Positions 1 through 64,000 of a stretch of DNA of 64,000 nucleotides are shown one piece after another. Position numbers and translations under genes: made by a program. Position 1 is the first letter of the stretch; every line of letters starts with the position of its first letter. Source of the stretch: Prochlorococcus sp. AG-402-I21 (GTDB taxonomy: Bacteria; Cyanobacteriota; Cyanobacteriia; PCC-6307; Cyanobiaceae); assembly GCA_003216955.1 (NCBI GenBank), contig QCHZ01000003.1, positions 1-64,000 of the forward strand, given 5' to 3'. The notes under the pieces were generated by a model that had not been told where the DNA came from, ran no database searches, and saw nothing but the letters and a program-made list of their open reading frames with translations.

Positions 1-288
1 TTGACCGCCACCACCGTAGCCGCCGCCGCCTCGTCTAGGAGCACTGCCTCTGGGCTCAGCTTTGTTTATTCTTAAAGGACGACCCATAAGCTCAGCACCT
101 TGAAGAGATTCAATTGCTGAAGCTTCAACTGCTTCATCAGCCATCTCAACAAAAGCAAAACCTCTTTTGCGTCCTGTATCTCGTTCTAAAGGTAAAGAAC
201 AATTTGCCACCTCCCCAAAGGGAGAAAACAATTCAATGACATCTTCCTGCTCAGCGCGGAAGGGTAAGTTGCCGACAAAAATACTCAC
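1..288 (-). CDS. RRM-type glycine-rich RNA-binding protein (partial, 3' end outside window)
   Basis: A single RNA-recognition motif protein, probably an mRNA chaperone of the cyanobacterial Rbp family, which is often cold-responsive. The frame opens at a GTG (286-288) and stays open for 96 codons to the window edge. RNP2 (IFVGNL) is at residues 3-8 and RNP1 (RGFAFVEM) at 42-49. A Gly-rich tail (GGGGYGGGGQ) begins near residue 87 and is cut off by the edge. It is the last visible gene of a leftward run behind argH, with 127 bp of its own leader, so it may have its own promoter. The Rbp role is inferred from the domain pattern of one RRM plus a Gly-rich tail. Confidence 0.85.
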   Translation of the reverse strand, partial: MSIFVGNLPFRAEQEDVIELFSPFGEVANCSLPLERDTGRKRGFAFVEMADEAVEASAIESLQGAELMGRPLRINKAEPRGSAPRRGGGGYGGGGQ

Positions 289-323
289 TTGAAAATTGGA
301 CTGAAAATAAAATGTAACTAATA

Positions 324-364
324 GGCTATGGATAGCCAAAATTAATAACTCTAAAATGAGTTAT
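324..364 (-). other. Two small hairpins between argH and the RNA-binding protein gene
   Basis: Reading leftward after argH there is a hairpin with 7-bp arms ATAACTC/GAGTTAT (345-351 and 358-364, 6-nt loop). It is followed by a second with 6-bp arms GGCTAT/ATAGCC (324-329 and 332-337, 2-nt loop). They could end argH transcription or lie in the leader of the RNA-binding protein mRNA. Both stems are short and AT-rich, and neither is followed by a clear T-run, so the role is open. Confidence 0.3.
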
Positions 365-415
365 CAATAAACACTTTAATACCGAAAGCCCTCAAATAGA
401 TTTAAAACAATTTTT

Positions 416-1807
416 TTACTTAAATAATTTCTCACGCCACAAAACTAGCTGCTCTTCAACTCTCTCGAATCCAGTTCCGCCTTCACTCAAACGAGACTCA
501 ACCACACTTGAAGGCAAAAGCTTTTCGTAAATATCTTTTTCAAAAAATTTATGAAATGTTTTCCATCTTTCCAAAGGAAGATCTTTTAATAAAATCCCCT
601 CTTCCAAAGAGGTCTTAACAATTCGCCCAACTAATTGATAAGCCTCCCTGAATGGTATGTCCTTAGCTACTAAATAATCAGCAACGTCAGTGGCATTAGA
701 GAAGTCAGATGAAACAGCATAATCAAGCCTTTCTTTTCTAAAGATCAAACCCTCTTCAAACAATATAGATATTGCAACTATCGAGTTTTTAACTGTTTTC
801 ACACTATCAAAAATTGCTTCTTTATCTTCTTGAAAATCTTTATTGTAAGCCAAAGGTAATCCTTTGATCATAGTAAGCATTGCTTGCAAATGACCAAATA
901 CTCTGCCTGACTTACCTCGAACTAATTCTGGAACATCAGGATTCTTTTTTTGAGGCATAAGACTACTACCCGTAGCACATCGATCTGTTAATTGAATAAA
1001 CGCAAATTCTTCAGAGGCCCATAAAATAACTTCTTCAGATAATCTACTTAAATGAGCCATTATTAACGATGAAGCTCCTAGGAATTCTACGACAAAATCT
1101 CTATCACTTACAGCATCTAAACTATTAGAATAAATATCTTGAAACTGCAATTCTGAGGAGGTAATCTTTCTATTTATAGCAATAGAAGTACCAGCCAAAG
1201 CAGCAGCTCCAAGTGGAGAAATATTAACTCGTTTTCTTACATCTTTTAATCTATTCCTATCTCTTTGTGCCATCTCAACATATGCCAATAAATGATGCGC
1301 AAGTGACAAGGGTTGTGCTCTTTGTAAATGGGTATATCCAGGGATCAGCGTATACAAATTTTTTTCTGCTAATAGAAAAAGAGATTTCTGGAGACGCTGC
1401 AAATCCATATCAATTTCATCAATTCGCTTTCTAAGCCATAATCTCAGATCTGTGCCAACTTGATCATTACGACTACGACCAGTATGAAGTTTTTTTCCTA
1501 TGGGGCCTATCAAATCTATTAATTTTTTTTCTACTGCAAAATGCACATCTTCATCTGCGATGACAGGCTGAAATAATCCATCAGATGCCTCTTTCCTAAT
1601 CTGTTGAAGACCATTTTCTAATTTACTAGCCTCTTCTTTAGTAATAATCCCCTGAATTCCAAGCATACGAGCATGAGCAATTGATCCATCCAAATCTTCT
1701 TCTAACAGACAAATATCAAACTCAATTGAAGCATTAAATTTTTCTATAAAAGGATTAAGTCCTTTATCAAATCTATCGCTCCAAGTTTTACTCAATGCAT
1801 TTTCCAA
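416..1807 (-). CDS. argH: Argininosuccinate lyase
   Basis: Last step of arginine synthesis: cytosolic cleavage of argininosuccinate to arginine and fumarate. At 463 aa it has the normal length for the fumarase/aspartase-superfamily enzyme. HTGRSRNDQ is at 108-116, the TH of [10 protein letters not shown] at 159-160, and the superfamily signature [11 protein letters not shown] at 280-290 carries the mobile catalytic-serine loop. It starts at ATG 1805-1807, 49 bp downstream of the phosphatase gene, at the end of the DUF502-nusB-ftsY run. argG, the preceding enzyme of the pathway, lies far away at 29.8 kb, so the two are not co-transcribed here. Confidence 0.97.
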
Positions 1808-1856
1808 ATTACTAATACAAATAAAGCAAGAGTCTTAGCAATTGTCAGGAGTGTTA

Positions 1857-3260
1857 CTAACTTAATTCAGAAACTGTGTGTTCTTCATTGATTTTTAAAA
1901 CAACCATTGATGCATCATCTTCAAGATGATGATCACTCACACCTACGAAACCATCTAACCTTTCAAAAAGTTTATTTAATATTTGTTTAGCTCCTAAACC
2001 TTCCCTGGCAAATTTATCTAAAAAGCTTATTAAACGATTTTCATCAAAACGTTCACCTGACATGCCAGGCGCCTCAGTCACACCATCAGTGTAATAAAGA
2101 AGAACATCACCAGGCTGAAGAACTATTTCTCCACATCCATATTCCGCTTCAGGTTGAAGACCTATCAATAAACCAGGCGCATCTAATCTATTTATTGATT
2201 GTGACTTAGCGCTCCAAAGCAAAGGAGGGTTATGAGCTGCATTAGCAAAACGTAATTTTCTCGACTTAGCGTCAAAGTCGGAATAGAACAATGTCACAAA
2301 GCGATGTGATTGAGTTAAATCTTCAAGAGCTAATTGATTCAAATCATGTAAAATAGAGTCTGGGGCTAATCCTGTTAAAACTTCAGCCCTTAGCATTCCT
2401 CGCAACATAGTCATCAACAATCCCGCAGGAACACCTTTACCCATAACATCACCAATAACAAAAGCCCAGCGCCCACTAGATTTTGCTTTTTCAGTCAAGT
2501 CTGGGCGAGTAGGCATAAAATCGTAATAATCACCACCTACTTGCAAAGCAGGCCTGCAACAGGCAGCTAATTCAACACCTTCAATTATTGGGCATTGATC
2601 AGGTAATAATTGTGATTGAATTTCAGCACCAATGCTGATTTGTCTATCGACTTTTTCATGATTCCGAATTACCTGAAATATGACATCATTTTCTATAGCT
2701 ACTCCAGTCAAATCAGCAACTATTTGAATATGTTTTCGATGAACATTACTACCAAAAACAATATCTTTTTTATCAAATACATACAATCGACCTCGTTGTC
2801 TTCCTCGAGAAACTATTGATGTAGCAATAACATTAGAAGAATCAAAATGTTGTTTAACTAAACTATCTAACATTGCAATATTCTTTTCTTGCATCCCAAA
2901 ACCCGTTTTCTTTCCTTCTTCTAAAAGAAATAATTTTCTAAACAAATCCTGATCTTCATTATTAGGCGCCATTTGTAATTGCTCGCGCCAAATACTTCCA
3001 TTATCTTGAAAAGGAATTAGCAATGATCCTTTAACGCCAACTAATTGGGTGACAAGAAGTGGAATAAGTTCAAGAAAACGCTGTAAATTAGTAAAACTTC
3101 GCAAAGCAAAGCTTAATGAAAGCAATAAATCTTGACTAACTGTTTGCTCTTGAGAAACACTATTTATCAAGTCTGCTAGAGACTTGTACGCAGGACTTGA
3201 TAAAGGGTTAGTTATATGTAGATATTGTTGATCTGAAATTGGAGAATTTTCTTTCACCAT
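1857..3260 (-). CDS. GAF-like / SpoIIE-type PP2C serine phosphatase (RsbU-like)
   Basis: A 467-aa soluble protein. Residues about 50-200 look like a GAF-type sensory region. The rest is a SpoIIE/RsbU-class PP2C domain, with QLLPDQ near 217-222, metal-binding GGDYYDF at 242-248, GDVMGKG at 270-276, and then AAHNPP, YYTDGVTEA and a final EDDASMVV motif. The metal-binding aspartates are in place, so it should be catalytically active. Family members dephosphorylate anti-anti-sigma (STAS) proteins. No STAS or anti-sigma gene lies next to it, so its substrate is unknown. It sits between ftsY and argH on the same strand, with gaps of about 50 bp. Confidence 0.85.
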   Translation of the reverse strand: MVKENSPISDQQYLHITNPLSSPAYKSLADLINSVSQEQTVSQDLLLSLSFALRSFTNLQRFLELIPLLVTQLVGVKGSLLIPFQDNGSIWREQLQMAPNNEDQDLFRKLFLLEEGKKTGFGMQEKNIAMLDSLVKQHFDSSNVIATSIVSRGRQRGRLYVFDKKDIVFGSNVHRKHIQIVADLTGVAIENDVIFQVIRNHEKVDRQISIGAEIQSQLLPDQCPIIEGVELAACCRPALQVGGDYYDFMPTRPDLTEKAKSSGRWAFVIGDVMGKGVPAGLLMTMLRGMLRAEVLTGLAPDSILHDLNQLALEDLTQSHRFVTLFYSDFDAKSRKLRFANAAHNPPLLWSAKSQSINRLDAPGLLIGLQPEAEYGCGEIVLQPGDVLLYYTDGVTEAPGMSGERFDENRLISFLDKFAREGLGAKQILNKLFERLDGFVGVSDHHLEDDASMVVLKINEEHTVSELS

Positions 3261-3315
3261 TCTCCAGCAACAAAAAAATTACAACTTAACAAAATATACA
3301 CAGAATTTATAAAAA

Positions 3316-4611
3316 TCATCGAACAGTTAGAAGTGCCTCAATAAATTCAAAGCTGTTAAATGGTCGTAAGTCTCTTATTTTTTCCCCAGCCCCTATAAAT
3401 CTGACAGGAAGTTTAGCTTCTGATGCAACAGCCATCGCAACACCACCTCTGGAAGATCCATCAAGTTTTGTGAGAATTACTCCTGTTAATTCTGCTGAAT
3501 CGGCAAACGCAAGAGCCTGCCTAAGCCCGTTTTGACCTTGACTAGAATCAAGAACTAATAAGGATTCCACGTTTGCAGTAGGAGCTAGCTTATCGATAAT
3601 TTTTCTAATTTTTTTTAATTCCTCCATTAAATTATTCTTCGTTTGTAATCTTCCTGCAGTATCAACTAATAATAAATCTATATTTTTTGATTTACTTGCA
3701 CCAATAGCATCAAAAACTATCGATGCTGGATCAGCATTTTTAGACTCGTTGGCAATCACTTCAACCCCTGCTCGATCCCCCCATACCTTTACTTGTTGCA
3801 CAGCTGCAGCTCTAAAAGTATCCGCAGCAGCAATCATTGCGGAAAAACCACTTCTTTTTGCAACGCTTGCTAATTTGCCGAGTGTCGTTGTTTTACCAAC
3901 TCCATTAACTCCAACTAACATCCAAATATTGAAACAACCTTTTTTTGGAGAAAGTAAATCCATACCACTATCTTTTATTGGCTTTTCTAGAACATTAACT
4001 AACTGTTCTTTTAAAAAACGCAATCCTTCAGAAGCATCAACAACTTCCTCATTTAACTTAGTTCTTAAAGAATCTAAAATTTGATCAGTAGCAGAAACTC
4101 CCGCATCTGCTCTTAGTAAAAGAGTTTCTAAATCATCAAGCACTTCGGGAGTAAGTGGATCATCTCCTAATTTGTCTAATAAATCAGTGACAAATCCTTT
4201 ACGAGTTTTTTCTAATCCTTGTTTTAACCTGCTGAGCCAATCAATTTCATCTAATGAAAATTGATTAATTGTTTTACCTTGGGCCGCTAAAACTTCAGCT
4301 GACCATGTAAATGTATCGTCGAAATCACCGAGGTGAGGCTCGTCGTCATCTTTTTGATCATGGCTATCTTGAGGTATATGTTCAACTGGAATATTTGGTT
4401 TAAAATCCTCTTTGATATTATTTTTATTTCTGAATAAATCATTTTTTTCAATTTCTTTTTTATGTAACTCTTTGTCCTCTTTTTGCTTTTGCTTTAATTG
4501 TAAATAAGCTTGTTTTGCCCAATCTAAAGAATCATCATTTTTAGAAAAAGAATTCTCACTTTGATTGGTATTAATAGGATCTTTTGCATCCTGTGAAAAA
4601 TCGTCTTTCAT
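3316..4611 (-). CDS. ftsY: Signal recognition particle receptor FtsY
   Basis: SRP-receptor GTPase that docks SRP-ribosome complexes on the membrane. An acidic, lysine-rich N-terminal A region covers about residues 1-120 and is followed by the NG domain. The P-loop GVNGVGKTTT lies near 234-243, then DTFRAAAVQQ, the G3 motif VDTAGRL and the specificity motif TKLDGSSRGG (numbering within one or two residues, depending on the start). The frame extends two codons further to a TTG at 4615-4617 that overlaps the nusB stop. I prefer the ATG at 4609-4611, two bases after that stop. Translational coupling with nusB is likely. Confidence 0.96.
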   Translation of the reverse strand: MKDDFSQDAKDPINTNQSENSFSKNDDSLDWAKQAYLQLKQKQKEDKELHKKEIEKNDLFRNKNNIKEDFKPNIPVEHIPQDSHDQKDDDEPHLGDFDDTFTWSAEVLAAQGKTINQFSLDEIDWLSRLKQGLEKTRKGFVTDLLDKLGDDPLTPEVLDDLETLLLRADAGVSATDQILDSLRTKLNEEVVDASEGLRFLKEQLVNVLEKPIKDSGMDLLSPKKGCFNIWMLVGVNGVGKTTTLGKLASVAKRSGFSAMIAAADTFRAAAVQQVKVWGDRAGVEVIANESKNADPASIVFDAIGASKSKNIDLLLVDTAGRLQTKNNLMEELKKIRKIIDKLAPTANVESLLVLDSSQGQNGLRQALAFADSAELTGVILTKLDGSSRGGVAMAVASEAKLPVRFIGAGEKIRDLRPFNSFEFIEALLTVR

Positions 4612-4613
4612 TT

Positions 4614-5234
4614 TCAATTTAATATTGAAGAAGAATTTTGAAGTTTCCTTAAAACCCCATTAATCATTCTGCGACCTTGTTCGTCGCTATAACGATTAGC
4701 CAAATTTACAGCTTCATTACAAGTCACAGCAATCGGAGTATGAAAATCAGTCAAATCCACCAATGCCAATCTCAAAATATCCTTATCGATTCTAGGTAAT
4801 CTTTTTAAGCGCCAACCTTCCATAACGCTATCAAGATTATTATCAATCTCATCTTGCTTTTGAATTACTAACTTAACGCGCTTCAGAGCTAGCTCACGTA
4901 TTTCTTTTTGATCAACTAACGCTAGTAATTGTGGGAATTCAATACTTTCAGATAAGGAGTTAAGTATATTCTCTGAGTCAATTAAACAAGTTTGTAAACG
5001 ATTTCTAGATCGTTTTAATAATCCAGCATCCTCTTGCAATTCGCTATCCAAAAAGTCCTGATTGGCTTTTTCTAATTTTGATGCACATAAATCTAATTGC
5101 TCTCTCCAATGGTGGGTTAAAGATTCAATAGCTTTACTAAGTAAACCTTCAATATTAATTTTATTAATATCGTTTTTTTTAATTTGTCCTAATAGCAAGA
5201 GTGCTAATTCTCTTGAAATTGATTTTAGTTGCAT
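4614..5234 (-). CDS. nusB: Transcription antitermination factor NusB
   Basis: NusB is an all-helical RNA-binding protein that pairs with NusE (S10) in antitermination at rRNA operons. The C-terminal half carries the family hallmark NEAVNLANRYSDEQGRRMING and the preceding helix with RIDKDILRLAL. At 206 aa it is longer than the roughly 140-aa E. coli protein because of an extended N-terminal helical part, as is common in cyanobacteria. It lies 19 bp behind the DUF502 gene and its TGA stop is almost fused to the ftsY start, so the three genes form a tight transcription unit. Confidence 0.93.
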   Translation of the reverse strand: MQLKSISRELALLLLGQIKKNDINKINIEGLLSKAIESLTHHWREQLDLCASKLEKANQDFLDSELQEDAGLLKRSRNRLQTCLIDSENILNSLSESIEFPQLLALVDQKEIRELALKRVKLVIQKQDEIDNNLDSVMEGWRLKRLPRIDKDILRLALVDLTDFHTPIAVTCNEAVNLANRYSDEQGRRMINGVLRKLQNSSSILN

Positions 5235-5253
5235 AACTATAACTTAAAATGCT

Positions 5254-5979
5254 TTACGAAGATGATGCTCTTAACTGGGAAAATAAACTAGAAAAAGAAG
5301 TACTAGTAGAATTATTTCTATCATCAGGATTTACAATTCCAGCAGAAATAATTGTTCTAAATGCATCTTCAACAGATATATCTAAATCTTTAACAGATCC
5401 TTCTGGCACTAAGGTGTACCAACCAGTTGTAGGATTAGGCGCTGTAGGTATAAAAACGCTTAACAAAGGTTGATTGGGTTCAGTTTGCAGAGATGGTCCA
5501 ACAATGCCAGTCACAAAACCAACGCTAAATAAGCCTTCACGAGGATATTCAACTAACACAACTCGACGAAATCTAGTTGAATTGTCCCTCAAAAAAGTTT
5601 CTAAGAGTTGTTTAAGGGTTTTATAAACTGAACCAGCAAGAGGGATGCGTGAGAGAGTTCCTTCTCCGAACTCAAGCAACCATCTCCCTACAAAGTTTCT
5701 GGCCATTAAACCTATCAGCAAAATACCCAAAAGTGGAACTGTTAAACCTAATGCAAGATTGATTAGATCTTGCAATAAAGGATTAAGAGTAATAAAGGGA
5801 TTTAATTGTTTTGGTATTGAGGTTAATATTGCCAGAACGAAGCGACTGACAATTGTAGACAACCAAATAGTGGTAGCTAACGGAATAACCACCAAAAGAC
5901 CAGCTATAAGGTCATTTTTAAGATCCTGCTGAAGCCTTGAGCTAAGAGTCAGGTCTTCCTTGGGAGAGGACTGCACCAA
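5254..5979 (-). CDS. DUF502 family membrane protein
   Basis: 241 aa. Two strongly hydrophobic segments are visible, near residues 25-50 (LIAGLLVVIPLATTIWLS) and 70-93 (LALGLTVPLLGILLIGLMA). A conserved soluble stretch with GEGTLSRIPLAGSVYKTLKQ follows, which is the DUF502 pattern. The C-terminus is Ser/Thr-rich. The function of the family is not established; its position upstream of nusB and ftsY is typical of marine picocyanobacteria. It is the first gene of the leftward run and faces queG across a 183-bp divergent gap. Confidence 0.85.
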   Translation of the reverse strand: MVQSSPKEDLTLSSRLQQDLKNDLIAGLLVVIPLATTIWLSTIVSRFVLAILTSIPKQLNPFITLNPLLQDLINLALGLTVPLLGILLIGLMARNFVGRWLLEFGEGTLSRIPLAGSVYKTLKQLLETFLRDNSTRFRRVVLVEYPREGLFSVGFVTGIVGPSLQTEPNQPLLSVFIPTAPNPTTGWYTLVPEGSVKDLDISVEDAFRTIISAGIVNPDDRNNSTSTSFSSLFSQLRASSS

Positions 5980-5998
5980 ATAAAGAGAGTCCGAAAAA

Positions 5999-6012
5999 TG
6001 TATATATATACA
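5999..6012. promoter_or_regulatory. Perfect 14-bp AT palindrome in the DUF502/queG divergent gap
   Basis: TGTATATATATACA is its own reverse complement and ends about 20 bp upstream of the DUF502 start codon. It could contain a TATAAT-like -10 element for the DUF502-nusB-ftsY unit, or it may be simple AT-rich sequence. The rest of the 183-bp gap shows nothing I can name. Confidence 0.25.
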
Positions 6013-6162
6013 ATCTAACCAAATTCAGTGCATTAATTAAATAATTTAAGCTATTAATAGAAATAAAACATTAAAAGAGCGCATTTAAAGCCCCAAATAA
6101 AGTCGCAATTGACTAAAAAACCTTTTAATTAAAATTCAAAAATTATTCATGTAAAGCAGACT

Positions 6163-7107
6163 GTGAACTTGAAAAAATCTATTGATCTAACAAGAAAAAT
6201 TAAAGAAAAAGCGTTGGAAGAAGGCTTTGATGCAGTAGGAATTGCAAAAGTTCCAGGATCTTCAAGAATCAAACTTAGAACCGCTTCCTTGGATAGGTGG
6301 TTACAAGCTGGCCATCAGGCAAAAATGGAATGGATGAAAAACTCAAAAAGAAAAAATATAGAAAACATGCTTCAAGGAGTGCAAAGCGTTCTTGCTGTTG
6401 GACTTAATTACTATGTAGAAACAGACAGAGCACCTAAAGACATATCAATTGCAAGATATGGATGGGGAAAAGATTATCACAAAGTTATTGAAAAAAAATT
6501 AAAGAAAATTGCTCAGTTTTTAGAAAAAGAACGGCCAAGCTCCAAATGGAAAATCTGTGTAGATACGAGCGCATTTTTAGACAAAGCATGGGCCGAAGAA
6601 GCTGGAATTGGTTGGATAGGAAAAAATAGCAATCTAATTAATTCTAAAATCGGCTCGTGGATGTTTTTAGGTCATCTTTTGTCTACTGAGGCTTTAGAAG
6701 CTGACGAACCTTCAAAACCTATCTGTGGAGAATGTGAAAAATGTATTGTAGCCTGCCCTACTCAAGCAATAGAAGAACCATTTATTGTGAACTCAAACAA
6801 GTGTTTGGCCTACCACACTTTAGAGAACAGAGATCAAACACTGCCGAAGAATATTATTAATAAAATGGGTAATTGGATTGCTGGTTGTGATATCTGTCAA
6901 GAGGTATGTCCATGGAATGAAAAAGGTATTCCAAACTCAACTGAACCAGATCTTCAACCATCTGAATGGATATTGAATATAACTAAAAAAGAAGCATTAT
7001 CATGGAGTGATTTAAAATGGAAAGAAAATTTAAACAAATCTGCATTAAAGCGAATTAAGCCATGGATGTGGCGAAGAAATATAAAGTCAATAACAAATAA
7101 TCAATAA
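6163..7107 (+). CDS. queG: Epoxyqueuosine reductase
   Basis: Last step of queuosine synthesis: cobalamin-dependent reduction of epoxyqueuosine to queuosine in tRNA. 314 aa. VDTSAFLDKAWAEEAG at about 133-148 carries the conserved catalytic Asp (D134). Two ferredoxin-like [4Fe-4S] motifs follow: C188-x2-C191-x2-C194-x3-C198, and C242-x2-C245-x3-C249 with an extra Cys at 214. The start is GTG at 6163; no ATG is better placed. The TPR gene begins two bases after its stop. QueC and QueE of the same pathway are encoded at 58.2-59.6 kb. Confidence 0.95.
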   Translation: MNLKKSIDLTRKIKEKALEEGFDAVGIAKVPGSSRIKLRTASLDRWLQAGHQAKMEWMKNSKRKNIENMLQGVQSVLAVGLNYYVETDRAPKDISIARYGWGKDYHKVIEKKLKKIAQFLEKERPSSKWKICVDTSAFLDKAWAEEAGIGWIGKNSNLINSKIGSWMFLGHLLSTEALEADEPSKPICGECEKCIVACPTQAIEEPFIVNSNKCLAYHTLENRDQTLPKNIINKMGNWIAGCDICQEVCPWNEKGIPNSTEPDLQPSEWILNITKKEALSWSDLKWKENLNKSALKRIKPWMWRRNIKSITNNQ

Positions 7108-7109
7108 AG

Positions 7110-7979
7110 ATGAAAAAACAAATTTTGATAATTTATCAATTAATACTTTGTCTGAGTTTTTTGGAATCTTTTCTAATAACTAAATCATCAAATTCTTTTT
7201 TTCCTAAAATTAATGAGCCTAATAAAGAAGAATTGAAATCTACTTCAATACAAATCGGAAAAACAGCTATGCAACTAATCCAATTTGGTCAAAACGACGA
7301 AGCAGTCAAACTTTTAAAACTAGCTATCAAATTAAATCCAGAAGAAAAAACTCTTTGGACAAGTCTGGCAGAGGCTCAAATAAGATCAAATAAAAATGAT
7401 CAGGCATTATCTTCATTAAGTCAAGCAATAAAATTAAAACCAAATGAACAAAGTCTATATTTTAGACAAGGTTCAGTATATATGAATTTAAATAAGCCCA
7501 AAGAAGCCAAAGCATCAATATCAAAAGGCTTATCTATTGATAATAAAAATGAGAAAGGTTATTTTTATTTAGGTAATGCTGAAATAATGTTAAATAATTA
7601 TAAATCAGCACTAATTGCTTTTCAAAAGTCTTCAAAAATAAATACAAAATTTTGGCAGTCTATTAATAATGAAGGTCTTGTTCTTTATGAATTAAATAAA
7701 TCAAAAGAGGCTATAATAAAGTTTAAATCAGCACTTGAAATTAGTAATAATGCTGAACCAATGTTGGCTCTAGCAATAGCATTATATTTCTCAGATAATA
7801 AATCTATTGAATCATTTAACTTAGCAACAAATGCACTAAAAAATAATCCTCAATATATATCAAAAAATTATCAAGCAAAACAATTATGGGGGAAGAAATT
7901 ACAAAATTCAGCACAACTTTTTTTTAAAATAAAAGAAATGAAAAAAGTAGTTAAAGAAGCTAAAGAAAAAAGTCAATGA
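7110..7979 (+). CDS. Membrane-anchored TPR-repeat protein
   Basis: 289 aa. An uncleaved signal or anchor helix covers about residues 4-24 (ILIIYQLILCLSFLESFLI). From about residue 45 to 250 there are five to six tetratricopeptide repeats (for example NDEAVKLLKLAIKLNPEE and KPKEAKASISKGLSIDNKN), ending in a Lys-rich tail. TPRs form protein-binding scaffolds; the partner is unknown. It lies two bases after queG, so the two are probably co-transcribed, and its gene order between queG and the GyrA paralogue is characteristic of Prochlorococcus. The coding sequence is very A-rich. Confidence 0.75.
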   Translation: MKKQILIIYQLILCLSFLESFLITKSSNSFFPKINEPNKEELKSTSIQIGKTAMQLIQFGQNDEAVKLLKLAIKLNPEEKTLWTSLAEAQIRSNKNDQALSSLSQAIKLKPNEQSLYFRQGSVYMNLNKPKEAKASISKGLSIDNKNEKGYFYLGNAEIMLNNYKSALIAFQKSSKINTKFWQSINNEGLVLYELNKSKEAIIKFKSALEISNNAEPMLALAIALYFSDNKSIESFNLATNALKNNPQYISKNYQAKQLWGKKLQNSAQLFFKIKEMKKVVKEAKEKSQ

Positions 7980-7992
7980 ATTAATGTTTAAC

Positions 7993-8045
7993 AAAAACCT
8001 GGTTTTTAACAAATTAGTTAGTAGCCTAAATAAAGAAATTTAGGC
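7993..8045. other. Two inverted repeats between the TPR gene and gyrA
   Basis: The first is AAAAACC-T-GGTTTTT at 7993-8007, almost a perfect palindrome. The second has arms GCCTAAAT (8024-8031) and ATTTAGGC (8038-8045) with a 6-nt loop, ending 17 bp before the gyrA ATG. They could end TPR transcription or form a leader hairpin near the gyrA ribosome-binding region. No T-run follows the second hairpin, so a classic terminator is unlikely. Confidence 0.35.
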
Positions 8046-8062
8046 CTCTTACAAACCCAAAG

Positions 8063-10546
8063 ATGGCCAAAGAACGCCTAAAACCCATATCGTTGCATCA
8101 AGAAATGCAGCGTTCTTATCTCGAGTACGCAATGAGCGTAATCGTTGGTAGAGCATTGCCAGACGCTAGAGATGGATTGAAACCGGTGCAAAGAAGAATT
8201 CTTTTTGCAATGCACGAATTAGGACTTACACCTGATAGACCTTATAGAAAATGTGCTCGTGTCGTTGGGGATGTTCTTGGAAAATATCATCCACATGGAG
8301 ATCAAGCTGTTTACGACGCACTTGTAAGACAAGTTCAAATTTTTAGTTCAAGATATCCAATTCTTGATGGACATGGAAACTTTGGATCTATTGATGATGA
8401 TCCTCCCGCCGCAATGAGATATACAGAAACTCGATTAGCAGCAATATCTAACATTGCAATTTTAAGTGAAATAGATCAAGAAACAGTTGATTTCTCTCCA
8501 AATTTTGATGGATCACAGCAGGAACCGGATGTTTTACCGGCTCAACTACCATTCCTTCTCTTAAATGGAAGTGCAGGGATTGCAGTTGGAATGGCAACAA
8601 GCATTCCTCCTCATAATTTAAACGAGGTCGTGGAAGCTTTGATAGCAATAATAAAAAAACCATCTTTAGACGAAGAAAAATTATTAGAAATAATTCCTGG
8701 ACCAGACTTTCCAACGGGAGGAGAAATATTGATAAGCAATGGAATAAAAGAAACTTATACAAAAGGAAAAGGAAGTATAACGATGAGAGGAATAGCTCAT
8801 ATAGAAGAAATTTATCCAGGCAAAGGGAAACACAAAAGAAGTGGAATTATTATTACTGAACTGCCTTATCAATTAAACAAAGCTAGCTGGATTGAGAAAT
8901 TAGCTGACCTTGTAAATAATGGAAAAGTTGCAGGAATAGCTGATATTAGAGATGAAAGTGATCGAGATGGAATGAGAATTCTTGTGGAAATAAAAAGAGA
9001 TTCAGATCCAGAAAAAATTCTGGATTTTTTATATCAAAAAACTTCTTTACAAAGTAATTTTGGTGCAATTTTACTTGCATTAGTTAATGGCCAGCCTGTA
9101 CAGCTTACTTTAAGAAAATTATTAGATAATTTCCTAGAATTTAGAGAGAATACAATTTTACTGAGGAGTAATTATTTATTAAAAAACATTAAAAATCGAC
9201 AAGAGATAGTTGAGGCACTGATTCAAGCTATAAATAATCTTAGAGAGATAATCAGTTTGATTGAAAATTCAAAAGATACAGCAGAAGCGAGAAATAATTT
9301 AATTATTAGCTTAAAAATAAATGAAAAACAAGCCGATGGAATATTAGGCATGCCTTTGAAAAAAATTACAAGTCTTGAAAAAACTTCACTAACAAATGAA
9401 ATAGAAATTTTAAAAGATAAAAGAACTGAACTGGAGTCAATTATTAATGATAGAGAAAAATTAATGAAAGTAATGGTTAAAGAACTAAAAGAACTTAAAA
9501 AAAGATTTGGTAGTAGTAGAAAAACAAAATTAATAGAAGGTGGAGATGCTCTAATCGCTGAAAAAATGGCAAACCAAAGACCAAACAAAGAACTACAAAG
9601 AATAAATGCTTTAAAACAATTATCTTCAGATTCTGAGATTATTATTCAATCAAATAATGCAATAAAAATAATCCCTTCGATAACAATAAAAAAATTAAGA
9701 TTAAAAGAAAATACAGAAGAAAGAAAAGATCTTCTCCCTACAAAGCTTATATGGCCTATTAAAAATGAACCAAAAATATTAGCTATCAGTCAACAAGGTA
9801 AAATAGGTCTTCTTAAATGGGAATTTGCAGGACAAAAACCTGGGCCCCTAGAACACTTTTTACCAGCAGGTTTAGAAAATGATGAAATAGTCAATCTTCT
9901 TCCATTAGATGAATTTAAAGATATAAGTTTAGGTTTAATTAGTACTGATGGAAAATTTAAAAGAATATCAATCGATGAAATTAGTGATATTTCTAATAGA
10001 TCAACAACAATTTTAAAATTAAAAGACAATATCAAACTTAAATCTTGCTTTATTTGCAAAGAGAATAGTTTTTTATATATTGTAAGTAATATCGGCAGGA
10101 TTCTTAAATTAAAAATAACGGAAAAGAATTTCCCATATATGGGGAAATTAGCTCAAGGAAATACTATAATGAAATTATTCCCAGGTGAAAATATAATTGA
10201 AGCTTTAATTACTCAAGAAAAACAAAATAAAGATTTAATTTTAATAACTAATAAAGGTTATTTTATAAAACATGCTACTAAAAAAATAAAAACATCAAAA
10301 AAAGGTCATTTGGGAACAATGGGAATAAATATTCAAGACACTAAAAAAGTAAAAAATAGAGTAATCAATTGTTTTTTTAATAATAAATATGTTTATATTA
10401 AAACGAACAAAGAAAGATATGAAAAATTAAAAACCGATGAAATTGATACTAGTTTATATAAAAAAGAAAAAAAATTGAATATAGAACTAAATGATAGTGA
10501 GTTTATAACATCTACTTTTTCAATGATAATACCAGAAGAAAGTTAA
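8063..10546 (+). CDS. gyrA: DNA gyrase / topoisomerase IV subunit A (GyrA/ParC family)
   Basis: Type IIA topoisomerase breakage-reunion subunit, 827 aa. The N-terminal winged-helix region has [17 protein letters not shown], then [16 protein letters not shown], and the catalytic tyrosine Y120 in [11 protein letters not shown] coiled-coil arm near 430-490 and a C-terminal beta-pinwheel follow. The pinwheel has only a degenerate match to the GyrA box (KKGHLG near 740 instead of QRRGGKG). Cyanobacteria usually carry two GyrA-like paralogues, and this could be the second (ParC-like) one, so the symbol is provisional. It converges on purF; the two stop codons overlap in a TTAA. Confidence 0.85.
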
Positions 10547-12000
10547 GATAAAGAGGTTTTTTCAATCCAACTTAAATATTCATCAGTAACTGTTCCAGTA
10601 ACATATTTACCTGTGAAACAGGATAAATCTAATTCGTTAATTTTAGAACCTTGAGTTATAGCTTTAGTAAGATCTTCTACCTCTTGATAGATCATCTTAT
10701 CAATTAATAAGTTATTTTCTATCTCATCTATATTTCGATTATAAGCAATCAATTCATTCCTACTTGGCATATTTATTCCATAAACATGTGGATGTCTTAT
10801 TGGTGGAGCAGCAGATGTAAAAGTAACTTTATTAGCCCCTGCACTTCTTGCCATTTGTACAATTTGCTGAGATGTTGTTCCTCGAACAACTGAATCATCA
10901 ACGATTAAAACATTTTTATTTTTAAATTCAGTACTCATTGCATTTAACTTCTGTCGCACAGAACGTTTTCTTAAAGATTGACCAGGCATTATAAATGTTC
11001 TACCAACATAACGATTCTTAAAAAAGCCCTCTCTATATTCAATTCCTAGCTGTCTTGCTACTTGCATTGCAGCAGGTCTAGAGGAATCAGGTATTGGCAT
11101 TACTACATCTACATCTCCAAGACTAATTTGCTTTTTTATTGTCTCTGCTAACAAATCGCCCATTCTTAATCTTGACTCATAAACAGAAATACCATTCATT
11201 ATTGAGTCAGGTCTGGCTAAATAAACATATTCAAATGAACAAGGAAATAGTTGAGGATTATTTGAGCATTGTTTCGCAAAAAACTCACCATCTGAAGTAA
11301 TAAAAATGGCCTCTCCTGGTTCTACATCTCTAAGAATTTCATAATCATTATTTTCAATAACTAATGATTCACTCGCTATAACCCACTCAGGTCTGTTTTT
11401 TTCGTTTACCCTTTTACCAATAACCAATGGACGAATTCCAAAAGGATCTCTAAAAGCTAAAAGACCATGACCAGCTATTAAAGCAATCGAAGCATAGGAT
11501 CCTTCTACTCTTGCATGAAGTGTTGTAACCGCATTAAAAAGATCGTCTGGATTTATGTCTTTTCCATTTATTGCACTATTTAATTCAGTTGCTAAAACAT
11601 TTAACAACATTTCAGTATCACTTGAGGTGTTTGTATGCCTTCTATCAACTTTAAAAAGTTCTTTTTCTAGCTCTCTTGTATTAGTTAAATTTCCATTATG
11701 AACAAGAATAATGCCGTAAGGAGCATTTACATAAAAAGGTTGTGCCTCTTCTTCTCTGTGAGCAGCACCTTTAGTCGCATATCGAACATGTCCTAATCCA
11801 GTTTTTCCAATCAAAGCTCGCATGTCTCTAGTTCTATAAGCTTCTCGAACTTGACCTTTGGATTTGTTAATGTGAAAAACACTACCATCCATTGTTGCTA
11901 TTCCAGTAGAGTCTTGACCTCTATGCTGTAGCAACAACAAACTGTCGTATATTTGTTGGTTACATTGATCAGTTGAAACAACACCTACTATTCCACACAT
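10543..12000 (-). CDS. purF: Amidophosphoribosyltransferase
   Basis: First committed step of purine synthesis: PRPP plus glutamine to phosphoribosylamine. 485 aa. The Ntn-type glutaminase starts MCGIVGV, so Cys2 becomes N-terminal without a propeptide; HRGQDS is at 26-31 and GHVRYAT at 70-76. The PRPP motif [14 protein letters not shown] is at 364-377. Of the Fe-S cysteine positions known from the Bacillus-type enzyme, C254 and the Cys of SCFTGKY are present, but RHPHVYG has His where that type has Cys, and the CxxC is reduced to DLSC. It lies 61 bp behind purL in the dnaN group. Confidence 0.97.
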
Positions 12001-12061
12001 AATTATATTCCTTGGTTAAATAGGTAAAATTTAATTTTTAAATTATAAATCATAGATGATT

Positions 12062-14473
12062 TTATTTAGTTATTTTTTTGTAAATGGCATTTTTATATGT
12101 ATCTATCAAATCTAGAATATTAAGATCTATAATTAAATTATTAGATTGATAAACTGACAATTTTTTTTGATTATTTACATTACCTAAATGAGAGATTGAA
12201 AAAACATTAGATTCATTCGTAGATATCATTTTATAATATCTTTTTAATTCTAAACTTTGATCCGTTGAGCAACTAACTAAAACTCTTGCTCCTCCTTCAG
12301 CAAAAAGAAGTCTATCTAGTCTAGAGAAACTTGTAGGAAGCATTATATTTGCTCCAAAACCAGAAGAAATACAACATTCAGCTATAGCTACTGCTAATCC
12401 TCCATCACCCAGATCATGAGCTGAATTAATAATACCTTTTTTTATTATTTTTCTTAAAAATGAATGAACTTGATTTTCTAAAAATAAATCTACTTCTGGA
12501 GGTCTTCCTGTTTTTAAACCATGAATATATTCTAAAAAAGATGAAGCAGATAGTGAAATTCTTTTATCTTGATTATTATTAACTTCTAAAGGTAAACCAA
12601 TCATCCATATTTGATCTTCGGTATTCAGCCAAGATTTTTTACAAATTTTATCTATATCTTCTATTAATCCAACCATACCAATTACAGGAGTAGGATGTAT
12701 TGGTATAACTGTATTATTAGACAATTTTGTATCATTATACAAAGATACATTTCCTCCTGTAACAGGAGTATTCAATGCTTTACAAGCATTCGTTATTCCC
12801 TCACATGACTTTGATAATTGCCAAAAACCTACTGATTTATCAGGAGAAGAAAAATTTAAATTATTAGTAATAGCTATAGGTTCAGCTCCAACACAACTAA
12901 GATTCCTAGCCGCTTCTACAACAGCAGACATACTTCCGCGTTCTGGATCTAAATAAACCCATCTATCATTGCAATCGACTACTGATGCTATTCCTCTATC
13001 TTTATTTAATTGAAGTGTAAAGTTATTTTGAGAACGAATTCTAATAACAGCAGCATCAGCTTCTCCAGGAGAGACAACTGTATTGGATTGAACATGATAA
13101 TCATATTGTTTATATATCCAATTTTTTGAAGCTATTGAAGGGGTCCTTAGTAAATCTAATAAAACATTATTCCAACTAATAAATAAATTATTTTTTATAT
13201 TAATAATTCCATTGTTTAAATTTTTAGGTAATAAAGATTCTGTCCATTTCCAATGTTCTTGTAAATAATCAGGCGTTGAATTAAGTAATACATGCTCCTC
13301 AATAGGAGTATCATCCGCAAGTGCTGATGCTGGTATATTTGCTACGACTTCTCCTTTATGCAGAACTCTAACAACTTTTTCTTCTAAAACTTTTCCCACT
13401 ACTTCGACATATAAACCCCATCTCATAAATAACTGACTTAATTCTTTTTCTGAACCAGGTTTGACAACAAATAACATTCGTTCTTGTGATTCAGACAATA
13501 AAAATTCGTAAGCAGTCATACCCTTTTCTCTTGCTGGAACAAGATCAAGATTTAATTCAATACCTACTTGACCTTTAGAAGCCATTTCAGAACAACTACA
13601 TGTCAAACCTGCAGCTCCCATATCCTGAGCAGCAATTACACTTCCTGTTTTAAATGCCTCTAAACAAGCCTCTATTAATCCTTTTTCAAGAAAAGGATCA
13701 CCGACTTGTACCGCCGGTCGATCATCTATTGAAGTTTTTGAAAGTTCAGAACTAGCAAAACTTGCTCCTCCCATTCCATCTCGACCAGTTGTATTTCCTA
13801 CGTATAAAACAGGGAAATCAATACCACTAGCTCCTGAACAAACTATCTCTTCTGTTTCCATTAAACCTAATGCCATTGCATTAACTAATGGATTACCTGA
13901 ATAACTACTATCGAATCCAACTTCTCCCCCAATAGTAGGAACACCTACACAGTTGCCATAGTGTGAAATTCCTGCAACAACACCTTCTAATAAACTAATA
14001 TTTTTTTCATTTTCCAATGGTCCAAATCTTAATGCATTTAATAAAGCTATTGGCCTAGCTCCCATAGTAAAAATATCCCTCAATATTCCACCTACTCCAG
14101 TTGCTGCCCCTTGAAAAGGCTCTACAGCTGATGGGTGATTATGACTTTCAATTTTGAAGACTAATTTTTGGCCTAAACCAATATCTACCACACCTGCATT
14201 TTCTCCTGGACCCACAAGAATTCTAGGGCCTGTTGTAGGAAAGTTTTTAAGTAACGAACGAGAATTGCGATAACAACAATGTTCAGACCACATGACACCA
14301 AACATTCCTAATTCATTTCTATTTGGTGGACGATTAAGTCTTCTGCAAATTTCTACATAATCAGCTTCTTTTAAACCTTCTTGCTGAAGAGAAGAAATCA
14401 CATCATATTCAACAAGAAATTTTGACGAATTGATGAATTCATTAAAATCATTATTCTTAGAAAAAGATGTCAT
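12062..14473 (-). CDS. purL: Phosphoribosylformylglycinamidine synthase II
   Basis: Fourth step of purine synthesis: ATP-dependent amination of FGAR to FGAM. This is the small multi-subunit form (803 aa), which works with PurS and PurQ encoded elsewhere. The N-terminal part has [12 protein letters not shown] with the catalytic His, [12 protein letters not shown], and [20 protein letters not shown], which forms the ATP/Mg site. The second AIRS-like half has TGGNVSLYN and [14 protein letters not shown]. It begins three bases after the PRC-barrel gene and leads into purF. Confidence 0.97.
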
Positions 14474-14476
14474 TAA

Positions 14477-15274
<798 letters not shown>

Positions 15275-15276
15275 AA

Positions 15277-16437
15277 TTAATTCCGTATCTGTATAGGCAT
15301 CACCAAATATGTGAAATTACTATCACTATCAACAGGTGAAAACACGGCAGGTGTTGTAGGAGCATTACAACTTAATTTAATAAAATTTGAGTCTATAACT
15401 TTAAGTCCATCTAATAAATATCTAACATTAAATGCTATTTGAAATGATTCACCTTTAAAAGAAATTGGTAATGATTCAAATCCTGTTCCAATATCTTGGG
15501 CATCAGTACTAATTTTAATTAAATTTGCAGTACTATCAGTCGTAACTTTTATAACATTATTATGTTGATCAGCTAAAACAGCAATTCTTTCTAATGATGC
15601 AATAAATTCTTTTCTATCAAATTCTAAAACGTTTTCAAATGTTTCCGGTAATAATTGAGAATAATTTGGATATGAACCTTCTAAAGCTCTTATAGTTATA
15701 ATATCATCAACAGATATAAATACAACTTGCCCTTTATCAATAAAAAAATTAATTGGCTGATTAATATCACAAGTACTTAGAAATTTTTCAACTTCTCTTA
15801 AAGATTTAGAAGGTAATGTTATAGAGAATTTATCAATTTCAGAAGCAATATCATTATCTTTTGAATTACATAAAATATTAGTTAAATTTAAAACAGCTAA
15901 TCTATGGCCATCAGTAGCTGCTGATTCAATGCCATATCCATCAAATGTAAGATTAACACCTGTTAGTAATTGCTTAGCATCATCGGTACTACTTGCAAAT
16001 AAAGTTGATTTAATTGCACTAGATAATAATAAAGGATTTAATTTAAGTGAAGTACCACTTTCGACCAAAGGTAAGTCTGGAAAATCATCAGCAAGCATTC
16101 CTCTCACTTGATATGTACTACTTTTACTTGTTAATTCAACTTGCTGACAAGATTCATCAGTAGTCAAAAGCAAAGGAGAATCATTAGATAATTTAGAAAC
16201 AATTTCACCAAACAACTTAGCTGGTAAAGTTATGGCACCACTACTTTCTATAGAAGCAGGTATTGAGGTTTGTATTCCTAAACTTAAATCAAAACCAGTT
16301 AAACGAAGTTTTCCAGTTACCTCATCAGCAGCCAATAATACATTTGCTAATACCGGGTGTGTCGGTCGATTAGAAACTGCTCTACTAACTAACTGAAGAG
16401 CCGTATTTAATTCAAATTGAGAGCAACTTAATTTCAT
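15277..16437 (-). CDS. dnaN: DNA polymerase III beta subunit (sliding clamp)
   Basis: Ring-shaped processivity factor that tethers polymerase III to DNA. 386 aa, three similar domains. It has the usual N-terminus MKLSCSQFELNTALQLVSRAVSNRPTHPVL-like pattern and the C-terminal PVDSDSNFTYLVMPIQI ending with the clamp-typical VMP(I/M) motif. It starts at ATG 16435-16437, next to the predicted origin, and leads the PRC-purL-purF group. In many Prochlorococcus genomes dnaN is used as gene 1, which fits a position beside the origin. Confidence 0.97.
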   Translation of the reverse strand: MKLSCSQFELNTALQLVSRAVSNRPTHPVLANVLLAADEVTGKLRLTGFDLSLGIQTSIPASIESSGAITLPAKLFGEIVSKLSNDSPLLLTTDESCQQVELTSKSSTYQVRGMLADDFPDLPLVESGTSLKLNPLLLSSAIKSTLFASSTDDAKQLLTGVNLTFDGYGIESAATDGHRLAVLNLTNILCNSKDNDIASEIDKFSITLPSKSLREVEKFLSTCDINQPINFFIDKGQVVFISVDDIITIRALEGSYPNYSQLLPETFENVLEFDRKEFIASLERIAVLADQHNNVIKVTTDSTANLIKISTDAQDIGTGFESLPISFKGESFQIAFNVRYLLDGLKVIDSNFIKLSCNAPTTPAVFSPVDSDSNFTYLVMPIQIRN

Positions 16438-16489
16438 CCGGCAATTTCAAATAAAATCCATTGATATAAGAATTTCATAGCTATTTCTA

Positions 16490-16760
16490 AAAAGCAATAC
16501 CGTTAAAAAAAACAAAACTTTTTACTTCTATTCTTTTTCTTTAATCTTTATATGAAATTGAATTAGTAGTAGTAGAAGCTGTGGTTTCTGTGGTTAACTC
16601 AAAAAGTACAGTACTCATCTACAAAAATAGATTTTAGCTGTGTGGAAAAAACTCCTCCTTCGTGGACAAAAATATTCTTATCCACGGTATTTCATTTATG
16701 TGGAAAAACGCTAATTGATTTTCTAAGGTTTTGTGCTGTTTTTCCACAATATAAATAAGG
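16490..16760. other. oriC: Predicted chromosomal replication origin (oriC)
   Basis: This lies in the 374-bp gene-free gap between dnaN and thrC. Six DnaA-box-like 9-mers fall within 160 bp. TTTTCCACA occurs at 16740-16748 and inverted at 16641-16649 and 16699-16707. TTATCCACG is at 16678-16686. Inverted TTAACCACA (16589-16597) and TTGTCCACG (16661-16669) are weaker. A very AT-rich stretch at about 16498-16560 beside them could be the unwinding element. In cyanobacteria such as Synechococcus elongatus the origin lies next to dnaN. No functional data are available here. Confidence 0.8.
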
Positions 16761-16811
16761 ATACAGAACCGAAATACACAGACAGTTATTTTTTTGGCTC
16801 TTTTTATGTTT

Positions 16812-17918
16812 TTAAAAGCCCATTATTTTTGTTATTGAATTTATTTCTGGATTTATACCAGTATGAAAAATCGAGTCATTATTCGTTATTGCACAATCAG
16901 GATCTTTTAGACCATTACCTGTTAAAACACAAACAATAGTTGAATTTTTTGGTACATCATTTTTTACTTTTAATAAACCAGCAACGGAAGCTGCGCTTGC
17001 TGGCTCACAAAAAATTCCTTCTTCTTTACCAAGAATTTTATATGCATCAATTATTTCTGAATCTGTTACTGATGAAAATTTACCATTGCTCGTATCTCTA
17101 GCTATGAGAGCTTTTTCTTTATTAACAGGATTTCCAATCCTTATCGCAGTAGCAATTGTTTCTGGATTATTGACGCTTTTACCTTCAACTAAAGGTGCAG
17201 AACCACTTGCTTGAAAACCCATCATACGAGGAAGTTGTTTGGATTTATTGGCATGAAAAAATTCTTGAAAACCCATCCAGTAAGCACTTATATTTCCTGC
17301 ATTTCCCATTGGAATACATAACCAATCAGGAGCATTTCCAAGATTTTCTATTATCTCGAAAGCAGCTGTTTTTTGTCCTTGTAATCTATAAGGATTTACA
17401 GAATTAACTAATGTTATGGGATATTTATCAGATAATTTTCTAACAATATCTAATGCTTTATCAAAATTGCCTTTAATTGCTAGTACTTCCGCTCCGTAAA
17501 CTAAGGCTTGAGCCAATTTGCCTTGAGCTACATATCCATCTGGAATAACGACAAAAGCTCTCATACCTCCTTTGCTTGCATAAGCAGCAGCTGATGCTGA
17601 AGTGTTACCTGTGCTTGCGCAAATTACAGCTTCACAGCCAGCTTCCTTTGCTTTGCTGATTGCCATTGTCATACCTCTATCTTTAAATGACCCTGTTGGG
17701 TTTAGACCGTCATATTTGACGTATACTTTTACTCCTTTTCCAATTCGATTTGCTATTGATTTTACTTCTATAAGAGGAGTTGCACCTTCTTTTAAAGTAA
17801 TGATGGGTGTTTTTTTTGTTATGGGTAACCAAGGTTTGTATTCTTCTATAAGTCCATCCCAATTATTTTTTTTCGGGATAGAAGTAAAAAGTTGTTTTAA
17901 TTTTTTAGAAAATGCCAC
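16812..17918 (-). CDS. thrC: Threonine synthase
   Basis: PLP enzyme that converts O-phosphohomoserine to threonine, 368 aa. The PLP lysine is K79 in [14 protein letters not shown], and [13 protein letters not shown] and the glycine-rich phosphate loop [12 protein letters not shown] are present. It is a fold-type II enzyme of the shorter bacterial/archaeal class. It reads towards the origin gap, so it is head-on to a fork leaving oriC. The DUF1400 gene lies 26 bp upstream on the same strand. Confidence 0.95.
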
Positions 17919-17944
17919 TTCCTAATCAAGCAATTTTAAACAAT

Positions 17945-18505
17945 CTAAATGCTAGACCTTCCATCTTTCAGCTTTTTAAAAGGTGAATTTGAATAAAATA
18001 TGATTAACTCTTTTAATGATTCTACCTTTTTTAGGGTCTTACTTAATGCGTTTAGGTCAATAGCAATATTTTTATTTGGATAAGCTTTGAAAAAATCTAT
18101 TAGATCTATTTCTTGATTGTTATTGTAGGAACCTAATAAAATGCCTGATCTTATTGCTTTTATATTTAACTTTTTATTCGATATTTTGTTAGTATAGATA
18201 ATTTTAGATAACCTATTTAAAAAAACTTCGCCTATTTTGCTATTCATTAATTTACTGCTTCCTTTTAATGGGACTTCTATTTTAGAAGATAAAATTTTGT
18301 GTAGTTCATTGTCTTTTTGATTAGTAATTTTCATTAAACTTTTTAATTTATTACTTGGTATTTTTGTTTTTTTAAATTTATATAAGTCAGATATTTCTAT
18401 TGCTCTACTAAATGTTCCTTTATATAAAAAAAGGTTTTCAGCTCCCTTTACACTTGGACTAAATAATAATATTAAAAATAATATAAAGCTATGTTTTAAA
18501 TTCAT
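17945..18505 (-). CDS. Secreted DUF1400-type protein
   Basis: 186 aa with a clear signal peptide (hydrophobic 7-19, then VKGAEN, a likely cleavage after residue 21). The mature part matches the pattern of DUF1400, a cyanobacterial domain often found before alpha/beta-hydrolase domains: GTFSRAIEISDLYKF, a central segment ending in a repeated GEVFLNRLSKII, and a C-terminal LIDFFKAYPNKNIAIDL. No hydrolase domain follows here, so it is the stand-alone domain. Function unknown, presumably periplasmic or thylakoid-lumenal. Its ATG directly abuts the stop codon of the upstream kinase gene, which indicates co-transcription. Confidence 0.65.
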   Translation of the reverse strand: MNLKHSFILFLILLFSPSVKGAENLFLYKGTFSRAIEISDLYKFKKTKIPSNKLKSLMKITNQKDNELHKILSSKIEVPLKGSSKLMNSKIGEVFLNRLSKIIYTNKISNKKLNIKAIRSGILLGSYNNNQEIDLIDFFKAYPNKNIAIDLNALSKTLKKVESLKELIIFYSNSPFKKLKDGRSSI

Positions 18506-20365
18506 TTATTGTTTCACGCCTGCAGCGACTTTAACTAATCTAATGATTCCTTTTTCTGATGTTTTTTTCATTAATCCTACCCCCATTTTATAAGTATCTT
18601 TAGTTATTAAAATTTTTGGTAACTTTTTAAATATTATTTTTCTCTTAAATCCAGATTTTAGTTTTGAAGTATTAAACATTTTATGTATTGAAGACATATT
18701 AAATGATTGTTTTGAATTGATTTCTGATGATCTTTCTATTGTTTGTGAACGGATTTTTCTTGGTAGTTTATTGTTTAATTTTATTATTGTTTTCCATCCA
18801 ATAGAGTCTAGTTTTGAAGCTAGAATATTGACTAGTTCATTTCTAAGGATAAGACCTTTCTCTGAAAATAAAAAATCAATTGTTTGATCTAATATTTTTT
18901 CGCTATCAAGTTGTTTTTCTTTAGTAGCGCTTATTAAAAGATCATCTAGCCTTTCTAATTTTAGATTATTTTCATCAAAAAGCATTTCTTTTAAACTATT
19001 TCTTAGTTCCGGATTTTCATCTTCCATAAGTCTTCTTGCAAAGTAGGGATATGCTGCTCCAAGTATTTTAAAATTAGGATCAACACTAAGTGCAATTCCT
19101 TCTAAAGTAATCAGAGATCTAATTATTAGTGCGTAATAAGGAGGTAATTTAAAAGGAAATTTATACATAATTCCAGACATATCATCTGTGACAGCTTTAA
19201 AATCCATTTTGTTAACTCCTATTTCAAGAGCACTAGTAAAAACGCTCTCAAACGCAGGAGCAATTGGTGTTAAATCAACTTCTTCAGATAAAAAACCTAA
19301 TTGCACAAAATCATAAGAAAGTTTATCAAATCTTTTATTGACTAGATGTACTACTGCTCTAATTAATCCTACTCTTGATTGTTGTGTAATATCGCTCATC
19401 ATCCCGAAATCTAAATAACATAATCGACCGTCTTCCATAGCTAAAATATTCCCTGGATGTGGATCTGCGTGAAAAAAGCCGTGTTCAATTAGTTGTTGAA
19501 GACTGCAGCTTACTCCAATTTCTATCATTTCATTTGGATCAATACCTAATTTTTTTACAGCTTCAATGTTTGTTAATTTAATACCATCTATCCATTCCAT
19601 TGTAAGTACTCTTCTGCTTGTTACTTGTCTGTAAATTTTTGGAACAGCAATTTTATTGTTTTTGCTATGTAATTTTTTAAATTTTTCTGCATTATTGGCT
19701 TCATTAATGTAATCCATTTCTTCAAAAATTCTTTTCCCAAGCTCATCTATTAATGCGACAAGATCGCTTCTAATAATTCCAATATTATTTTTAAACCATA
19801 TAGCTATATTTCGCACTATGTATAAATCTAAAGTGATTTGTTCTCTTAACCCCGGTCTTTGAATTTTAACTGCAACTTTTTCTCCACTTTTGAGCTTTGC
19901 TTTATGTACTTGACCTAATGAGGCTGCTGAAATCGGTTCTTTATCTATCTCAAGAAAAATATTTTCTATCTTATCTTCTAAATCTTGTTCAATACATGCC
20001 ATAGCCAGTGTACTCTCGAAACCCGGTAGTTGATCCTGAAGTTGTGCTAATTCTTCTAAAACGGTTGGAGGAACAATATCTGGTCTTGTAGACAGTGCTT
20101 GCCCTGCTTTTATAAATGCTGGACCTAAATCCACAAGTAGCTTCGTAAATTCTTTGGCTCTATAACTTTTTCTCTCGTTTTTTTCCAAGGAACCAATTAA
20201 CTTCTCCCACCCAACGCCAAGTAAAAATAATCCAATGGGTAAAAGTGTCTGCCAAAGTCTACGTAGTAGACGAACTGGATTTTTTTTGTAGATTGAGTCA
20301 ATAGCTACAGGGTCATACTCAAGTAGACCTGAGGCTTCAATAAAATCGCTTAATTCTTCGGCCAT
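18506..20365 (-). CDS. ABC1/UbiB-family atypical kinase
   Basis: 619 aa, of the UbiB/ADCK family linked to quinone and prenyl-lipid metabolism and, in plastids, to stress control (ABC1K). It has the family-specific KxGQ motif FIKAGQALSTRPDI at 84-97, the Ala-rich loop AASLGQVHKA at 147-156, the ATP lysine in VAVKIQRPG (K167), the catalytic HADPHPGNI and the metal-binding YLDFGMM. The C-terminal 150 residues are Lys-rich and poorly conserved. A hydrophobic stretch (TLLPIGLFLLGVGW, about 40-53) may bind membrane. It is divergent from recN. Confidence 0.88.
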   Translation of the reverse strand: MAEELSDFIEASGLLEYDPVAIDSIYKKNPVRLLRRLWQTLLPIGLFLLGVGWEKLIGSLEKNERKSYRAKEFTKLLVDLGPAFIKAGQALSTRPDIVPPTVLEELAQLQDQLPGFESTLAMACIEQDLEDKIENIFLEIDKEPISAASLGQVHKAKLKSGEKVAVKIQRPGLREQITLDLYIVRNIAIWFKNNIGIIRSDLVALIDELGKRIFEEMDYINEANNAEKFKKLHSKNNKIAVPKIYRQVTSRRVLTMEWIDGIKLTNIEAVKKLGIDPNEMIEIGVSCSLQQLIEHGFFHADPHPGNILAMEDGRLCYLDFGMMSDITQQSRVGLIRAVVHLVNKRFDKLSYDFVQLGFLSEEVDLTPIAPAFESVFTSALEIGVNKMDFKAVTDDMSGIMYKFPFKLPPYYALIIRSLITLEGIALSVDPNFKILGAAYPYFARRLMEDENPELRNSLKEMLFDENNLKLERLDDLLISATKEKQLDSEKILDQTIDFLFSEKGLILRNELVNILASKLDSIGWKTIIKLNNKLPRKIRSQTIERSSEINSKQSFNMSSIHKMFNTSKLKSGFKRKIIFKKLPKILITKDTYKMGVGLMKKTSEKGIIRLVKVAAGVKQ

Positions 20366-20440
20366 TTTGGTATGGCAATGTTCTACGTCCCTTCTAATTC
20401 ATTTTACGCTTCGTTCGCGTCTTTTTGATTGCTTTCACTT

Positions 20441-22126
20441 ATGCTAAACAGCCTTCGTTTGCAAAATATAGCTCTTTTGGGGAACGTAGAGATCGACTTT
20501 GAAAAGGGATTTACTGTTTTTACCGGGCAGACTGGTGCAGGTAAATCAATATTTATTGAAACGTTAAATGCTTTATTAGCGAATAAAAAAACCACTCTAG
20601 ATAATCGATTAGTAGCTGAAGGTTCTGTGTTTTCATCAATTGAGGGTGTTTTTTCCGTATTCCAAAAGACAAAAGATTGGCTAATTAAGCAAGAATTTGA
20701 TCTTGATGAAGAATTAATTGTTACTAGAGAATGGCGTTTAAAAGAAAATAAATATAAATCTAGATTTAGAATTAATGGAGTATTAGTTAATAGAGAACAA
20801 ATTTCAGAATTAAGATCATTTTTATTTGATTTTACGCTACAAGGTGATATACATATTTTGAATGATTCATTAAATCAATTAAGCTTATTAGATTCTTTAG
20901 GATTAAAGAAAATTCAGAAATCTCTTTTTCAAGTAAATCAAGATTGGAAATTATGGTATCAATCTCATTTGAGCCTAAAGAATGCTAGAGACAAAATTAT
21001 TAATTTAAAAAAAGAGTTTGAAGAAATGCAGGATATTTACGAAGACTTAGAAAAATTAAAATTAGATGATCCTAGCGAGCAAATAAAATTAGAAGCTGAT
21101 CAGAATCGAATATCAAATCTTTTAAGACTTAAAGAAGGGGTGAAAAATGTACTGATTCGTTTGAATGAAAGCTTAGATGAATACCCATCAATGCTAGATC
21201 ATACTAATTTTTGTGTAAACGAATTAAAAACTTTGTCTCAAATTGATTCATCTTTAGAATCTATTTTTGATAGGTTTTATATTTTAACTAATAATCTTAA
21301 TGACTTAATTAATCAGATAAATTATTATGAACAAACATTAAATGTTGATCCTTCTTTTTTAAATGACTTACAATTAAGATTATCTGCTTTGAAATTATAT
21401 CAAAAAAAATATCAAAGAGATATACCAGAGCTTATTAATTATAAAAATGAATTAATGAACACTTTATCGGTTCAGGATAGTTCTAATAATATTACTGAAC
21501 TCTCTTCTTGTGAAAATAAAAAAAGAATTAAAAGAGATCAATCCAATCGGAATTTATCGATGATAAGGCGATCTATTGCTTTAAATTTTGAAGATCAATT
21601 AATTATGAGTTTAAAGAAATTAGGTATACCTAATGTTCGTTTTAAAGTTGTTTTTGAAGCATGTGAACCCACAATTAATGGGATAGATAAAGTAAATTTT
21701 ATGTTTTCTGCAAACCCAGATCTTCCTTTAGCACCTCTTGCAGAAATAGCCTCCGGTGGAGAGAAATCAAGAGTTCTTCTTGCAATAAAAGCAATTTTTT
21801 CTTCTTGTGATAAAACTAATTTATTGATTTTTGATGAAATTGATTCAGGTGTGAGTGGCTTAGTTAGTAGCCATGTGGCTAATTTGTTGTGTGAATTATC
21901 AAAGCACCGCCAAGTTTTTTGTGTCACTCATCAACCTTTAATTGCAGCATTTGCTGATAATCATTTTGCTTTAAAAAAGAGTGTTATCGATGGTCATACA
22001 AAGTCTATTGTTATTAATTTAAAAGAAACAGCTGATAGGCAGAGGGAATTGGCTCTATTGGCTGGAGGTGAAATTGTTGAGGCGAATGTTTATGCGGCGA
22101 GCTTGCTGGAACACAAAGCTGCATGA
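20441..22126 (+). CDS. recN: DNA repair protein RecN
   Basis: SMC-like ATPase that helps repair double-strand breaks, 561 aa from this start. The Walker A GQTGAGKS lies near residue 29, a long coiled-coil middle with a hinge follows, then ASGGEKSRVLLAI (ABC signature) and Walker B LLIFDEIDSGVSG. An in-frame TTG at 20429 would add four residues. I chose the ATG at 20441 because RecN proteins typically begin MLxxLxIxN, which matches MLNSLRLQN. It is separated by 44 bp from uvrA on the same strand, so two DNA repair genes lie together. Confidence 0.95.
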   Translation: MLNSLRLQNIALLGNVEIDFEKGFTVFTGQTGAGKSIFIETLNALLANKKTTLDNRLVAEGSVFSSIEGVFSVFQKTKDWLIKQEFDLDEELIVTREWRLKENKYKSRFRINGVLVNREQISELRSFLFDFTLQGDIHILNDSLNQLSLLDSLGLKKIQKSLFQVNQDWKLWYQSHLSLKNARDKIINLKKEFEEMQDIYEDLEKLKLDDPSEQIKLEADQNRISNLLRLKEGVKNVLIRLNESLDEYPSMLDHTNFCVNELKTLSQIDSSLESIFDRFYILTNNLNDLINQINYYEQTLNVDPSFLNDLQLRLSALKLYQKKYQRDIPELINYKNELMNTLSVQDSSNNITELSSCENKKRIKRDQSNRNLSMIRRSIALNFEDQLIMSLKKLGIPNVRFKVVFEACEPTINGIDKVNFMFSANPDLPLAPLAEIASGGEKSRVLLAIKAIFSSCDKTNLLIFDEIDSGVSGLVSSHVANLLCELSKHRQVFCVTHQPLIAAFADNHFALKKSVIDGHTKSIVINLKETADRQRELALLAGGEIVEANVYAASLLEHKAA

Positions 22127-22170
22127 TGAGCATATTTTTTTATACAATTAATCATTAATGTTTTTCCCTG

Positions 22171-25119
22171 ATGGGAAGTCCAAAATCTAATTCAAAACAA
22201 AATAAATTAAATATTGGTTCTTCCAGTGAAGAAGTCATAACTATTCGTGGTGCTAGGCAACACAATTTAAAAAATGTTGATTTAACGATTCCAAGAAATA
22301 AATTGGTCGTTTTTACAGGCGTTAGTGGAAGTGGTAAAAGTTCTTTAGCGTTTGACACTATTTTTGCTGAAGGACAAAGGCGATATGTTGAGAGTTTGTC
22401 TGCTTATGCAAGACAATTTTTAGGCCAGGTCGATAAACCTGATGTTGATTCAATTGAAGGTCTATCTCCAGCAATTTCTATTGATCAAAAATCAACTAGT
22501 CATAATCCTCGTTCAACAGTTGGAACAGTGACGGAAATACAAGATTATTTTCGTTTGCTTTTTGGTAGAGCGGGTGAACCTCATTGTCCAGAGTGTTCTA
22601 GGCCAATTAAGCCTCAAAGTATTGATGAGATGGTTGATCAAATTAAGACTCTTCCGGAAGGTACTCGTTATCAATTACTTGCCCCAGTTGTTAGAGGTAA
22701 AAAAGGAACACATGCAAAATTATTGTCTGGCCTTGCTGCAGAAGGATTTGTTCGAGTTAGGATTAATAAAGAAGTTAGAGAATTGGGAGATAATATTGAA
22801 TTAGATAAAAATCAAGTTCATTCTATTGAGGTAGTGGTTGATAGATTGATTGCGAGAGAGGGTATCGAAGAAAGATTAACTGATTCATTAAGTACTACTC
22901 TGAAAAGGGGAGATGGTTTAGCAATAATTGAAGTAGTACCCAAAAAGAATGAGGAACTCCCTAAAGGTATTGATAGAGAAAGATTATTCTCTGAAAATTT
23001 TGCTTGCCCTGTACATGGGGCGGTGATTGAAGAATTATCCCCAAGATTATTCTCATTTAATAGTCCATATGGAGCCTGTCCTGATTGCCATGGTCTTGGT
23101 CATTTAAAGAAATTCACTTGTGAGAGGGTTGTACCTGATCCATCACTACCGGTTTATGCTGCTGTTGCACCTTGGAGTGATAAAGATAACTCGTATTATT
23201 TTTCATTATTATTTTCAGTAGGAGAGGCCTTTGGTTTTGAGATAAAAACACCTTGGAAAGATCTAAAAGAAGAGCAAAAAAATATTTTATTAAATGGCAG
23301 CAAGGAACCTATTCTAATAAAAGTAGATAGTAGATATAAGCAAGATTCTGGTTTTAAAAGACCTTTTGAAGGTATTTTACCTATTTTAGAAAGACAGTTA
23401 CAGGACGCTAATGGTGAAGCCGTTCGCCAAAAGTTAGAAAAATATCTTGAATTAGTCCCTTGTGCTAGTTGTCATGGCAAGAGATTACGTCCTGAAGCTC
23501 TTGCTGTAAAACTTGGACCTTTTTCCATAACTGATCTCACTTCATCAAGTGTTTCTACCACACTTGAGAATGTTGAGGAATTAATGGGTCTTGAGACAAC
23601 TAAAATGTCAAAGGAATTACTTTCTAATAAACAAAAAAAGATTGGGGAATTAGTCTTAAAAGAAATTCGATTACGTCTTCAATTTCTTTTGGATGTTGGA
23701 CTTGATTATTTAACTCTAGATCGACCAGCAATGACTTTATCTGGAGGTGAAGCTCAAAGAATACGGCTCGCTACGCAGATAGGTGCAGGTTTAACAGGAG
23801 TTCTCTATGTCTTAGATGAACCTAGTATTGGTTTACATCAAAGAGATAATGATCGACTATTATCTACTTTAAAAAAACTGCGTGATCTAGGCAATACTTT
23901 GGTCGTTGTTGAACACGATGAAGACACGATAAGAGCAGCTGATCATTTAGTAGACATAGGCCCTGGTGCTGGTGTTCATGGAGGTGAAATTATTGCTGAA
24001 GGATCTTTAGATAGCTTGTTAACGGCAAAAGAATCATTGACTGGTGCCTATCTTAGTGGTCGCTCATCTATTCCTACTCCTGCCAGCAGAAGAGACTCAG
24101 TTCAAAGAAAATTACGTCTGATTGATTGTGATAAAAATAATTTAAAAAATGTGTCAGTAGATTTTCCATTAGGTAGATTAGTTGCTGTTACTGGGGTTAG
24201 TGGAAGTGGTAAAAGTACTTTAATTAATGAATTACTTCATCCTGCTTTAAATCATTCTCTTGGGTTGAAAGTTCCTTTTCCTAAAGGATTAAAAGAATTG
24301 AAAGGTATTAAATCGATCGATAAAGTCATTGTGATCGATCAATCGCCAATTGGCAGAACACCTCGATCTAATACGGCTACATATACAGGCGCATTTGATC
24401 CTATACGTCAACTTTTCGCTACTTCAGTGGAAGCAAAAGCGAGAGGCTATCAAGCAGGACAATTCAGCTTCAATGTTAAAGGAGGAAGATGCGAAGCTTG
24501 TCGTGGCCAGGGTGTAAATGTAATTGAGATGAATTTTCTTCCTGACGTATATGTTCAATGCGACGTATGTAAAGGAGCTAGATTCAATCGAGAGACGTTA
24601 CAAGTTAAATATAAAAATTATTCTATTTCTGATGTTCTAGAAATGACTGTGGAACAAGCAGTTGATGTTTTTTCAGCAATACCTCAAGCTGCAGATCGAT
24701 TACGAACACTTTTAGATGTTGGCCTTGGATACATTAAGCTTGGTCAACCTGCTCCAACATTATCTGGTGGAGAAGCTCAAAGAGTAAAACTTGCTACTGA
24801 GTTATCTAGAAGAGCGACTGGCAAAACACTTTATTTAATTGATGAACCCACTACTGGTTTAAGTTTTTATGATGTTCATAAATTGATGGATGTTATTCAG
24901 AGATTGGTAGATAAAGGAAATTCAATTATTGTTATTGAGCATAATTTGGATGTTATTAGATGCTCAGATTGGATTATTGATATGGGTCCGGAAGGAGGTA
25001 ATCGAGGAGGTGAGATTATTGCTATGGGGACTCCTGAAGAAGTTGCAAAAGATTCAAATAGTCATACTGGTAATTATTTAAAAAAAGTATTGGAATTGCA
25101 CCCTCCAGACAAATCCTAA
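22171..25119 (+). CDS. uvrA: UvrABC excinuclease subunit A
   Basis: Damage-sensing ATPase of nucleotide excision repair, 982 aa. Two ABC modules are visible: Walker A GVSGSGKSSLAF near residue 50 and GVSGSGKSTLIN near 675, each with its SGGEAQRxxLAT signature and Walker B (DEPSIGL, DEPTTGL). Zinc-finger cysteine pairs are present (CPECSRP, CPDCHGLGH, CASCHGKRL, CEACRGQGV and CDVCKGARF). After the second Walker B the sequence reads GLSFYDV where most UvrA proteins have GLHFxDI. The start is the ATG at 22171. Confidence 0.97.
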   Translation: MGSPKSNSKQNKLNIGSSSEEVITIRGARQHNLKNVDLTIPRNKLVVFTGVSGSGKSSLAFDTIFAEGQRRYVESLSAYARQFLGQVDKPDVDSIEGLSPAISIDQKSTSHNPRSTVGTVTEIQDYFRLLFGRAGEPHCPECSRPIKPQSIDEMVDQIKTLPEGTRYQLLAPVVRGKKGTHAKLLSGLAAEGFVRVRINKEVRELGDNIELDKNQVHSIEVVVDRLIAREGIEERLTDSLSTTLKRGDGLAIIEVVPKKNEELPKGIDRERLFSENFACPVHGAVIEELSPRLFSFNSPYGACPDCHGLGHLKKFTCERVVPDPSLPVYAAVAPWSDKDNSYYFSLLFSVGEAFGFEIKTPWKDLKEEQKNILLNGSKEPILIKVDSRYKQDSGFKRPFEGILPILERQLQDANGEAVRQKLEKYLELVPCASCHGKRLRPEALAVKLGPFSITDLTSSSVSTTLENVEELMGLETTKMSKELLSNKQKKIGELVLKEIRLRLQFLLDVGLDYLTLDRPAMTLSGGEAQRIRLATQIGAGLTGVLYVLDEPSIGLHQRDNDRLLSTLKKLRDLGNTLVVVEHDEDTIRAADHLVDIGPGAGVHGGEIIAEGSLDSLLTAKESLTGAYLSGRSSIPTPASRRDSVQRKLRLIDCDKNNLKNVSVDFPLGRLVAVTGVSGSGKSTLINELLHPALNHSLGLKVPFPKGLKELKGIKSIDKVIVIDQSPIGRTPRSNTATYTGAFDPIRQLFATSVEAKARGYQAGQFSFNVKGGRCEACRGQGVNVIEMNFLPDVYVQCDVCKGARFNRETLQVKYKNYSISDVLEMTVEQAVDVFSAIPQAADRLRTLLDVGLGYIKLGQPAPTLSGGEAQRVKLATELSRRATGKTLYLIDEPTTGLSFYDVHKLMDVIQRLVDKGNSIIVIEHNLDVIRCSDWIIDMGPEGGNRGGEIIAMGTPEEVAKDSNSHTGNYLKKVLELHPPDKS

Positions 25120-25316
25120 ATTTTGCTCTGATTTTGTACATATTACTTAATCCTAAAGATTGATTTAGCAAATTTTTATTTATGAATACTTTCAAAATTT
25201 AGTCATAGAAATGATTTTGAGTATTGCTTGTGATTTGCAAAATAATATTATCCTTTCTTTAGGTTTAATTAATGTAAAATGAGTTATTAATCCAACATTC
25301 TTTCTATTAGTTTGAT
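25120..25316. other. 197-bp AT-rich gap between uvrA and sps
   Basis: I see no gene, tRNA, NtcA box or convincing hairpin here. It presumably holds the sps promoter and leader. An in-frame TAG at 25308-25310 sits just before the sps start. Confidence 0.4.
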
Positions 25317-27443
25317 TTGGGACTGAGTCTCTTACATTTAAATTTGCATGGTTTAATCCGTTCACATGATCTTGAATTGGGTAGAGATTCAGATACTGGA
25401 GGTCAAACTTTATATGTTTTAGAACTGGTAAAAGGACTTGCAGCAAGACCAGAGGTAGAAAAAGTTGAACTAATAACTAGATTAATTATTGATAGGAGAG
25501 TTTCTTCTGATTATTCCAAACCAATTGAAAAGATATCAAGTGGTGCGGAAATTATTAGATTACCTTTTGGTCCTAAACGTTATATTAGGAAAGAATTGTT
25601 GTGGCCTTATCTAGATGATTTAGCTGATTTACTAGTTGAAAGATTAAAAAGAGACAATAATTTACCTGATTGGATTCATGCTCATTATGCGGATGCTGGT
25701 TACGTTGGAGCCTTAGTTAGTAGAAGATTAGGCTTGCCATTAGTTTTTACTGGTCATTCGTTAGGCCGCGAAAAACTTAGAAGATTATTAGCTGCTGGGA
25801 TAGATCATGATCAAATAGAACAAAATTATTCAATTAGTAAAAGAATTGATGCTGAAGAATTGGCTTTAGCGCATGCAAACTTACTAATAACAAGCACTAA
25901 GCAGGAATCCGAAGAACAGTATTCTCGTTATGGGCGATTTAGCGTAAAGAACATAGAAGTAATTCCACCTGGTGTTGATTTAAATCGTTTTTATGTAAAA
26001 GATTCTAATTTAAAGGAAGAAGAAAAAGAATTAAACAAACTTTTCAAACCTTTTTTGAGAGATTTAAATCTTCCGCCTCTCTTAGCTATATCAAGAGCAG
26101 TTAGGAGAAAAAATATTCCTGCGCTGATTGAAACTTATGGACGATCGACAATTTTGCAACAAAGACATAATCTTATTTTAATTTTAGGTTGTCGAGAAGA
26201 TTCACGACAGCTTGAGAAACAGCAGAGAGAGGTGTTTCAGCAAGTTTTTGACCTGGTTGATAAATATAATTTATATGGCAAGGTAGCTTATCCAAAACAA
26301 CATAAAAGAGAACAAATTCCCTCAATTTATCGTTGGGCTGCAAATAGAAACGGACTATTTGTGAATCCTGCTTTAACTGAACCATTTGGCTTGACATTAT
26401 TGGAAGCTGCTGCTTGTGGGTTGCCGATGGTGACTACTGATGATGGTGGCCCAAGAGATATTCTTTCTCGTTGCCAAAATGGTCTACTCGTAGATGTAAC
26501 TGATAGAGAAGCCTTTCGAGATGGGTTAGAAACTGCTGGGTCAAACTCTTCTTTGTGGAAAACATGGAGTAACAATGGCGTTGAGGGAGTAAGCAGGCAT
26601 TTCAGTTGGGATGCTCATGTTTGTAATTACCTTGCATTAATGCAGCAGCGTTTGAAATTTCTTGCACCTCGATACTGGTCATTTGGAAATCAGAATGAAT
26701 CCGGTTCTATTGGAAAAAAACTATTATTTCTTGATTTAGATAACTACCTTGAGAAATCTAAAGACTTATCACTGCTGAGACAAAAGTTACATGATCTTTC
26801 ATCGAAATACGATATAAAATTGGGAATTTTAACTGGAAGATCAATCAATGCTGCTCGTTATCGATATGCAGAAACACATCTACCTAAGCCTTCAGTCTGG
26901 ATATGTCAAGCTGGGACTGAAATTTATTATGCTGATGAAAGTAAATCAGATATTTTTTGGCAAGATTCAATCACTGTTGATTGGAATCGTAAAGGTGTAG
27001 AAAAAGTTCTATTTGATTTAAAAGATTATTTAGAGCTTCAATCAATTGAAAATCAAGGTCCTTATAAGGTTAGTTATTTATTAAAGGAACCTAATGATGC
27101 CATTTTACCTTTAGTACGAAAAAGACTTAGGCAGTCTGGAATTGCTGCTTTTCCTCATCTGAAATGTCATTGGTATTTAGACATTGTGCCTTTGCGAGCA
27201 TCACGAGCAGAAGCTATTAGATTTTTGACTCTACACTGGGGACTTTCTTTAGAAAAAGTTCTTATTGTAGCGAGTCAACAAGGCGATGCTGAGTTAGTCA
27301 GGGGATTGACCACTACTGTGATTCCGTTTGATCATGATTCATCATTAGATCAATTGAGATCTCAACAAAGAGTTTTCTTTTCTGATGCTCAAGATGGTGT
27401 TTTAGATGGTTTGAAGCATTTTCGATTTCTCAAAAGTTATTAA
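25317..27443 (+). CDS. sps: Sucrose-phosphate synthase (glycosyltransferase plus SPP-like domain)
   Basis: Makes sucrose-6-phosphate from UDP-glucose and fructose-6-phosphate; sucrose is a minor osmolyte in marine picocyanobacteria. 708 aa. The GT4 domain covers about 1-450, with the N-terminal motif LGRDSDTGGQT at 21-31 and E355/E363 of the E-x7-E motif. A HAD-type sucrose-phosphatase-like domain covers about 468-700. In it, motif I reads DLDNY (473-477) instead of DLDNT, and motif IV reads SQQGDA (653-658) instead of GDSGND, so this domain is probably not an active phosphatase. The start is TTG 25317-25319, because an in-frame stop lies three codons upstream and no ATG is near. Confidence 0.93.
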   Translation: MGLSLLHLNLHGLIRSHDLELGRDSDTGGQTLYVLELVKGLAARPEVEKVELITRLIIDRRVSSDYSKPIEKISSGAEIIRLPFGPKRYIRKELLWPYLDDLADLLVERLKRDNNLPDWIHAHYADAGYVGALVSRRLGLPLVFTGHSLGREKLRRLLAAGIDHDQIEQNYSISKRIDAEELALAHANLLITSTKQESEEQYSRYGRFSVKNIEVIPPGVDLNRFYVKDSNLKEEEKELNKLFKPFLRDLNLPPLLAISRAVRRKNIPALIETYGRSTILQQRHNLILILGCREDSRQLEKQQREVFQQVFDLVDKYNLYGKVAYPKQHKREQIPSIYRWAANRNGLFVNPALTEPFGLTLLEAAACGLPMVTTDDGGPRDILSRCQNGLLVDVTDREAFRDGLETAGSNSSLWKTWSNNGVEGVSRHFSWDAHVCNYLALMQQRLKFLAPRYWSFGNQNESGSIGKKLLFLDLDNYLEKSKDLSLLRQKLHDLSSKYDIKLGILTGRSINAARYRYAETHLPKPSVWICQAGTEIYYADESKSDIFWQDSITVDWNRKGVEKVLFDLKDYLELQSIENQGPYKVSYLLKEPNDAILPLVRKRLRQSGIAAFPHLKCHWYLDIVPLRASRAEAIRFLTLHWGLSLEKVLIVASQQGDAELVRGLTTTVIPFDHDSSLDQLRSQQRVFFSDAQDGVLDGLKHFRFLKSY

Positions 27444-27498
27444 TTTTTAGTTTTCTGATAATTTTTAAGTATTTATCTTTAGAGTTAATAGATAATTG

Positions 27499-27750
27499 TT
27501 ATTGTATTTTTTCTTCAGGTATCAACGTAAGTTGTTGATATGGAGGCTCTTCGCTAATAAAGCCCCAATCATTAAAAATTTTTGAATTCATATGAGTTAT
27601 GATCTGTTGTTGATTTCTTTTTTCTACTTTAAAACCCTCTGCTGACATTTTTCTCATAAGTCTTGCGGATTCTTCAAACCGAGCGGCCATAGAATCTAGA
27701 GTTTCACAGTCTTTAGTTAGTCCTTCTTCTTTCCAGGTAAAATAGGTCAT
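27499..27750 (-). CDS. Conserved hypothetical protein, 83 aa
   Basis: A small soluble protein with no domain I can name. It starts MTYFTWKEEGLTKDC and has a helical stretch with MAARFEESARLMRKM, then a short C-terminal part with GFISEEPPYQQLTLIPEE. I recall similar small proteins in marine Synechococcus and Prochlorococcus, which supports a real gene. It lies 17 bp upstream-side of mraY's end on the same strand and converges with sps. Confidence 0.6.
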   Translation of the reverse strand: MTYFTWKEEGLTKDCETLDSMAARFEESARLMRKMSAEGFKVEKRNQQQIITHMNSKIFNDWGFISEEPPYQQLTLIPEEKIQ

Positions 27751-27767
27751 ATTTTCAATTTACAGGA

Positions 27768-28883
27768 TTAGGACTTAATAAAAAAAATTAGATTTATTAT
27801 GACTAACAATAATGTAGCTACCCAAAAGCTACCTACAATTATAATTTCATTGTTACCTTTTAGTTCAAAATGATGATGTAAAGGAGTCATTAAAAATATT
27901 TTATGACCCTTACCTGTTAGGTGTTTAGTAATTTTAAAAATACTTACTTGAATTATTACTGAGATAGATTCTGCGGCAAGTATACCTCCCATAATTAAAA
28001 GAGACCAAAGATTATTTGATATCAAAGCTATACCACCCAGAGATGCTCCTATAGCTAAGGAACCTGAGTCTCCCATAAATAATTTTGCAGGATGTTTATT
28101 TAGAAAAAGAAACCCCATACAAGATCCAGCCATTACTATGCAGAGAGGAGCAAGTGTCCAATTATTATTTGGATTTTCTATTAAAATTGTAATAGCTAGT
28201 CCTGTAAAAATTAATACGCTACATCCACTCAATAATCCATCTAAACCATCCGTTAAATTGGTTGAATTACTTTCAGCTAATAAAACAAATATTCCTAAAG
28301 GATAAATTATATTTCCTACATGAACAATTGTATTTGCTATTTGAATATCGTCAGGTATTAAATTATTTGATGCACAAATAATAATAAAAACAAGACTAAT
28401 AAAAAATTGTAAAATTAGTTTTTGGTTAGATTTTAGACCAGTATTTAATTGTTTTTTTAAACTAAGAAAATCATCTATAAAGCCAATAAGCATAAAAAAT
28501 ATAATAATAAAGCTTAAAGTTAAAATAATTTTATAATTGTCCTTATTAAAGTATAAAATATTGCTTATTATTATTCCAACAGGAATAAAGAAAATTCCAC
28601 CCATTGTGGGAGTTCCTTGCTTAAGAAAATGATTTTTTGGTCCCTCTTCTCTAATTATTTGCTTAATTTTAACCTTTTTTAATTTATGTAAACCTATAAA
28701 AGTAATAACTGATGAAATAAGTGCTGTGCTGATAAAAGAGATAGTTAAATTACTACTTTTAAAATAATAATCAGAAAATAAACAAGTGATTGATATTAAT
28801 CCAAATAAGAATAATATTTGGTTGTTAATCCTATTAAGAAATGATAGTTTTTTGTGGTCTGAAATATTTTTAGATTTTTCCAA
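27768..28883 (-). CDS. mraY: Phospho-N-acetylmuramoyl-pentapeptide transferase
   Basis: Integral membrane enzyme that forms lipid I in peptidoglycan synthesis. 371 aa with about ten hydrophobic segments. It has GGIFFIPVG after KQGTPTMG, IDDFLSLKK with the catalytic-site aspartates, NSTNLTDGLDGL, and the C-terminal LTPLHHHFELKG. These are the hallmark motifs of MraY rather than WecA. It stands outside any cell-wall cluster, as usual in cyanobacteria, and is followed by the 83-aa gene and preceded by the DUF3134 gene. Confidence 0.95.
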   Translation of the reverse strand: MEKSKNISDHKKLSFLNRINNQILFLFGLISITCLFSDYYFKSSNLTISFISTALISSVITFIGLHKLKKVKIKQIIREEGPKNHFLKQGTPTMGGIFFIPVGIIISNILYFNKDNYKIILTLSFIIIFFMLIGFIDDFLSLKKQLNTGLKSNQKLILQFFISLVFIIICASNNLIPDDIQIANTIVHVGNIIYPLGIFVLLAESNSTNLTDGLDGLLSGCSVLIFTGLAITILIENPNNNWTLAPLCIVMAGSCMGFLFLNKHPAKLFMGDSGSLAIGASLGGIALISNNLWSLLIMGGILAAESISVIIQVSIFKITKHLTGKGHKIFLMTPLHHHFELKGNNEIIIVGSFWVATLLLVIINLIFFIKS

Positions 28884-28899
28884 GAGTTATATTAGTAAA

Positions 28900-29178
28900 T
28901 TATTCTTCCCATTCGTCATCGGTTGTTTCTTCTTCTTCACCTTTATAGTCTTCTTTTTCTCCCATTAAAGCCGAAAGTTCTTCTTCTTCAACGGTACTTA
29001 TTTCTTGATCATTAGAATCTTCATCAGAAACTAATCTTCCACTGGTTTCTAACCAAGATAATAAATCGGGTTCTTCTCTTAATGGCAGAACTGGAGCAAG
29101 TTCTTGTCTGCCGTAGCGAGTTAGAGCGGGATTAATTCCGTCTAAATCAGATAAATTGATTTTTTCTAGTTCGCTCAT
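28900..29178 (-). CDS. DUF3134-type small acidic protein
   Basis: 92 aa. The N-terminal half (NPALTRYGRQELAPVLPL, then LLSWLETSGRLV) fits DUF3134, a cyanobacterial family without known function. The C-terminal 35 residues are almost only Glu, Asp, Ser and Thr and look disordered. It starts at ATG 29176-29178 and lies 16 bp upstream of mraY. It is divergent from the two small membrane ORFs. Confidence 0.65.
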   Translation of the reverse strand: MSELEKINLSDLDGINPALTRYGRQELAPVLPLREEPDLLSWLETSGRLVSDEDSNDQEISTVEEEELSALMGEKEDYKGEEEETTDDEWEE

Positions 29179-29236
29179 ATAAAGATTATGATCGATGAAT
29201 TAACATAATGCATTATGGATTAATTTTCTAATCTTT

Positions 29237-29443
29237 ATGCTGACTTCAAAGCTGATTCTGATTACTTTTACTTGGCTGATGGCTCTATTAGTAAGTATTT
29301 CTTTTCGCGCAGTCGGTATTGCTCATCCTCACTCATTTCAAATAAACCATTTTTTAGTATGGTTTTTGGTTTTTGGGCCTTCTCTTTTTCTTTTAATTTA
29401 TTTTTTGGTTAAGAGATCATTTCCTCTCAATCCTTCGATTTGA
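29237..29443 (+). CDS. Small membrane protein, 68 aa
   Basis: I do not recognise a family. Two hydrophobic helices are predicted by eye, residues about 5-22 and 38-58, with the motif FRAVGIAHPHSFQINHF between them. It starts with ATG after a 58-bp divergent gap and ends seven bases before the next small ORF. The presence of two two-helix ORFs side by side supports real genes, but there is no independent evidence. Confidence 0.5.
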   Translation: MLTSKLILITFTWLMALLVSISFRAVGIAHPHSFQINHFLVWFLVFGPSLFLLIYFLVKRSFPLNPSI

Positions 29444-29450
29444 TTTTTAA

Positions 29451-29660
29451 GTGATTTTTCAGTTTCCACATCTTTATTTTATTTTCACTACTAATAGTGA
29501 TCTTCATGATTTATTGATTCTTGGTCACAATATTGATTCTTGGTTAATATATGTACTTATTTTCTTTGGGTTAACTTCTTTGGCTTTTGTTTCTGTATGG
29601 TTCATAGGTTTTATAGCTGAAAGCCAATCAGGAAAATCTATTAAGCAGCCATGGGAATGA
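29451..29660 (+). CDS. Small membrane protein, 69 aa
   Basis: Unknown family. The start is GTG 29451. A hydrophobic stretch covers residues about 30-55 (WLIYVLIFFGLTSLAFVSVWFIGFIAE) and a polar tail ends in KQPWE. It follows the 68-aa membrane ORF after seven bases and precedes argG on the same strand by 134 bp. It may form a pair with its neighbour. Confidence 0.45.
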   Translation: MIFQFPHLYFIFTTNSDLHDLLILGHNIDSWLIYVLIFFGLTSLAFVSVWFIGFIAESQSGKSIKQPWE

Positions 29661-29780
29661 TTTTCAATCACTTCTGCAGCTTTTTAGACCTTGAAAATAT
29701 TTGAATCAGCATGGATTATTTAAATCAGAAATATTGTCCAATAGTTCTATATATTTAATAATGCGAATTGAATTTCCTTA

Positions 29781-29786
29781 AAGGAG
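29781..29786 (+). promoter_or_regulatory. Strong Shine-Dalgarno of argG (AAGGAG)
   Basis: AAGGAG lies 8 bases before the ATG at 29795. It decides that start against an in-frame TTG at 29768, which lies upstream of the site and would add nine residues absent from ArgG proteins. Most genes in this window lack such a clear site. Confidence 0.85.
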
Positions 29787-29794
29787 AGAACCAT

Positions 29795-30997
29795 ATGGGA
29801 AAGGCTAAAAAAGTTGTTTTGGCTTATTCAGGAGGTGTGGATACTAGTGTTTGTATTCCTTACTTGAAGAAAGAGTATGGAGTGGAGCATGTAATTGCTT
29901 TTGCAGCAGATCTTGGTCAAGGTGATGAGCTTGATGAAATCCAAAAAAAGGCTATCGCAGCAGGAGCTTCACAATCACTCATTGGTAATTTAGTTAAGCC
30001 TTTTATCGAAGATTTTGCTTTTCCAGCAATTAGGGCTAATGCTTTATATCAAGGTAGATATCCTCTTTCAACAGCATTAGCTAGACCATTAATTGCAAAA
30101 AAACTTGTTGAAATTGCAAGGGAATTAAATGCTGATGGAGTCGCTCACGGGTGTACGGGCAAAGGTAATGATCAAGTTCGTTTTGATGTGACAATTGGAG
30201 CTTTAGCTCCTGATCTGCAATTGCTTACCCCAGCGCGTGAATGGGGAATGAGTCGTGAAGAAACGATTGCTTATGGAGAAAAATTTGGAATAGTCCCTCC
30301 TGTAAGCAAACAAAATCCTTACTCGATTGATTTGAATCTTTTGGGAAGAAGCATAGAAGCAGGTCCTCTTGAAGATCCATTTGAGATGCCATCAGAGGAA
30401 GTTTTTGGCATCACCTCCTCTATTGATGATTCACCCAACGAGCCTGAGATTGTGGAAATTTTGTTTGAAAAGGGTTATCCAGTTGCAATTGATGGAGAAT
30501 TAATGGAGCCAGTATCCTTGATAAAAAAGGCTAATAGCCTTGCGGGAAAGCATGGTTTTGGACGTTTGGATATTATTGAAGACAGAGTAGTAGGCATTAA
30601 AAGTAGAGAAATTTATGAAACACCAGGATTGCTTTTATTAATTAAAGCCCATCAAGAAATTGAGAGTTTAACTTTACCAGCTGATTTATTAGATACTAAA
30701 TCCAGATTGGAGCGACAATGGGCTGATTTGGTTTATAAAGGTTTTTGGTTTAGTCCTCTAAAAGAATCTTTGGATGGATTTATTAATTATTCTCAAAAGC
30801 AAGTAAATGGAATAGTAAGGGTTAGGCTTTTTAAGGGTAATGCCGATGTCATTGGTCGCAAGTCAAAGGACAATAGTTTATATATTTCAGATATGTCTAC
30901 TTATGGAAGCGAGGATAAGTTTAACCACAAATCTGCTGAAGGATTTATTTATGTATGGGGATTGCCTAGTCGAATTTGGTCTTGGATAAACAAGTAA
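29795..30997 (+). CDS. argG: Argininosuccinate synthase
   Basis: ATP-dependent joining of citrulline and aspartate, the step before ArgH. 400 aa from this start. The PP-loop [10 protein letters not shown] lies near residues 9-18, then [12 protein letters not shown], [19 protein letters not shown] and the C-terminal [14 protein letters not shown] are all typical. The start is set by the AAGGAG eight bases upstream. It is convergent with rpsF. Confidence 0.97.
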
Positions 30998-31034
30998 AAT
31001 CAAGAATTTTTTGAATTTTTATATTGCTCTTTTT

Positions 31035-31514
31035 TTATTCCTTGACATCATCTTTTTTTTCGTCTTTGTCAGGTGTTTCAGGTTTGTCTTTGTCAGGTGT
31101 TTCAGGTTTGTCTTTGTCAGGTGTTTCAGGTTTTTCTTCAGTGGGTTTTATTTCTTCTTTTTGTGTTTCAGATTTCTCAGGTTCATCATCTTTAGAAGTG
31201 GATTTTGGTGTTGGTAAAGGTCCATCTTGTTTGACTGTGAGATAACGAATAACGTCCTCACTTAATCTCATTGCTTTCTCAAGGGTCGCAACTTGTTGTC
31301 CATTACCTTTATGACTTAATTGTACGTATATTCCCTCTTTATGTTTAGCAATGGGATAAGCTAGCCTTCTTTTGCCTCTCATTTGACTGTCTAGGACTTC
31401 AGTTCCTGATTTCTCAAGAATTTCACTATATTTTTTTAGATGACTCTCAACTTCTTCTTCCGGTATGTCCGGACGAAGAATGTACATAGTTTCGTAGTAA
31501 GGTTTTTCAGACAT
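31035..31514 (-). CDS. rpsF: 30S ribosomal protein S6 with repetitive acidic tail
   Basis: Residues 1-97 form a normal S6 core ([37 protein letters not shown], and the ridge around EDVIRYLTV). Residues 98-159 are an extra tail rich in Lys, Glu, Asp, Pro and Thr, with three exact copies of KPETPDKD. Bacterial S6 often has a short acidic tail (E. coli adds glutamates after translation), but a 60-residue repetitive extension is unusual. The frame runs unbroken to a normal stop, so the tail is probably translated. It is convergent with argG. Confidence 0.93.
31062..31133. repeat. 24-bp tandem repeat, three perfect copies, in the rpsF 3' end
   Basis: Units lie at 31062-31085, 31086-31109 and 31110-31133 and are identical base for base. 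Each codes for KPETPDKD in the S6 tail. The unit length is a multiple of three, so gain or loss of a copy keeps the frame. Perfect identity points to recent expansion. Confidence 0.95.
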
Positions 31515-31590
31515 GAATCAGATTTCCGACTAGGACTATAAGGCTCATTAAGAGCGACGGACTTTTTATCTTATACCTAAGTGGCAACTT

Positions 31591-32049
31591 TCACAATTGA
31601 ATTTTTGCTGCCTGGCTGATCCCAGGCAGATTAGGTTCATTTCCTTGTGTGCAAGACCAAACACAAAAAAGAATAACTGAAAATACACTTATTAATAATG
31701 TACTTGAGAAAGTTCTTATAATTAATGTGTTAGCAAAAGAACTAAAAATAATCTCAAAAATAAAACTTATTATAATTATCCCAATATTGATTAACAAGGA
31801 TTGCAGTGCATTAAAACGTAAAAAATAAGATACCTTACTATTTCTTACTAGTCCAATAAAAATACCCAAAAATAATAACAAATTTCCAAAAGGTATTGAT
31901 CTCTCAATTAAAATTATTGGAATTGCAGGTATTTGAATGATTTGAGTAAAAGGATATTTTATAAATAAATGATTGCCAAAAATAAGCGAATCAGACCAAG
32001 GGATCATATATAGAAGTGATCCTAATATTCTCGCTCCCAGTGAAGGCAT
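31591..32049 (-). CDS. Tic20-family membrane protein
   Basis: 152 aa with four hydrophobic segments. The start of the third carries the family hallmark SYFLRFNALQSLLINI, and the N-terminus has LGSLLYMIPWSDSLIFG. Cyanobacterial homologues (Ycf60/Tic20-like) are related to the chloroplast inner-envelope translocon channel; their role in the free-living cell is not settled. It lies 22 bp behind aroE on the same strand. Confidence 0.8.
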   Translation of the reverse strand: MPSLGARILGSLLYMIPWSDSLIFGNHLFIKYPFTQIIQIPAIPIILIERSIPFGNLLLFLGIFIGLVRNSKVSYFLRFNALQSLLINIGIIIISFIFEIIFSSFANTLIIRTFSSTLLISVFSVILFCVWSCTQGNEPNLPGISQAAKIQL

Positions 32050-32071
32050 TGTAAATACTATTTTTTTTAGA

Positions 32072-32959
32072 CTAAACCATCAAATGTTTTTCTGCAGATG
32101 ATTTCATTATCTGAACAGGTATATCATTAAAACCACTCCATAGTCTTATTGAAAATGCTCCTTGTTCGACAAGCATATCAAGACCATCAATTGTAAAACA
32201 ATTTTTTTGTTGTCCAATTTTTAACCATTTTGTTGGTCTAGGAGTATAAATCAAATCGTATAAAATAGTTTTCTTAGAGAGACAGTCCCATATCTCATTA
32301 CCAAGAGGAACATTTTCTTGTTGAATTTTTTTGCTATTCATCCCTATTGGAGTTGTATTAATAATTAAATCGGCTTCTTGTATATGTTCTGAAACATTAA
32401 ATTTTTTGTAATTAATACCTTCAATTGATATCTCTTTCTTTAATAACAAATTACTCATATTTTTTATAAAAACATTCAAAGTACTTTCGTTCCTACTAAC
32501 TATTGTTACTTTATTAATGTTTAAACTGCTTAATCCCATGACTACCGCTCTAGCGCTGCCTCCGCAACCTAATATAACCACATTTTTATCAATTAAATTG
32601 TGATCTTTTAATGGCGTCAAAAATCCTTCTACATCAGTATTAGCGCCTATCCATTGATTATTTTTTTCAGGTATAAGTGTATTAACTGCTTGGATATCAT
32701 TTGCAATTTTAGTTAATTTATTACAAGCTTTTAATACTTCTTGTTTATGAGGAATAGTGATATTTAATCCCTTGTAATCTAAATACCTTAAGGCTTGTGT
32801 GATTCTCTCTAGATTTTTGCCCTCGCATGGCATTGCCACATAACACCAATCAAGTCCCATTTCTTCATATGCTGCATTATGCATAATCGGGGATAGAGAA
32901 TGATTTACTGGTTGTCCAAGAAGTCCTACTAGATTAGTTTTTCCAGTGATAGTACTCAT
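32072..32959 (-). CDS. aroE: Shikimate dehydrogenase
   Basis: NADPH-dependent reduction of 3-dehydroshikimate in aromatic amino-acid synthesis. 295 aa from the chosen start. The substrate site NHSLSPIMHN lies near 17-26 and NITIPHKQEV carries the catalytic Lys. The NADP-binding VILGCGGSARAVVMGL and the C-terminal GLDMLVEQGAFS are present. The frame is open upstream to 33019, but those 20 residues do not look like AroE, and the ATG at 32957-32959 gives the usual N-terminus MSTITGKTNLVGLLG. It is divergent from dnaK. Confidence 0.95.
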   Translation of the reverse strand: MSTITGKTNLVGLLGQPVNHSLSPIMHNAAYEEMGLDWCYVAMPCEGKNLERITQALRYLDYKGLNITIPHKQEVLKACNKLTKIANDIQAVNTLIPEKNNQWIGANTDVEGFLTPLKDHNLIDKNVVILGCGGSARAVVMGLSSLNINKVTIVSRNESTLNVFIKNMSNLLLKKEISIEGINYKKFNVSEHIQEADLIINTTPIGMNSKKIQQENVPLGNEIWDCLSKKTILYDLIYTPRPTKWLKIGQQKNCFTIDGLDMLVEQGAFSIRLWSGFNDIPVQIMKSSAEKHLMV

Positions 32960-33008
32960 TTTTGATGATGTTGATTCAAAATGGATAAGAGACTGTTCGG
33001 GAACCACG

Positions 33009-33038
33009 CCTCGCCTCAAATAGGTTTATTTGACGAGG
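33009..33038 (+). promoter_or_regulatory. Hairpin in the dnaK leader
   Basis: Arms CCTCG + TCAAATA (33009-33022, with a 2-nt bulge) pair with TATTTGA + CGAGG (33027-33038) around a GGTT loop, giving 12 pairs. It lies 40 bp before the dnaK ATG. It is not the CIRCE element of HrcA-regulated heat-shock operons. It could be an RNA structure in the 5' leader or an operator. Confidence 0.4.
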
Positions 33039-33060
33039 ATGTTAGCTAAAGAAAGAAATT

Positions 33061-33067
33061 AAAGGAG
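33061..33067 (+). promoter_or_regulatory. Strong Shine-Dalgarno of dnaK (AAAGGAG)
   Basis: It lies ten bases before the ATG at 33078 and fixes that start. Together with argG it is one of the few strong sites in the window, which fits a highly translated chaperone. Confidence 0.85.
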
Positions 33068-33077
33068 CTACTCACTC

Positions 33078-34970
33078 ATGGGGAAGGTTGTCGGAATCGA
33101 TCTAGGTACTACAAATAGTTGTGTTGCTGTTATGGAAGGCGGTAAGCCTACAGTAATAGCAAATGCTGAAGGATTTAGAACAACTCCATCTGTCGTTGCT
33201 TATACAAAGAATCAAGATCAATTGGTTGGGCAAATTGCTAAGCGCCAAGCGGTGATGAATCCAGAAAATACTTTTTATTCTTCAAAGAGATTTGTTGGTC
33301 GTAGAGTTGATGAAGTAAATGATGAATCTAAGGAAGTTAGCTACGGAGTTGAAAAAGCAGGGTCCAACGTTAAATTAAAATGCCCAATACTGGATAAGCA
33401 GTTTTCTCCTGAAGAAGTTAGTGCTCAAGTTTTAAGAAAACTTTCTGATGATGCAGGTAAATATTTAGGTGAAACAGTCACTCAAGCAGTTATTACAGTT
33501 CCTGCATACTTCAATGATTCTCAAAGACAAGCCACAAAAGACGCAGGAAAGATTGCCGGCTTAGAAGTTCTCAGGATTATTAATGAGCCTACAGCTGCTG
33601 CTTTAGCCTATGGATTAGATAAAAAAAGTAATGAAAGGATATTAGTTTTTGATTTGGGTGGAGGTACTTTTGACGTATCTGTTCTAGAAGTTGGTGATGG
33701 AGTATTTGAAGTTCTCTCTACATCTGGAGACACTCATTTAGGTGGAGATGATTTTGATCGTGTGATTGTTGATCATTTGGCTTCGACTTTCAAGGGGAAT
33801 GAAGGTATTGATTTACGGCAAGATAAGCAAGCACTTCAACGTTTAACTGAAGCTGCTGAAAAAGCCAAGATTGAATTATCAAATGCTACTCAAAGTGAAA
33901 TAAATCTTCCATTTATTACAGCTACTCCCGAAGGCCCTAAACATCTTGATTTGACTCTTACAAGAGGAAAGTTTGAAGAGCTTGCTTCAAACCTTATTGA
34001 TCGTTGTAGGGTCCCTGTAGAACAAGCATTGAAAGATGCAAAATTATCTACAGGTGAAATAGATGAAATTGTAATGGTTGGTGGATCTACCCGAATGCCA
34101 GCAGTAAAGGAGTTAGTTAAAAGAGTAACTACTAAGGATCCAAACCAAACAGTTAATCCTGACGAAGTAGTAGCCGTTGGAGCAGCTATTCAAGGAGGAG
34201 TTCTTGCTGGAGAAGTTAAAGATATTTTGCTACTTGATGTAACTCCCTTATCTCTTGGGGTTGAGACTTTGGGTGGTGTGATGACAAAAATGATTTCTAG
34301 AAACACTACTGTTCCCACTAAAAAAGCTGAAACTTATTCAACTGCAGTTGATGGCCAAACGAATGTAGAAATTCACGTTTTACAAGGTGAACGTGAGATG
34401 GCTTCTGATAATAAAAGTTTGGGAACTTTCCGTTTAGATGGAATTCCTCCTGCTCCTCGAGGTGTGCCGCAAATTGAAGTAACTTTTGATATTGATGCTA
34501 ATGGAATACTAAGTGTTAATGCAAAAGATAAAGGCAGTGGTAAAGAGCAAAGTATCTCTATAACGGGTGCATCCACCTTGTCCGATAATGAAGTTGATAA
34601 GATGGTTAAAGACGCAGAAATGAATGCTTCTGCTGATAAAGAAAAGCGTGAAAAAATTGATATTAAAAATCAAGCTGAAACCCTTGTTTATCAGGCTGAA
34701 AAACAAATAAGTGAGCTTGGCGATAAAGTTGACGAAGCAGCAAAAGCAAAAGTTGAAGAGAAACGCGTCAAGTTGAAAGAGGCAACTGATAAAGATGACT
34801 ATGAAAGTATGAAGTCTTTAGTTGAGGAGCTTCAACAAGAATTGTATTCCTTAGGAGCTTCTGTATATCAACAAGCAAATGCTGCCTCACAAGCTGCTGA
34901 TGATTCCAATACTGATAGTAAAGATGATGGGGATGACGTTATTGATGCTGACTTTACCGAGACAAAATAA
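33078..34970 (+). CDS. dnaK: Molecular chaperone DnaK (Hsp70)
   Basis: ATP-dependent chaperone, 630 aa. The ATPase domain starts [18 protein letters not shown], with [16 protein letters not shown] in the middle and [11 protein letters not shown] before the linker [19 protein letters not shown]. The substrate-binding domain follows, then a lid ending in [15 protein letters not shown]. Cyanobacteria have several DnaK proteins. The regular length and acidic C-terminus fit the main heat-inducible DnaK2-type, but that is inference. No dnaJ or grpE is beside it. Confidence 0.97.
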
Positions 34971-34988
34971 ATAGATATTGCTAACTAA

Positions 34989-36101
34989 TTATTGCCCCTC
35001 TATTGTGAGTCCAACCCACTCGGCGCATGCAGGAGCTAACAAAATTCCATTTCTGTAGTGACCTGTATTAATTAATAAACCGGGTTCTAATTGTCTTAAT
35101 AAAGGGGCTGGTTCGTTGATTGGCTTCGCTCTGACTCCACTCCACTCATGGCTGATTTTTGCATTCGACAGCCATTTTGGAGCAGTATTGTTCATTTTTA
35201 ACATTTCTTGTTTATCAAGCAAGCTTGGTTTAGTTCCTCTTTCTAAAGTTGCTCCTATAAGCATATGATTAGGATCATGATGTATAAAGTTTACAGATTG
35301 AAAATTTAATATCGCAGGCCATTCTTTCCAATTTGAAATTCTTTTTTTAAATTCTAATTCAATAACTTGTCCTAATATTGGTTCTAAAAGTATTTCATGA
35401 CCTAATGCTTTTAATAATTTTTGAGTATTTAATGCAGAACAAATTACGATATAATTTTGACTAATAGATTGTTTATTTTCGAGAACGATATTCCAGCTTT
35501 TATTATATAAATTACTATTCTTAGTTATTCTACAAACTTTTTTGTCGATTTTATTTATATTGATTTGGTCAAGACTTTGCATGAACGACTTTATTAATTC
35601 TATTGGATTTAATCGACCATCTTCATGAGATATTAATCCCCCTATTAATCTTGTTTCAAATATAGAATTCCAGAAATCTAAAGAATTATGATCTAAAAGC
35701 TCAATTCCATAATTTTTTTTATTATTACTTAAATCAATCATAGATTGATATTCTTTTTCTGAATTTGCTAATTTTATTAATGGTTTTTCAAATATAAAGT
35801 TTGACTCAGGATATTTTATTTCAGTAAGCCATTCTTTCCACAATTTCATACTTTTATTTCTTAGTAAAAAAGCTCTTCCCTTTGATCTTTTGTAGACATT
35901 TCCCATGAGAACACCCAAACTCGCTTGAGTTCCATTTTTTGGACTTAAATTATTGATTGCTGAGTTTACTGTTGGGTCGATTAAATTAACTTTATAACCT
36001 TTTTTTCCAAGGTGAAATGCAGTTGTAATTCCTGCTATTCCACTACCAATAACTGAGATTTCTATTTGCTTTTTTTCTGCTTTTTGGCTATTCATTTGCA
36101 T
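34989..36101 (-). CDS. FAD-dependent amino-acid oxidase/dehydrogenase (DadA/ThiO-like)
   Basis: 370 aa of the DAO superfamily. The FAD-binding Rossmann motif ISVIGSGIAGITTAFHLGKKGYKVNLID is near the N-terminus (GSGIAG about 18-23). C-terminal parts with SHEWSGVRAKPINEPAPLL and INTGHYRNGILLAPA are typical of glycine oxidase (ThiO) and D-amino-acid dehydrogenase. These motifs do not separate the two, and no thiamine gene is adjacent, so the substrate is open. A second in-frame ATG lies two codons into the frame. It converges with dnaK and is divergent from purU. Confidence 0.8.
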   Translation of the reverse strand: MQMNSQKAEKKQIEISVIGSGIAGITTAFHLGKKGYKVNLIDPTVNSAINNLSPKNGTQASLGVLMGNVYKRSKGRAFLLRNKSMKLWKEWLTEIKYPESNFIFEKPLIKLANSEKEYQSMIDLSNNKKNYGIELLDHNSLDFWNSIFETRLIGGLISHEDGRLNPIELIKSFMQSLDQININKIDKKVCRITKNSNLYNKSWNIVLENKQSISQNYIVICSALNTQKLLKALGHEILLEPILGQVIELEFKKRISNWKEWPAILNFQSVNFIHHDPNHMLIGATLERGTKPSLLDKQEMLKMNNTAPKWLSNAKISHEWSGVRAKPINEPAPLLRQLEPGLLINTGHYRNGILLAPACAEWVGLTIEGQ

Positions 36102-36175
36102 AGATGCTATGAAATTTGCTTGTTAATTTTCAATGAGTGGTCTAAAAAAGAGAATAGTTTAAGGATATAGCTGTA

Positions 36176-37030
36176 GTGAGCAACAAAACAGTTATCTTGC
36201 AGTTCATTTGTCCTGATAAGCCAGGACTTGTAAGTCATTTGGCAAGTTGGATAGCAAGTAAAAATGGCAATATTAGACATGCTGATCACCATACAGATGC
36301 AGATGCAAAATTGTTTCTCAGTCGAATTGAGTGGGATTTAGATGGATTTCGGCTTGATAAAAACGAAATCAAATCTGAGGTAATTTTACTTGAGCAACGA
36401 TTGAATGGAACAGCCCTATTGAGCTTCTCTGATGATTTCCCTAATGTTGCAATCTTTGTTAGCAAGCAGAGTCATTGCTTAGTCGATCTTTTATGGAGAG
36501 TTAAGGCAGGTGAATTATGTATGAATGTCCCTTTAGTTATCTCAAATCATTTAGATTTAGAGGAAATTTGCTCAAGTTTTTCGATTCCTTTTAAGCTTAT
36601 AGAAATAAATAAAAATAATAAAATAGAAACTGAAAGTAAAATTTTAGATTTACTAATTGACTACAAAATTGATTTAGGGGTATTGGCTAAATATATGCAA
36701 ATTTTAAGTAGCTCATTTTTAGAGAAGTTTCCTCATCTGATCAATATTCATCATTCTTTTCTCCCTGCTTTTAAAGGTGCTCAACCATATCATCAAGCTT
36801 GGGAAAGAGGGGTAAAATTGATTGGTGCAACAGCGCATTATGTTACTAAGGATCTTGATGCTGGTCCCATAATCGAACAGACTATATCTAATGTGAGTCA
36901 TCGTGATGAAGTCTCAGATTTAATAAGAAAGGGTAGAGATTTGGAGCGAGTTGCTTTAGCAAGAGCTTTAAGATTGCATTTAAGAAGACAAGTTATTGTC
37001 TATAGAGGAAGAACGGCTGTATTTACATGA
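36176..37030 (+). CDS. purU: Formyltetrahydrofolate deformylase
   Basis: Hydrolyses 10-formyl-THF to THF and formate, balancing one-carbon pools. 284 aa. An ACT-like domain is at the N-terminus (FICPDKPGLVSHLASWIASKNGNI), and a formyltransferase fold is at the C-terminus with NIHHSFLPAFKGAQPYHQA and TAHYVTKDLDAGPIIEQ, which supply the catalytic His and Asp. The start is GTG 36176 with AAGGA ten bases upstream. Its last four bases (ATGA) hold the start of the next gene, so the two are coupled. PurF and PurL are also in this window. Confidence 0.94.
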   Translation: MSNKTVILQFICPDKPGLVSHLASWIASKNGNIRHADHHTDADAKLFLSRIEWDLDGFRLDKNEIKSEVILLEQRLNGTALLSFSDDFPNVAIFVSKQSHCLVDLLWRVKAGELCMNVPLVISNHLDLEEICSSFSIPFKLIEINKNNKIETESKILDLLIDYKIDLGVLAKYMQILSSSFLEKFPHLINIHHSFLPAFKGAQPYHQAWERGVKLIGATAHYVTKDLDAGPIIEQTISNVSHRDEVSDLIRKGRDLERVALARALRLHLRRQVIVYRGRTAVFT

Positions 37031-38346
37031 TTAATAATGCTTATTTTCTAAATTTAAAGAATAATTTTTCAGACAATATTGGCTGTAGTTGTTTTCAGTT
37101 AGGTGTATTTTGTTTGCCGTCCAGTGCGTTAATTTCTTATGCATTTTTGTTTGTAGCTCTCGTTGATGGAAGTCTGAAAAGAAGGGATCTCTATTTGAGG
37201 GAATATTGGAATTATCCGTTACTGTTAGCAACTTTTTTGATGATAATTGGTTGTTTTCGTTCTCATACCGGCTGGCTAGCTTGGCTTGGCCTTTTTAATT
37301 GGTTGCCGTTCTTCTTGTGTTTTTGGGGGTTACAACCATATTTGTTAACTCCTCAAAGCAGAAAAAAATGTGCTTCTTGGCTTGTATTAGGCAGTCTTCC
37401 TGTTTTGTTAACAGGTTTTGGTCAGTTATGGCTTGGATGGGAGGGGCCTTGGCAGATATTTGATGGTTTAATAATTTGGTTTATTAGTCCAGGAGGAGAG
37501 CCTTTAGGTCGGTTGTCTGGATTGTTCGATTACGCAAATATTGCCGCGGCATGGCTATCGGGTGTATGGCCATTCTGTATGGCATCCGTTCTGCATCCTT
37601 TTATTGTTGGAAGAAACCGAGTTATTCCCTTTGCTCTTTTACTTGCTTTTGTTTCAGCAATGATTTTGACTGATTCTCGAAACGCATGGGGTGCAATTTT
37701 TTTAGGTTTACCATTAGTTTTTGGTTCAGCATCCTGGAGCTGGTTAATACCTTTAATACTTATTTGCTTTCTTCCGGTGATTATTGCAGTTTTACCAGTT
37801 TTTGATTTTGGAATTCAACAATTTGCAAGGAGTATTGTTCCTGATTCTATTTGGATGAGACTAAATGATATGCAATATGTTGATACCAGACCTTTTGAAG
37901 CAACACGTATTGGTCAATGGGAAATAGGATTGAATTTAATTGTTGAAAAACCATGGTTGGGTTGGGGGGCAGCAGCTTTTTCAATTCTTTATCCTTTAAA
38001 GACAGGTTTATCTCATGGTCACTCTCATAATTTGCCTTTAGAATTAGCAATTAGCCATGGTATATTAGTCTCTTTATTGATAAATATATTTGTGTTTAGT
38101 TTATTATTAATATCTTCTTTTTATAGAATATTTCACAATTTAAATCTTCAAAAAAATATCATAGTTGATCGAGCTTGGTGGACCTCTACTTTAATTCTTA
38201 TTTGTTTTCATGCGACAGATATGCCATTATTTGATAGCAGAATAAATATGTTATGTTGGATATTATTGATAGGTCTTAGATGCATGATCTATAATGCTAA
38301 AAGTTATAATATTCCATTAAAAAAATTTAATACAGTTTTATATTAA
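37027..38346 (+). CDS. O-antigen ligase / IctB-like polytopic membrane protein
   Basis: 439 aa with about ten or more hydrophobic segments. The loop near residues 280-340 contains TRIGQWEIGLNLIVEKPWLGWGAAAFSILYP followed by HGHSHNLPLELAISHG, the arrangement of the Wzy_C domain in O-antigen ligases and in cyanobacterial IctB proteins. IctB was once proposed as a bicarbonate transporter, but family membership favours polysaccharide ligation. Either reading is possible. It overlaps purU by four bases and runs nine bases into the 3' end of the convergent ClC gene. Confidence 0.7.
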   Translation: MINNAYFLNLKNNFSDNIGCSCFQLGVFCLPSSALISYAFLFVALVDGSLKRRDLYLREYWNYPLLLATFLMIIGCFRSHTGWLAWLGLFNWLPFFLCFWGLQPYLLTPQSRKKCASWLVLGSLPVLLTGFGQLWLGWEGPWQIFDGLIIWFISPGGEPLGRLSGLFDYANIAAAWLSGVWPFCMASVLHPFIVGRNRVIPFALLLAFVSAMILTDSRNAWGAIFLGLPLVFGSASWSWLIPLILICFLPVIIAVLPVFDFGIQQFARSIVPDSIWMRLNDMQYVDTRPFEATRIGQWEIGLNLIVEKPWLGWGAAAFSILYPLKTGLSHGHSHNLPLELAISHGILVSLLINIFVFSLLLISSFYRIFHNLNLQKNIIVDRAWWTSTLILICFHATDMPLFDSRINMLCWILLIGLRCMIYNAKSYNIPLKKFNTVLY

Positions 38347-39696
38347 TTCTCCTTCTTCAATTGTAATTTGTCTTTCATAAATTGAATGTTCGTTAAATAT
38401 TCTGGCAGTTAAAAAGCTAGCTATACATGTAATCAAGAGTGGTTTAAGAATTAAAAGATTTTTAGTTAGCGCGAAGGCTAAAAACATTGCTGTTAAGGGT
38501 GTTCTTGAGCATCCAGCTACGAATCCTCCCATTCCTGCAAAAATATATGTTGTTGGTACATGGCCGGTTAATGCTTCTACTCCTATACCGCTTGCTAATC
38601 CTATTGCTCCTCCTAGAGTGAGCATTGGATAAAATAAGCCACCTGGAGCTCCTGAGGCGGCTGCCAAACCAGAAGCAAAAAATAAAACAAAAAATATACT
38701 TATTGCGAGCGTAAAACTACTGCTTTCATTAACAATAATTTTTTGTAAGCCTTCGATATTATGAAAATTTTCTGGAATTATTGAATACATTGAACCAAGT
38801 AATAATCCAGATAAACTCATTCTTTGAATAGTTTTATTTTTAAACAATTTGTTTCCTAGAACTTGCATTTTTAAAACATATTGACAATACATTTCTGCTA
38901 AGAATCCAAGTAATATTCCTAAAACTATAAGGTATAAAAAATCTATTGGAAAGAATTTGATTACTGGTGTATATGCTCTCTCTAATTGAAAACCTAAATT
39001 ATTAACAAATCCACCAGCCTTTTGATCTAGCCCAATCGCTTGCAGAATATCAGCACAACTATCAGCCCAGAATGTTGTGATAACTACTAGTAAGAGGACT
39101 ACTGGTCTGGCTGAATTAAGAAGTTCCTCGATTGCATAGATAAAGCCTCCAATAGGCGCACTAAAAATTGCTGCAATTCCAGCCCCTCCTCCCGCTGCAA
39201 CTATAACTCTGCGAAATGAAATAGGTGCTTTTAACCATTTTGCCATTTTCCATGCAACAGATCCCCCCATTTGTACTGCTGGGCCTTCTGGCCCTAGAGG
39301 GAATCCACTCCCGATAGCAATTATTCCAGCAAATAGTTTTATGATTCCAACTCTTAATCCCATAGGGACTGGCTTATGGCGAAGAAATGCAATGATGTGA
39401 CTAACTCCTGCTCCTTTTGCTGCAGGTGCAAAATTTTGTATGAGCGATCCAGCAATCAATCCTCCTAATGCTCCTAAGAGTGGTAAAACTATCCATCTAG
39501 GTATATATCCAAGAAGATTTGATCGATAATCTTCTAATGCATGAATTCCAGTTTTAAATAATATTCCCGTTAATGCTGCTCCCAATCCTGTAAGGATTAG
39601 AGCAAGAATTACATTTAGCCATTTTTTCTGAAGAAGTTTATTGATGCTCTCACTTGATTTTTTTTTAATGGGATTTTGACTTTGACTTTTGATCAT
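38338..39696 (-). CDS. ClC-family chloride channel/antiporter
   Basis: 452 aa, many membrane segments. Selectivity motifs are visible: GSGFPLGPEGPAVQMGG contains GxEGP with the gating Glu, but Pro stands where most ClCs have Arg or Lys. FSAPIGGFIYAIEEL has the Glu pair typical of Cl-/H+ exchangers. GAPGGLFYPMLTLGGAIG is the C-terminal pore loop. There are no CBS domains. The proton-Glu suggests an antiporter rather than a channel. acnB ends 11 bp upstream on the same strand. Confidence 0.88.
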   Translation of the reverse strand: MIKSQSQNPIKKKSSESINKLLQKKWLNVILALILTGLGAALTGILFKTGIHALEDYRSNLLGYIPRWIVLPLLGALGGLIAGSLIQNFAPAAKGAGVSHIIAFLRHKPVPMGLRVGIIKLFAGIIAIGSGFPLGPEGPAVQMGGSVAWKMAKWLKAPISFRRVIVAAGGGAGIAAIFSAPIGGFIYAIEELLNSARPVVLLLVVITTFWADSCADILQAIGLDQKAGGFVNNLGFQLERAYTPVIKFFPIDFLYLIVLGILLGFLAEMYCQYVLKMQVLGNKLFKNKTIQRMSLSGLLLGSMYSIIPENFHNIEGLQKIIVNESSSFTLAISIFFVLFFASGLAAASGAPGGLFYPMLTLGGAIGLASGIGVEALTGHVPTTYIFAGMGGFVAGCSRTPLTAMFLAFALTKNLLILKPLLITCIASFLTARIFNEHSIYERQITIEEGELI

Positions 39697-39706
39697 TTAG
39701 CTGAAT

Positions 39707-42307
39707 TTAGGTGTGTAAAATAGAAGCCTCTTCTTCTTTGGTTATTACACGGCCATCTTCGATAAAGTTTGGTATTTCATTAAAGTTTAAGTATCTGTAA
39801 ATTTCGTCAGTTAGAGGGGCAACTTTTTTCGAAGCTATTGCAAGATATTCATCAGTTGTAGGGATATGACCCAGTAACGCGCAAACAGAAGCCAGTTCTG
39901 CACTTCCTAAGAACACCTGAGCTCCTTTCCCTAATCGGTTGTTGAAATTTCTTGTACTGGTTGAGAAAACAGTTGAATTATCTTCTACACGAGCTTGATT
40001 ACCCATGCATAGCGAACAACCAGGCATTTCCATTCGGCTACCAGCTTTTTCAAAGATCTCGTAGTATCCTTCTTTTTTCAAAATTTCCTCGTCCATTCGT
40101 GTTGGTGGGCATACCCATAATCGTGCTGATATCTTCCCTTCTCCTTCAAGAATTTTTGCCGCAGCTCGATAATGTCCAATATTAGTCATACAAGAACCTA
40201 TAAAAACTTCTTGAATGGGAGTGCCTGCTACTGCGCTTAAAAGGTTGACGTTATCAGGATCATTAGGACAAGCTAAAACAGGCTCTTTTAGTTCATTCAA
40301 GTTTATTTCGATGATTTCTGAGTAATGAGCATTTGAATCAGCTGATAGTAAATCTGGTTTTATTAACCAATCTTCCATTTCTTTAATTCTTCTACTGATT
40401 GTTCTTGCGTCTTTATATCCTCTAGCAATCATATTTTTAAGTAAAACAATATTGCTTTTTAAATATTCACTGATTGTTGATTCAGATAGTTGAATAGTAC
40501 ATCCAGCACAAGATCTTTCTGCACTTGCATCGGTCAACTCAAAGGCTTGCTCTAATTTTAGGTTTGGTAAACCTTCAATTTCTAATATTTTTCCATTAAA
40601 CACATTAACTTTGTTCGCTTTTGCTACGGTCAGAAGACCTTGTTGTATCGCCATCCACGGAATGGCATTAACAACATCTCGTAAAGTGACACCAGTTTGT
40701 AAAGACCCTTTAAAACGCACAAGAACTGACTCAGGCATATCTAAAGGCATAGATCCAATAGCTGCAGCAAATGCCACAACTCCTGAACCTCCTGGAAATG
40801 AGATGCCCAATGGGAATCGAGTATGACTATCCCCACCTGTCCCGACTGTGTCTGGTAAAAGCATCCTATTTAACCAACTGTGAATAATTCCATCACCGGG
40901 TTTTAATGCTATTCCTCCTCTTTCAGCAAAAAAATCAGGTAGTTCTTTTTGAGTTTTGATATCAACGGGCTTGGGATATGCAGCCGTATGACAGAAACTC
41001 TGCATAACTAAATCAGCAGAAAAACCTAGACAGGCTAATTCTTTCATTTCATCTCTAGTCATTGGACCAGTGGTATCTTGACTACCAACAGTTGTCATTA
41101 TTGGCTCACAACTTGCACCAGGGAGAACGCCTGCTAAACCGCAAGCTTTTCCAACCATTTTTTGAGCTTGTGTAAATCCATGCTTTGATGCAGGTGGCTG
41201 ACCAGGACGAATAAAAAGAGTAGAGGGAGGAAGTTTTAACTTTGTTCTAACTTTGTCTGTTAAAGCTCTTCCAATCATTAAAGGAATTCGCCCACCTGCT
41301 CTAACTTCATCAGTAATCGTTTGTGGTTTTAAATCAAATTTTGATAGAAGTTCTCCACCGTTGGCTTCATGCTTATTTCGTCTAACTTCACCTTTATAGG
41401 GAAAAATAGTGATGACATCTCCTGTTTTGAGCTTGCTTACATCACATTCAATTGGCAGTGCACCTGAATCTTCAGCAGTATTAAAGAAAATAGGGGCAAT
41501 TTTGCCCCCTATTACAACTCCACTCCCTCGTTTATTTGGTACGAAGGGTATGTCTTCTCCTGTATGCCAAAGAACAGAGTTGATTGCTGATTTTCGTGAG
41601 CTTCCTGTTCCAACTACATCGCCAACATATGCAATAGCATGTCCCTCTTTTTTTAATTTTTCAATAGTGCTTAAACCATGTGGATCTCGAGTTTCAAGCA
41701 TTGCTAGAGCATGCAAAGGAATATCTGGTCTTGTTGTGGCATGAGTTGCTGGAGAAAGGTCGTCTGTATTTGTTTCTCCTTCAACTTTAAATACAGTGAC
41801 TGTTATTTCTTCAGCTAATACTGGTTTATTGGTGAACCATTCTCCATTGGACCAGCTAGTTATAACTTTTTCTGCATAAATATTATTTTTTGATAATTCT
41901 AAAATATCATTTAGTGCATCATAAACTAAAAGAGTATTACTTAATGCATTGCAGGCTGAAGCTGCTAATTCTTTATTATTAGATTTTAGTATTTCAATTA
42001 ATGCTGCTACATTATATCCGCCAATCATGGTGCCCAAAAGTTCAGTTGCCTTTAAAGGACTTACTAATGGACTTTTTGCTTCTTCTTGAGCAATTGAGCT
42101 GAGCCAAGTGGCTTTCACATAAGAGGCTTGATCAACTCCAGGAGGAATTCGATTGATAAGAAGATCAAGTAAGAAGTTGTGATCGATTTCTTTATCTGGC
42201 TTTTCTAATAACTCTGTTAAAGCTTGAGTTTGTTTTGCATCTAAAGGAAGCGGAGGGATCCCCAACGCTTCTCTTTCTGCAACATGTGATAAATAATTTT
42301 TAAGCAT
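39707..42307 (-). CDS. acnB: Aconitate hydratase B
   Basis: Isomerises citrate and isocitrate; [4Fe-4S] enzyme of the TCA segment that feeds 2-oxoglutarate for nitrogen assimilation. 866 aa. The B-type architecture is shown by the N-terminal HEAT-like domain ([23 protein letters not shown], very like the E. coli start) and the swivel domain before the main body. Cluster cysteines are in SCAGCTIQ, and in [12 protein letters not shown] near the end, with [12 protein letters not shown] before it. The frame runs four codons upstream to 42319. The ATG at 42305-42307 gives the family N-terminus. Confidence 0.96.
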
Positions 42308-42459
42308 TTTAAATCTCAATAGAGCATGTATTTGAGTGAGAGCCTTTTGTTTTCATTGTTTCCAACTGCATGTTTTTTGAATAAACATTCAGATAATGCA
42401 ACTTATTGCCCCCCTATGACTGATACTTCTCTAATCTTATATCTATGATCACGCTTTAA

Positions 42460-43530
42460 ATGTCCACCTCATCATATTTTTCAATGGTGGATAGCACCTC
42501 TGACCTTCATGTTGTCGAGACTCGTCCATTAATGTCACCAGCATTACTTCATAGAGATTTGCCTTTAGATCAGGCAGCCTCGGAAGTTGTTTCTAGTGCT
42601 CGAAAAAAGATTCAATCAATTCTTCATGGTATTGATGAAAGAATCTTGGTGATTGTTGGCCCATGTTCGGTTCATGATGTTGATGCTGCTATTGAATATG
42701 CAAATCGTTTAGCTCCATTGAGAAAGCAATATAGCCAGTATCTAGAAATTGTTATGCGTGTTTATTTTGAAAAACCTCGTACAACTGTTGGTTGGAAAGG
42801 ACTTATTAATGACCCTCATCTTGATGATTCATATGATATAAATACTGGCTTAAGAAAAGCAAGAGGTTTATTGCTTGATTTAGCCAAAAAAGGAATGCCT
42901 GCTGCCACTGAATTACTTGATCCAGTTGTTCCTCAATATATTGCTGATTTAATTAGTTGGACAGCTATTGGAGCACGAACAACAGAAAGCCAGACTCATC
43001 GTGAAATGGCTTCTGGATTATCAATGCCGGTTGGTTATAAGAATGGTACTGATGGGACAGCAACTATTGCGATTAATGCAATGCAAGCGGCTTCAAAACC
43101 TCATCATTTTTTAGGAATTAATAACGATGGTCACGCTTCTATAGTGAGTACTACAGGCAATCCAGATGGTCACCTTGTTCTAAGAGGTGGTAAGAATGGA
43201 ACTAATTATCATCTTGATGCAATTAATTTAATTGCAGATGAATTGGCACAATTTAAAATGCCTGGAAGAGTCATGGTTGATTGTAGTCATGGCAACTCCA
43301 ATAAAGATTTTCGTAGACAATCAGAAGTTTTGCGGGATGTTGCATCACAGTTAAAAGGTGGATCAAAGAATGTAATGGGCGTAATGATTGAAAGTCATCT
43401 TGTAGAGGGTAATCAGAAATTAAACTCAGATTTGTCAAAACTTACCTATGGGCAAAGTGTTACGGATGCATGCATCAACTTTTCTACAACTGAAGTTTTA
43501 TTAGAGGAACTAGCTGAATCAGTCAAATAA
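42460..43530 (+). CDS. 3-deoxy-7-phosphoheptulonate (DAHP) synthase, class I
   Basis: First step of the shikimate pathway, condensing PEP and erythrose-4-phosphate. 356 aa, AroF/G/H type. LVIVGPCSVHDVDAA, MRVYFEKPRTTVGWKGLINDP, GARTTESQTHREMASGLSMP, KNGTDGTATIAINAMQAA and VDCSHGNSNKD are all typical metal and substrate sites. Two ATGs compete: 42460 and 42484, eight codons later (MVDSTSDLHVVETRP). The second is nearer to the usual N-terminus. Feedback specificity cannot be told from the sequence by eye. It is divergent from acnB. Confidence 0.94.
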   Translation: MSTSSYFSMVDSTSDLHVVETRPLMSPALLHRDLPLDQAASEVVSSARKKIQSILHGIDERILVIVGPCSVHDVDAAIEYANRLAPLRKQYSQYLEIVMRVYFEKPRTTVGWKGLINDPHLDDSYDINTGLRKARGLLLDLAKKGMPAATELLDPVVPQYIADLISWTAIGARTTESQTHREMASGLSMPVGYKNGTDGTATIAINAMQAASKPHHFLGINNDGHASIVSTTGNPDGHLVLRGGKNGTNYHLDAINLIADELAQFKMPGRVMVDCSHGNSNKDFRRQSEVLRDVASQLKGGSKNVMGVMIESHLVEGNQKLNSDLSKLTYGQSVTDACINFSTTEVLLEELAESVK

Positions 43531-43544
43531 ATTTAGTGGTTTTT

Positions 43545-44198
43545 TTATATTCCTACTAACCATATCCCTAGACAAGTTACTCCAATAGGAACAGTTAAAT
43601 TATCAATACCCCATGGACTGATTTGTTCTAAAAAAGTTGCTATTAGTGAAATTATGACAATTTCTAGAGGCTGTATGCCTAAATTATTAGTTGAAGAGAT
43701 AAGGGAAGTCGTTATAGCTACCACTGACCCCATTGTTAATGTTCCAATAATTGATTTTGTTTGACCCAGTATTGACCATTTTGGAGAGTGAATAGATTTT
43801 CCGATTACACCTGCTAATCCATCACCAAAAGCCATTGCGAGTACACCTATCGAAATTGATGATGCATAGCGCGGCCAGAAAAGTAAAAGTAGAAGTGTGA
43901 TACTGACACCATAAGCAATTGTCCCGAAACTTTTTCTTTCAATATCCTCAATGGAAGGCAATAAACGATATTGGTAATTAACACCTAAGGCTATTGTGAT
44001 CAATAATGCAGTTAAGAAAGCTATATTTTTTGGAATATCAAATAGCCAGGCTAGAAGAATTACAGGCCCTGTTCCAATATGAATAATTTTTCTACTTAAC
44101 TCTTCTTGCTTAGGAAAATATTTTTTACATAGAAATGCAATTAATAAAATTATAATTATCCATAAAGAAATAAGAAAAATAGCTATTTGAATAGGCAA
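43545..44198 (-). CDS. Phytol kinase-like (VTE5/dolichol kinase family) membrane protein
   Basis: 217 aa, about six to seven hydrophobic segments. LSRKIIHIGTGPVILL and the later MAFGDGLAGVIGKSIHSPKW are the signature pair of the VTE5/SEC59 polyprenol kinase family. In cyanobacteria and plants this family recycles phytol from chlorophyll breakdown for tocopherol or chlorophyll synthesis, but specificity is inferred. It lies three bases behind the sigma-factor gene on the same strand. Confidence 0.8.
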   Translation of the reverse strand: MPIQIAIFLISLWIIIILLIAFLCKKYFPKQEELSRKIIHIGTGPVILLAWLFDIPKNIAFLTALLITIALGVNYQYRLLPSIEDIERKSFGTIAYGVSITLLLLLFWPRYASSISIGVLAMAFGDGLAGVIGKSIHSPKWSILGQTKSIIGTLTMGSVVAITTSLISSTNNLGIQPLEIVIISLIATFLEQISPWGIDNLTVPIGVTCLGIWLVGI

Positions 44199-44201
44199 TG
44201 T

Positions 44202-45224
44202 TTAAGCAGCGTTTTGATGAGTAGTCATTACTCTCAATTTTAAAATTGCTTTTGCCTCAAGTTGTCTGACACGCTCTCTAGAAACATTTATTTGTCTTCC
44301 AATTTCGGCAAGAGTCAGTGGTTCTTCTCCATCAAGGCCAAAGCGAAGTCTCATGATTTTTTGCTCTCTCTCATTTAATTGAGATAACCATCCTCCAAGG
44401 TGTTCTTTTTGAATACTTCTATCCATCCCCTCCATGGGCTCATCAGAATTTGGGTCGGGAATTAGTTCTCCAAGAGTACTACGATCCTCTTCGCCTCTTG
44501 CATGAGCATCAAGAGAGGCGCAAGGCGCGCTTTGCGACATTAGATCTTCTAGATCTTGGGGTTCAATTCCCATTGCGTTTGCCAACTCTAGTCGATTTGG
44601 TTGCCTACCAAGTCGATGAGATAATTCACGAGATATGCGGCGCATTTTTGAGAGTTTTTCGCTGATATGTATTGGCAGTCGAATAGTTCTAGCACTGTTA
44701 TCAATGGCACGAGTCATCCCTTGTCTTATCCACCAGTACGCATAGGTTGAGAATTTATAACCCATTGCAGGATCAAATTTATCAACAGCTCTCTCTAATC
44801 CAATGGCACCTTCTTGAACTAAATCAAGTAATTCGAGACCTTGATTTTGATACTTTTTCGCAACACTTACAACAAGTCTCAGATTTGCAGCCATCATGCG
44901 ATCTCTTGCCCGCTTTCCCATTTTTATTTTGTGTTTCTGACGGGTAGAGCGTTGTTCAAGAGGAAGGCTCAACAAATCTTTCATTTGTTGCACATGATGA
45001 GCAAGCTCAATTTCTTCTGCAGGAGTCAGAAGTGGGACTCTTCCAATACTTGTGAGATAGAAACCTATCGCATCAGTTGCCAGACGATTACTTTGTTTTC
45101 TAGAACTTCGAGATTTTTGACTACTTACAGTTGATGCAGATAGTTTTTGACTTGTGCTTGCCGAATTAGACTTTTCTGATGAAACATCAGAAATTTCCTT
45201 GGCAGATTCCAGCGGGATCCCCAT
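44202..45224 (-). CDS. Group 2 sigma-70 family RNA polymerase sigma factor
   Basis: 340 aa from the ATG at 45222-45224; a GTG directly before it is also in frame. A Ser-rich N-terminus without region 1.1 is followed by region 1.2 (DAIGFYLTSIGRVPLLTPAEEIELA), region 2 (DLVQEGAIGLERAVDKFDP, YKFSTYAYWWIRQGMTRAI), region 3 and region 4.2 with the helix-turn-helix LAEIGRQINVSRERVRQLE. The absence of the large 1.1/non-conserved region points to a group 2 (non-essential, stress-type) sigma rather than the housekeeping RpoD. The 152-bp leader separates it from ppk. A TTATAA lies about 44 bp before the start and may be a -10 element. Confidence 0.9.
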   Translation of the reverse strand: MGIPLESAKEISDVSSEKSNSASTSQKLSASTVSSQKSRSSRKQSNRLATDAIGFYLTSIGRVPLLTPAEEIELAHHVQQMKDLLSLPLEQRSTRQKHKIKMGKRARDRMMAANLRLVVSVAKKYQNQGLELLDLVQEGAIGLERAVDKFDPAMGYKFSTYAYWWIRQGMTRAIDNSARTIRLPIHISEKLSKMRRISRELSHRLGRQPNRLELANAMGIEPQDLEDLMSQSAPCASLDAHARGEEDRSTLGELIPDPNSDEPMEGMDRSIQKEHLGGWLSQLNEREQKIMRLRFGLDGEEPLTLAEIGRQINVSRERVRQLEAKAILKLRVMTTHQNAA

Positions 45225-45379
45225 CACCCTGGCCTCTTAAAATTAGATTTATTAAGAAGTTAGCACTTATAAGGAGAAGTTGACTAATTGAAACGAAAAA
45301 TTTATGACTTTTTGCCTAATTAGGTATAAAGCGCATCAAAAAAATAGATTAAATGTTTTTACAAAGCTTTGAAATTTTT

Positions 45380-47509
45380 TTAATTCTCTTCTTTTTTGTA
45401 TAGCTTAATAATTTTTTCTTGAATATATTTTTTCTTTTCATTTAAAATTCGATTTTTGGTGTAGCTACCATCACTTTGCATGTTCCAAGAGTCTTTATTT
45501 CCTTCTAAATAACAATCTAATAAATGTTTAATTTCTTTTTTAATTTTATTGTCTTCAATAGGTGTAACTGCTTCAACTCTTCTATCTAAATTACGTCTCA
45601 TCCAATCTGCACTACCAATAAAGACTTCTTCATCTCCATCGTTGTTAAACCAAAAGATTCGTGAATGCTCTAAAAACCTACCAATAATGCTTGTTACTTT
45701 TATATTTTCGCTTAAGCCTTTTTTCTGAGGATATAGGCAGCACATTCCTCTAATTATAAGTTCAATTTTTACTCCTTCCTGTGATGCTACATAAAGTAGT
45801 TTTATAATTTCTGGATCTACCAGGGAATTCATTTTGGCTATTATTTTTGCCGGTAAGTTATTTTTTGCATAATTGATTTCTCTTCTTATTAGCGTTTCTA
45901 TTCCAGTTCTAAGAGTTACCGGTGCAACTAATAATTTTCTATAGGATTTTTGTTTAGCAAATCCTGTCAGATAATTAAATAGTTCTATAAGATCTTGACC
46001 AAGCTCAGGCTGACAAGATAGTAAACCAAAATCTGTATATGTTTTAGACGTTTTTGAATTATAATTGCCAGTCCCAATATGAAAGTATGTTCTTAATCTA
46101 TTTTTTTCTTTTCTTATGATCAAAGCGATTTTTGTATGAGTTTTCAGTCCAATAACTCCATAGACAACATGAACTCCAGCTTGCTCTAATTGTTTTGCCC
46201 ATTGGATATTATTATCTTCATCAAATCTTGCTTTTAATTCAACTAGAGCCATTACTTGCTTTCCTTTCTCAGCGGCTCTTATTAGTGCATCAATGATTAA
46301 AGAGTCTTTGGAAATCCTATATAAGGTCATTTTAATTCCCATGACTTGCTTGTCTTCCGCAGCTTGATTAATAAACTCCTCGACTGACGTAGAGAAAAGG
46401 TTGTATGGGTGATGGACTAGTAAATCATTACGGCGAATAATGGAAAATATACTTTTAAAATTGTTTTTATTTCTAGTATCTAATTCTTCTTGATCTCGCA
46501 ATTGACTAATTTTGAGTGAATTATGAGTAATCCCTTGATGTTCTTTAAATTTTAATTTTGGAAGATTGAAAGTTGTTAATTCTATTAATTCATCTAATGC
46601 TAGTAACCCTTCAATTTGATATAAATTTTCTTTGTCAATATTCATTCCTTCTTGTAAAAGATCAAGAATTACTTTGGGCGTATTTGTAGAGACTTCTAGC
46701 CTCACTACTTCACCTCCCTTGCGACGCTTGCGTAAACCTTCTTCTAATGCGCTCATTAAATCATCAGCTTCAATGTCTCGAAGCTCTAGATCAGCATCTC
46801 TTGTAACGCGAAAGAACGAATATTCTTTAACACTCATCCCAGGGAAAAGCATAGATAGATTATTTGCAATGATTTGCTCAATTGCAATACCTGTGTATAT
46901 TGTTGATTCATGACCATGAAGTTCAACTGGAATACTTATAAATCTAGAAATACTCTCACCAGGAATTTTTATGCGGGTAAATTGTTCTTTATCTGATTCA
47001 CTATCGACGATAATTGCAGCTAAGTTTAAACTTAGATTACTTATAAAAGGGAATGGATGAGAAGGATCAACTGCTAAGGGTGTTAGTATCGGAAAAATTG
47101 CAGTTGTAAAATAATTATCTATCCAAATCTTTTGCCTTTCATTTAACTCATTATATTCAAGTATAAATATATTATCTTTCTTAAAGTCCTCGTCTATATA
47201 TTGTCGTGTTTTATATTGCTGTGTTTTTAAAATAGGATCTAAATAATTTCGAATTTCAATAAGTTGTTCTTCTGGAGATTTTCCATCTTGGCTTCTTTTT
47301 AAGATTCCACCTTCTACTTGTGATTTTAATGACGCAACTCTAACCATAAAAAACTCATCTAAATTATTGCTAAAGATTGAACTGAATTTAATTTTTTCTA
47401 GTAACGGCGTTTCCTCTTCTATGGCGAGTTCTAACACACGTTTATTAAAATCTATCCAACTCAGTTCACGATTAATATAAGTTTCATTATTGATTTTTGG
47501 ACTAGTCAT
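45380..47509 (-). CDS. ppk1: Polyphosphate kinase 1
   Basis: Reversible synthesis of polyphosphate from ATP, for phosphate and energy storage. 709 aa, normal length. N-domain YINRELSWIDFNKRVL, middle KMTLYRISKDSLIIDALIRAAEKGKQV, and the two catalytic histidine motifs YFHIGTGNYNSKT and FLEHSRIFWF, plus GSADWMRRNLDRRVE at the C-terminus. No exopolyphosphatase gene is adjacent. It is transcribed in the same direction as the sigma-factor gene but separated from it. Confidence 0.96.
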   Translation of the reverse strand: MTSPKINNETYINRELSWIDFNKRVLELAIEEETPLLEKIKFSSIFSNNLDEFFMVRVASLKSQVEGGILKRSQDGKSPEEQLIEIRNYLDPILKTQQYKTRQYIDEDFKKDNIFILEYNELNERQKIWIDNYFTTAIFPILTPLAVDPSHPFPFISNLSLNLAAIIVDSESDKEQFTRIKIPGESISRFISIPVELHGHESTIYTGIAIEQIIANNLSMLFPGMSVKEYSFFRVTRDADLELRDIEADDLMSALEEGLRKRRKGGEVVRLEVSTNTPKVILDLLQEGMNIDKENLYQIEGLLALDELIELTTFNLPKLKFKEHQGITHNSLKISQLRDQEELDTRNKNNFKSIFSIIRRNDLLVHHPYNLFSTSVEEFINQAAEDKQVMGIKMTLYRISKDSLIIDALIRAAEKGKQVMALVELKARFDEDNNIQWAKQLEQAGVHVVYGVIGLKTHTKIALIIRKEKNRLRTYFHIGTGNYNSKTSKTYTDFGLLSCQPELGQDLIELFNYLTGFAKQKSYRKLLVAPVTLRTGIETLIRREINYAKNNLPAKIIAKMNSLVDPEIIKLLYVASQEGVKIELIIRGMCCLYPQKKGLSENIKVTSIIGRFLEHSRIFWFNNDGDEEVFIGSADWMRRNLDRRVEAVTPIEDNKIKKEIKHLLDCYLEGNKDSWNMQSDGSYTKNRILNEKKKYIQEKIIKLYKKEEN

Positions 47510-47569
47510 ATCTACAACTAATTTATTGAGTTCCTAATTATCATTTTAATATCTTGGTCATCTATCAGT

Positions 47570-48814
47570 CTAGGAGACTACTTTGTGATTGCTAACACTT
47601 CTACCGGAAATTAAAAACATAACAAATAGGAGAACGAATATAGTCCCAAAGAATGGACTTCTAGGGCCAAAAAGATCATATGATCGGCCTGCGGCTATTG
47701 CCCCAAGAAAAGTTCCCAGACTTTGTAAACCCTGCAGATTTCCCAATACTGCTCCTTGACCTATAGAACTTAGTCTTCTCGAGATTAGTGCTCTTAAACT
47801 AGGCGTTACTAGTCCAGTACCCATTGCCAGGATTGCGACGCCACTAAATACAAGAGGAATTGAAGTGTCGATATTTGCGAGAGTTAAAAGAATACATCCT
47901 GTCATTACAAAGCCAATACCAGTAAAGGTTAATCTTGATTCTCCGAATCTTTTCACCAGAGGTCCAATTAGACCTCCTTGGACAATCATCGCGATAACTC
48001 CAACAACAATAAAAGCAGCACTACATAATTCAGGACTCCATCCAAATTTTTCTTTTAGATAAAGAACTAAAACAGCTGTAAAGCCATTAAAAGCCATAAA
48101 GAACATAAAAAATGATAAGCAAAGTCTTCTGGCTAAAGGGTTTTTGAATACAATTAGTAGCTGACTAATTGGATTTAAATCTCTTTTTCGTGGTAATAAA
48201 TTTCTTTTATTTTTGGGCAGTGTTTCAGGTAAAAACCAAATGACAAAAATAAGATTAAATATTGCAAATCCGCTTGCGACCCATACAGGCAAAGTAACAC
48301 TAAACTTAGCTAGTGCTGTTCCTAATCCTGGCCCAAGAATAAAACCTAAACCAAACGCAACTCCAATTAAGCCAAAGGTTTTTGCTCTATTTTCGGGAGT
48401 TGATATATCTGCAAGTACTGTAGTAGCAGTAGCTGCTGTACCGCCACTTATTCCATCAATTATTCTGGCTAAAAATAATAAAGATAAAGGTACAGTTGAG
48501 GCCCACAAAGGTAAATAATTATCCCAATTTAGGCTTACAGTTAATGCAAATAGACATATTCCTATGACTGAACCTGATACACATGTGATCATGATCGGCT
48601 TACGACCGAAACGATCACTCATTGCTCCAATTAATGGGGCTGCAGCAAATTGGGATATTGCATAAGTGCCAGTTAGAAAACCAAGAGTCGTCGCGCTTGT
48701 TGTGAATTGCTCTAATAAAAATGGTAATAAAGGCAAAACAATAGTTTCACCTAATCGATCATCTAGAAGTGTTATGAAAGCTCCTAAAAGTGTGGGAATT
48801 TTTAGCCTTCTCAA
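47570..48814 (-). CDS. MFS transporter (TetA/multidrug-like)
   Basis: 414 aa, twelve hydrophobic segments. Motif A after helix 2 is GAMSDRFGRKPIMI, and GFILGPGLGTALA fits the antiporter motif C (Gly-Pro pattern) of drug/H+ exporters. The substrate is unknown. It is divergent from the GNAT gene over 46 bp. Confidence 0.85.
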   Translation of the reverse strand: MRRLKIPTLLGAFITLLDDRLGETIVLPLLPFLLEQFTTSATTLGFLTGTYAISQFAAAPLIGAMSDRFGRKPIMITCVSGSVIGICLFALTVSLNWDNYLPLWASTVPLSLLFLARIIDGISGGTAATATTVLADISTPENRAKTFGLIGVAFGLGFILGPGLGTALAKFSVTLPVWVASGFAIFNLIFVIWFLPETLPKNKRNLLPRKRDLNPISQLLIVFKNPLARRLCLSFFMFFMAFNGFTAVLVLYLKEKFGWSPELCSAAFIVVGVIAMIVQGGLIGPLVKRFGESRLTFTGIGFVMTGCILLTLANIDTSIPLVFSGVAILAMGTGLVTPSLRALISRRLSSIGQGAVLGNLQGLQSLGTFLGAIAAGRSYDLFGPRSPFFGTIFVLLFVMFLISGRSVSNHKVVS

Positions 48815-48860
48815 AGCAAATAGCTCATAATTTATTCACCCTCTCATACTGTCAGAGAAC

Positions 48861-49355
48861 TTGGATTCATTTAACAGAAACAGTTTAAAACGATATTTGC
48901 GACCTTGTGAGAGTTCTGATGAAATGTCTCTCAGAGAAGTTTATGAAGATGCTATCCGAACTTGTGATAAATCCTTATATAGCCAAGAACAGATTGAAGC
49001 ATGGTCAGCTTTGGCGTATCTCCCTGGGATTTTAGATAAGCCCCTGAAGCAAGGGGTGGGCTGGGTGAGTTGTGTTAATCAAACGATTGAAGCATTTGCT
49101 TTGATATATCCCCATAATCGCTTGGCATTGCTTTATTGCCGAGGGCGTTCGTCGCGGCAGGGGCATGCTACGGCTCTATTAAATCAAATTGAGGCAGATA
49201 CTCTCAAAGATAGACCTATTACTTTACAAACAGAGGCTAGTTTATGTAGTTATCAACTACTTTTACGTCATGGATGGAAGATTGTTGCTCCTGAGGAGAT
49301 TCAAATAGGTGGTGTGCATTTTTCTCGTTATTTAATGAAAAAGACTTTGCATTAA
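48861..49355 (+). CDS. GNAT-family N-acetyltransferase
   Basis: 164 aa. The fold order is N-terminal LRPCESSDEMSLREVYEDAI, beta strand NQTIEAFALIYPHNRLALLYC, then the acetyl-CoA loop RGRSSRQGHATALLNQIE (RxxGxA form), and a final YQLLLRHGWKI. The substrate is unknown. It starts at TTG 48861; the next in-frame ATG (48924) would remove part of the first strand, so TTG is preferred. It is convergent with the TrpD2-like gene. Confidence 0.75.
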   Translation: MDSFNRNSLKRYLRPCESSDEMSLREVYEDAIRTCDKSLYSQEQIEAWSALAYLPGILDKPLKQGVGWVSCVNQTIEAFALIYPHNRLALLYCRGRSSRQGHATALLNQIEADTLKDRPITLQTEASLCSYQLLLRHGWKIVAPEEIQIGGVHFSRYLMKKTLH

Positions 49356-49372
49356 ACTGTTTTTTAAAGGTC

Positions 49373-50431
49373 TTAGGAATCAATATTTTCGTCACTCCAA
49401 TCAATTAATTTTTCTAAGTGCTTGATAGCAGATCCTGAATTGATTACTTCTTTAGCTTTATTAATTCCTTCTTTAATATCAGAGCTTAAGCCTGCATAAA
49501 AAAAGTAAATACCAGCATTCCACTCTAGCGCTTTCGTTAAAGGGCCTTCGCCATTAAGTGCTTGTAAAGCAAATCTCTTCCATTCTTTGATGTCGCTCCA
49601 TTCAAAATCTTTTCCAGAACATTCGTAGTCTTTGGGATGAAAAACAGTTCTAGTTCCATGTTGATTTTTGTAGTGTCCAATTGTTGATGAACGACTTATT
49701 GAAAGATCTATTCCACCTTCAAGTCCTTTGATAGTAATCACATTTTGTTCTCCCATAAGCTCTAAGGTCTTCCAATGTCTCTCTTCAGTAGGAGAATGAA
49801 CATAGCCACTTATATGTAAATGTTTTCCTTGATGACATGTCCAGATTAATTCCATACTTGCAAGAGGTGGTCGCTTACCTATTTGATCTCTGTAAGGAAT
49901 TAAATTTTCAGCTAGCGGAAAATGATCTGGCTGATGTATTAAAGCTAGGTCGTTATGGTTGAAAAAACTTTGCAGTTGTTCTACGGATAGACCAGTTAAA
50001 TTTATTCCTAAGGCGTGAAAGAGTTCGTTATGGGTAACGCCATATTTCACTGGCATACGAGAACCACCATGCAAAATAACAGGCTGTTTCTGAGTTAGTA
50101 ATAGTAAAGTTGTTAGAGGGTAAATAGGTGCTGTTTTTTTTCGACCATCAAAAGGCATCCCAAAAAATATAGGTTGACGTTGATTACTGGGTGATTCGAT
50201 CTTTGGTCCAAGTTCTATATAGGCATCAATCATCCCGGCTAATTCTTCAGGGATAGGACGTCTAATTCTATGTGCAATCATGAAGCCACCAATTTGTGCT
50301 GCACTTGCTTCTTCTTTCAGCATCAGCATGAGAGCTGATTTAGTTTCTTCGCGAGTAAGACTTTTTCCTGTAAACTCACCACTACCTATTTTTTTTAAAT
50401 AGGTTTTAAATTCTTCATATTTATGTGTCAT
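49373..50431 (-). CDS. TrpD2-like protein (anthranilate phosphoribosyltransferase fold)
   Basis: 352 aa. The N-terminal helical domain (LTREETKSALMLMLKEEASAAQIGGFMIAHRIRRPIPEELAGMIDAY) is that of TrpD and of the YbiB/TrpD2 family. The GTGGD substrate motif of true TrpD is absent; the corresponding region reads FFGMPFDGRKKTAPIYP, followed by LHGGSRMPVKYG. So it is probably not the tryptophan enzyme. E. coli YbiB of this family binds nucleic acids. It is last in the leftward series behind the HEAT-like gene (six bases apart). Confidence 0.78.
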   Translation of the reverse strand: MTHKYEEFKTYLKKIGSGEFTGKSLTREETKSALMLMLKEEASAAQIGGFMIAHRIRRPIPEELAGMIDAYIELGPKIESPSNQRQPIFFGMPFDGRKKTAPIYPLTTLLLLTQKQPVILHGGSRMPVKYGVTHNELFHALGINLTGLSVEQLQSFFNHNDLALIHQPDHFPLAENLIPYRDQIGKRPPLASMELIWTCHQGKHLHISGYVHSPTEERHWKTLELMGEQNVITIKGLEGGIDLSISRSSTIGHYKNQHGTRTVFHPKDYECSGKDFEWSDIKEWKRFALQALNGEGPLTKALEWNAGIYFFYAGLSSDIKEGINKAKEVINSGSAIKHLEKLIDWSDENIDS

Positions 50432-50437
50432 TGGATT

Positions 50438-51148
50438 TTATATTTCAAAGTTAAGTTGTTTTTTTGCAAGTTCTTTGCGTTCAGCATTCTTTAAATTTTT
50501 AACTAAATCTAATAGGATATTTTTACTAATTTCAGTACCGATTGAACCAAGAGCCATTAGGCCATAGTATGCAGATTTATCCGAGCCTTTTTGTATTACA
50601 TCGCGGATGGCTTCACAGATATCTAAGCTTTCACGTCTTTGAATTATTGTCAGTGTTTTGATCACGATCTCTTCTCTGAAATCATTTAAAGGAGATTTTG
50701 CTATCTCAAGTAAATCAAAATCAGAAAGTAAATGAGCTTTGAATTTTAATAATTCTAAACCAGCTATTTTCATTTGTTGACTTTTTTCTTCTAATGTTTT
50801 TTTAATAAGCTCAATCGGTAAGGTTCCTCCCCAGCAAGCCAAAGCTTCTACGACCTTGATGTTCATTGTGTCATCACTATAAAGATGGTTTAAGAGCCAT
50901 TCTTTGGCATCATCTTGATAAGTAAGTCCTGCAGCAAGGATTAGTTCATCTTTATTTCCATACGTCTTAAGTAGATCTTTTATTTTTATCCATCCTACTT
51001 TTGATAATTGTCCCAAGCGAATAGCGATTTCTTGTCTAAGTTCAAAGTTAATATTTGGATTGTATGCAGTCTTAAGCCAATCAGCGCTTGGCTTGGTTTT
51101 TTTCGCGTTATTAATGGTATCCCATATATTGCTTTCTTCAATAATCAT
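50438..51148 (-). CDS. HEAT-like helical repeat protein near the nitrite genes (possibly nirX)
   Basis: 236 aa, soluble, all-helical by eye. It has repeats with the HEAT pattern: LRQEIAIRLGQLSKVGWIKI, KVVEALACWGGTLPIELI, REEIVIKTLTIIQRRES and AYYGLMALGSIGTEISKNIL. HEAT proteins of this size in cyanobacteria include bilin-lyase and phycobilisome-degradation relatives. The literature also uses the name nirX for an uncharacterised gene at nirA loci of marine picocyanobacteria. I cannot verify that this is it. It is six bases upstream of the TrpD2-like gene and separated from focA by a strong hairpin, so co-transcription with focA is doubtful. Confidence 0.55.
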   Translation of the reverse strand: MIIEESNIWDTINNAKKTKPSADWLKTAYNPNINFELRQEIAIRLGQLSKVGWIKIKDLLKTYGNKDELILAAGLTYQDDAKEWLLNHLYSDDTMNIKVVEALACWGGTLPIELIKKTLEEKSQQMKIAGLELLKFKAHLLSDFDLLEIAKSPLNDFREEIVIKTLTIIQRRESLDICEAIRDVIQKGSDKSAYYGLMALGSIGTEISKNILLDLVKNLKNAERKELAKKQLNFEI

Positions 51149-51298
51149 AGAATTTAAATTGAGTGGATTAGAAAATAATTAATCAGAGTAATTCTTTAAT
51201 TTACTATTTGTTTATTAATCAAGTCAAGCCTCTGATTTACTTAGAGATCAATTCAAAATCTTTGAAAATTGTAAAAACTACTAAGTAGTAGACATATT

Positions 51299-51339
51299 AT
51301 TAAGAAAGCCTAGAAAATTGTATTCTAGGCTTTCTTAAT
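51299..51339. terminator. Strong bidirectional hairpin terminator behind focA
   Basis: Arms AAGAAAGCCTAGAA (51302-51315) and TTCTAGGCTTTCTT (51323-51336) pair perfectly around a 7-nt loop. Three more A-T pairs extend the stem to 17 bp. A-runs before and T-runs after it make it usable from both sides. It lies 35 bp behind the focA stop and separates the nitrite genes from the HEAT-like gene. The rest of the 225-bp gap holds a TAATATT-type triple repeat at about 51350-51370 and the presumed promoter of the HEAT-like gene. Confidence 0.85.
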
Positions 51340-51373
51340 TTAGTTTAATATTTAATATTTAATATTTTTAATT

Positions 51374-52285
51374 TTATCTTGCACCAAGTTGTGCTGCTAC
51401 CTCTCTTTCTAGTTTTTCATCTTTGATGTCAGGTAAAACGTTAGAGATTGGGGTTTTGTGGGTGCTATAGAAAAGCATTCCAATAAATACCATTCCTCCA
51501 ACAATATTTCCAACCGTCACTGGCAAGAAATTCCAAAAAATTACTTTTGTAAAAGGAATACCTGATCCCAGTAGCGGTCCAGTTGTATGCAAAAACATAT
51601 TAACTACTATGTGCTCCATTCCCATTGTTTGGAATGCAGTTATAGGTAGCCAGCAAGCAAGTATCTTTCCTGGAACACTTTTACTTACAAGTGCCATTGT
51701 TACACCTAAACAAACCAGCCAGTTTGCAATTACTCCACGTAAAAATGCAAGGAAAAAACCAGTACTGCCAAGTGCTTCATATTTAATAACTGTGTTTGCT
51801 TTATGTATAGCTATTATTTTTGCTGCAACAACTGCCCATCCTTTTCCACCTTCAGCAGCAGCTAATGGATCAACATTTCCAGCACTGGACAAGCTTATGG
51901 ATAGTAGAACTGCAACAAATGCTGTACCTAGAAAATTACCGATCCAAACCCATAGCCAATTCCTTACAGTTGCAGACCAAGAACTCTTTCCAGCCCATAC
52001 GGCCATTGGTAGTAACGCAAAATTACCAGTAACAAGCTCCATACCGAAAAGAACGATACTTGCAAAACCAAAAGGAAATATAAAAGAACCTAACCAAGGC
52101 ATCCCAGATTGAATACCTATAGTAATTGCAAGACATGTAGCTAAACCTAAAATTGCTCCTGAATAGAAGCCTCTTATTAGCAAGTTTTTTACGCTTACAG
52201 ATGATTTCTTTCCACCTGCAGCAATCATTCCATCTACCAATTCATTTGGTAGGACGTAGTCCATTTGTGAAGCACTTGAAGTCAT
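51374..52285 (-). CDS. focA: Formate/nitrite transporter (FocA/NirC family)
   Basis: Probable nitrite uptake channel, 303 aa, six membrane helices. It carries the FNT signatures FASIVLFGMELVTGNF and GVIANWLVCLGVTMAL, and the central pore His in MEHIVVNMF (FNT consensus near FEHSIANM). The position behind nirA on the same strand supports nitrite as substrate. It starts at ATG 52283-52285. The first 13 codons, the leader and the preceding spacer are part of a tandem duplication shared with the chimeric mini-ORF just upstream. Confidence 0.93.
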   Translation of the reverse strand: MTSSASQMDYVLPNELVDGMIAAGGKKSSVSVKNLLIRGFYSGAILGLATCLAITIGIQSGMPWLGSFIFPFGFASIVLFGMELVTGNFALLPMAVWAGKSSWSATVRNWLWVWIGNFLGTAFVAVLLSISLSSAGNVDPLAAAEGGKGWAVVAAKIIAIHKANTVIKYEALGSTGFFLAFLRGVIANWLVCLGVTMALVSKSVPGKILACWLPITAFQTMGMEHIVVNMFLHTTGPLLGSGIPFTKVIFWNFLPVTVGNIVGGMVFIGMLFYSTHKTPISNVLPDIKDEKLEREVAAQLGAR

Positions 52286-52371
52286 AAATTTAAAAATTAA
52301 GAAAAATAATTGTTTATAAAATCGAATTAGTTACTAATTCGATTCATAAATTTGGAAAAGATGTCGGGGCT
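52280..52371. repeat. Direct repeat copy 1 (92 bp, identical to 52483-52574)
   Basis: On the transcribed strand it runs from the last 14 codons of the chimeric ORF, through a 41-bp spacer, to the first codons of focA. It is identical base for base to 52483-52574, at an offset of 203 bp. Beyond these limits the copies continue to align but with 22-27% mismatches, so the whole duplication spans roughly 52245-52440 and 52448-52643. Confidence 0.97.
52320..52344. other. 25-bp near-perfect palindrome at the stop codon of the chimeric ORF
   Basis: Arms AATCGAATTAGT and ACTAATTCGATT around a single base. It covers the last four codons (R-I-S-N) and the stop of the chimeric ORF and extends into the spacer before focA. 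An identical palindrome ends nirA itself. It could form an mRNA 3' hairpin or a protein-binding operator. Confidence 0.8.
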
Positions 52372-52488
52372 ACCATTGGCTCTATTCACTAACGGTTTAT
52401 CTTTACCAAGGTTGTTAAACCAATTCATGAAACGAGAAATAGAATCTTTAGGTAAGACGTAGCTCATTTGAGAAGTACTTTGAGTCAT
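52327..52488 (-). CDS. Chimeric 53-aa mini-ORF: FocA N-terminus fused to NirA C-terminus
   Basis: An intact ATG-to-TAA frame between nirA and focA. Residues 1-14 (MTQSTSQMSYVLPK) resemble the FocA start MTSSASQMDYVLPN. Residues 17-53 match the last 37 residues of NirA, with changes only at S/P to N/N, L to I and I to V. The junction is at about 52440. It has the same leader as focA and the same 3' end as nirA, so any signals there are duplicated too. It lacks all catalytic residues of NirA and all pore residues of FocA. It is either a decayed cassette that happens to be in frame or a tiny expressed peptide. Confidence 0.7.
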   Translation of the reverse strand: MTQSTSQMSYVLPKDSISRFMNWFNNLGKDKPLVNRANGSPDIFSKFMNRISN

Positions 52489-52574
52489 AAATTTAAAAAT
52501 TAAGAAAAATAATTGTTTATAAAATCGAATTAGTTACTAATTCGATTCATAAATTTGGAAAAGATGTCGGGGCT
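52483..52574. repeat. Direct repeat copy 2 (92 bp, identical to 52280-52371)
   Basis: It spans the last 14 codons of nirA, the 41-bp spacer and the first codons of the chimeric ORF. The sequence is identical to copy 1, while the adjoining nirA and focA parts of the two units differ at roughly one base in four. Confidence 0.97.
52523..52547. other. 25-bp near-perfect palindrome at the nirA stop codon
   Basis: Same sequence as at 52320-52344: 12-bp arms around one base, overlapping the last nirA codons and the TAA. A poor T-run (TTTTATAAAC) follows in the direction of nirA transcription, so a weak terminator or a processing hairpin is possible. Confidence 0.8.
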
Positions 52575-54191
52575 GCCATTAGCTCGATTAATCAGGGGTT
52601 TGTCTTTGCCAAGAGGACTAAACCAATTCATAAATCGAGATAATGAAACAGATTTGTTACTTAAAAATATTTTTTCTTTTGCCTCAAAATTTGAGATAAG
52701 TAAATCTTTTAGTACATCTTTTAATTCATCTTGAGGGACAGATTTTTTTATTAATTCTCCTAATTTATAATTAGGTCCTTGTGATCCACCAATGCTTATA
52801 TCGTAAGCTTCAACGGTTTTCCCTTCTTTGTCTTTAGCTTTTTTACCAGTTAAACCAATTCCTCCCATGTAGGCTTGCCCACAACTATTAGGACATCCGG
52901 TCCAATGAATCTTTAATTCGTCTTTTAAATCTAATTCTGTGTCTAATTCATGCGAGATTTTTAAAGCTTGATCTTTTGTATTTGTTAGAGCGAATCCACA
53001 ATAGGTATTTCCAGTACAAGAAACAGTACCTGCTGCAATAGTTTCTGGTTCTAATGGAAACTTTTGTAAGAGAGATTGCCCCTTAAATGCTTCAATTAGA
53101 TTTGTATCTATACCAGTGAAAATAATATTTTGATCTTCGGTTAGTCTTATTTCATTATCACCAAAATTTTCGCATATATTTGCTAGATCTTGTAAATCTT
53201 CAGCTAAAAGGCGACCTACTGGAACATGAATTCCTGCAAAATATTTATGTTCTTGTTTTTGAGGATGAATTCCAAAAAATGACCTTGGTTTATTTGCAAA
53301 GATTGAACCTGGATCTTCTTTTAACTCTCCATATTGCTTTTCTACAAGATCTCTAAATGTTTCAATACCAATTTTATTTAAATAAAATCTAAACCTACCT
53401 TTAGGTCTTATATTGCGTTCCCCATTATCTCTCCATAGGGATAAAATAACTGATGTTAATTCATAAATTTTTTCTTCTTCAACCCAGGCATTTAATGGAA
53501 CTGCATATTCATTCATTACTGATGAAAGTACACCTCCAATCCAAACACTAAAACCTAAAACATTATTAATTTTAACTGGATGAAAAATTAAATCATTATG
53601 TAAAAGAAAATTATCTTTAGAGCCTGCTATAGCTGTGTTCCACTTTCTTGGAAGATTTGAAAATTCTGAATTTCCTTTGCCTTCTTTAATTAAATGATCT
53701 TGCATTTTTGATGTATATGTTCTTGTATCTATAATTTCTTCTGGATCAACTCCAGCGATGGGATTTCCAGTAACATTTCTTGGATTATCAAATCCAGATT
53801 GAGTTGTTGATATGTTTACTTTTTTTAATCTATTTAATATCTCAGGTAAATCACTAATTAAAACACCTCTAAGTTGTATATTTTGTCTAGTTGTTATGTC
53901 ACAACTTCCATTCTCTCCATATCTCGCAACAATTGACGCAATTACCTTTAATTGTTCTGCATTAATTATTCCATTAGGTATTCTTAACCTTAACATAAAC
54001 TTTCCAGGTGTTTTTGGTCTCCAAAACATCCCATACCATTTCAATCTTAATTCTAAATCTGTTTTATCCATTTCCTCCCATCCCATTTCAGCAAATTTGT
54101 CTATATCCTTTCCTATTTCAAGTCCATCTTTAGCAGCTTTATTTTTTTCAACTTGATTTAGTTTTTTGCCTTCTAGATAATATTGAACCAT
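52530..54191 (-). CDS. nirA: Ferredoxin-nitrite reductase
   Basis: Six-electron reduction of nitrite to ammonium with reduced ferredoxin. 553 aa with two ferrodoxin-like half-domains each followed by a siroheme/4Fe-4S part. The cluster and siroheme cysteines are C392-x5-C398 (SCTGNTYCG) and C433-x3-C437 (GCPNSCG). Siroheme-binding basic residues occur in TRQNIQLRGV and the RPKGRFRFYL region. There is no C-terminal ferredoxin domain. Its start is ATG 54189-54191, about 53 bp downstream of a perfect NtcA box. Its 3' end is duplicated downstream in the chimeric ORF. Confidence 0.97.
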   Translation of the reverse strand: MVQYYLEGKKLNQVEKNKAAKDGLEIGKDIDKFAEMGWEEMDKTDLELRLKWYGMFWRPKTPGKFMLRLRIPNGIINAEQLKVIASIVARYGENGSCDITTRQNIQLRGVLISDLPEILNRLKKVNISTTQSGFDNPRNVTGNPIAGVDPEEIIDTRTYTSKMQDHLIKEGKGNSEFSNLPRKWNTAIAGSKDNFLLHNDLIFHPVKINNVLGFSVWIGGVLSSVMNEYAVPLNAWVEEEKIYELTSVILSLWRDNGERNIRPKGRFRFYLNKIGIETFRDLVEKQYGELKEDPGSIFANKPRSFFGIHPQKQEHKYFAGIHVPVGRLLAEDLQDLANICENFGDNEIRLTEDQNIIFTGIDTNLIEAFKGQSLLQKFPLEPETIAAGTVSCTGNTYCGFALTNTKDQALKISHELDTELDLKDELKIHWTGCPNSCGQAYMGGIGLTGKKAKDKEGKTVEAYDISIGGSQGPNYKLGELIKKSVPQDELKDVLKDLLISNFEAKEKIFLSNKSVSLSRFMNWFSPLGKDKPLINRANGSPDIFSKFMNRISN

Positions 54192-54213
54192 TGGTTTCGA
54201 TAGATTACATTTA

Positions 54214-54219
54214 TTATTA
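54214..54219 (-). promoter_or_regulatory. Putative -10 element of nirA (TAATAA)
   Basis: On the coding strand TAATAA lies 24 bases after the NtcA box at 54244-54257. NtcA-activated promoters normally place the box about 22-23 bases before the -10 in place of a -35. The start codon follows some 22 bases later, leaving a short leader. Confidence 0.6.
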
Positions 54220-54243
54220 ACCGTGAAAACCTACATCTTGTGT

Positions 54244-54257
54244 GTATCAGTTTTTAC
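54244..54257. promoter_or_regulatory. NtcA box 1 (GTA-N8-TAC), nirA side
   Basis: GTATCAGTTTTTAC matches the consensus of the nitrogen regulator NtcA perfectly. It stands at the activating distance from a -10-like TAATAA in front of nirA. Nitrite genes are classic NtcA targets in cyanobacteria. Confidence 0.8.
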
Positions 54258-54277
54258 CAAATTTTTTATTCATTTTG

Positions 54278-54291
54278 GTATCATTCAATAC
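54278..54291. promoter_or_regulatory. NtcA box 2 (GTA-N8-TAC), cbiX-cobA side
   Basis: GTATCATTCAATAC is a second perfect consensus, 34 bp from the first. Read to the right, an ATTAAT (54314-54319) follows after 22 bases, the distance expected for a class of NtcA-activated promoters, and the TTG start of the chelatase gene lies at 54345. Confidence 0.7.
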
Positions 54292-54344
54292 ATCCTATTT
54301 ATCCATTTAATTGATTAATTGGTTTCAAAATTTTTCATTTAGTA

Positions 54345-55238
54345 TTGGCGTCCAATTTCTCCGAGGCTTCTAATCGCTCCACTTTTGAGCATTTCCCAAA
54401 CCTCTTTCATAGCAAAGAGGTCTCTATGAAAAGTACTTTTGAATCTTTTTCTTCCTCTGTATTGAATGTTTCTTCGATCAACCCCCTCTCCTCGCCTGAA
54501 ATTATTTGTTCTCGAGTATCTAGAATTTCTCATCATCTCAATTTTAATAAATTAGTTGAAAGTACTAATACATCTTCAGATGTCCATCAAAAGTTGTCTT
54601 TGTTACCAAATAGAATTAATTGTGAGCCTCCTCACCATTTACATTTACTAGTTCATGGTTCTCGAGGTGGTGAGATACATCCATCTCTTCTTTCTTTGGT
54701 TGACCAATTAAAAACGCTTAAAAATCGCTCTGTTTCAATAGAGGCTTTAACTGATGAAAATCCAGAACAAATTGACATCGGTAATAGGTCAGTGTTTTTA
54801 GTTCCTCTTTTTTTGTTACCTGGAAGTCATGTTTGTATTGATGTACCAAAAATATTTAAACGTTTGCAAGAAGATGGACAAAATATAAAATTGTTTCCTT
54901 TCCTAGGTTCTTTTATACCATGGCTATCATTAATAGATGATCTAATAACTAGTCAGAGTCCTTTTGTTAAACCTGCATTGATTCATCACCCTGTCTCTTC
55001 AGATACTTCAAGTGTTTTTCTTAAGTCCTTAGAAAAATTCCTAAATATTCCTCTTTATTCATGGTCTAGATGGAATCAAGATACTGTTAAAAAGGCGAAC
55101 AATTATCTTCCTATTCCCTATCTTTTGACTCCCAACAAAAATGTAGAAATTGATAGTCAAGGAGAGCAGCTTAAATCTTTGCTTCAGATTGATATTATTC
55201 ATCGTGGTCTTGTCAATATTTTGGGTAACTTGCCATGA
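54345..55238 (+). CDS. CbiX/SirB-type sirohydrochlorin chelatase-like protein with N-terminal extension
   Basis: 297 aa. The CbiX-like part starts near residue 97 with HHLHLLVHGSRGGEIHPSL (metal-binding His in VHGSRG) and has PLFLLPGSHVCIDVPKIF with the second His, the pattern of short ferro-/cobalto-chelatases. Placed before cobA and opposite nirA, iron insertion for siroheme is the likely job. Residues 1-95 are Ser-rich and match nothing I know. The start may be TTG 54345 or the ATG at 54426 (MKSTFESF). It overlaps cobA by four bases. Confidence 0.75.
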   Translation: MASNFSEASNRSTFEHFPNLFHSKEVSMKSTFESFSSSVLNVSSINPLSSPEIICSRVSRISHHLNFNKLVESTNTSSDVHQKLSLLPNRINCEPPHHLHLLVHGSRGGEIHPSLLSLVDQLKTLKNRSVSIEALTDENPEQIDIGNRSVFLVPLFLLPGSHVCIDVPKIFKRLQEDGQNIKLFPFLGSFIPWLSLIDDLITSQSPFVKPALIHHPVSSDTSSVFLKSLEKFLNIPLYSWSRWNQDTVKKANNYLPIPYLLTPNKNVEIDSQGEQLKSLLQIDIIHRGLVNILGNLP

Positions 55239-56020
55239 ATACAAATCAGTTTGGCACTGTGCATCTTGTCGGAGCAGGTCCTGGTGATCCCGATTTATTA
55301 ACAGTTAAAGCGCAAAAACTAATTAGTAAATGTGATGCGCTTGTATACGACTCTTTAGTTCCTATAGAGCTACTTGAATTAGTTTCTTCAAATTGTCAAC
55401 TTCATTCAGTAGGTAAGAGGCGTGGTCATCATTCGGTTCCTCAGAGGACAACGAATGATATTTTGTTTGATTTAGCAAAGACTTATTCTTGTATTGTTAG
55501 ATTAAAAGGTGGCGATCCATTTTTGTTTGGTAGAGGTGCGGAAGAAGCTTCTTATCTTCATAAAAAAGGGGTTCCAGTACAAGTCGTACCTGGGGTTACA
55601 TCAGGTATAGCTGCTCCTGCTTATGTTGGGATACCTATTACTCATAGACTTGCTGGATCTTCAGTCACTTTTGTGACTGGACATGAGGGGATTGATAAAA
55701 AACGCCCAGCTGTAAATTGGCGGTCTTTAGCGAAATCCAGTGATGGAATAGTTATATATATGGGTGTTCATAATTTAAAATTTATCTCAGCAGAGTTGAT
55801 TGCTGGTGGTATGAATCCTGAGACTTCTACGGCAGTTATTGAGCAGGGGACTGTAATTGGTCAACGTTATATTAAGAGCCCTTTGGTAAAGCTTTTTGAT
55901 CGAGTTCAAGAAGAAAATTTAAGGTCTCCTTCGATTGTTGTAATAGGTTCTGTTGTGGATTTTCAAGTAGAAGCTTGCTCTCCAAAGCCAGCTGAAGTGA
56001 CATTTCCAATTCCTATATAG
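55235..56020 (+). CDS. cobA: Uroporphyrinogen-III C-methyltransferase (SUMT)
   Basis: Makes precorrin-2 with two SAM, the branch point to siroheme and cobalamin. 261 aa. It has VHLVGAGPGDPDLLTVKA at 9-26, VYDSLVP, the SAM-site RLKGGDPFLFGRGAEEA, and PVQVVPGVTSGIAAPAY, followed by PITHRxxASSVTFVTGHE-like sequence. It lacks the CysG dehydrogenase/chelatase half, so it is the single-domain CobA form. It is translationally coupled to the chelatase gene (ATGA overlap). Confidence 0.96.
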   Translation: MNTNQFGTVHLVGAGPGDPDLLTVKAQKLISKCDALVYDSLVPIELLELVSSNCQLHSVGKRRGHHSVPQRTTNDILFDLAKTYSCIVRLKGGDPFLFGRGAEEASYLHKKGVPVQVVPGVTSGIAAPAYVGIPITHRLAGSSVTFVTGHEGIDKKRPAVNWRSLAKSSDGIVIYMGVHNLKFISAELIAGGMNPETSTAVIEQGTVIGQRYIKSPLVKLFDRVQEENLRSPSIVVIGSVVDFQVEACSPKPAEVTFPIPI

Positions 56021-56042
56021 ATAGTCTGTCAGATATTATTTT

Positions 56043-56870
56043 TTAGATTTTTAACAAATTCAGCCAAAATTCTTTGGGATTAGTTGATATTTTTAATTCT
56101 TTTTGGTTTATTTTTTGAATTGGACGACAACTTAAACTATTGATTAAAAACCATTCATCATTATCTTTTGGTGTCGCTTCAATGAGAGCTTCTTTTATTA
56201 TATTCAACTCAATTCCTCGTTGACGCATTATGCCAGGTAGACAACCACTATTCGATGGTGGAGTCAACCAATTATTTTCTCTTTTTACTAATATATTTGC
56301 TGTAGTGGCGCAACATATTTCACCTTGACTATTTAATAATATTGCATCATTAAAGCCTGCATTCTTTGCTTCTATGCGCGCTTGAATTCCTTGGTTATAG
56401 GAAAATGTTTTACAATAACTCAATCGGCTAAAAGAATTTCTTCTTTCAGTTTGACTAATTATTGTAGATATAGCTTCAAAATTTGGTTGATAAGAATCTA
56501 TCTCCAACCAAAAACTATGATGGCTTGTATTGCTGATATCAATTCCACGTTGTTTTGATGCTCCTCGAGTCCAATTAATACGAATTACTCCATTGACATT
56601 ATTTAATTGTGATCGGTTAATGCCATCTTCAATGAGTGAAATCAACCATTCTTTTGATGGTGGAGGATTCATTTCTAAAATACTTGTACTGTTTTCCCAT
56701 CTATTTAAATGCTCATTAAGAAGCTGCGGAACTCCATTCAAAATGAAAATTGTTTCAAAGATTCCATCTGCAAAGTTGAGACCTCGATCATTAATTGGCA
56801 CTTTTAAATCTTTGAAGATTCCCCAGTGACCATTAATCCAGCCTAATTTTTCTTTCTTATTTTCAGTCAT
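56043..56870 (-). CDS. pabC: Aminodeoxychorismate lyase-like class IV aminotransferase
   Basis: 275 aa from this start. PLP fold-type IV: DRGLNFADGIFETIFI, SYCKTFSYNQGIQARIEAKNAGFNDAILLN with the PLP lysine (K154), and the phosphate loop TTANIL. The frame is open to 56903, but the ATG at 56868-56870 overlaps the pabB stop by ATGA and is preferred. Class IV enzymes include branched-chain and D-amino-acid aminotransferases; coupling to pabB makes 4-amino-4-deoxychorismate lyase for folate the best reading. Confidence 0.87.
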   Translation of the reverse strand: MTENKKEKLGWINGHWGIFKDLKVPINDRGLNFADGIFETIFILNGVPQLLNEHLNRWENSTSILEMNPPPSKEWLISLIEDGINRSQLNNVNGVIRINWTRGASKQRGIDISNTSHHSFWLEIDSYQPNFEAISTIISQTERRNSFSRLSYCKTFSYNQGIQARIEAKNAGFNDAILLNSQGEICCATTANILVKRENNWLTPPSNSGCLPGIMRQRGIELNIIKEALIEATPKDNDEWFLINSLSCRPIQKINQKELKISTNPKEFWLNLLKI

Positions 56871-58207
56871 GTTAATGCTTTTATAAGTGGCATTAATTTC
56901 CAATTCATTTCCTCAGCTTCCTTTTGACTATCTGAATCTGCAACAATTCCACATCCAGCATTAGCAGTAATAGAGGATTCTTTAATCATTAAAGATCGAA
57001 TGAGAATATTGCTATCAAGGACCCCATCCCAATTTATATTTAATATTGATCCACAATATGGACCTCTCGCTGTTGGTTCAAGCTCGTACAATCTTTTACA
57101 TGCCCTAAGCTTGGGTGCTCCTGTTACGGATCCTCCTGGCCAACAGGCTTCAAGCAAGTCAACCCATGTTTTATTTGTATTGAGTCTACCTTTAACTACT
57201 GAAGTGAGATGATGAACTTGTGAATAGCTTTCTAAAACTAGTAGATGAGGGACTTTGATTGAACCAGGTTGGCATACTCTTCCAAGATCATTTCTTAGCA
57301 GATCTACAATCATTACATTCTCAGCATGATCTTTTGGACTACAAATAAGCTCTGCTGCCCAATCAGCATCTTTTTCTGGATCTCTATCTCTGGGTCTAGT
57401 TCCTTTGATTGGTCTCGTTTCCACCTCACCACTGGGTAACGCTTTTAAAAATCTTTCTGGTGAAGTTGATATAATAGCTTCTCCTCTTGCCATCTGATCG
57501 CCGATAATTACTCCAGCAAATGGAGAAGGGGAGTATTTTTTAAGTTTTGAATATACGTCTATTGGACGCATGGATTCTGGCAATGGGGCTTGGCATGAGG
57601 TAGTTAGATTAGCCTGAAAAATATCACCTTTCGCAATCCATTCTTTGATCTCATCAACTCTTTTAGAATATTCTTGATTTGTTAACTTCCAGTCCCAAGA
57701 TTCTAGGGGAATACTATGTTTGCGTTCTGTTTGTTTTGTCGTTTTAGAGTCAGCTTTGGAAAGGTTTTGATGAAAAGTACTACTCAGAAAATTCTTCATA
57801 ATTGATAGGCGCTGTTGATCTTTGCCTTCTAGCCATAGCTCTTTCTTTTGAAGATCAAATTTTAATATAGGGTCATGAGAGGCTATCCATAAAGTTGCCA
57901 TAGAACTTGTTTGCCATGGATTTTGTGGCTCTGTCCAAGATGCAGCTTCATAACTCAGCCAACCAGTCCAATGCCCTGGCGGTAATTCGCGTAAAATTTT
58001 AAAAGGATTTGAATTCTTTTTTGAAATTTCTAATTCTCTAGAACAAAACTGTTCTATAGGATTAATTCCTAAGGTGACCCATCGACCTAGATCACTACCA
58101 TCGCCATCAAGCCATATAAATCCTTCCTCTCCCCATTCTTGAATTAATTTGTAAGCTACTAGCTCAGGTGATTCCCACTTAGTTAGTAGTCGTTTAATGT
58201 TGTTCAC
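56867..58207 (-). CDS. pabB: Aminodeoxychorismate synthase component I
   Basis: 446 aa, chorismate-utilising enzyme. PIKGTRPRDRDPEKDAD carries the Lys that separates PabB from TrpE (which has PIAGT), followed by HAENVMIVDLLRNDLGRV, HHLTSVVKGRL and GSVTGAPKLRACKRL. It makes 4-amino-4-deoxychorismate for folate with a separate glutaminase. Start GTG 58205-58207 shares one base with the queC stop (TAGTG). It leads into pabC by a 4-base overlap. Confidence 0.93.
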   Translation of the reverse strand: MNNIKRLLTKWESPELVAYKLIQEWGEEGFIWLDGDGSDLGRWVTLGINPIEQFCSRELEISKKNSNPFKILRELPPGHWTGWLSYEAASWTEPQNPWQTSSMATLWIASHDPILKFDLQKKELWLEGKDQQRLSIMKNFLSSTFHQNLSKADSKTTKQTERKHSIPLESWDWKLTNQEYSKRVDEIKEWIAKGDIFQANLTTSCQAPLPESMRPIDVYSKLKKYSPSPFAGVIIGDQMARGEAIISTSPERFLKALPSGEVETRPIKGTRPRDRDPEKDADWAAELICSPKDHAENVMIVDLLRNDLGRVCQPGSIKVPHLLVLESYSQVHHLTSVVKGRLNTNKTWVDLLEACWPGGSVTGAPKLRACKRLYELEPTARGPYCGSILNINWDGVLDSNILIRSLMIKESSITANAGCGIVADSDSQKEAEEMNWKLMPLIKALT

Positions 58208-58884
58208 TAGATATTTTGACTACATAGATCTTCCCGACCTATTTCTTTTAATGCTTTATCTCTAATACGACAACTATCACATCTACCACACGGTTTACTT
58301 TCACCTTGATAGCAACTCCATGTTTTTTCGATAGGAATTTTTAAGCGTAATGCTTCTTTAAAGATTTTTGTTTTTTCCCAATCTAGTAGTGGAGCCCAAA
58401 GCTTTATACCTCTCCCCTCTCGTCCTACTCTGCTGGATAAGTTAGCTAATTCTTGATAGGCCTCTAAATAATCCGGTCTGCAGTCTGGATATCCAGAATA
58501 ATCCATGGCATTTATTCCTAATGCTATTTGATTGGCTCCACGAGCTTCTGCAAGGCTTAATCCAATAGCAACAAAGATAGTGTTTCTACCTGGAACGTAA
58601 GTGCTAGGAATAGTATTTTTTTGTAAGCCTTTCGTGGGTATTATTTGTGACGTGTCGGTTAAGGAGGACCCACCCCAAGAAGATAAATCAATCTTGATCT
58701 TTATGTGATCCTCAAGATTTAAATCTTTTGCTAAATCTGTTGCTGCTGCTAATTCCTTAAGATGACGTTGGCCATAATCAAAGGATAATCCAATTACTTT
58801 TTGCCCAGCTTCCATAGCGATACAAGCTGCTGTAGCTGAATCAATTCCTCCAGAAAGTAATGCAATTGTTGTCTGTTCAATCAT
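58207..58884 (-). CDS. queC: 7-cyano-7-deazaguanine synthase
   Basis: Converts CDG to preQ0 in queuosine synthesis, using ATP and ammonia. 225 aa. The PP-loop [12 protein letters not shown] is at 9-20, [15 protein letters not shown] in the middle, and four zinc cysteines at C191, C199, C202 and C205 ([16 protein letters not shown]). queE lies 46 bp upstream on the same strand and pabB is coupled downstream. Confidence 0.96.
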
Positions 58885-58930
58885 TATTTTTTTGTAATCT
58901 AATGAAGCAAAATCTCATTAATCGAGATGG

Positions 58931-59572
58931 TTAGAGTACACCTAGCCATTTGTGAGTTTGCATACTTAATCTCCAATCAGGATTGTATTTTACAAACTTG
59001 ATTGCGAGTGTTTGCCCCTCTTCATTTTCCCATCCTGCTTGCAAAAATAATTTAGGTTGAATCTTTTCATTGTTTTTTATTAAATCAGCCATTTTTTTAG
59101 CAAAAAGTATATCTTCGGCGTTATGTATAACAACTTTTAATTCTTGGCAAGATAAAAGATTATCAAGGCGTGGATGAGAATGCCGTTTCGGAGATAATGT
59201 TATCCAATCTGGGTTACCACTAAGTTTATCTACGCCACTGGTTTCGAGATGAATTGGAATAGATTTTTTCTCTTGGTTGAGTGTAGATTTTCTAATTTCT
59301 CTGCATAGATGATCTAAATTATGATGTAGTGGCTCACCTCCTGTGATTACAACAAAAGCTGCACCTTCTTTTTGGGCTTTGGCTGTGCTAATTGATAAAT
59401 CTATCAAACTTCGTTGTGGATGAAGTTCGGAATTCCATGAATTTTTTGTATCACACCAAGGACATCCAACTTTACAACTAGCTAATCTGATGAAGTAAGC
59501 GCTTCTACCAGCATGTTCACCTTCTCCTTGTAGAGAATGAAAACATTCCACTACTGGTAGAGATGGTTCCAT
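58931..59572 (-). CDS. queE: 7-carboxy-7-deazaguanine synthase (radical SAM)
   Basis: Radical-SAM step that forms CDG, the substrate of QueC. 213 aa. The cluster motif is C33-x3-C37-x2-C40 (ASCKVGCPWCDTKNSW), with ECFHSLQGEGEHAGRSAYFIRL before it and VVITGGEPLHH after it. It starts at ATG 59570-59572, directly after the pyrG stop, and is followed by queC. Confidence 0.95.
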   Translation of the reverse strand: MEPSLPVVECFHSLQGEGEHAGRSAYFIRLASCKVGCPWCDTKNSWNSELHPQRSLIDLSISTAKAQKEGAAFVVITGGEPLHHNLDHLCREIRKSTLNQEKKSIPIHLETSGVDKLSGNPDWITLSPKRHSHPRLDNLLSCQELKVVIHNAEDILFAKKMADLIKNNEKIQPKLFLQAGWENEEGQTLAIKFVKYNPDWRLSMQTHKWLGVL

Positions 59573-61240
<1,668 letters not shown>

Positions 61241-61343
61241 TTACTTTTCAATCATTCTTTAAGCTACCTTGATCCAGCAAAACGCCAAGGAATTTACATA
61301 TTTTCTATCTAGGATAATGTTTTTGCTGCTAATTTCTATCAAT

Positions 61344-63164
61344 TCAATCAGGTTCGATCCAAGTTGAGGCTATATGGAGGTCTTCTAATTGTTTATTTTC
61401 TACAGTTGCAGGGGCTTTAGCCATAGAACATCGAGCTTGTTGTGTTTTTGGAAAAGCGATAGTATCTCTAATCGAATCTTCACTGGCTAAAAGCATAACT
61501 ATTCTGTCAAGTCCAAATGCAATTCCACCATGTGGAGGAGCACCCAATGAAAGTGCATCAATTAAAAAACCGAATTGCTCTTCTGCTTCATTGCTAGATA
61601 GACCAATTACTTCAAGTACAGTTTTTTGAAGTTCCGAGTTGTGAATTCTTAAAGATCCTCCACCAATTTCTAGTCCATTTAGCACTAGATCATATGCTTG
61701 AGCATTTGATCTGGGTAATTTGTCTTTCCATAAGCTTTCTGATTCACCTATATCTTCAGGCTTCGGAGCGCAGAAGGGATGATGAATTGCTTCTAGACGA
61801 TTTTCATCAGAATTGAATTCAAACATAGGAAAATCAGTGACCCAAAGAAAATTCCATTGAGGTTTTAGTCCGTTGTCTGAAATGATTTTTAGATCTTGTG
61901 CTATAAATTGACGAACTCTATCTAAGGTTTTATTAACAATATCTGTGGGTCCTGCACCAAAAAGGATGAGATCACCAGCTTTCGCTTGGGTTTTTGATAG
62001 GAGTTCTTTTATTTGGGAGGTGGTTAAATTATCTTTTATGGCTCCAATAGTATCGACTTCTTCATTCTCTCTAACTCTAATAAATGCCAGTCCACCAGCG
62101 CCAGCCTTTTGGGCTTCGCTAAAAATATCTCCACCTGGTTTTATTCTTACATTACTAATTAAATGATTTCCATCCTCAATGGTGATGCATTTGACGCATC
62201 CACCTGAAGAAATAGCATTTGAAAAAACTTTAAATCCACTTTTGGAGAATAAATCACTTGTATTAACAAGCTCCATTCCATACCGAGTATCTGGCCTGTC
62301 AGTTCCAAACCGATCCATAGCTTCTTGCCAAGTTAATCTTGGAAATGGCGTTGGGAGATCAATTCCTTTAATTTTTTTCCAAATGTTTACAATTAATTTC
62401 TCATTTAATTCAATTATCTCTTTTTCCTCCATAAAACTCATTTCAATATCTAATTGCGTAAATTCTGGTTGTCTGTCAGCTCGTAAATCTTCATCACGAA
62501 AACAACGTGCGACTTGGTAATAACGTTCAACTCCACCAACCATCAATAATTGTTTGAATAATTGTGGGGATTGAGGTAAAGCAAAAAATTCGCCACCACA
62601 TACGCGTGAGGGGACTAAATAATCTCTTGCTCCTTCAGGAGTTGAGCGAGTCAAAATAGGTGTTTCAACTTCTATAAATCCTTCGTTCTCAAGAAAACTT
62701 CTAGCGGCTTTGACAGTGTTATGTCTCAATCGCAGATTGTTATTCATTCTTTCTCTTCTGAGATCTAAATACCTATGCTTTAGCCTGATTTCTTCTTTAA
62801 CACTCTCCTCATCATGAATTGAAACTGAGAAGGGGAGTGTACTAGTAACGGCATTTAGAATTTTTATATGTTTAGCTAAGACTTCTACTTCACCTGTTGG
62901 GATTTTTGTATTAATAGCTTCTTCAGGTCTTGCCCTTACCAATCCATTGATTTGAAGAACAGTCTCATTTCTTAGACTTTCAGCGATGCTAAAAAGATCC
63001 TTACCTTGATCTGGATCAACTGTGATTTGAATTGTTCCAGAGCGATCTCTTAGATCAATAAAAATTACTCCGCCATGATCCCTTCTGCGATCAACCCAAC
63101 CACATAGTTGAACATTTGCGCCAATTGCGGAAGCTAGAAGTTCTCCACAAGTTTTATTGCGCAT
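61344..63164 (-). CDS. aspS: Aspartyl-tRNA synthetase
   Basis: Class II synthetase of the bacterial type, 606 aa from this start. OB-fold anticodon domain ([24 protein letters not shown]), motif 2 [23 protein letters not shown], a GAD insert around 290-420 and motif 3 [14 protein letters not shown]. The frame extends to 63200 with several ATGs; the one at 63162-63164 gives the usual N-terminus [10 protein letters not shown]. Whether it also charges tRNA-Asn depends on the rest of the genome. Confidence 0.95.
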
Positions 63165-63238
63165 GAAATTCTCAATCATCATGAATAATGAGTTTCCCAC
63201 AAAGACCGGCTTTTATGCACAACACAGTTTCTACTTGC

Positions 63239-64000
63239 TCAAAAACCTTTTCGATAGAAAGGTTTTTTTACGATTATTGCAGGATGTTTTTTCCCTCTAA
63301 TTTCTACTTCTAATTGAGTATTTACTTTTGCAATTTCGCTTGGTATATATGCAAGAGCTATAGGTTCTTTCAATGTTGGAGACCAGGTTCCGCTAGTTAC
63401 TATTCCAATGGTTTCGCTGTTGTATAAAACTGGATATCCTTTTCTTGCGATTCCTTTATCTAGCATTTTAATACCAACAAGTTTTTTTTGCGTTCCATCT
63501 TCGGCCTGTTTTTCTAACGCTTTTCTACCTATAAAATCATTGGGCATTTCTAAATGAACTAACCAACCCAGGCCAGCTTCAAAGGGTGTTGTATCTAAGT
63601 TGATATCGTTGCCATATAAATGCATGCAAGCCTCTAGTCGTAGTGTATCTCTTGCTCCAAGACCGCATGGAGTAACTCCTGATCCAATTAGACTCTTCCA
63701 GATAGATTTAGCTGTCTCTGGCGATGATAAAAATTCGAAACCTTCCTCTCCTGTATACCCAGTTCGTGCAACAAAAATTGATTCTTCTGAGTTGATTAGA
63801 TTGGGATTAGAAGTAATAGTTCTGTGACCAAAGCGTGGCAAATCGGATAAAGACTCTTGAAGAATTTTCTCAAATGTATGAATTGATTCTGGACCTTGGA
63901 TGGCAATTAATGCAGCGTCAGGCATGAATTCGGATATTGTGATTTCTTTTTTTGAAAGATTGAAATTTAACCATTCAATGTCTGATTGTTTTCTTGCGGC
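63239..64000 (-). CDS. gcvT: Glycine cleavage system T protein (aminomethyltransferase), partial
   Basis: Transfers the methylene group from the H-protein-bound intermediate to THF. Only the C-terminal 253 residues are in the window: the frame stays open from the edge through the internal ATG at 63925, beginning AARKQSDIEWL. Visible GcvT motifs are ALIAIQGPESIHTFEKIL, FVARTGYTGEEGFEFL, GLGARDTLRLEACMHLYGNDI and GLGWLVHLEMPNDFIGRKAL. The C-terminal barrel is complete with VTSGTWSPTLKEPIALAYIP. It lies 75 bp upstream of aspS on the same strand. Confidence 0.95.
   Translation of the reverse strand, partial: AARKQSDIEWLNFNLSKKEITISEFMPDAALIAIQGPESIHTFEKILQESLSDLPRFGHRTITSNPNLINSEESIFVARTGYTGEEGFEFLSSPETAKSIWKSLIGSGVTPCGLGARDTLRLEACMHLYGNDINLDTTPFEAGLGWLVHLEMPNDFIGRKALEKQAEDGTQKKLVGIKMLDKGIARKGYPVLYNSETIGIVTSGTWSPTLKEPIALAYIPSEIAKVNTQLEVEIRGKKHPAIIVKKPFYRKGF

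Follow-up and report, generated by a model that had tools for sequence, protein, structure and literature searches.

The closest described relative of the small gene analysed here comes from WH7803, where SynWH7803_RSS12335, a 44-aa ORF with two predicted helices and no assigned function, lies on one mRNA with nirA and nitM (=focA) (PMC9430850). Strong nitrogen-dependent induction of this ORF was reported, its RNA-seq signal changing by +193.92 without nitrogen and by +238.82 at nanomolar nitrate, and nirA and the ORF followed different time courses despite the shared mRNA (PMC9430850). Its likeness to the NirA of NATL2A (44%) was already noted by the authors, whose study treats the single ORF; the family, the tie to focA and the phage copy presented below are not described there (PMC9430850). 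The WH7803 locus is part of the sample used in this work (L262). A second small protein of this pathway, NirP1, is able to target NirA in other cyanobacteria (PMC10907346). The nitrite channel itself provides a third reference. In S. elongatus, NitM of CC9311 and of MIT9313 works only after removal of its conserved C-tail, the naturally tail-less NitM of CC9605 is active, and Maeda et al. inferred the existence of an unidentified in vivo activator of NitM (PMC4390861). How low-light Prochlorococcus takes up and releases nitrite is relevant to the oceanic nitrite maximum (PMC10470740).

In the window, the stretch of 64,000 nucleotides of Prochlorococcus sp. AG-402-I21 that was analysed, three genes follow one another on the minus strand: nirA (52530-54191), encoding a ferredoxin-nitrite reductase of 553 aa; a mini-ORF of 53 codons (52327-52488); and focA/nitM (51374-52285), encoding an FNT-family nitrite channel of 303 aa. 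An earlier note on this DNA had described the mini-ORF as an uninterrupted frame with a FocA-like beginning and a NirA-like remainder, preceded by the focA leader and followed by the nirA 3′ end, and each element of this description was confirmed. The frame runs from ATG to stop. Its first 15 codons (MTQSTSQMSYVLPKD) are alike to the FocA counterpart (MTSSASQMDYVLPNE) and share a mean nucleotide identity of 80% with focA's own start, the FocA-start-like segment proper (MTQSTSQMSYVLP) covering codons 1-13 (52450-52488, minus strand). Between codons 16-53 and NirA residues 516-553, 34 of 38 positions agree (89%); the C-terminal 38 residues of NirA (52533-52646, minus strand) are homologous to the mini-ORF core and represent a further copy of the small protein, fused to NirA. 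No difference separates the 41-nt leader ahead of the mini-ORF from that of focA, nor the sequence on the 3′ side of the mini-ORF from the nirA 3′ end.

The nirA/focA junction is a 203-nt head-to-tail direct repeat whose copies are 86% identical overall, 100% identical around the spacer and diverged in the coding flanks. The nirA-proximal copy (52445-52647, minus strand) contains the nirA 3′ end, the spacer and the mini-ORF start, and the focA-proximal copy (52242-52444, minus strand) contains the mini-ORF core, the spacer and the focA start. Each unit is composed of a nirA-3′-end-like stretch, a stop within a hairpin, the 41-nt leader and a focA-like start, and the mini-ORF crosses the seam between the two units. 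The RNA hairpin over the nirA stop (52516-52553, minus strand; z=-4.4) recurs in identical form over the mini-ORF stop (52313-52350, minus strand; z=-4.4). In Synechococcus, strong hairpins between nirA and the small ORF (L262:3742-3838 and L254:3775-3850) are candidate sites of the RNA processing that has been proposed for WH7803. The junction had been attributed in the earlier note to a second nirA-focA cassette that recombined in and lost its middle. This history was rejected: a search of the window's own genome found no further copy of the mini-ORF/repeat region, relatives show only 203-bp units in 0-2 copies and nothing else left of a cassette, and the small gene existed before the chimera did. 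Local tandem duplication together with recombination and gene conversion accounts for the repeat and its 0, 1 or 2 copies.

Membership of the mini-ORF in a family of small proteins encoded between nirA and focA is firm. The family profile retrieves it from its own genome with E=2.2e-22, and the mini-ORF profile in turn matches 120 of 300 Cyanobiaceae genomes. Stand-alone homologues, counted after exclusion of weak, tail-only and paralogue-only matches, occur in 114 of 134 focA-bearing genomes and in 0 of 166 focA-lacking ones (Fisher p=2e-62, uncorrected for relatedness). They are 40-53 aa long and usually sited between nirA and focA, a position that the mini-ORF shares on the same strand. Most members start with M-x(4-9)-D-x-F-S-R-F-V-N-W, end with D-x-F-S-K/R-L-M-N-R-I-S-G and have no FocA-like start. 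The mini-ORF, a low-light-clade member, carries the core motif D-x-F-S-R-F-V-N-W ... D-x-F-S-K-L-M-N-R-I-S with the invariant residues S18, W23, D42, S45 and N49; its family core, K14-N53, lies at 52330-52449 (minus strand). The peptide gene was found in none of about 94 genomes that have nirA and lack focA, and in four loci where nirA is located elsewhere (L133, L134, L142, L146) it is still placed just upstream of focA, which together indicate that the gene tracks the channel gene and not the reductase gene. Among 386 genomes of the wider phylum no convincing member was found outside Cyanobiaceae, the two best matches (E about 2e-4 to 4e-4) being partial and lying within 352-codon frames. 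Searches of Pfam, NCBIfam and PHROGs with the mini-ORF gave no match, its relatives gave weak PHROGs matches only, and a PDB profile search with the peptide returned only weak, biologically implausible matches, the best of which (a haemagglutinin, E 0.027) was taken as chance.

Several observations concern the distribution of the family at its edges. The HLVI cell AG-363-P06 carries a transferred nirA-focA cassette (PMC6370341), and this horizontally acquired cassette (L223) contains the small gene. Paralogues of about 38-40 aa (MDFFSAFVNWFS...) lie away from nirA/focA in L095, L114 and L138; as read by eye, one is near purT and another near an apparent chlorophyll-binding antenna gene. In L111 (G127) an intact small gene stands beside a focA whose frame breaks off close to the start, through either sequencing error or recent loss.

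Since stand-alone homologues occupy the same slot and have no FocA-like start, the small gene must have come before the chimera. The residues at the fusion point fit this order of events. K14-D15 of the mini-ORF agree neither with FocA, which has N-E there, nor with NirA, which has no D, and D15 is near-invariant in the stand-alone family; because these residues match the stand-alone family, an ancestral small gene with a replaced start is the simplest history. The first ~7-13 codons of this gene would have been swapped for the focA start region through local tandem duplication in this low-light (LLI-type) clade, and NirA would have gained the complete peptide as its C-terminal tail, with gene conversion keeping both copies alike. 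The fusion reading of the earlier note thus stands as regards an in-frame FocA/NirA chimera that plausibly is an expressed small protein, and is given up as regards the remains of a second cassette, as the stand-alone family is older.

Protein-level conservation was evident across the family. None of 119 ORFs contained an in-frame stop, and 119 and 110 of them contained stops in the two shifted frames. The dN/dS values by group ranged from 0.09 to 0.45. Among the carrier strains of the LLI-type mini-ORF, dN/dS was 0.115 against 0.114 for the NirA core, a value partly confounded by gene conversion with the NirA tail; those of the wider family are not subject to this confounding, NirA there being mostly tail-less. 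The AF2 model of the mini-ORF contains helices at residues 14-28 and 42-52 (helix 1 and helix 2 of the family core) and no tertiary fold (pLDDT 65, pTM 0.29), so that the family feature of two helices connected through a loop is present with modest confidence. Both predicted helices have hydrophobic moments that exceed most shuffles (p=0.006-0.05), and the peptide is predicted to be a short amphipathic two-helix protein. A further member was found in a cyanophage. Two IMG/VR contigs, one of 57.5 kb and one of 81 kb, share 16 kb of identical sequence and code for an intact 48-aa peptide (L266:8001-8144, IMGVR_UViG_3300025118_000016; L267 the same). Its gene is separated from psbA by about 1.6 kb, and a gene for a phage DNA polymerase is close by. 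Neither nirA nor focA was found within 8 kb of the phage gene, and among INPHARED phages the peptide was unmatched, the nearest records sharing psbA only. The cyanophage copy is independent evidence for a selectable role of the peptide. On balance, the mini-ORF is a lineage variant of a conserved small-protein gene and is probably functional, its product serving as an accessory peptide of nitrite entry and reduction at FocA/NirA. We infer that the peptide is translated and acts at the FocA/NirA interface. It would be located on the cytoplasmic side of FocA/NitM, coupling or permitting nitrite entry together with NirA, and could do so by serving as a dock between NirA and the channel, by modulating channel opening, or by both.

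The channel side of this interface carries its own regulatory element. FocA ends in a conserved charged C-tail, DEKLEREVAAQLGAR (51377-51421, minus strand), a segment reported to be autoinhibitory in other picocyanobacteria (PMC4390861). In FocA proteins encoded beside the peptide gene this tail is near-invariant. The sole tail-less cases in this sample are G245 and G299 (L159, L160), where the tail was lost by frameshift and its relic, KPEREIATELYVQ, is found out of frame; in both genomes the peptide gene is a recognisable pseudogene (start ATG to ATT, indels). G245 is presumably CC9605. Together with the inactivity of tail-bearing CC9311 and MIT9313 NitM and the activator postulated to relieve it (PMC4390861), these observations raise the possibility, still an unlikely one, that the peptide is the activator of Maeda et al. 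and binds the FocA/NitM C-tail, releasing autoinhibition. Against this, the tail loss in G245 and G299 is a single evolutionary event, and focA has been kept and the peptide gene lost in sponge-symbiont Synechococcus and in G063, G094, G115, L256, L259 and L261, all of which retain the C-tail, somewhat diverged in the sponge symbionts. The existence of several focA lineages without the peptide gene indicates that the peptide is not indispensable. A strict rule by which a C-tail requires the peptide gene was put to the test and does not hold in several lineages. A bolder version, which must be regarded as distinctly unlikely, would have the peptide open the autoinhibited nitrite channel through its C-tail and so be the switch that has been missing, with the NirA-fused form positioning the reductase at the channel and the phage copy controlling host nitrite supply during infection.

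On the reductase side, the peptide has been joined to NirA on more than one occasion. The first half alone forms the NirA tail in several Prochlorococcus/Synechococcus lineages. The second half alone is fused to NirA in UW105, UW140, AG-670-F04 and G089, the stand-alone peptide gene being a relic or missing in AG-670-F04 and G089; in L145, L147, L155 and L251 the NirA C-terminus consists of this half only, of the GGTDFFSRFMNRISN type. These second-half tails are a fusion separate from the NirA tail of the window. Type II NirA (G004 and others, without focA) ends at residue 508 and is tail-less. The repeated fusion of the peptide, complete or in half, to the C-terminus of NirA, the adjacency of the gene to nirA and the precedent of NirP1 for small proteins on NirA (PMC10907346) would agree with a peptide that acts mainly on NirA, as a NirP1-like regulator or as a docking tail. 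This reading is rather unlikely, as the gene follows focA, being absent from nirA-only genomes and remaining beside focA when nirA is elsewhere, and as the tail is undocked in the single-chain AF2 model of NirA, where it lies unpacked on the core with low confidence (pLDDT <50 over most of 510-553).

The comparison of close relatives bears on whether the mini-ORF has a function in the LLI-type clade at all. In a genus sample of 41 genomes, window-type nirA with adjacent focA was found in 21 (window genome counted), with nirA 93-97% identical to that of the window. The mini-ORF is present in 17 of these 21, and in all 17, closed genomes among them, it is intact with 53 codons; the absence from close relatives, or the stops, that the earlier note had named as counter-evidence were thus not observed. 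Its suggestion that the frame was intact by chance was likewise not upheld, in view of the 203-nt tandem repeat, the 17 of 17 intact frames and the same-slot homologues across Cyanobiaceae. Copy number varies from zero (L007, L014, L016, L018) to two (L023), and every closed genome with window-type nirA has at least one copy. The zero-copy genomes are dispersed over the nirA tree, which is consistent with repeated collapse of the 203-bp repeat; alternatively, the zero copy number could possibly reflect collapse by the assembler, all four being single-cell assemblies. The difference between NirA tail and mini-ORF core averages 9.4 nt within a genome and 13.8 nt between genomes (permutation p<5e-5), and the spacers of the two repeat copies are identical in 14 of 17 genomes. 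By these comparisons, the NirA tail and the mini-ORF core undergo gene conversion, which keeps them alike, and such conversion alone could maintain the intactness of the LLI mini-ORF core. The tandem repeat, the within-genome similarity and the variable copy number are what a by-product of tandem duplication would leave, kept open by conversion from a selected NirA tail and functionless in the LLI-type clade. This seems improbable, given that the stand-alone gene is conserved where NirA is tail-less, that K14-D15 derive from the family and not from NirA or FocA, that no closed genome with window-type nirA lacks a copy and that the N-terminal codons of the mini-ORF are nearly invariant although beyond the reach of conversion by the NirA tail. 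An RNA-level element, whereby the balance between nirA and focA expression depends on the repeat hairpin and the ORF either is incidental or serves in translational coupling, would agree with the stable hairpin of both repeat copies and of WH7803-type spacers and with the diverging time courses on the WH7803 mRNA (PMC9430850), but it is very improbable in the face of protein-type conservation with low dN/dS, of the retention of the ORF without a hairpin in L205, L227 and L229 and of a phage that has the ORF without the operon.

One odd chimeric ORF thus leads to an unnamed family of small proteins that is widely conserved in the marine picocyanobacterial nitrite operon, and the question of what activates FocA/NitM in vivo (PMC4390861) becomes testable. 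The small gene has repeatedly been fused to a neighbouring enzyme, rebuilt with the start codons of a neighbouring transporter and acquired by phage.

Compared with the described systems, RSS12335 and the mini-ORF are alike in place, strand, family core and the two helices, whereas RSS12335 lacks the FocA-like start, and in WH7803 there is neither the tandem repeat nor a tail on NirA. NirP1 resembles the mini-ORF as a small cyanobacterial protein tied to nitrite reductase and nitrogen control; however, it has 76-86 aa, an invariant Cys, three invariant Trp and four beta strands and is reported absent from Prochlorococcus (PMC10907346). The mini-ORF family is helical, with one Trp and no conserved Cys, and the mini-ORF itself contains one Trp and no Cys at all; membership of the mini-ORF in NirP1 was therefore ruled out, and no relation was detected. 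The autoinhibitory C-tail system of FocA/NitM belongs to the same operon, and its unnamed activator is a role that the peptide could fill (PMC4390861). In the genomes, the link between peptide and C-tail is a co-loss in one lineage only. In E. coli, FocA interacts with pyruvate formate-lyase, so that an FNT channel is coupled to an enzyme using or making its substrate. The analogy with the peptide system is one of working principle, the partners being non-homologous.
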